This document shows, one piece after another, positions 1-24,060 of a DNA stretch of 24,060 bases; the first letter of the stretch is position 1; every line of letters begins with the position of its first letter. Under the pieces are notes generated by a model that did not search any database, was not told the origin of the DNA, and saw only the letters and a list, made by a program, of their open reading frames with translations. The stretch is from a virus. The DNA is taken from the IMG/VR virus record IMGVR_UViG_3300028025_000179, positions 1 through 24,060 of that record, one strand, 5' to 3'. Position numbers and translations under genes: made by a program.

Positions 1-128
1 GGTTGTCCACCAACTGCTACATCATATGAGTCAGATGTATTCTGCCAGTATTGAGATGTAGATACGATACCAACATCAACAGCAATTGCTTGATTGGCAC
101 GACCTTCGGTAATGTCTCTGCCTGCTAT
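1..128 (-). CDS. 5' part of an interrupted structural-region gene; no canonical start
   Basis: The minus-strand frame reads I-A-G-R-D-I-T-E-G-R-A-N-Q-A-I-A-V-D-V-G and continues without a stop to the left edge, so only about 42 N-terminal residues are visible. I do not recognise the family; its place after the fibre genes suggests a virion protein. Between the in-frame TAG at 158-156 and the edge there is no ATG, GTG or TTG. The best placed codon is ATA at 128-126, six bases after GGAGG (139-135); ATC at 131-129 is the other option. The original start probably lies at 574, beyond the inserted HNH gene, where the same A-G-R-D residues are encoded after a GTG. The gene may therefore start at AUA, be poorly expressed, or be inactive. 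The reading frame is convincing; the start is uncertain. Confidence 0.62.
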   Translation of the reverse strand, partial: MAGRDITEGRANQAIAVDVGIVSTSQYWQNTSDSYDVAVGGQ

Positions 129-142
129 GATACACCTCCATA

Positions 143-151
143 TGGTATAAT
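143..151 (+). promoter_or_regulatory. Extended -10 promoter of the HNH gene, probably leaderless mRNA
   Basis: TGG followed by a consensus TATAAT (146-151) forms an extended -10 element. The ATG begins seven bases after the hexamer, at 158, which is where transcription would normally start. No Shine-Dalgarno lies before the ATG on the plus strand. The region 17 bases upstream (around 123-128) has no good -35, as is usual for extended -10 promoters. This fits a leaderless transcript for a solitary gene facing against the surrounding operon. Confidence 0.6.
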
Positions 152-157
152 TTAACT

Positions 158-592
158 ATGAAAATTTGTATTGATTGTAAACTTGAACTACCACATTCTA
201 AATTTTATATTAGAAATAATAGAAAAATTCGCATTGAATCTAGATGTAAAGACTGTGCTTCTATTAAAAAGAAACAATACCGTTTGAATAATAAAGAAAT
301 GATTCGTGCTCAAAATAAACGCAGAGTTCCTGGTTGGGATATTGATAGGTACAACGAATATTTAAAACTTCAAGAAGGTAAATGTGGTATATGTGGCACT
401 ACTAAATATACCAATAAAGATTGGTGTGCTGACCACGACCACGCTACTAACCAGCCTAGAGGATTACTTTGTGGTAGATGTAATGCTGGACTGGGATACT
501 TCAAGGATAACCCTGAGTATCTCCAGTCAGCCATTGACTACTTAAAGAAGTGGCAGTCAATCACGACCAGCCACAGTGCTCCTTTAAATTAG
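158..592 (+). CDS. HNH homing-type endonuclease, recombination endonuclease VII family
   Basis: This 144-aa protein has the zinc-binding and catalytic pattern of endonuclease VII-type HNH nucleases. Cysteine pairs lie at 4/7 and 30/33 and again at 76/79 and 105/108. The core D-H-D-H is at 92-95, followed by the family signature R-G-L-L-C-x-x-C-N (101-109) and the helical tail D-N-P-x-x-L-x-x-A-x-x-Y-L. Family members resolve branched DNA or act as stand-alone homing nucleases. It is the only plus-strand gene in the window and has its own extended -10 promoter. Its last eleven codons lie antisense to the RBS and GTG start of the neighbouring minus-strand gene. That points to insertion into the gene, with the C-terminus (about 134-144) borrowed from the target. 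The family call is firm; mobility is inferred. Confidence 0.9.
   Translation: MKICIDCKLELPHSKFYIRNNRKIRIESRCKDCASIKKKQYRLNNKEMIRAQNKRRVPGWDIDRYNEYLKLQEGKCGICGTTKYTNKDWCADHDHATNQPRGLLCGRCNAGLGYFKDNPEYLQSAIDYLKKWQSITTSHSAPLN
557..585 (-). other. Fossil RBS and start of the gene split by the HNH insertion
   Basis: On the minus strand AAAGGAG (585-579) is followed after four bases by GTG GCT GGT CGT GAT and then TGA (559-557), a five-codon reading frame M-A-G-R-D. The previous fibre gene ends at 602, so this is where the next gene of the operon should start. The same residues A-G-R-D reappear at 125-114, leading into I-T-E-G-R and the long frame at the left edge. All four of those codons differ there at synonymous positions (GCA GGC AGA GAC). 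I read this as the displaced 5' end of the left-edge gene. Confidence 0.65.
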
Positions 593-601
593 AAATTAAA
601 A

Positions 602-1357
602 TTAACCTACAACTACTACAACGATTCCAGAACCACCTGTATAGGAGTTGGTGCTTCCAGCGCCTGATGCTCCATTTCCAGTATTTGCCGTACCATTTGC
701 ATTTGTCGTACTTGAACCACCCACAGCATAGGTAACTGAAGTGCCAGTAATTGAATAACTTAGACCAGCACCACCATTGCTACCAGAAGCAACACCTCCA
801 GCACCACCACCGCCACCGCCATTTGTACCATTTGAAGAACCATTATATCCCTGACCTGGAGTACCTAGTCCACCTTGTCTAGAACCACCACCGCCACGTC
901 CACCACCGCCACCACTTCCACCTGTTGCGCCTGCTGAACCGTCAGCACCAGAAGGACCACCTTTGCCGCCTCCACCGCCACCAAATGCAATTAAATTTCC
1001 AAGTGCGCTACTTTCTCCATTTTTTGATGGACCGTGTTCTCCCCAAAATGAACTTCCACCTGCGCCTACAGTAACAGTAAGTGTTCCAGCGGGAAGAAAT
1101 TGACTTGCAGAATAAATTAATCCACCCGCACCAGCACCATAACATTCACTGGCTTGACCACCACCACCTGCTGCTCCTCCACCACCAACTATAAGCACTT
1201 CGGCTGTTCCTGCAGTACCAATAGTAATATCGCCAGAACTAGTAAACTTATAAATAGTTTTACCAGCACGAGATGAAGTATCAACGGTTGCTCCAGTATT
1301 AGCAGTTACAGTAGCCTTACTAATTCCTCCTGCGGATACGGGTGTAAACAATGGCAT
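602..1357 (-). CDS. Glycine-rich tail adhesin-like protein
   Basis: This 251-aa protein begins with a short beta-type segment (about 17-57, including T-I-Y-K-F-T-S-S-G-D-I-T-I), followed by a long region (58-243) dominated by runs of glycine with Ser, Ala and Asn. It ends in G-G-S-G-I-V-V-V-V-V-G. Such glycine-rich blocks occur in phage receptor-binding proteins; in the T-even type gp38 adhesin they pack as polyglycine helices. It is a paralogue of the 433-aa glycine-rich protein at 2360-3661. The start has AAGGAG five bases upstream, and that element overlaps the stop of the preceding gene. The role is probably host-surface recognition at the tip of a fibre, inferred from composition and neighbours. 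Confidence 0.75.
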   Translation of the reverse strand: MPLFTPVSAGGISKATVTANTGATVDTSSRAGKTIYKFTSSGDITIGTAGTAEVLIVGGGGAAGGGGQASECYGAGAGGLIYSASQFLPAGTLTVTVGAGGSSFWGEHGPSKNGESSALGNLIAFGGGGGGKGGPSGADGSAGATGGSGGGGGRGGGGSRQGGLGTPGQGYNGSSNGTNGGGGGGAGGVASGSNGGAGLSYSITGTSVTYAVGGSSTTNANGTANTGNGASGAGSTNSYTGGSGIVVVVVG

Positions 1358-1366
1358 TATTTCTCC

Positions 1367-1978
1367 TTAAGCGTACTTAATAGGACCAGCACCAAATACG
1401 GTGTAAGTTGCTGATGCTGTTTTAACAATTGTGTATGTGTATACATCAATGCTTGATGCATTACCAGAAGCAGGTGCAGTTCCACCAGAATACTTAGGTG
1501 TTACGGCAGAGCCATCAATATTAAATGCTGTTTGGTAATAGGCTGTTGCTCCATTAGTTACTAGGAAGTTAACAGTAATTGCATCACCAACAGCAAGGAT
1601 AGAGTTAAGGGTAGTGCTTGAGTCACCACGAACATTTAATGTCCAGTTAGCAGAGGCATTACTTGTATAGTAAAGAACTCCCTGTGTTACTGCATCAAAG
1701 TTAACAGTAGTTGCAGCAGCGGTAGCCGATACAGTTGTGCGCTCTTCTGGAGCAACAAGAATTGCACCAGTTGCAGTTGCTGTATTAATGGCTGGACTTG
1801 TAAGAGTCTTGTTAGTAAGAGTCTGAGTTCCAGTTAATGTAGCAGTTGTAGATGTTGGAGCCTTGGTATCAATCTGTGTTTGCACAGCAGAGGTAACACC
1901 ATCTAGGTATCCAAGTTCTGTGGCTGATACGGTTGTTAGTGCAGTACCTGCGTTTGCTAGGTCTCTTGCTTTACTCAC
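1367..1978 (-). CDS. Tail-fibre-type protein with T-Q-T-L-T-N-K-T repeat
   Basis: This 203-aa protein starts M-S-K-A-R-D-L-A-N, then has A-T-E-L-G-Y-L-D-G-V (about 19-28) and one copy of T-G-T-Q-T-L-T-N-K-T-L-T-S-P. The 695-aa fibre at 3983-6070 carries three variants of the same motif. The rest is Thr/Ala/Ser-rich and predicted by eye to be beta. Proteins of this make-up are common in tail-fibre regions of aquatic phages. The start is GTG at 1978, inside the last codons of the preceding gene (GTGAGTAA overlap of eight bases), with AAGGTGG just upstream. It probably forms part of a fibre or its attachment; no enzymatic motif is seen. Confidence 0.75.
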   Translation of the reverse strand: MSKARDLANAGTALTTVSATELGYLDGVTSAVQTQIDTKAPTSTTATLTGTQTLTNKTLTSPAINTATATGAILVAPEERTTVSATAAATTVNFDAVTQGVLYYTSNASANWTLNVRGDSSTTLNSILAVGDAITVNFLVTNGATAYYQTAFNIDGSAVTPKYSGGTAPASGNASSIDVYTYTIVKTASATYTVFGAGPIKYA

Positions 1979-2360
1979 TTATAGCCACCTTAATCCACTC
2001 TTTGTTAATTTCTCCCCAAGCCCAGAAATATCCATCTACTGGCTCTGGCATAGGAGTTGGTGCTTCCCATTGAAATGTTTCATAATTTAATTTCCAAGAT
2101 GGATATGGAGAAGGTGGAGCAAATCCATCAAACCTACTGTCATAGTAATATCCTATTCCAGCGTAATTTTTTCTAAATGGAGTTCCACCATTTTTATGTA
2201 CATTAGCAAGAGTATGATATGAAGTACGCTTACAGGTTTGACCTCTAAAGTTTCCATACCATTCTTCTGGAGTTAGTCCATCAATAAGTGTTGTCTCGTC
2301 AACACCTGTGATTACTTCAGTTACTATATTGTTTTCATCTAAAAAAGCGTAGTGTGCCAT
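1971..2360 (-). CDS. Small aromatic-rich fibre-region protein, conserved phage type
   Basis: The 129-aa product begins M-A-H-Y-A-F-L-D-E-N-N-I-V-T-E-V-I and contains R-K-N-Y-A-G-I-G-Y-Y-Y-D, then a Pro/Trp-rich stretch (P-P-S-P-Y-P-S-W-K-L) and several Trp residues near the C-terminus. I know proteins of this pattern from tail-fibre neighbourhoods of cyanophages and other aquatic phages, where they are annotated as hypothetical or virion proteins. No catalytic motif is visible. Its ATG shares one base with the stop of the preceding glycine-rich protein (TAATG), and its own end overlaps the next GTG start. It is therefore tightly coupled to the fibre genes and may be a fibre or baseplate accessory protein. 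Confidence 0.75.
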   Translation of the reverse strand: MAHYAFLDENNIVTEVITGVDETTLIDGLTPEEWYGNFRGQTCKRTSYHTLANVHKNGGTPFRKNYAGIGYYYDSRFDGFAPPSPYPSWKLNYETFQWEAPTPMPEPVDGYFWAWGEINKEWIKVAISE

Positions 2361-3661
2361 TATGCTATACTCACATTTCCCGTGCCTGCTGTAAATGATG
2401 TTACTTTATAACCACCTGCTGATGCAGTTGAAGCGGTAAGTCCACCGCCAATAGTTGCAGTTAATGTATCTGGATATTTAAGAATTACAATACCTGAGCC
2501 GCCTGCGCCACCAGCACGAAAGTTTGCAGACTGTGCAGAGTCATTTCCTGCTCCTCCGCCACCGCCTCTGTTTGCGGTTCCATCTTCACCAGTATTGTTT
2601 GCTCGAGCAGCACCACCGCCACCAGAGCCGCCAGCACCCATTGAGCCGCCTGCTCCAGAACCACCTTGACAACCTCCACCACCACCACCTGCATAAGTTA
2701 CAGATGAACCAGTAATTGAAGATGCTGTTCCTGCACCACCATTACCGCCTTGGGCTGCACTGCCATTGGTACCAGCAGCACCCGCTCCACCACCACCTCC
2801 AGCGTTTCCACGAGAACCAGTGTATAGGGCATTTCCTCCAGCATTACCTTGTCCTGTTGTTCCTGCGCCACCATTATAAGCATTACCAGTAGCACCACTA
2901 CCTACTGAAAAATCTTTATCAGCAGACCCACCACTACCAGAACCACCAGAAGTACCTGCGCCATACCCAGGTCCACCACCTCCACCTAAACTAGTAAGTG
3001 TAGAAAAAACAGAATCGTTTCCTTGTCCACCAAAAGTAGAGGCAGCCCCGCCAGCACCAACGGTTACGGTAAAATTAACGCCAGATACTACTCCTTTAGA
3101 GCCAGTACGGAAACCACCCGCTCCACCACCGCCACCAGCAGTCCAAAAAGTACTACCACCGTAGCCACCACCACCACCACCGCCGCCTGCTACAAGCAGA
3201 TATTCAACAGGAATTGCTTCTTGAATAACAACAGTAAACTGTCTGGATGTTTGGTTTAATCCATCGCTTGCCACAACATCAAAAGTAAATGTAGTATTAC
3301 CAGTTACGCTTGGTGCAGTTCCAGTAATTATTCCAGTTGATGAACCTATGGTAAGCCCAGACGGAAGGTTTGCGGAAGTATAAGATATTGCTCCACCTTC
3401 TGGGTCAGTTGCACTCACTGTTATAGAAACAGAATCTCCTTCTAAAACAGTTCCTAGGCTTCCAGCCGCTGTAACCCAAACTGGAGTGTCATTTATTTCT
3501 TGTATGGTTCCCCAAGATGTTCCATTATAAATTTCCAAAGAACTATCTGTTGTGTTAAAAAATGTACTACCAGTAGCAGGAGCAGCAGGTCTAGATGCTT
3601 GACTTCCACCTGAATAATTTACTCCACTACTTGATGGTGCAGGAAATGTATTGATACCCAT
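2360..3661 (-). CDS. Glycine-rich tail protein with Ig/cadherin-like domain
   Basis: This 433-aa protein has three parts. The N-terminus (1-58) carries R-P-A-A-P-A-T-G-S-T-F-F-N-T and Y-N-G-T-S-W, a motif often seen in fibre proteins. Residues about 59-148 look like a putative-Ig or dystroglycan-cadherin-like domain, with V-S-A-T-D-P-E-G-G, L-P-S-G-L-T-I and S-T-G-I-I-T-G-T-A. Residues about 159-390 are a glycine-rich block ending G-G-S-G-I-V-I-L-K-Y-P-D. A final segment (418-433) resembles the strand that precedes the glycine block in the 251-aa paralogue, as if a second unit were cut off. The ATG at 3661 follows the preceding stop closely, with GGAG about a dozen bases upstream. A receptor-binding or adhesin role is likely by composition. 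Confidence 0.75.
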   Translation of the reverse strand: MGINTFPAPSSSGVNYSGGSQASRPAAPATGSTFFNTTDSSLEIYNGTSWGTIQEINDTPVWVTAAGSLGTVLEGDSVSITVSATDPEGGAISYTSANLPSGLTIGSSTGIITGTAPSVTGNTTFTFDVVASDGLNQTSRQFTVVIQEAIPVEYLLVAGGGGGGGGYGGSTFWTAGGGGGAGGFRTGSKGVVSGVNFTVTVGAGGAASTFGGQGNDSVFSTLTSLGGGGGPGYGAGTSGGSGSGGSADKDFSVGSGATGNAYNGGAGTTGQGNAGGNALYTGSRGNAGGGGGAGAAGTNGSAAQGGNGGAGTASSITGSSVTYAGGGGGGCQGGSGAGGSMGAGGSGGGGAARANNTGEDGTANRGGGGGAGNDSAQSANFRAGGAGGSGIVILKYPDTLTATIGGGLTASTASAGGYKVTSFTAGTGNVSIA

Positions 3662-3663
3662 AG

Positions 3664-3966
3664 TTACGCTATCTCCACTCCGCTGATGTGAAAGTCTACT
3701 GTTACAGCAGACGCTAAACCTTTAATAGTTTTTGTTGTTGCTAATACCTGCTTTAAGTCAATGTATGCAGTTGTATTTGCTGCAATAGCAGCATCTTTAT
3801 GCAACTCAATATCATCCAGCAAGATAGTAAATGTAGCAGCAGTTGCTGCTCCATTACATACAGCAATATTAGTTACTACTGTTGTAGTTGATGCTGGGAC
3901 TGTGTATAGGGTTGTGCTTGATGTTGCTGCTGCTGTTCTAGCCAGCGCTTTACTTACTGTAGCCAT
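3664..3966 (-). CDS. Small beta-rich virion protein, function unknown
   Basis: The 100-aa product is rich in Ala, Thr and Val (M-A-T-V-S-K-A-L-A-R-T-A-A-A-T, then T-L-Y-T-V-P-A-S-T-T-T-V-V-T-N-I-A-V-C-N). It reads as a single small beta-sandwich with the pattern T-Y-x-V-P, followed by alternating hydrophobic strands. Proteins like this occur beside fibre genes and may decorate a fibre or cap its base. No signal peptide or catalytic motif is visible. The ATG at 3966 has GAAAGGTAG upstream, and it lies between the 695-aa fibre and the large glycine-rich protein in the same direction with short gaps. The function is not recognised. Confidence 0.7.
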   Translation of the reverse strand: MATVSKALARTAAATSSTTLYTVPASTTTVVTNIAVCNGAATAATFTILLDDIELHKDAAIAANTTAYIDLKQVLATTKTIKGLASAVTVDFHISGVEIA

Positions 3967-3982
3967 TAGTTACTACCTTTCG

Positions 3983-6070
3983 TTAGATTGCGCCCATAAG
4001 AGCGAGTATATAGTTGTTTTCAATTGCTGCCACATCTACTGCTGCCCACTTAAGTCCAGTTGCGGTACTTGAGTCGGCTTGTAAATATTGACCATTAGTT
4101 CCTACTGTTAATTTACCAGGGGTATCAGCAGCAGTTGCTACTAGGATATCTCCTTTGGCATCAAACAATGTATTAGAAATAGAAGTTGCTAAATCAAAGG
4201 CTGTAAAGGTAATAACTTCAAGTACATCACCAGATGCTAAAGCAGCCAAAGATGTAATGCTTGTTCCATTGGATGCTGTGTAATCAGTTGTTGGTACTAA
4301 TAGAACACCATTTAAGTATACCTGTGCTTTACCAGGAAGATAAGATAATGTTAAACCATTAGCATCTGTTCCTGTTACTGATGTTTCTCCACCACTAGCA
4401 TTAAAGCGATAACGGAAAATTTCTGCAGTTGAAGATATTGAACCCCAAGCAGAACCTGACCAAGCAAACATAGTATTAGATGTTGAGTTCCAGTATAAAG
4501 CACCAGTGATAAGTGCATTACCATCATTGTCTACAGATGGAGCAGATGACTTAGAACCTAAATATCTATCATCAAAGTTGTCGTAAGTTGTAGCAGCAGC
4601 GGCAGCGGAGGCAGCAGCAGCAGTAGCAGAACCAGCCACAGTATCTACATACGCTTTTGTAGCAGCGTGTAGGTCAACTGTAGGAGCACCTGACAGAGTA
4701 AGAGCACCAGTCATAGTGCTTCCTGCCTTAAGTACGAATGAGTCGTAAACAGTTCCACCTGCTTGGATTGCTGTTGCAATCTCACCAAGAGTATCAAGAG
4801 TAGATGGTGCTGAGTTAACAAGGTCTGCAACTTTTGTATCTACATAAAGTTTAGTTGCTGCATCAGTATCAACTGTAGGTGTAGCAAGAGATGTTACTTT
4901 CTGGCTATTAACAGATACTGAGCCAGTAGGCGCAGCCATCTGGTCTAAGCGAGATGTGCGTACTTGTGTATCAAAGTCTGAAATAGTTGAGGCTGTCTGT
5001 GTACCTGTATGGTTAGCACGAGCATATGGGTCAGTAACCATCTTGGCTGCAGTGATAGTTCCATCAGCAATATCTGTGGCTACGATAGTTCCATCTACTA
5101 GGTCAGCAGAGGTAATAGTTCCACCAAGGTTTAACTTGGTCTTAGCAATAGCAGCAGATGCGTTAATATCTGCGTTTACGATAGAACCAGTAGCAATAGA
5201 GGTAACTAGGTTAACTGAAGTTGAACCATTAAACGACACGGCTGCTGCCTCAATGTCTCCAGTTAATTGGAAATCTCTACCAGTTGCTAATGTAGTAGCA
5301 GTGCCAGCATTGCCTGATACGGTTCCAGTTACGTTACCAGTCACATTACCAGTTAAGTTACCTGTGAAGGTACCTGCAATAGCACCAGTACCAGTAATGG
5401 TTGGGCTAGTCAATGTTTTGTTAGTTAATGTTTGAGTAGTATCAGTTCCAACTAATGTTGTAGTTGCATCTGGAATAGTTACTGTTCTATCTGCTGTAGG
5501 GTCTGTAACTGTAAGTGTTGTTTCAAAAGCATCAGCAGTAGCACCCTCAAATACAATGTTGCCATCACCAAGGGTAAGGCTTGAAATGATTGGGCTGGTT
5601 AAAGTTTTGTTTGTAAGTGTCTGAGTACCAGTAAGTGTAACAACACCAGTAAGGGTATTATCGGCTGCACTAATTGTTTTATTAGTTAGAGTCTGGGTAT
5701 CTGAAGTTCCCACTACGGAACCAGTTAAACCGTGTACTCCTGAAGATGCTTCAATGTGAGTATTGGCTTCACGGTAATCTCTACCAATTGCCATATGTCG
5801 TACTGCAGCACCAGCAGAGTGGGCTACACCAGTAGAACCATCTCTACCACGAACAATAGTAAGTGTGTTGGTTGATACCGCCGATACATCTACAATTTCT
5901 TCAAGGGCTGTATCTGGGTCAATCACCACCGTAAAGATTTCACCAGCAGAGATTGTAACTCCACCTAGAAGGGATGTTCCAGATACTACAGTTGCTGTAG
6001 TTCCAGAAGAAGTTAACGCTGCAGATAATGTAGTCTGTTGTGAGCGTGAGGAGTATTTGCGTGTTGTCAT
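3983..6070 (-). CDS. Large tail fibre protein
   Basis: This 695-aa protein has the hallmarks of a trimeric fibre. The N-terminal beta domain (about 10-110) includes I-D-P-D-T-A-L-E-E-I and I-V-R-G-R-D-G-S-T-G. Three T-Q-T-L-T-N-K-T repeats lie at 125-133, 149-160 and 212-223. A G-N-L-T-G-N-V-T-G-N-V-T-G spacer is near 237-249. Two A-T-K-x-Y-V-D motifs (near 405 and 470) and an Ala-rich, probably coiled-coil stretch (about 480-493) follow. The C-terminal part (550-625) reads like a beta domain common in aquatic phage fibres, with Q-V-Y-L-N-G-V-L-L-V-P-T-T-D-Y. No T7 gp17-type N-terminal attachment domain is recognisable. The ATG at 6070 follows the adaptor gene by eight bases. It probably contacts the host surface. 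Confidence 0.85.
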   Translation of the reverse strand: MTTRKYSSRSQQTTLSAALTSSGTTATVVSGTSLLGGVTISAGEIFTVVIDPDTALEEIVDVSAVSTNTLTIVRGRDGSTGVAHSAGAAVRHMAIGRDYREANTHIEASSGVHGLTGSVVGTSDTQTLTNKTISAADNTLTGVVTLTGTQTLTNKTLTSPIISSLTLGDGNIVFEGATADAFETTLTVTDPTADRTVTIPDATTTLVGTDTTQTLTNKTLTSPTITGTGAIAGTFTGNLTGNVTGNVTGTVSGNAGTATTLATGRDFQLTGDIEAAAVSFNGSTSVNLVTSIATGSIVNADINASAAIAKTKLNLGGTITSADLVDGTIVATDIADGTITAAKMVTDPYARANHTGTQTASTISDFDTQVRTSRLDQMAAPTGSVSVNSQKVTSLATPTVDTDAATKLYVDTKVADLVNSAPSTLDTLGEIATAIQAGGTVYDSFVLKAGSTMTGALTLSGAPTVDLHAATKAYVDTVAGSATAAAASAAAAATTYDNFDDRYLGSKSSAPSVDNDGNALITGALYWNSTSNTMFAWSGSAWGSISSTAEIFRYRFNASGGETSVTGTDANGLTLSYLPGKAQVYLNGVLLVPTTDYTASNGTSITSLAALASGDVLEVITFTAFDLATSISNTLFDAKGDILVATAADTPGKLTVGTNGQYLQADSSTATGLKWAAVDVAAIENNYILALMGAI

Positions 6071-6078
6071 TTATTTAC

Positions 6079-6999
6079 CTATCGGCTGTAGTGGACGCGG
6101 ATTGGATACAGGGTTTGCTGTCTTTGAGTTTCCTCATTAAGACGTTGTGTATATAGGGCGTATAGTTGTTTTGTTGCAGTTTGTGAAGCACCATAAGGAC
6201 GCTTGCTATCTGTCTCATCTGCTTGTGGGCTAACTTGGCCAGCACGTGCAGGGTCAAGGTAGGTAAGCAAACGATAAGAAGCGCCAAGAACGATTACATC
6301 TTTGCAAGATTCTGGCAGACCAGTTTGTGTTGAGAAGTCTTGAGCGTTGGTTGTAAAAGGTGCTGGGTCTGTAGAGTATACAACTTTAACAGTTCTACCT
6401 GGAGTAATGTAGTCTCCAATAGTTACTGTTTGAGATGTAGCACCAAATGCTGTAGCATCAGCCTTAGAGTCCCAAGACCAACGACGCACAGGAATCCATT
6501 CAAGTGATGGTCCAACTGATTGCCACATAATTGTAAGGATGTTTTGGATGTTTAATCCATCAAAGTCATAGGTTGTTTGAGCAGCATTAAATGTAAAGGT
6601 AGTTACTTTAGCAGCATAGATAGTAGAGCCAACAGCATTGATAGTATCATTGATAGCCTTCTTAACTACATAGCGTGGGAAAGTTGGTGAGATAGTAACC
6701 TTAGTATCTAATGTATGAGTAGCAGCAGTAGTACCTAGATACCCACGACCATAAGGAGATACAGTTGCTGTATTAGCAACACGGTCAAATGAATCTATCC
6801 ATAGTAACTCTTCATCAATCTCAACTACACCCTTGCCTAGATTCTCAGTTGAGCCTAATGATAAGATAGTAGGGGATGTAGATGATGATGTTGTGGTACT
6901 AACAGCACTAGTTAAGTGTGTTGCTCTGTCCTGTTGATAGGTATAACCAGCAAGGTTAATTTGAACCTCATTGATTAAATCAGTTAATGTAGTTGTCAA
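6079..6999 (-). CDS. Putative head-tail adaptor or tail-tube-base protein
   Basis: The 306-aa protein begins with a helical stretch T-L-T-D-L-I-N-E-V-Q-I-N-L and has a Thr/Ser-rich beta insertion (about 30-110, with V-E-I-D-E-E-L-L-W-I-D and G-R-G-Y-L-G-T). A second helical part Y-V-V-K-K-A-I-N-D-T-I-N-A-V follows, then beta strands and a C-terminal helix rich in Gln and Arg. Helical ends around a beta middle, and a place just before the fibre gene, suit a gp11-like adaptor, but no signature proves this. The start is TTG at 6999, overlapping the previous stop as TTGA, with AAGGAG at 7014-7009 nine bases upstream. No ATG fits the same RBS. Confidence 0.6.
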   Translation of the reverse strand: MTTTLTDLINEVQINLAGYTYQQDRATHLTSAVSTTTSSSTSPTILSLGSTENLGKGVVEIDEELLWIDSFDRVANTATVSPYGRGYLGTTAATHTLDTKVTISPTFPRYVVKKAINDTINAVGSTIYAAKVTTFTFNAAQTTYDFDGLNIQNILTIMWQSVGPSLEWIPVRRWSWDSKADATAFGATSQTVTIGDYITPGRTVKVVYSTDPAPFTTNAQDFSTQTGLPESCKDVIVLGASYRLLTYLDPARAGQVSPQADETDSKRPYGASQTATKQLYALYTQRLNEETQRQQTLYPIRVHYSR

Positions 7000-7271
7000 G
7001 AGGCTATGCTCCTTAATGCATCAATTGCCGATTTGCCAGTAGTTCCAGCAAGTTCATTACAGATACCATTTAAATCTTTATACGCAGATGGTGCTCTACC
7101 AGCACTTGCCTTTTGATTCAAGGCTCCAATTATTCCAAGTCCTGATGTACTAGCCCAAGCGTTAGCAGCACCTTGTTCATCTTTAAATGCTGTTCTTGCT
7201 GGGTAAGTTCCACCATTGGCTAGGCGATTTAATTCAGCACATAGAGTGCTACCTGCGGTACCTGTTGGCAT
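6996..7271 (-). CDS. Small conserved phage virion-region protein
   Basis: The 91-aa product starts M-P-T-G-T-A-G-S-T-L-C-A-E-L-N-R-L-A-N-G and contains F-K-D-E-Q-G-A-A-N-A-W-A and L-G-I-I-G-A-L-N-Q-K-A. It looks like a compact helical protein with two related halves: A-N-A-W-A-x(6)-L-G-I-I-G-A-L in the first, and I-C-N-E-L-A with S-A-I-D-A-L in the second. I do not know a function. It lies between the glycosyltransferase and the adaptor-like gene, and its stop overlaps the TTG start of the latter. That suggests a structural or head-completion role. A TAGGAT element lies upstream of the ATG. Confidence 0.7.
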   Translation of the reverse strand: MPTGTAGSTLCAELNRLANGGTYPARTAFKDEQGAANAWASTSGLGIIGALNQKASAGRAPSAYKDLNGICNELAGTTGKSAIDALRSIAS

Positions 7272-7279
7272 TGTTTATC

Positions 7280-8029
7280 CTATCTAGGTGTAATGATTTT
7301 CTTATCAGGGGTGATAAGTTTTGACTTAGGCTCTTCCTTAGGTTTACCAAAGAATGCGTTGTAATAATGTTCATCAAATGAGAACCGCTTCATATGTGGG
7401 GCTAATGCACCAGTATGAGCATATAGTGGAATCTCTGCTTTATCGCATAGGGCAAAGAAAAATATATCTTCACCTATAAACTTAGTTCCTCTACCCATTT
7501 CCATAAATACTTGTCCATCTTGAGATGCTTCACGAACCTTTGGTACGATACTGCGGTGCATTAATACAAATCCCATACCCGCCGCATCAACCTTAATTAG
7601 TTGATTTACTGGCATTGGGTGAACTCTGGTTAATCCAAATCCACCCTCATCTCCAACTATAAAGTTAAAAATTGTAGGCATTGGAATCATTAAAGGTTCT
7701 TCTGGATTATCTGTAGTAAAATATACTCCAGTAATAATTGGACGCTTTTCAGCATCTTTGTTATCCCATAATAATTTAAATTTCTCTGGACTAATTACTA
7801 CATCTGAATCTACCCATAGTAGCCATTCATAATCAGTCTTGTCATACCAGTAATCAATTACTGTTTGTCGCTGTCTAGCAATTTGATTGCCTTGACTACG
7901 TAATGATGTGGAAAATTGTATGCCAGACTTTAATATTACATCTGTTACACCTTGCATAAACTTACCATCAACCATACCGTTGTCACACCATACGATGGCT
8001 ATACTGTCTTTTGTCCCCTTGGTACTCAT
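7280..8029 (-). CDS. GT-A fold (family 2-like) glycosyltransferase
   Basis: The 249-aa protein has a nucleotide-sugar-binding type N-terminus (S-I-A-I-V-W-C-D-N-G, about 9-18) and the metal-binding D-x-D motif as W-V-D-S-D-V-V (72-78). A conserved A-A-G-M-G-F-V-L-M stretch (149-157) and an acidic G-E-D-I-F-F-F motif (186-192) follow, typical of GT-A family 2-like enzymes. It is soluble, with no membrane segment. An enzyme inside a structural operon could glycosylate capsid or fibre proteins, or host surface sugars; the acceptor is unknown. I chose ATG at 8029, just after the previous stop (TAAAATG). A GTG at 8065 would add 12 residues but overlaps the previous gene and has no RBS. Confidence 0.75.
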   Translation of the reverse strand: MSTKGTKDSIAIVWCDNGMVDGKFMQGVTDVILKSGIQFSTSLRSQGNQIARQRQTVIDYWYDKTDYEWLLWVDSDVVISPEKFKLLWDNKDAEKRPIITGVYFTTDNPEEPLMIPMPTIFNFIVGDEGGFGLTRVHPMPVNQLIKVDAAGMGFVLMHRSIVPKVREASQDGQVFMEMGRGTKFIGEDIFFFALCDKAEIPLYAHTGALAPHMKRFSFDEHYYNAFFGKPKEEPKSKLITPDKKIITPR

Positions 8030-8030
8030 T

Positions 8031-8288
8031 TTACCATTTAACCTTGTCCGCCCAGTAGGCTGCACTCATTTTACCTTTAGCAATATTCTTAGCGTGACGT
8101 GCTTTGAATGATTTCTGACGAGCAGTTGGTTTCTTGTCGCCAGTTACACCCTGTTGTCCAAATCGGATTGTCTTTACTTTATCTCCGACTTTAGCCACAA
8201 CTACGTGTGATTTCTCAGGATGGTTAGGCGTGCGCTTTGGCTTATTAAAGCCAGACACTCCTGCTCTTTTAAGTCTTGGGTCTTTCAT
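8031..8288 (-). CDS. Small basic conserved phage protein
   Basis: The 85-aa product starts M-K-D-P-R-L-K-R-A-G-V-S-G-F-N-K-P-K and includes K-S-H-V-V-V-A-K-V-G-D-K-V-K-T-I-R-F-G-Q-Q-G, then R-H-A-K-N-I-A-K-G-K-M-S-A-A-Y-W-A and a C-terminal W-A-D-K-V-K-W. The pattern is one I have seen in other phage and environmental genomes without an assigned function. It is strongly basic and may bind nucleic acid. It is last in the run of six tiny genes; its ATG overlaps the previous stop as ATGA, and the glycosyltransferase starts just after its own stop. Confidence 0.8.
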   Translation of the reverse strand: MKDPRLKRAGVSGFNKPKRTPNHPEKSHVVVAKVGDKVKTIRFGQQGVTGDKKPTARQKSFKARHAKNIAKGKMSAAYWADKVKW

Positions 8289-8440
8289 TTCTTTTTCCTT
8301 GCAACTGCAGCATTATCTACTAGGTTTGGATAAGGTCTACCAGCCTTCTTGGCTCTAGCCTTAGCAGCAGATTTTTGTGCTGGTGTTAATTTTTTAGAAG
8401 TTTTCTTAGGATTCTTTTTGTCCCAAAATGCTTTTTTCAT
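8285..8440 (-). CDS. Tiny Lys-rich phage protein (51 aa)
   Basis: The product starts M-K-K-A-F-W-D-K-K-N-P and contains K-L-T-P-A-Q-K-S-A-A-K-A-R-A-K-K-A-G-R, then P-Y-P-N-L-V-D-N and a K-K-K end. Fifteen of 51 residues are lysine. The central L-T-P-A-Q-K-x-x-A-K-A-R-A-x-x-A-G-R-P-Y-P-N-L-V-D-N block recurs in small phage proteins I recall, with no known function. Its ATG overlaps the previous TGA (ATGA) and has AAGGAG upstream; its TGA in turn overlaps the next ATG. The overlaps and the good RBS support it as real. Confidence 0.75.
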   Translation of the reverse strand: MKKAFWDKKNPKKTSKKLTPAQKSAAKARAKKAGRPYPNLVDNAAVARKKK

Positions 8441-8580
8441 TTGCTCTCCTTAATTACTTCTTTTGTCTTAGGGTCAAGGCGAACCTTTTCAGAACCGTCT
8501 TTACGAAGAATCACAACCATACCGTCCCGCATAATTGACTTATTCCAACCGTCGTGACGTTTACGTTGACCCGATGACAT
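8437..8580 (-). CDS. Tiny basic phage protein (47 aa)
   Basis: The product reads M-S-S-G-Q-R-K-R-H-D-G-W-N-K-S-I-M, then R-D-G-M-V-V-I-L-R-K-D-G-S, and ends in a charged tail. It looks like a small beta hairpin (M-V-V-I-L-R-K-D-G) flanked by basic residues. The function is unknown. Its ATG shares a base with the previous TAA (TAATG), and its TGA overlaps the next ATG. It lacks a clear RBS of its own, so it probably depends on translational coupling to the gene before it. It is supported mainly by its exact place in a chain of overlapping genes. Confidence 0.65.
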   Translation of the reverse strand: MSSGQRKRHDGWNKSIMRDGMVVILRKDGSEKVRLDPKTKEVIKESK

Positions 8581-8741
8581 TACTTTTTCTTCTTCTTTGA
8601 CATCCCAGCCTGAGATAGTGCAATCGCAACTGCTTGCTTCTTAGACTTGACCATCTTCTTTGATTTACCAATGTTAAGAGTTCCTGCTTTGTACTCTTTC
8701 ATAACCTTAGAAATCTTTTTCTTTGCTGCTGCTTTTTTCAT
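8580..8741 (-). CDS. Tiny Lys-rich protein resembling DUF6496
   Basis: The 53-aa product starts M-K-K-A-A-A-K-K-K-I-S-K-V-M-K-E-Y-K-A-G-T-L, continues S-K-K-Q-A-V-A-I-A-L-S-Q-A-G-M, and ends in five lysines. Nineteen of 53 residues are lysine. The pattern V-M-x-E-[YF]-K-x-G-x-L followed by K-Q-A-[VI]-A-I-A-L-S-x-A is what I recall for DUF6496, a family of small proteins in phages and bacteria with no known role. Start and stop both overlap the neighbouring genes as TAATG. It could bind DNA or RNA or act inside the capsid, which is speculation. Confidence 0.75.
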   Translation of the reverse strand: MKKAAAKKKISKVMKEYKAGTLNIGKSKKMVKSKKQAVAIALSQAGMSKKKKK

Positions 8742-8968
8742 TATGGTCTTCTCCCTGCGCTAGGAGCGATTTTGGTTTCAGGAATAAACATTCCTGGGTA
8801 CTTCTTTTCAATTGCTTTCTTAGCAGCAGCCTCGGCTGCAGCCACACCCTTTGGAGATATTTCATTTTGCAACTTTTTCATCTCTTTTTGAGCCTTGGCT
8901 CTTGCAATCATATCTTTGACATAATTAGGGTCACCAGCACCAACACGTTTAATTTCACGGGAAGCCAT
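8741..8968 (-). CDS. Small charged helical protein (75 aa)
   Basis: The product starts M-A-S-R-E-I-K-R-V-G-A-G-D-P-N-Y-V-K-D-M-I-A-R-A and continues with a long helix rich in Lys, Glu and Ala (A-Q-K-E-M-K-K-L-Q-N-E-I, then A-A-A-E-A-A-A-K-K-A-I-E-K-K). It ends in a Pro-containing tail S-A-G-R-R-P. It is less basic than its neighbours and may form a coiled coil. The ATG lies one base after the previous TAA, and its own TAA overlaps the next ATG. No function is recognised. It belongs to the run of small basic genes downstream of the capsid gene. Confidence 0.7.
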   Translation of the reverse strand: MASREIKRVGAGDPNYVKDMIARAKAQKEMKKLQNEISPKGVAAAEAAAKKAIEKKYPGMFIPETKIAPSAGRRP

Positions 8969-8969
8969 A

Positions 8970-9140
8970 TTACTTCTTCTTACCCATTTTTTTCATAGTC
9001 ATCTTTTTCATACCCATTTTGGCTTCCATTGCTTTTTCTTTTTTGGATTCCATCTTTTCACCTGCTTTATAAGCAGCCTTTTTAGCAGCAGCCTTTCCCT
9101 TGGCTGTGTATGGGAATTTCTTGTTTCCTACTTTTGGCAT
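8970..9140 (-). CDS. Tiny Lys/Met-rich protein (56 aa)
   Basis: The product starts M-P-K-V-G-N-K-K-F-P-Y-T-A-K-G-K-A-A-A-K-K-A and ends with M-x-M-K-K-M repeats and K-K-K. Twenty of 56 residues are lysine and eight are methionine. Its ATG overlaps the stop of the Cys-rich gene before it (TAATG), and the following gene starts one base after its own stop. Such composition recalls histone-like or protamine-like tails, but no family is recognised. Comparable tiny F-P-Y-T-x-K-G-K-x-A-A proteins occur in other aquatic phages as far as I recall. Confidence 0.7.
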   Translation of the reverse strand: MPKVGNKKFPYTAKGKAAAKKAAYKAGEKMESKKEKAMEAKMGMKKMTMKKMGKKK

Positions 9141-9601
9141 TATATTTGTCCAATCTGTTTGAGTACTTCTGCGGATTTTTTATTTATATCTTTTGCTTTA
9201 GGCATAGTCTCCGAATTGTAGGCTTTACCTAAAAGTTCTGATGCTTTATGTGCTTCTTGTACGTGATGTGCACTTGTTCCTGCTGGTTGCATTCCTTGCG
9301 CTCTTGCGTCTTTATAGGCTTTTAACTCAGCGGTCCATTTCTTATCTGGAATATCTCTTGTTGCATCTCCAGCATTTAACTGAAGAGTCTTAATTTTACA
9401 TCCAAAACAATCACAATCACCTGAGCAAGGCTTTTTATCTATGGTGTATTCACCAAAATCTTCCCATAAAACCTCAGATGTTTCAGGACAAGCAGTGCAG
9501 CCCCACAGGACTACCTTTTGTTCAACTTGTCCATCTATTAAATTATATTCTGTATCTACTACCTTACCTATATGTCCTCTTTTTTTACAGTCATAACTCA
9601 T
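9140..9601 (-). CDS. Cys-rich putative zinc-binding phage protein
   Basis: This 153-aa protein has a Cys-rich N-terminal half: Cys at 5, 35 and 38 with His10, and a tight cluster C-x3-C-x-C-x2-C at 59-68 (C-S-G-D-C-D-C-F-G-C-K). This suggests one or two structural zinc sites. The second half is helical and charged, with A-Y-K-D-A-R-A-Q-G-M-Q-P-A-G-T and V-Q-E-A-H-K-A-S-E. The C-F-G-C-K followed by the Q-P-A-G-T block is a pattern I recall from other phage structural regions, always without a function. The ATG at 9601 has AAGGGG upstream, which follows the stop of the 89-aa gene. It is probably a minor virion or assembly protein. Confidence 0.75.
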   Translation of the reverse strand: MSYDCKKRGHIGKVVDTEYNLIDGQVEQKVVLWGCTACPETSEVLWEDFGEYTIDKKPCSGDCDCFGCKIKTLQLNAGDATRDIPDKKWTAELKAYKDARAQGMQPAGTSAHHVQEAHKASELLGKAYNSETMPKAKDINKKSAEVLKQIGQI

Positions 9602-9610
9602 TATATCCCC

Positions 9611-9880
9611 TTATACTGCTGTAAAGTTTGCCTCTGTTACTCCTACGCCACCAGCAATTAATGCTGATTTAATAGCATCATTAACTATGTGATTATGTCC
9701 ACCTAAATAAAACTCTTGGTAATCATCCATTGTCTCGTCAACAACATAGCGAACTTGTGAATACACTCCACCGCTTTTAGCAATACTGATGCCTCTGTCT
9801 AATTTATAGAAGTAAAATAATCTGTGCTTACCTGCTGGTCCTTCTCGGACTGTAGGTGTTTTAAAAACATAATCTGCCAT
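9611..9880 (-). CDS. Small post-capsid protein, possible decoration or head-completion protein
   Basis: The 89-aa product starts M-A-D-Y-V-F-K-T-P-T-V-R-E-G-P-A-G, has a beta-type middle (R-L-F-Y-F-Y-K-L-D-R-G-I-S-I) and ends G-G-H-N-H-I-V-N-D-A-I-K-S-A-L-I-A-G-G-V-G-V. An upstream in-frame start at 9940 would read through the hairpin after the capsid gene and lacks an RBS. ATG at 9880 has AAGGAG four bases upstream and is chosen. It is the first gene after the major capsid protein, where decoration or head-completion proteins often lie, but no signature confirms this. Confidence 0.7.
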   Translation of the reverse strand: MADYVFKTPTVREGPAGKHRLFYFYKLDRGISIAKSGGVYSQVRYVVDETMDDYQEFYLGGHNHIVNDAIKSALIAGGVGVTEANFTAV

Positions 9881-9902
9881 TGTTCTCCTTAATGAACTTA
9901 CT

Positions 9903-9930
9903 GTAAGGCTAGAGTTTCCCCTAGCCCTAC
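9903..9930 (-). other. Strong hairpin after the capsid gene
   Basis: Between the capsid stop (9941) and the next RBS lies an inverted repeat with ten-base arms, GTAGGGCTAG and CTAGCCTTAC on the transcribed strand, one G-U pair and an eight-base loop. No U-run follows, so it is not a standard Rho-independent terminator. It may protect the 3' end of capsid mRNA, serve as a processing site, or lower downstream expression. Confidence 0.6.
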
Positions 9931-9940
9931 CGTCAATCAA

Positions 9941-10894
9941 CTAAGCGATTGATGAACCTGATTCAATGCGGTATAGTGCCTCTTCGCGGTAGCGAGCAAA
10001 GCCAAGTACGCCGTACCAACCCATTGGGCGGTGACGCATTAACTTGTCAACTACTGGTCCGATGACTACGTGTGGCTCTTCTGCTACGGCTTCAGCCAAC
10101 GCTTGCTGTCCAGCAAGAATTGTGCGATAAACACGTGCAGATGAAGAACCGTCAGTAGCATTGTACAGACGTGGAGACTCTACGAAGTATGCACCCTCGT
10201 ATGTTCCAATTTCTCCTGCCCAGATACGGTCTTGAACAGAGCCGTATTGGTTAGGAAGCAACCATCCTGCTGAACCTGTCTCAGCGCGAAGGTCGTGGGA
10301 TACCTCTGGGTGGATACCAGCCCAGTATAGTGAACCCTTGCGAGCAACTGCTTTACCAGCACGTAACTTAGCAACAGCCTTACGGATGTTAGCAGAAGAT
10401 AGTGTTGCGGCAGCAGTGATTGTTGCTGTTGAAGTTGCAGTTGAACCTGAGTAGATTACGTTTGTTCCGCCACGCAATGTTGTCATTGCTACGGAGTCAA
10501 TAGAATCTGCAAGGTTGAACGCGATAATGTTTGCGATTGCTGGGTCTACATCAGCAAGGCTGAATAGTTCCAACGCACGAGTTACCAACACTGAGTTACC
10601 GTACTCGTTAAGAGTAATGGTTACTGTTGTTGGTGTGGACATTGCTACTGCATCTGGGTCAGCATCCTCAGTAAGGGCTGTAGTTGCAGCAGATAGGTCA
10701 ACGTAACGTTGTAGAACAACTGTTGAGCCTGGAATTGCTTGTCTTGCTGGACGCTTATCTGCGACAGAACGAATTAGTGGTTCTGAACGGAGAGCGAATT
10801 CAAGAAGACGGTCATACGCCTTCTGTACTAAACCAGCAGAACCTGCGGTACCTCCTAGAGAAGAGGAACCTGTGGTTACATAGGTATTAGCCAT
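9941..10894 (-). CDS. Major capsid protein, N4-gp56 type (HK97 fold)
   Basis: The 317-aa protein has the features of the N4-gp56 capsid family: an N-terminal region with A-Y-D-R-L-L-E-F-A-L-R-S-E-P (about 26-39), and P-G-S-T-V-V-L-Q-R-Y (55-64). A central beta/helix block follows with N-E-Y-G-N-S-V-L-V-T-R (about 97-107), and the C-terminal part carries G-P-V-V-D-K-L-M-R-H-R-P-M-G-W-Y and R-Y-R-E-E-A-L-Y-R-I-E. Length suits the family. It assembles the icosahedral shell. The gene has the strongest Shine-Dalgarno in the window (GGAGGTG) and follows a scaffold-like gene. Maturation may involve the Ntn-hydrolase encoded further upstream. Confidence 0.85.
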   Translation of the reverse strand: MANTYVTTGSSSLGGTAGSAGLVQKAYDRLLEFALRSEPLIRSVADKRPARQAIPGSTVVLQRYVDLSAATTALTEDADPDAVAMSTPTTVTITLNEYGNSVLVTRALELFSLADVDPAIANIIAFNLADSIDSVAMTTLRGGTNVIYSGSTATSTATITAAATLSSANIRKAVAKLRAGKAVARKGSLYWAGIHPEVSHDLRAETGSAGWLLPNQYGSVQDRIWAGEIGTYEGAYFVESPRLYNATDGSSSARVYRTILAGQQALAEAVAEEPHVVIGPVVDKLMRHRPMGWYGVLGFARYREEALYRIESGSSIA

Positions 10895-10897
10895 ATC

Positions 10898-10913
10898 GTC
10901 ACCTCCAAGTGAC
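10898..10913 (-). promoter_or_regulatory. Capsid RBS presented in a small palindrome
   Basis: The sequence GTCACTTGGAGGTGAC just before the capsid ATG has five-base arms GTCAC and GTGAC around TTGGAG, so the Shine-Dalgarno core falls in the loop of a possible hairpin ending three bases before the start codon. Such a hairpin could present or mask the RBS and tune capsid yield. It may also be chance. Confidence 0.4.
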
Positions 10914-10924
10914 TATGAACGGAA

Positions 10925-11401
10925 TTATTGTGAGCGAAGTACATCCAACAACGCGTCCATTGAATCCGCGTTATCAATGCGAAGATTTAAGTCTTCTGCT
11001 CGGTCTGGGGTAATAGCACCTTGAGTGATTACATCTTGCTGCCTTAAGGCTGCTTTATCTAAATCACTTACTTTAGGTTCCTCTGTAGCAACTTTAATAC
11101 CAAATAAATCTGCGTTGTCATCAAGCCAGTTAGACACTGACTCTTCATTGACTTCGTCTAAATCTTTTAGTACAAGTCTTGCTGCTTTAAGGTTTACACC
11201 CTTTTTTTCTAGGACTTCTTTGACTGTACGCTCACGCTGCACCTTGGATAATCCCTCAAGTTGCTCAGTAAGTTCCTTAATACGTTTCTCGTCTGCACGC
11301 TTTGCTTTCCGTAACTTTTTAAGTAAGTCACTTCCATCACCTGCGTACTCATTAGTAGTATCTAGGTCGTCTTCGTCTTCATCCCAGTAATTGTTGCTCA
11401 T
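10925..11401 (-). CDS. Putative capsid scaffolding protein
   Basis: The 158-aa product has a very acidic N-terminus (W-D-E-D-E-D-D-L-D), then a charged coiled-coil segment (about 24-70, L-L-K-K-L-R-K-A-K-R-A-D-E-K-R-I-K-E-L-T-E-Q-L). An acidic middle and a helical C-terminus (S-M-D-A-L-L-D-V-L-R-S-Q) follow. Small size, high charge, coiled coil and a place directly before the major capsid gene are typical of scaffolding proteins, which guide shell assembly and are then lost or cleaved. No sequence signature proves it. The ATG at 11401 is preceded by AAGGGTGG and by a 125-bp structured leader. Confidence 0.7.
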   Translation of the reverse strand: MSNNYWDEDEDDLDTTNEYAGDGSDLLKKLRKAKRADEKRIKELTEQLEGLSKVQRERTVKEVLEKKGVNLKAARLVLKDLDEVNEESVSNWLDDNADLFGIKVATEEPKVSDLDKAALRQQDVITQGAITPDRAEDLNLRIDNADSMDALLDVLRSQ

Positions 11402-11526
11402 AGCAACACCACCCTTTCTATTCGTTGTAGTCGCAAGCCACAGGTTCCAATCGGGGAATTGGTCTGGCTCTTGCTACCAGTCTTTTACTCCAATGGGGCT
11501 GGTCAGTCCATTAGGATTCTAGTTGT
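11402..11526 (-). promoter_or_regulatory. Structured leader before the scaffold-capsid genes
   Basis: This is the longest non-coding gap inside the structural operon. On the transcribed strand it can form CCTAATGG/CCATTGG (11515-11490, one bulged base) and CCAAT-TCCCCG-ATTGG (11462-11447). ATTGG of the first can instead pair with CCAAT of the second, so two alternative folds are possible. Neither hairpin has a U-run after it. I see no convincing -35/-10 pair. It may hold a promoter I cannot recognise, an mRNA processing site or a leader that raises capsid expression. Confidence 0.4.
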
Positions 11527-12744
11527 TTAAAAAGCGCCCTTTGTCGCTTGATTCAAACTTGCCTTTGACATACCAGAGGCTCCGCCAAAGCGTGACTTCT
11601 CTTGTTCTGTCAGTGCTGTACGAGCACGCTTTGCAGATGCAAGTCCTTGGAATGCTTCTTGTTCTGCCTGAAGTTGACCGTAATCTTCTCCAGTAGAGAT
11701 TTGTGATAGAAATTCTGCACGAGGTGTAACCTCTGCTACCTGTTGGAAACCTGCACGGGCTTGTTCTTTAGTAACACCAAGGTTTGCTAGTGCTTCTTGT
11801 CCCATTTTAATGTCAATAGAGGTTAGTTTACCTGCAGCATCTACAGTCTTTAGACCTTGTGCTAAGGCTGCTCCACCAATTTCAGCAATTTGAACCTTAC
11901 GTTGTAATGCTGGAAGTCCTTCTGCTGGGTCAAGAACTGCACCGATAATATCTGATTGATTAAGCATTGGATAGTAAAGAGCAAGTGCTTCTTTTGTAGC
12001 AGCATCGGCATTCTTTACACGATTAACTGCAATACCTACTCTGTCTGCTACCTCAGTTGCAGATACATCGTTAGTAATGAAAGCATTCATCTTATCTCTA
12101 GTTGCAAGAGAGCCTACACCGTATGATTGTAATACCTGTGCGTATGAACGCTCTGCAGCAAGGTACTCTGCTGGGTTTAATACTGCTTTACCTGCAGCAA
12201 GACGTGCTTTATTTGCTGGAAATCTAGTTTGGAATGCAACCGCTAATGGGTCTGTGCCCTTTGGGTCTTGCATCATTAACTCAATAGTGTCTGCTGAGTA
12301 TCCTTTGATAACAGCATCTGTGATTGCTGTACTTAAATCACCAATTCCATAGGATGAAAGTAAGGCTGATATAGCAGCAATAGAGTCAACTTGACGCTTC
12401 TTTTCGGCTGCCGCTGCGGTTGCTGCCGCTGTTGCCTTTTCAGTATCTGCTGCTTGTTGAAGTTTTCTTGTTTGCTCATCAAGCATTGCTTGAACTTGCT
12501 CAGGAGTCATACCAACAGTTTGTGGGGTATCTACTGCACCACCAGTGGTTCCACCAGTTGGGTTACCAGTAGCCCCAGTTGGAAGATTAAGTTTAGTTCC
12601 AGAAAAAATTACATTTCCACCCTGATATTTTGGGTTGGTAGTTAATACTGGGTTAGCATTTTTAAGTGCTGTTACCGTTGTATTGTTAGCCTTGGCAATA
12701 CTTGAAAGTGTTTGACCAGACTTAACTGTTACTTTTTCTGCCAT
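11527..12744 (-). CDS. LysM-domain virion protein
   Basis: The 405-aa protein opens with a LysM domain (about 4-55): V-T-V-K-S-G-Q-T-L-S-S-I-A-K-A-N-N-T-T-V-T-A-L and later N-V-I-F-S-G-T-K-L-N-L-P. A Gly/Thr/Pro linker (56-75), an Ala/Lys/Gln-rich coiled-coil segment (about 78-115) and a long helical remainder follow. LysM binds N-acetylglucosamine polymers such as peptidoglycan. No hydrolase motif is visible, so it probably binds the wall rather than cuts it. It may be an internal protein that crosses the cell wall with the DNA. The ATG overlaps the previous stop (TAATG). It lies between the 299-aa protein and the scaffold gene. Confidence 0.75.
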   Translation of the reverse strand: MAEKVTVKSGQTLSSIAKANNTTVTALKNANPVLTTNPKYQGGNVIFSGTKLNLPTGATGNPTGGTTGGAVDTPQTVGMTPEQVQAMLDEQTRKLQQAADTEKATAAATAAAAEKKRQVDSIAAISALLSSYGIGDLSTAITDAVIKGYSADTIELMMQDPKGTDPLAVAFQTRFPANKARLAAGKAVLNPAEYLAAERSYAQVLQSYGVGSLATRDKMNAFITNDVSATEVADRVGIAVNRVKNADAATKEALALYYPMLNQSDIIGAVLDPAEGLPALQRKVQIAEIGGAALAQGLKTVDAAGKLTSIDIKMGQEALANLGVTKEQARAGFQQVAEVTPRAEFLSQISTGEDYGQLQAEQEAFQGLASAKRARTALTEQEKSRFGGASGMSKASLNQATKGAF

Positions 12745-13643
12745 TATCCAACCAATCCGAATGTCTTAGCAATGCTGCGAGCAACACTACTTAGAGAGTC
12801 TTGGGCATTCTTGGTAAAACGCCACTTAGGGTCTTTACGTAGAGATATTTCATATTCATACAAGTTCATCAAGTTCTTTGGGTCAGAAGCAACTGACTTA
12901 AGTGAGGATATATCTATTGAGTCAGGGTCCTCTTCCAAGATATTAGCACGTGTATTGATGTAAGGAGTAAGCAATTGCTTAACTGTGTATCCTTTATCAA
13001 TCTTATCTGCTAGTGCAGGGAAGTATGTCTTGGCTTGCATATTAATCAAGTTTAGATTTGACTTAAGTAGGTTAGGATTTACAGCAGACTCAACAGTTAA
13101 TTTGCCTAATGCCTGTAGATTTATAGGTAATCCATTTTCTGCATAGGCATTTTTCAAAGATGTATATGTAATACCAAAGTTACCCTTTTGTAATGCAGCA
13201 ATAGCCTTAACATCTCCAGCATTTGCATCAGTAACTAACTTGGTTGCATTAGCAGTTACATACTTATTCTGAAGTGCTTTGATTTCTGAGCCAGAAACAC
13301 CTTGAATATTGACAGTTGTTTTCTTATCTTTGCTATCTCCGCCACTAATTCTTGTAGATTGAAGAGCACGCAGTTCATTATAGTAAGCAGCAATGACCTC
13401 TTTAGGTGCATTTGTCCCAAATTGCTCCATAAAGGCAGCATTCATATCTGCAGTGGCTTCAGCCTTTGTAGTTACAGAAATAGATTGCTTGAAAGTTGTA
13501 GGCGCTACATAATCTTCACCTAAAGTTTTTGTTTCCGTTAAAGGGGTGATGGCAGCATTATTGTCATCAGGGTCAACTAAGTTTGGTGGTATATCTTTAC
13601 CAACGTAAAACTTATCGCCATCATTATCTGTCTTGTCTGCCAC
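12744..13643 (-). CDS. Putative internal virion protein, unrecognised
   Basis: The 299-aa product has an acidic, probably disordered N-terminus (1-50), a Lys/Asp-rich linker near 100-112 and an otherwise helical body with many Asn, Ala and Lys residues. It includes I-Q-G-V-S-G-S-E-I-K-A-L-Q-N-K-Y and E-E-D-P-D-S-I-D-I-S-S-L. No domain is recognised. It starts with GTG directly after the TAA of the 1777-aa gene, with GGAG eight bases upstream, and its stop overlaps the LysM start. This places it between two likely ejection-type proteins and suggests it belongs to the same internal set, by position only. Confidence 0.65.
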   Translation of the reverse strand: MADKTDNDGDKFYVGKDIPPNLVDPDDNNAAITPLTETKTLGEDYVAPTTFKQSISVTTKAEATADMNAAFMEQFGTNAPKEVIAAYYNELRALQSTRISGGDSKDKKTTVNIQGVSGSEIKALQNKYVTANATKLVTDANAGDVKAIAALQKGNFGITYTSLKNAYAENGLPINLQALGKLTVESAVNPNLLKSNLNLINMQAKTYFPALADKIDKGYTVKQLLTPYINTRANILEEDPDSIDISSLKSVASDPKNLMNLYEYEISLRKDPKWRFTKNAQDSLSSVARSIAKTFGLVG

Positions 13644-16600
13644 TTATTCTCCAATCAACGTTTCAAATATGTTCCAGTATAGAGACTTAGCATTTGGATT
13701 ATCTCCTGCTAATTGGCGAAGAACATCTTTTAAGTCTGCTCTTATTGCTTTTCTATACCCGACATCATAATCTGTCTTTCCAGTTACTCCAGAAAGTTGT
13801 TTGATTCCCTCATCATATTGAAGAATCATTGCACCAAATATTTCAGCAAGTTTCTTGTCTGGTGCCTTACCGCTATAAACAACATCACGTAAGTCATCCA
13901 ATGCTTCACCCTTTAGAGCAAGGTATTCACCGCTAGGTGCTAACTGAACTTTTAGAAGAGGATATGACTCTTTAAAGAAGTTAGATTCTAACTGCCATTG
14001 TTCACGTAGATAACGACGCTTGCCAGGGTCTTGTGTTTCAAGAATTGCTGCATCGTACAAATCTTTACGAGTATTGTACTGTTGACGTGCACTCGCTGTT
14101 GAAGCCTCACGTAAGAACTCATCAAGATATTTGTTCTTTACAAATCCTTGTGACTTGAGGTAGGTATAAGACTCAATATCGCTAGTTCCATTAATTGGAA
14201 TAAAAAATGACGCAGCCTGTTTGTGATTATTGATTAACTCTTGGTTATTCTTTACAAACTTTGCAGCCTCATATGTCTTAGCAAAAGAAGCCTCTGTTCC
14301 AGCAGTTGTCTTAGAAACAGCATAAACTGTTTTGCTTGGATACAATGTAGCAAATTGGACAAGAGCCTTTTCAAATGGACTGTCTTCGTTTTCATAACGC
14401 TTAACAATCTTTGCAAACTCTGAATCCCAAGTGAAGTATCCAGCATCAATCATCTCTTTAGGCACATCTTTTGTAGCAAACAATTGAACTGATGCAGGTG
14501 CACCTAGTCCAGTTACAAAACGAAGAGCCATAATGTTGGTAGCCTGAATTATTGAGTTCGTTGTAAACGAATTAATATCGGCACCAGTCTTTGGACCGTT
14601 TCCAGTAGATACTAATAGACGCATAGCCTGTACTGCTGCTGAGTTTTTCTGCTCAGTCATCAGACTCTTGTTTCCACCATAACCTAAGTCAATTAAACGT
14701 TGCAGGTTGATTGGAGTAATTTTTCTCCACCACTCTTGGCTAGATGAGCCACCTGTTATAACTGGCTCTGCGGAGCGAATCCAATCACCAAGTCCAGGAA
14801 TATTTTGAAGAACTCCTATTGATATTCCAACGAATGGTCCACCAAGACGTGGTGCTGCTGACTCTGGGTCAAGTGAAGGCGTAAGCATTTTTACTTTTCC
14901 ACCAAAGTTTACAGACATAGGCTGTGCGCCTGGGATTCCTAATGCACGGAATACTGTGTTGCCCAATACATAATTGAGAACATCATCACCTGGATAGGTA
15001 AAGTACAACTCACCATTAGCATCTTCGTGGACAAAGCCAGAGTGCTCAAATGTTTGGTTAGTAATGGCAAGTCTTACGATTGCTTCTTTTTCATACTTAC
15101 CTATACGCATAGCACGGCGGTAGAAATCTTCAGTTGCTCTGTAGTAACGACCAAAGTTACGGATATTAAATGCAAGATTGGTACGAATATCAGAGTTATC
15201 TACATAACCTAATGTTCTTTGACGAGCAAGGTTAATGCCAACTTCGTGTGCTTGTTTACGAGCAAGTTTATCAGCAGTCTCTAGGTCAATGCCAGAGTTA
15301 ACTAAACTATCTTTAATGTTTGATTCATACTTTGTTAATTTGCCACGATAAGTAAGATAGTTGCCGTAAGTAAGTGGTTCACGGTCAAGGATGGCAATTT
15401 GTTTACCTATCCAAGAGTAACCATTCTTCATTACACGGTCAATCACCCCAATGTTATCTCCTGCTTGAAGCGGAACAAGTTCACGCCCAAGAACTTTTTT
15501 AGGCATTTGAAAATTCTGATTGTATTTATGAAGTTGTTTAAAATCAAACTCATCTATTCCACCAGAAGCCTTAATCTCTTCAATTAAGTTCTTGTTAAGG
15601 CGACCAGAAAAATCACGTAGAGTGCTTGTAGCATCCGCATAAATCATAGTAGCAAAGTAATTTGAACCTTTAGCATTATAAATAGCAAAACGTTTGGCTA
15701 GTTCATTACCTTTACCATCAAGGTATTTTGCCACAGCATCAATTGCATCTTCTTCTGATTTATAAATATTACTGAACACAATTTGACCAAAGATATTTCT
15801 TTTGCCAATTGTATTATGTAAATCTAGGTACCAACTAAGTAAGAAATCTGTTTGGTTATATTGAATTTCATCGTAGACTGTGCTAAATTTAACATCTTTA
15901 AGTGCTTTAGTAATATCTACGTTCATTGTTACAGATGGACCATATTGACGCAAATAGTTAGAGGTAGCCTCTGCTGCATCTTCTTTAAATTCTGCATTGC
16001 GAACAGCGCCATTAATTTCCTGCATTACTGTATCGCCACCATTGACAACCCAGTCTTCGGCATACTTGCCTACTTTTTGACCTTCTGCTGTCTTTAAGAA
16101 CTCTGGTCTAAATCTATCTTTAGCAAGTGACTTGCCAATCATTTGTCCAAGTTTTTCTGGGTCACTGTTTGCAGCAAGAATTTCTTCTTTGCTATTAAAC
16201 TTGCCAGTAACTTTATAAAGAGTACGAGATAAAACTCCAAGAGGATTTACTTCTTTTTCAATTTGTCTAAAAGCACTAATTTTAGTTGTTGGTGCTGATA
16301 GTAAGCGTGTCTCTTGAGACATTGCAAAACCCTTAAAGTAACTTGCTACTCCTCGGATTCCATTCATAAGAATGTTGGTACCAACTTCTTCAACAGTGGT
16401 ACGAACACCAAGACGTGGATAAAGGTTTAAATATGACCAAATATCTGTAGCCTTTTGGTTATAAACAGATTCGCCAACTTTACCAGTTATCGCAGAAAAA
16501 ACGTTTCCACGAAGTTCAAATTTACGTAGGTCTACAAGGTTAGGCATATATCGTTTTTGACTTGCTTGATATGCACGAACGCCTCGTTGCGCTCCATCTA

Positions 16601-18977
16601 GTTCAGCAGCATTAAATACATCAGCATCTATTGGGTCAAGGTCATCAATCATTGCCTTGACATCTTTGCGAGCAATCTTCATTTTACCTAGTGTGCCACC
16701 AAGTATTTTTAAAGAGTTGTCAATATCAGAAACAATACTTTTAATTGTGTCTGCTTCATCTGCAGATACTGGAGTCTTAGCAATAAGTTCTTTCTTAAGA
16801 GCCTTAAGTTCATTAACTTGTTGCATAAGGTTAGCCATCTCAGCACCACTTGATGCAAGAATGCCTTTAGCCTTTTTACCTGCATTAACTTTACTAGTTG
16901 CATCCGCTACAAGTTTACGAACGCCCTCTGGTGCTGGAAGAACACCAGGCTTAATAGTTCCAAGGATTCTTGTGAACTCACCTAAGTCAAGAGTACTTTG
17001 ATTTACTGAATAAAGTTCTCTTGATGTTTCATCAATTTTAGAAATGAATGCACGACCAGCCACTGAGTGGTCAAGTCCCATACCGTATGCAAGGGTTTTT
17101 ACAAGACCTCTGTACATAAGAAGGCGTTGACCTTCATTTGCTGCAATCCAGGCAGCACGGAATGTAGATGCAGTTCCTCTGTCTACAACAGTACGCATAA
17201 GTCTATAAACTTGGTCAGCACTTGTAGTATCGGTAAGAGAAATCAAACGTTCTTGTGATGGAGCAATAGCAAATTGACGCATAACACGGTCAATCTTTGC
17301 TGCTGTTGAAGAGTCTTTAGAAACAAATTTTCCTTCAGTCCTAACACCTTCAATAGTTTTACCAGTGCCAGCAAGTCTTGCTCTCTGCACTTCCTTAAAT
17401 CCAACGTTTTCTGCCCAGATTACTGGGTTCTCATTGGCAAGACGAGCAATATCATCAACTGTTTCAGGCAGTGCAATCGCCTCATATTTACCAAACTTGG
17501 CTATGCCCTTTAATCCTGCATCACGAACCCAGTCTTTTGCATAACGAGCAACTGTGTAGCGTGGAATAAGTGGGTCTCTGCGTAATCCCGCATTACCCTT
17601 ACTGATGTCATCAATAATATCTCCGCCTCTAAAGAACTCTAAAGCGGTATCAGCATTTTTAATATTAGGAGCCATATATCTTGCTACATCTAAATTGATT
17701 TCAGGGAAACGAGTTTCAATTTGTGTAAGAACTTGCCCTTTTGTAGCAATATCGCCTTTTTCATAAACGACAAATAACTTGCCTAATGTATCCCAGTAGC
17801 GTTGAACTGCTTTGTTTTTCCAAGCCTTATCTAAATTGGCTGGATTCTCACCTAGTTTAATTAAACCAAAGCGAGCAACATCTGAGGCTTTTTTAGCCTT
17901 AGCAGTTAAAATTAATGGGTCAAGACCAAATGTAACGCTGAAGTCAACTATGCCAGATACATAATTAAAAAACTTCTGGTCAATAGGATTTCCATTTTTG
18001 GCACGGTCTGCTTCAAATGGGAACGCTGAGGCAAGTGCACGGGCAACGTCACGTCCTGGGCTTATCTTAGCCTGTTCATATAGAACTACTGCCTTTGCAA
18101 CTTTTTCCATTGCATCTTTTTCGCCAGCAGTGTAACGTTGAATTAAATCAAGAGCAGCAGGATTTTTTAGAATATCCTCATACTCATCAATAAAGTTTTT
18201 TCGTGCAGCAAGTAGTTTTCCAACATATGCAACATCTGGTGTAAGTCCTGATTCAATTCTTGCAACTTCGCTAGCGTCAAAAACATTTTCTTTATCAGAT
18301 GCTTGTTTCCAGAATTTTTTCCAAGTATCAGTTGCTTCTATAGTGTCTACAGTAGCGTCTTCTCCACCAGGAGCAAGTTCTCTTCCGCCTTCAATAACAG
18401 ATTTTCCAAGAACATTAAATTGTTCAAGTGAACTGTAACCTTCTTCTTGAGCCAAACGAAATGCTGTATAAGGCTGTTTAACAAGTTTTTCTTGTGGACG
18501 AACTAAAGCCTCAAGTGCTCTACCAGCACCTGTAGCAACGCCTGTCTCTTTGTTAACTGAAACTGGAGCGCCTGTTGCCAAAGTTAATATTGCTTCTGCA
18601 GGGTTGGCAGATGTGGTTGGTGTTACTGGCAAGCCAGCAATTTGCATACCAAGTTCTTTAAATGTCTGACCAGCATAATCTGCAGATGACTTTAGGCTTC
18701 TTAAAATATTGCCAAAGAAACCTTTATCTTCTATTTTATACTTTGGATTAAAGTAAGTTGTTAGAGCAGTCTGATACTCAGGCGTAAGTGACTTAAAGTT
18801 TTTGTACGCATCATTTTGTGGAAGCGTCAATAAGTATTGGTGAGTTTTTTTAAGTTCACCAAAAGCAGCAAGTTGTTGCTGTTCTTCTTTAGTCAACCCA
18901 GCCTGGGCTGCCGCAGTAGCAACACCTGGTGACAGGCTATCGGCTACATTGGTTAATGGTTTATTTTTTTCAGCCAT
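13644..18977 (-). CDS. Very large (1777 aa) virion protein, candidate ejection protein
   Basis: This is the largest gene in the window. The protein is mostly helical, with no signal peptide and no clear transmembrane helix. A moderately hydrophobic stretch with G-I-V-D-F-S-V-T-F-G-L-D-P-L lies near 342-355. A coiled-coil-like region with alternating Leu, Lys and Glu spans about 700-790. The segment near 816-875 (R-K-F-E-L-R-G-N-V, W-S-Y-L-N-L-Y-P-R-L-G-V-R-T-T-V-E-E) resembles segments I recall in giant phage structural proteins. Near 1255-1300 it has N-I-R-N-F-G-R-Y-Y-R-A-T-E-D-F. I see no lysozyme, protease or polymerase motif. Size, position and the LysM neighbour favour an internal protein sent into the host with the DNA, like T7 gp16 in role. 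This is inference. Its ATG overlaps the previous stop (TAATG). Confidence 0.7.
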   Translation of the reverse strand: MAEKNKPLTNVADSLSPGVATAAAQAGLTKEEQQQLAAFGELKKTHQYLLTLPQNDAYKNFKSLTPEYQTALTTYFNPKYKIEDKGFFGNILRSLKSSADYAGQTFKELGMQIAGLPVTPTTSANPAEAILTLATGAPVSVNKETGVATGAGRALEALVRPQEKLVKQPYTAFRLAQEEGYSSLEQFNVLGKSVIEGGRELAPGGEDATVDTIEATDTWKKFWKQASDKENVFDASEVARIESGLTPDVAYVGKLLAARKNFIDEYEDILKNPAALDLIQRYTAGEKDAMEKVAKAVVLYEQAKISPGRDVARALASAFPFEADRAKNGNPIDQKFFNYVSGIVDFSVTFGLDPLILTAKAKKASDVARFGLIKLGENPANLDKAWKNKAVQRYWDTLGKLFVVYEKGDIATKGQVLTQIETRFPEINLDVARYMAPNIKNADTALEFFRGGDIIDDISKGNAGLRRDPLIPRYTVARYAKDWVRDAGLKGIAKFGKYEAIALPETVDDIARLANENPVIWAENVGFKEVQRARLAGTGKTIEGVRTEGKFVSKDSSTAAKIDRVMRQFAIAPSQERLISLTDTTSADQVYRLMRTVVDRGTASTFRAAWIAANEGQRLLMYRGLVKTLAYGMGLDHSVAGRAFISKIDETSRELYSVNQSTLDLGEFTRILGTIKPGVLPAPEGVRKLVADATSKVNAGKKAKGILASSGAEMANLMQQVNELKALKKELIAKTPVSADEADTIKSIVSDIDNSLKILGGTLGKMKIARKDVKAMIDDLDPIDADVFNAAELDGAQRGVRAYQASQKRYMPNLVDLRKFELRGNVFSAITGKVGESVYNQKATDIWSYLNLYPRLGVRTTVEEVGTNILMNGIRGVASYFKGFAMSQETRLLSAPTTKISAFRQIEKEVNPLGVLSRTLYKVTGKFNSKEEILAANSDPEKLGQMIGKSLAKDRFRPEFLKTAEGQKVGKYAEDWVVNGGDTVMQEINGAVRNAEFKEDAAEATSNYLRQYGPSVTMNVDITKALKDVKFSTVYDEIQYNQTDFLLSWYLDLHNTIGKRNIFGQIVFSNIYKSEEDAIDAVAKYLDGKGNELAKRFAIYNAKGSNYFATMIYADATSTLRDFSGRLNKNLIEEIKASGGIDEFDFKQLHKYNQNFQMPKKVLGRELVPLQAGDNIGVIDRVMKNGYSWIGKQIAILDREPLTYGNYLTYRGKLTKYESNIKDSLVNSGIDLETADKLARKQAHEVGINLARQRTLGYVDNSDIRTNLAFNIRNFGRYYRATEDFYRRAMRIGKYEKEAIVRLAITNQTFEHSGFVHEDANGELYFTYPGDDVLNYVLGNTVFRALGIPGAQPMSVNFGGKVKMLTPSLDPESAAPRLGGPFVGISIGVLQNIPGLGDWIRSAEPVITGGSSSQEWWRKITPINLQRLIDLGYGGNKSLMTEQKNSAAVQAMRLLVSTGNGPKTGADINSFTTNSIIQATNIMALRFVTGLGAPASVQLFATKDVPKEMIDAGYFTWDSEFAKIVKRYENEDSPFEKALVQFATLYPSKTVYAVSKTTAGTEASFAKTYEAAKFVKNNQELINNHKQAASFFIPINGTSDIESYTYLKSQGFVKNKYLDEFLREASTASARQQYNTRKDLYDAAILETQDPGKRRYLREQWQLESNFFKESYPLLKVQLAPSGEYLALKGEALDDLRDVVYSGKAPDKKLAEIFGAMILQYDEGIKQLSGVTGKTDYDVGYRKAIRADLKDVLRQLAGDNPNAKSLYWNIFETLIGE

Positions 18978-19402
18978 TAAAGACCTCTGGATGTCACATA
19001 GTCGTAAAGTTCTTGTACATCTCCAGTTGGGTCTATATCAATCATTGAAGCAAGAATTTCTGAAAGAGAACGCTCTCTAGGAAGGTTAAGTGCTTCACTT
19101 CCTGGTCCTGCGCCAAAATCCATACCAGCAGTTAATGGTTCATTAGGACGCTCTGTAGGAGCAGTTAAAGGTGTTACTGGAGCCATCATTGCATCAAGTG
19201 GGCTAGATGCCTCTGCTTGATTTGGTCCAGCCATAGGAGCACTCTGTTGTTGGGTCATTGTTTCTTGACCTTGACCGTATGGCATTCCTGAAATGTAACG
19301 TGCAGGTTGTGTTCCAGATTGTCCTGCTCCACCAACAGCGGAGATATTCGCTGGATTATTCTGTGGTGCTGTTGGGCGAAAGCCCCCACGATTCTCAGCC
19401 AT
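18977..19402 (-). CDS. Disordered Pro/Gln/Ala-rich structural-region protein
   Basis: The 141-aa product starts M-A-E-N-R-G-G-F-R-P-T-A-P-Q-N-N-P-A-N and is rich in Pro, Gln, Gly and Ala for about 100 residues. A short helical C-terminal part follows (S-L-S-E-I-L-A-S-M-I-D-I-D-P-T-G-D-V-Q-E-L-Y-D-Y). The R-G-G-F-R-P-T-A-P-Q-N-N-P-A-N opening is familiar to me from other phage genomes near the portal gene, without a function. The ATG has AGGAGG upstream, and its stop overlaps the start of the 1777-aa gene. It could be a portal- or core-associated protein that helps load the large protein; this is speculative. Confidence 0.7.
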   Translation of the reverse strand: MAENRGGFRPTAPQNNPANISAVGGAGQSGTQPARYISGMPYGQGQETMTQQQSAPMAGPNQAEASSPLDAMMAPVTPLTAPTERPNEPLTAGMDFGAGPGSEALNLPRERSLSEILASMIDIDPTGDVQELYDYVTSRGL

Positions 19403-19410
19403 TATTCCTC

Positions 19411-19953
19411 CTACTTAATTTTTCTAGGTTGTTCTTTTGATATGTATGGTCCTGAAGTAAATGCAGTTAATTTAGATGCAATTTCCATTGCTTCATAAGC
19501 ATCTGCTCCTGCGTGTATAGCACCTAATGCGTATGGTGCTCCAGAACCCGCAGCATAAACTCCATCTGCAGATTTGCTTATAGATAATTCTTGGTCAATA
19601 TCAAATATCTCTCCACCAACAGCCATAATAAACTGAAAGCGAGTTTCTTTTGTATCCTCATCAAAGTTATAACCATTCTCTGTCATACATTTACGAAGAG
19701 ATGGCATTGCCTTTTTAATCATAAAACGATAAAGGTCTTCTCTGTCTTGCCTTGTAGGAATAGGTGATTCCCAAATATGCTGTGCAATATCGCAAGGTAA
19801 TGTTTCGCCAGAACCTGCAATTAAAAATGAACCATTTGCTGTAATCTTTTCAACTTCAGGATGCGTATAAATACGTCCACCCTCATCAGTTGTTTGGCTA
19901 TCTGCAACCAAGAAACAACGGTCTTTATGTTCTAAACCAATTATTGTTGTCAT
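19411..19953 (-). CDS. HslV/20S-type Ntn-hydrolase, candidate prohead maturation protease
   Basis: The 180-aa protein aligns by eye with HslV and proteasome beta subunits. It begins M-T-T-I-I-G-L, so removal of Met exposes the threonine nucleophile. An A-D-S-Q motif puts Asp at mature position 17, as in HslV. Lys at mature position 35 (E-V-E-K-I) corresponds to catalytic Lys33. The segment F-L-I-A-G-S-G-E is at 43-50, and A-A-G-S-G-A-P-Y-A-L-G-A at 134-145 matches the G-S-G-x-P-Y-A region of HslV. It lies between portal and scaffold/capsid genes, where phages usually encode a head maturation protease. No HslU-type ATPase gene is in the window. The fold call is strong; the role is inferred. 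The ATG has AGGGG close upstream. Confidence 0.8.
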   Translation of the reverse strand: MTTIIGLEHKDRCFLVADSQTTDEGGRIYTHPEVEKITANGSFLIAGSGETLPCDIAQHIWESPIPTRQDREDLYRFMIKKAMPSLRKCMTENGYNFDEDTKETRFQFIMAVGGEIFDIDQELSISKSADGVYAAGSGAPYALGAIHAGADAYEAMEIASKLTAFTSGPYISKEQPRKIK

Positions 19954-19967
19954 TGTCCCCTACTTAG

Positions 19968-21722
19968 TTAGCCTCTTGTGACTACTCGTCCTCCTGCTTT
20001 ACCTGATGCGGTAAGGCTTGAAAGAATAGTTTGAATGTCTGGTGCTGGTGCTGGTTGAGGAAGAGCGCCTCCTGCTGGAGAAGCGGTGGGAGCAGGGGAC
20101 GGTTGCTCAACCATAGGTGCTGCCCCAGCAGGAGGAACTTGCTGCTGTGGTGCAAAGGTCGTTTCAATCGCATCTTCTAGTGAGACACCCTTTTGACGAG
20201 CCTTGATTACCGCAGCAATCTTGTTGACCATATCTGATGGGTCTTGTCCCTGTGTCGCCATCGCAGGAATAGCCTGAGCCATTGCTGTAATTCCACCAAG
20301 CAACGCTTGGCGCATATTTTCAATTTCAATTTTTTCAAGTTCTTGTGTAACGTTTACAGTGAATGGAAGTTCACGCATAGCCATATCCTTAGAGATAAGA
20401 CCGCCACCAAGAGCCTGAAGCATAAAGATAAGTCCTTGTGCAGGATTTAAGCCAGCAAGCATTCCGTAACGAACATCGGCTGAATAATCACCCTTGATGT
20501 CTTTGGTTGGCTTGTAAGTAATTTCATAAGGTGAACCAGAATCAACACCACGAATGGTCTTCTCTTCTGGATAAATTAATTCATCAACTTCAAAACAAAT
20601 GCTAATTACATCACGAAGTGCTGCAGCAAAGATTGCTTGGGCTGATTTAACTTGGGTGTCAAAAGCACCCATAAGTGCTTGTACGCCTTGTCCAGTGACA
20701 ATAGAAGCATCAATGTTTCCTGTACGTCCTTCAGGATAACGTGTACCTACTCGTAATTCTTGATTAAGTTGTGATTGTTCTTGGAATGCGCCTTGAGGTA
20801 GAGTAAGTTCTACACGGCGAACGCCCGCTGGATTGGCAGTACGGATAACCGCATCGCCACCTAGTTGTAGTTCCTGAACATCTTGTGGAAGAACAATAGG
20901 AGCCTGAACAGATTTCTCTGCTGCCTCCATTGCTAGCAACGCAAAGCGGTTGCGAAGAAGTTGGATTCCTAACACATCATCAAACTGTCCACGTAATTCA
21001 CCATCAATAGATGGCTTACGTGCAACAACTACCATCATCTTGCCGAGAGGATTTCTAACGGTAGATAGAACTAAGTTGTCTTTTGTTGGAATGTAGATAA
21101 CTGATTGGTCTTTATCGTAATAGCGAATTAATTCAACCTGGGCGTTCAAGTCCTGCTTATATCCTTGCGGACCAAACAGTTCTCGCTCATACTCAGGAAA
21201 TTGTGAAACTAACTCGCCAAGAGTCATCATATATCTTTTAGCAAATGCAACACAGCGTCCATAGCGGTCAAACTCTGGGTAAGCCCCAATTGGATTTTCT
21301 ATGCGGATGCGTGGCATCTGTGATTCTTCGTCTAATTCAATAATGAAAGGGACGAAACCGTATGTTATGTACCAGTCTGCACCTGAGTACATTTGTACTG
21401 CTAGGTCAGAGTGTTGGAAGTAATTTGAAGCAATACGTGTGCGCTTGTCAGCAAAGTTACGAGCACGGTCATTAACAGCATTAGCAGCAGAACAGTTTAC
21501 TGCTGGAAGTGGAGCCATAACCTCAGATAGGTCGCGGGCAACAATGTCTACGAAGTTAGCAACTACGTTTGCATCTACGCCATCTGGAAAGAAGTCAGGG
21601 TAAACCTCTGATATTTTTCCTTTGCGAACTGCAAGAACGTCAAGGTTACGAGAATCACGTTCGCTATTGCGATAGCGTAACGAAGTAACTCGTGCTGCTA
21701 CTTGCTCCATTGATAATGCCAT
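19968..21722 (-). CDS. Portal protein
   Basis: The 584-aa protein follows the large terminase directly and has portal-like layout. The N-terminal region contains A-N-F-V-D-I-V-A-R-D-L-S-E and Y-G-F-V-P-F-I-I-E-L, then a beta wing (I-E-N-P-I-G-A-Y-P-E-F-D-R-Y-G-R), long helices, and a Pro/Ala/Gln-rich disordered C-terminus (about 525-570). It would form the twelve-part ring for DNA entry and terminase docking. ATG at 21722 follows the terminase stop with AGGA upstream; an alternative ATG at 21770 would overlap the terminase gene by 41 bases and has no RBS. The call rests on size, position and general pattern rather than a short signature. Confidence 0.8.
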   Translation of the reverse strand: MALSMEQVAARVTSLRYRNSERDSRNLDVLAVRKGKISEVYPDFFPDGVDANVVANFVDIVARDLSEVMAPLPAVNCSAANAVNDRARNFADKRTRIASNYFQHSDLAVQMYSGADWYITYGFVPFIIELDEESQMPRIRIENPIGAYPEFDRYGRCVAFAKRYMMTLGELVSQFPEYERELFGPQGYKQDLNAQVELIRYYDKDQSVIYIPTKDNLVLSTVRNPLGKMMVVVARKPSIDGELRGQFDDVLGIQLLRNRFALLAMEAAEKSVQAPIVLPQDVQELQLGGDAVIRTANPAGVRRVELTLPQGAFQEQSQLNQELRVGTRYPEGRTGNIDASIVTGQGVQALMGAFDTQVKSAQAIFAAALRDVISICFEVDELIYPEEKTIRGVDSGSPYEITYKPTKDIKGDYSADVRYGMLAGLNPAQGLIFMLQALGGGLISKDMAMRELPFTVNVTQELEKIEIENMRQALLGGITAMAQAIPAMATQGQDPSDMVNKIAAVIKARQKGVSLEDAIETTFAPQQQVPPAGAAPMVEQPSPAPTASPAGGALPQPAPAPDIQTILSSLTASGKAGGRVVTRG

Positions 21723-21729
21723 TTGTTTC

Positions 21730-23598
21730 CTATCCGTAGGTTTCTTGCCATTGTTCAGCAAAGGCTTCATCTAAGTTTAATGAACCTCTACTCGCCCTCT
21801 GTGCTCTAGTAGCCCAGCGGTTTTGTTGGTATTGCCCTACTCGTGAAGATGTTTGCATAAGTTCACGAATACGAATAATCGCAAACCATAAAGCCATAAC
21901 GCAGTCTGTAGGGTTTTTAGTATCTGGTTTCCAAGTAATAAGTTCTTGTACTAAAGTCTTAAGACCTTCAGAACCTTCATTGGATGGTAATTCAATAATG
22001 TTGTTATCTTGGAATCGTCCATCACGGACAGAACCAAAAAGGCTAGCCATAGAGGCTACACCAAATCCCACATCCCACTTATTCTTACCAGTGAAGTGTG
22101 AGTTTAGTTGACACCCAAAAGAGGCTAGGTAGTTTCTTAAATCATCATCTAAGGCGTAAGCCTTTTGATGGGCGTTGATTTCAATTCGTAATTCTTGTGG
22201 CTTGTACTTTGGTACCCACTCTTCAATAAGATTTGAAATCTTTGAGGGAGTAGGGTCGGTCATATTGACACAATCTAAAATATAAATTTTGCCATCAGCA
22301 CGATTGTAAGTTGCTACTACTGCAGCCGTCGCGCCCGCCATAGCAGGGTCAAGTCCGATAATAGTGTACGTTGATTCTGCGTGTTTAGGATGCCCTGGTA
22401 CTCCAGGTTTGAGAGGTCCTCGTTTTCGCATTCCGTTGACGCTACCTGCAACGCAGGTTGGTGAGAAGATTGAGTTCTCAACGACGTCTTCTTGTTGGTA
22501 GACCATAGCCCAGACAGATGGTGCCACTTCAGAGCGTCTCTTAAATAAAGAGGGTCCATCCCATTTTGGATAAAGTCCATCGTCGCCTATTTCATCAATA
22601 TCATTTTCCTGGATATTGGTACGAGACCAAAGTGTTTTCCAGTTTTTTGGATTCTCGTCAAACTCTAAAACGGCTGGCATAGCACAGTAGGTGAAGGGAG
22701 TCTTGCCCCCAGTCCATTGTCCGCCATCTCTAATCATTTTATAAAGGTCAATGGATGCGACACGGGTTCCCACTATAAGTAGTTTGCCGTGCCGCCCCAG
22801 ACGTGTGATAACTTCTTTCTGAAGCCATTCAAGTTGCTTTTCCCATTCGTGGGCATTAGAGTTCATCACAACATCGTCTAGGACAATCAGGTCTGCACGA
22901 GCACCGTAAATTTGAGAACCGAATCCAAGGGCTTGTACCGTTGGGTCTTTCTCGCCAGAGTCGCGACCTGTTCCTAAATAAATCATATCGGCAGACCATT
23001 GAGTTGAGTCAGCCTTGTATCCGCCATTAGGACCAAACGCAGTTTGGAGTTTGATGTAGGCGGGGTGGCTAAGACGTGTCTTAATCGCACCTAAAAATTT
23101 TCTAGCCATACCCTGAGTCTTAGAGACAATGATTACTCTGGAGTTAGGGTTGGTCACTATGTTGTAAAGGACATAGTTGGTTGTAATGGTTGTGGACTTG
23201 GCGTGCTCAGGTGGTACGTTGATTAGGATACGTTTTGGGTCACCTGGCTCGTAGGTCATACCAGCAGGTTTCCACCTTGGCTCTTTGCCGTCAATTAGGT
23301 CCAACCAGTTGAGTTGGTGGGGGAACAGGGTTGTATCTAAGAACTGTTCCGAAAAGTCAGGGTAAGAGATTTGTTTAAGGTCACCTAGGTCGGCGATAAC
23401 TCCCTTACCCGCAAGGCGAGCCTTATCTGCTCTAGCCTTGAACTCAGGGTCATTCATTGACCACTGACGGAAGGTAACATCATTGCGTCCCACTGAAGCC
23501 ATAGCGGCGGTAATGGTGCTACCTTGACCGAGTTGGATTAAAACTTTTTCTTGAGCCTCGCCCTTTGGTATGTTTTGGATACCTGGTTTACGTCCCAT
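21730..23598 (-). CDS. terL: Terminase large subunit with N-terminal HTH-like segment
   Basis: The 622-aa protein is the DNA-packaging motor. Its ATPase has a Walker A variant V-P-P-E-H-A-K-S-T (128-136), Walker B A-D-L-I-V-L-D-D (235-242) and a coupling motif G-T-R (277-279). The RuvC/RNase H-like nuclease shows I-I-G-L-D-P (Asp417), L-R-I-E-I-N (Glu473) and a late Asp565 in N-P-T-D-C-V-M-A-L. Residues about 15-60 look like a helix-turn-helix (I-T-A-A-M-A-S-V-G-R-N-D-V-T-F-R-Q-W), as in small terminase or recombinase-type DNA-binding domains. No separate small terminase gene is visible here. The ATG at 23598 has AAGGGG upstream and a TATAAT-type promoter beyond it. The portal starts right after its stop. 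Confidence 0.92.
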   Translation of the reverse strand: MGRKPGIQNIPKGEAQEKVLIQLGQGSTITAAMASVGRNDVTFRQWSMNDPEFKARADKARLAGKGVIADLGDLKQISYPDFSEQFLDTTLFPHQLNWLDLIDGKEPRWKPAGMTYEPGDPKRILINVPPEHAKSTTITTNYVLYNIVTNPNSRVIIVSKTQGMARKFLGAIKTRLSHPAYIKLQTAFGPNGGYKADSTQWSADMIYLGTGRDSGEKDPTVQALGFGSQIYGARADLIVLDDVVMNSNAHEWEKQLEWLQKEVITRLGRHGKLLIVGTRVASIDLYKMIRDGGQWTGGKTPFTYCAMPAVLEFDENPKNWKTLWSRTNIQENDIDEIGDDGLYPKWDGPSLFKRRSEVAPSVWAMVYQQEDVVENSIFSPTCVAGSVNGMRKRGPLKPGVPGHPKHAESTYTIIGLDPAMAGATAAVVATYNRADGKIYILDCVNMTDPTPSKISNLIEEWVPKYKPQELRIEINAHQKAYALDDDLRNYLASFGCQLNSHFTGKNKWDVGFGVASMASLFGSVRDGRFQDNNIIELPSNEGSEGLKTLVQELITWKPDTKNPTDCVMALWFAIIRIRELMQTSSRVGQYQQNRWATRAQRASRGSLNLDEAFAEQWQETYG

Positions 23599-23619
23599 TA
23601 ATTTGCCCCTTAAATCGGT

Positions 23620-23648
23620 ATTATAACGCTACCCGTTAAACGGCATAA
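23620..23648 (-). promoter_or_regulatory. Putative promoter of the terminase-led operon
   Basis: On the minus strand a consensus TATAAT lies at 23625-23620, about 20 bases before the terminase ATG, with AAGGGG between. Seventeen bases upstream is a weak TTATGC as possible -35 (23648-23643). The spacer contains the palindrome CCGTT-T-AACGG (23643-23633), which could be a repressor or activator site. Confidence 0.5.
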
Positions 23649-23660
23649 CTGTGGCTGTCT

Positions 23661-23673
23661 CCTACGTAGTAGG
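23661..23673. repeat. Palindrome CCTAC-GTA-GTAGG
   Basis: Five-base perfect arms with a three-base centre, abutting the AT-rich inverted repeat that follows. The inner CTACGTAG is itself an eight-base palindrome. Confidence 0.6.
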
Positions 23674-23699
23674 TTATATATTTATATATTATATATAAC
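23673..23699. repeat. AT-rich inverted repeat with 9-bp arms
   Basis: GTTATATAT and ATATATAAC are perfect nine-base arms around a nine-base A/T loop. Apart from one G and one C at the ends the whole 27 bases are A/T. Such a sequence melts or extrudes easily and could act as a DNA-unwinding element or protein-binding site. Confidence 0.6.
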
Positions 23700-23720
23700 G
23701 AACGAGGAGTCCCAAACGAC

Positions 23721-23753
23721 GAGTTCGTATGAACTCTGTAGTTTAGAACTACA
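23721..23753. repeat. Two tandem perfect hairpins
   Basis: GAGTTC-GTAT-GAACTC (23721-23736) is followed without a gap by TGTAGTT-TAG-AACTACA (23737-23753). Six- and seven-base perfect arms placed end to end suggest a structured RNA or a paired protein-binding site. Confidence 0.6.
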
Positions 23754-23783
23754 TATATAGATAACCCGTTGGAAGTACTAATA

Positions 23784-23810
23784 CCGAACACTAGGTTCGG
23801 ATATATTTTT
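23784..23810 (+). terminator. Rho-independent terminator-like hairpin facing right
   Basis: CCGAAC-ACTAG-GTTCGG (23784-23800) is followed on the plus strand by ATATATTTTTT (23801-23811). Stem and T-run suit a terminator for rightward transcription. No plus-strand gene lies before it, so it may stop stray antisense transcription or be part of the palindrome array. On the minus strand no T-run follows. Confidence 0.45.
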
Positions 23811-23826
23811 TATAATGTCCGTTTTG

Positions 23827-23841
23827 GGGCACTTTGTGCCC
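23827..23841. repeat. Perfect hairpin GGGCAC-TTT-GTGCCC
   Basis: Six-base GC-rich arms and a three-base loop in an otherwise A/T-rich stretch. TTTT lies on the left and ATATTT on the right, so weak termination in either direction is possible but not clear. Confidence 0.5.
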
Positions 23842-23978
23842 ATATTTAGGGGGATATAACAGAAAATTATTACGGAAGAGTACAGAATAGATAATCGCAG
23901 GATTTAAACACCCTAGGGACAAAAGCATACAATATCGGACATATGACTACATACTATGACCTACTGGTACATATATGT

Positions 23979-23995
23979 CTACCCGTTAGGGGTAG
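23979..23995. repeat. Perfect hairpin CTACCC-GTTAG-GGGTAG
   Basis: Six-base arms and a five-base loop. The left arm and loop include one of three ACCCGTT copies in the region. It directly adjoins a second inverted repeat, GACATAT (23938-23944) with ATATGTC (23973-23979). Confidence 0.5.
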
Positions 23996-24060
23996 GATTT
24001 ATAAAGAGATACCGCAGGGTAAATAAATAATTTAAACTTATGTTGAGCGACTATCTCCCC

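Follow-up and report, generated by a model that had tools for sequence, protein, structure and literature searches.

A conserved phage virion gene, probably a tail gene, is interrupted within its first codons near one end of the window (the entire 24,060-base IMG/VR virus record), and we propose that the interrupting element is a homing cassette carrying a cleavage-resistant rescue 5′ end for that gene. We put the probability of this reading at roughly 0.77. The mobile cassette would have homed into codons 5/6 of the gene; it would comprise an antisense Endonuclease VII-type gene, expressed from its own leaderless promoter, and behind it a new ribosome-binding site and rewritten first codons. 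In relatives without the nuclease, the probable site of cutting is the intact start (around GTGGCTGGTCGTGAT|ATNACCGAAGG); donor-templated repair would then paste nuclease and rescue tip together into the cut allele, and the probable tail gene would go on working with its product in one piece. Most synonymous positions in the tip differ from those in the target, and the tip itself probably escapes cutting for this reason. The start codon falls within the rewritten stretch; AUA (AUC in sister genomes) is the most likely start of the rescued gene, with an extended Shine-Dalgarno sequence supporting initiation. We infer the cleavage specificity, the resistance of the tip and AUA/AUC initiation from sequence comparisons.

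The split gene lies on the minus strand, downstream from a gene for a glycine-rich protein (602-1357, minus strand; ORF of 251 aa; Gly_rich_2, E=6.9e-8). Its original Shine-Dalgarno sequence, AAAGGAG, was left behind at 579-585, where AAGGAGCACT is identical to the sequence preceding the GTG of the empty sister locus L119. It is followed by a remnant of the original first five codons, GTG GCT GGT CGT GAT (560-574, start codon at 574-572), identical in L119 and in many nuclease-free loci, and by a TGA (557-559) that closes the mini-frame. The codons for A-G-R-D occur again at 125-114 as GCA GGC AGA GAC and continue with ITEGRANQAIAVDVG into the remainder of the gene (ITEGRANQ..., 1-113, minus strand), which runs off the contig end; as the window is the whole virus record, the target gene is visible for 42 codons only. 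This second copy has its own extended Shine-Dalgarno sequence, GGAGGTG (133-139, minus strand), of the leader type associated with AUA/AUC starts, a putative AUA start codon (126-128) and a rewritten rescue tip, codons 1-8, ATA GCA GGC AGA GAC ATT ACC GAA (105-128). Between the copies, on the plus strand, lies the 144-aa HNH homing endonuclease gene (158-592), antisense to the structural genes and preceded by an extended −10 element, TGG-TATAAT (143-151). The preliminary description had recorded the two copies, the 446-base insert that is not a multiple of three, the synonymous differences in all four A-G-R-D codons and the nuclease gene with its own promoter, and all of these are present in the sequence. 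The last codons of the HNH gene (557-592) are the antisense of the remnant and its Shine-Dalgarno sequence (SITTSHSAPLN); conservation of the remnant may thus partly reflect nuclease coding.

To find relatives, we searched public viral contigs using the nuclease, the proteins encoded by the neighbouring and downstream genes and a DNA pattern of the start region; a DNA search of named phages returned no close relative of the split-gene region. The sequence previously predicted for the intact junction was recovered: in nuclease-free relatives (L002, L003, L010, L119 and many more) the gene starts GTG-GCT-GGT-CGT-GAT and continues directly with ATT/ATA-ACC-GAA-GG, preceded by a normal Shine-Dalgarno sequence. 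The nearest nuclease-free relative, L119, shares its first 15 gene bases with the window remnant. Compared with the second copy of the window, it differs at 8 of the first 18 bases (gene positions 1, 3, 6, 9, 10, 12, 15 and 18) and at 0 of the following 110, and in BLAST alignments the flanks are contiguous in L119, whereas the insert lies between them in the window. A second clean pair is formed by L371 (empty) and L379 (filled), with flanks 97% and 95% identical; here the cassette entered an AUC-start allele, leaving an AUC remnant and carrying a GTG tip. The nuclease is thus optional at a fixed site in near-identical genomes. The split-gene reading of the preliminary description is supported by the joined sequence in nuclease-free relatives. 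That description overlooked the AUA start of the second copy.

Altogether, 24 distinct nuclease-bearing sites were found on independent contigs, every one at the start of the target gene. The recurrence of this layout, together with the joined sequence in nuclease-free relatives, shows that it is not due to chance; an assembly artefact is ruled out by its presence on so many independent contigs. These sequence comparisons show insertion of the nuclease gene into the first codons of the target. The nuclease is antisense at all filled sites but L062 (3971-4409), where it lies in the sense orientation, its zinc domain fused in frame to the first codons of the target (VATRDI-EFTHRTC...), and the target restarts at a new, rewritten ATG copy; this is an independent insertion. 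The remnant is absent from L065, L067, L069, L070, L073 and L074 and mutated in L055 and L056. In the neighbourhood of the site, the window matches L056 and L060 (85-87% identity) solely between a point just ahead of the remnant and one just past the tip; the immediate flanks could not be aligned in this comparison. Since homology near the site is confined to the cassette, these alignments indicate that the cassette has moved between genetic backgrounds, independently of the flanking genes.

The nuclease matches Endonuclease_7 (E=2.5e-20) and phrog_2633 (endonuclease VII), and its nearest solved relatives by sequence are Hpy99I and T4 endonuclease VII. Together with these Pfam and PDB matches, the motifs CX2-4C, D-H-x-H and CX2C-N identify it as an Endonuclease VII-motif homing endonuclease: C76/C79, D92 H93 H95 and C105 C108 N109 are invariant in nine aligned members. 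The AlphaFold model was poor (pTM 0.38). Purifying selection on the nuclease is indicated by dN/dS values between 0.04 and 0.29. In 18 of 18 relatives the nuclease start codon follows a −10-like element at a distance of 5-7 nt, in 13 of them a perfect TATAAT, and in the window the spacing to the ATG is 6 nt; no Shine-Dalgarno sequence precedes the start in any of the 18 nuclease genes examined. A −10 element directly before the start codon points to a leaderless mRNA, so the nuclease transcript is probably leaderless. Leaderless mRNAs are common in actinobacteria. Indirect evidence for an actinobacterial host comes from the target protein, which has relatives in Streptomyces phages and on a contig assigned by binning to an uncultured actinobacterium.

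The near copy had been described as recoded, and comparison with relatives bore this out. At filled sites, codons 1-6 carry 4-8 differences in 18 bases (mean 6.0, n=21) when compared with the closest relative lacking the nuclease; nuclease-free pairs with body divergence of up to 20% show on average 0.75-1.3 differences in the same codons. The Arg codon is CGG or AGG in 7 of 22 nuclease-bearing tips versus none of 148 nuclease-free sites, and CGT in none of the tips versus 113 of the nuclease-free sites. Codon 6 is not Ile in 7/22 tips (Leu and Val being seen) versus 2/148 nuclease-free sites, and codon 8 is not Glu in 5/22 versus 3/148. The tip thus diverges systematically from the target sequence in nuclease-bearing genomes, which would fit a genome that resists its own nuclease. 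Rewriting covers codons 1-8, and codons 6-8 were changed though they are not duplicated, a pattern that favours escape from a recognition site straddling the insertion point over avoidance of a repeat. The Arg codon of the tip differs from that of its own remnant in 16 of 16 cases, whereas 61% of nuclease-free pairs share it; inspection of the table showed its third base to differ every time, as against 38% of nuclease-free pairs. Re-pairing of tips and remnants was significant for the Arg codon (P=0.004) but not for the five codons taken together (P=0.08) or for the start codon (P=0.33); all p-values in this study are inflated by the relatedness of sequences and contigs and are indicative only.

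The second copy in the window has no ATG, GTG, TTG or CTG in frame between an upstream in-frame TAG, which closes the frame, and ATA 128-126, the sole near-cognate start at normal spacing after GGAGGTG. In scans not chosen by start codon, AUA or AUC starts occurred at 12 of 22 nuclease-bearing sites versus 2 of 148 sites without the nuclease (Fisher 6e-11, to be read as indicative). ATA was seen only together with the nuclease (0 of the 148 nuclease-free sites). Many tips in other nuclease lineages keep ATG or GTG, and the AUA/AUC label requires at least two changes on the nuclease tree. A targeted scan revealed seven more AUC loci in which no nuclease was detected; for one of them, L373, the upstream sequence is too short to judge. 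AUC would therefore be a standing alternative start in the gene family rather than solely a product of the nuclease, and the idea that AUA/AUC starts are due to the nuclease alone is weakened accordingly. GGAGGTG-type leaders repeatedly carry AUH starts, with variants in L227 (AGAGGTGTGCC) and L230 (GGAGCGTGTACC); an AUH start with ordinary short Shine-Dalgarno spacing was not found anywhere in the viral collection. Promoter constraint was rejected as the cause, since AUA/AUC starts persist in L055, L058 and L069, whose nuclease promoters are situated at a distance from the start codon. Across the target gene, lineage pairs having only AUA/AUC gave dN/dS values of 0.10-0.23, a sign at the sequence level that these genes are under strong purifying selection. 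The lack of another in-frame start, this selection and the Shine-Dalgarno association all point to initiation of the rescued gene at AUA/AUC.

Side observations concern the nuclease-free loci. In L366-L371, L227 and L230 a tail-type gene has AUC as its only plausible start behind a GGAGGTG-like leader, and these genes are likely miscalled by gene finders. The nuclease-free start of L227 (1501-1530) is a hybrid, with codons 1-5 resembling the window-type tip and codons 7-9 (ACG GAC GGC) the L059-type tip, and looks like the trace of successive nuclease invasions.

Other explanations were weighed against the proposed homing with rescue. The tip might have belonged naturally to another allele as its 5′ end and been passively co-converted with the nuclease in the absence of selection for escape. 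The same GGAGGTGTGCC leader does occur in front of nuclease-free TTG and AUC alleles, and L367 has nearly the tip of L055. Such AUC alleles (L227, L230, L366-L371) speak against homing with rescue insofar as some tips may have been taken over from natural alleles and not selected as recodings, so that what we call recoded may in part be a naturally different allele; L379, where an AUC remnant is paired with a GTG tip, runs the opposite way. However, tips commonly show states that are unseen or rare in the 148 nuclease-free sites (ATA, Arg CGG/AGG, Leu/Val at codon 6), and the Arg codon of every tip differs from that of its own target. We thus regard purely passive conversion as rather unlikely. 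Divergence of the copies might instead have been selected for stability, as identical direct repeats (the copies are 15-base repeats about 450 bases apart) would permit recombinational deletion of the nuclease gene, of which L230 could be a product. This is improbable, given that unduplicated codons 6-8 are rewritten too and that the L069 group retains a rewritten tip but no remnant.

Two further explanations deny the second copy its start. Translation might begin at the out-of-frame ATG at 141 (ATG GAG GTG, 13 bases upstream of the ATA of the window) and shift frame, or the gene might be dead. That ATG is missing in L057, L227 and L366-L369, which led us to reject the frameshift, and the purifying selection between AUA/AUC-only lineages makes either version very improbable. 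Least credible of all, and rejected, is that the insert is spliced out or bypassed by ribosomes, as a group I/II intron or in the manner of T4 gene 60, so that the GTG remnant would be linked with ATT-ACC. The joined exons would indeed make the intact gene, and the stop directly after the remnant recalls the take-off site of the T4 gene 60 bypass, which likewise has a stop codon directly after it. However, the Rfam search yielded no intron, only one chance match (E=0.86); the remnant is missing or mutated at the loci listed above, those lacking it contradicting such a joining outright, and the second copy has its own Shine-Dalgarno sequence and a conserved A-G-R-D with varying third bases. A 446-base insert whose gene lies on the opposite strand, with a stop codon after the remnant, does not correspond to an intein either. 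Homing with rescue is the reading that we retain. A wider proposal, which we advance tentatively and at somewhat less than even odds, is that homing nucleases drive lineages through successive, mostly synonymous rewrites of the initiation region, including swaps between NTG and AUA/AUC, as a natural home-and-rescue drive; nuclease-free AUC starts would then be escape alleles or invasion scars. Under this proposal, nuclease recognition is predicted to depend strongly on the third position of codon 4.

The target protein, about 730 aa long in relatives, belongs to phrog_11667, of unknown function, and a Pfam search gave no match above the cut-off. Its structural model is of moderate quality (pTM 0.57), reliable at about residues 130-530, and shows a beta-propeller whose best PDB fold matches are Sf6 gp8 and P22 tail complex proteins. 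As the TM-scores are low and beta-propellers common, the model allows only a tentative assignment as a tail hub or nozzle-like protein; the gene is probably essential. Elsewhere on the minus strand of the window, a possible family 2 glycosyltransferase (7280-8065; E=0.0064, below the cut-off) lies amid structural genes, the structural operon includes a run of small lysine-rich ORFs of 51-75 aa (8285-9140), and a gene at 19411-19953, adjoining a portal-like gene, shows a weak, sub-threshold match to proteasome-type Ntn-hydrolases and might encode a prohead protease.

The arrangement resembles intronless homing by the free-standing endonucleases SegF and MobE of T4-like phages, in which an optional nuclease by or in a critical phage gene cuts nuclease-free relatives and co-converts the flanks (PMC2988022). 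It differs from them in that the nuclease lies within the first codons and the cassette brings a new Shine-Dalgarno sequence, a start codon and rewritten codons. Where a phage homing nuclease splits a gene, two polypeptides are the usual outcome, as with the two-piece proteins of Aeh1 nrdA and T4 gene 60 (PMC2988022). F-CphI of cyanophage S-PM2, a free-standing Endonuclease VII-motif enzyme that cuts a conserved gene of related phages, shares the catalytic motif (CxxC, D-H-x-H, CxxC-N) with the window nuclease; its own target is protected by an intron (PMC6083498), whereas protection in the window would come from the rewritten gene start. Mobile ORFs of fungal mitochondria that replace 3′ gene ends (Allomyces atp6; Glomus atp6, atp9, cox2 and nad3; PMC3630166) likewise combine a homing gene in an essential gene, a divergent replacement end and the native end as a relic. 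Those ORFs replace the 3′ (C-terminal) end, whereas in the phage cassette the displaced and divergently replaced end is the 5′ one, with about 5-8 codons and a new translation start. The synthetic home-and-rescue drive HomeR places a nuclease in an essential target gene together with a rescue segment (PMC7968924); it is an engineered Cas9 system in insects, the phage cassette being natural and much smaller. The pairing of a weak start codon with an extended Shine-Dalgarno sequence is also found in Staphylococcus aureus, where AUA/AUU starts give about 10-30% of AUG expression (PMC13009471). Those are bacterial genes; here the gene is a phage virion gene, the weak start is apparently linked to a nuclease, and AUC is used besides AUA. 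Among the open-access papers searched, we came across none that describes a 5′ rescue in which the start codon is altered, although prior reports may exist.

If the proposed mechanism is true, the cassette is a compact natural counterpart of engineered recoded-rescue drives, and a selfish nuclease can occupy a probably essential gene with neither intron nor intein, since the start that it brings along resists cleavage. Many matched natural alleles are available for testing how the nuclease recognizes the coding start. Virion genes apparently translated from AUA or AUC, as in this family, would escape gene callers.
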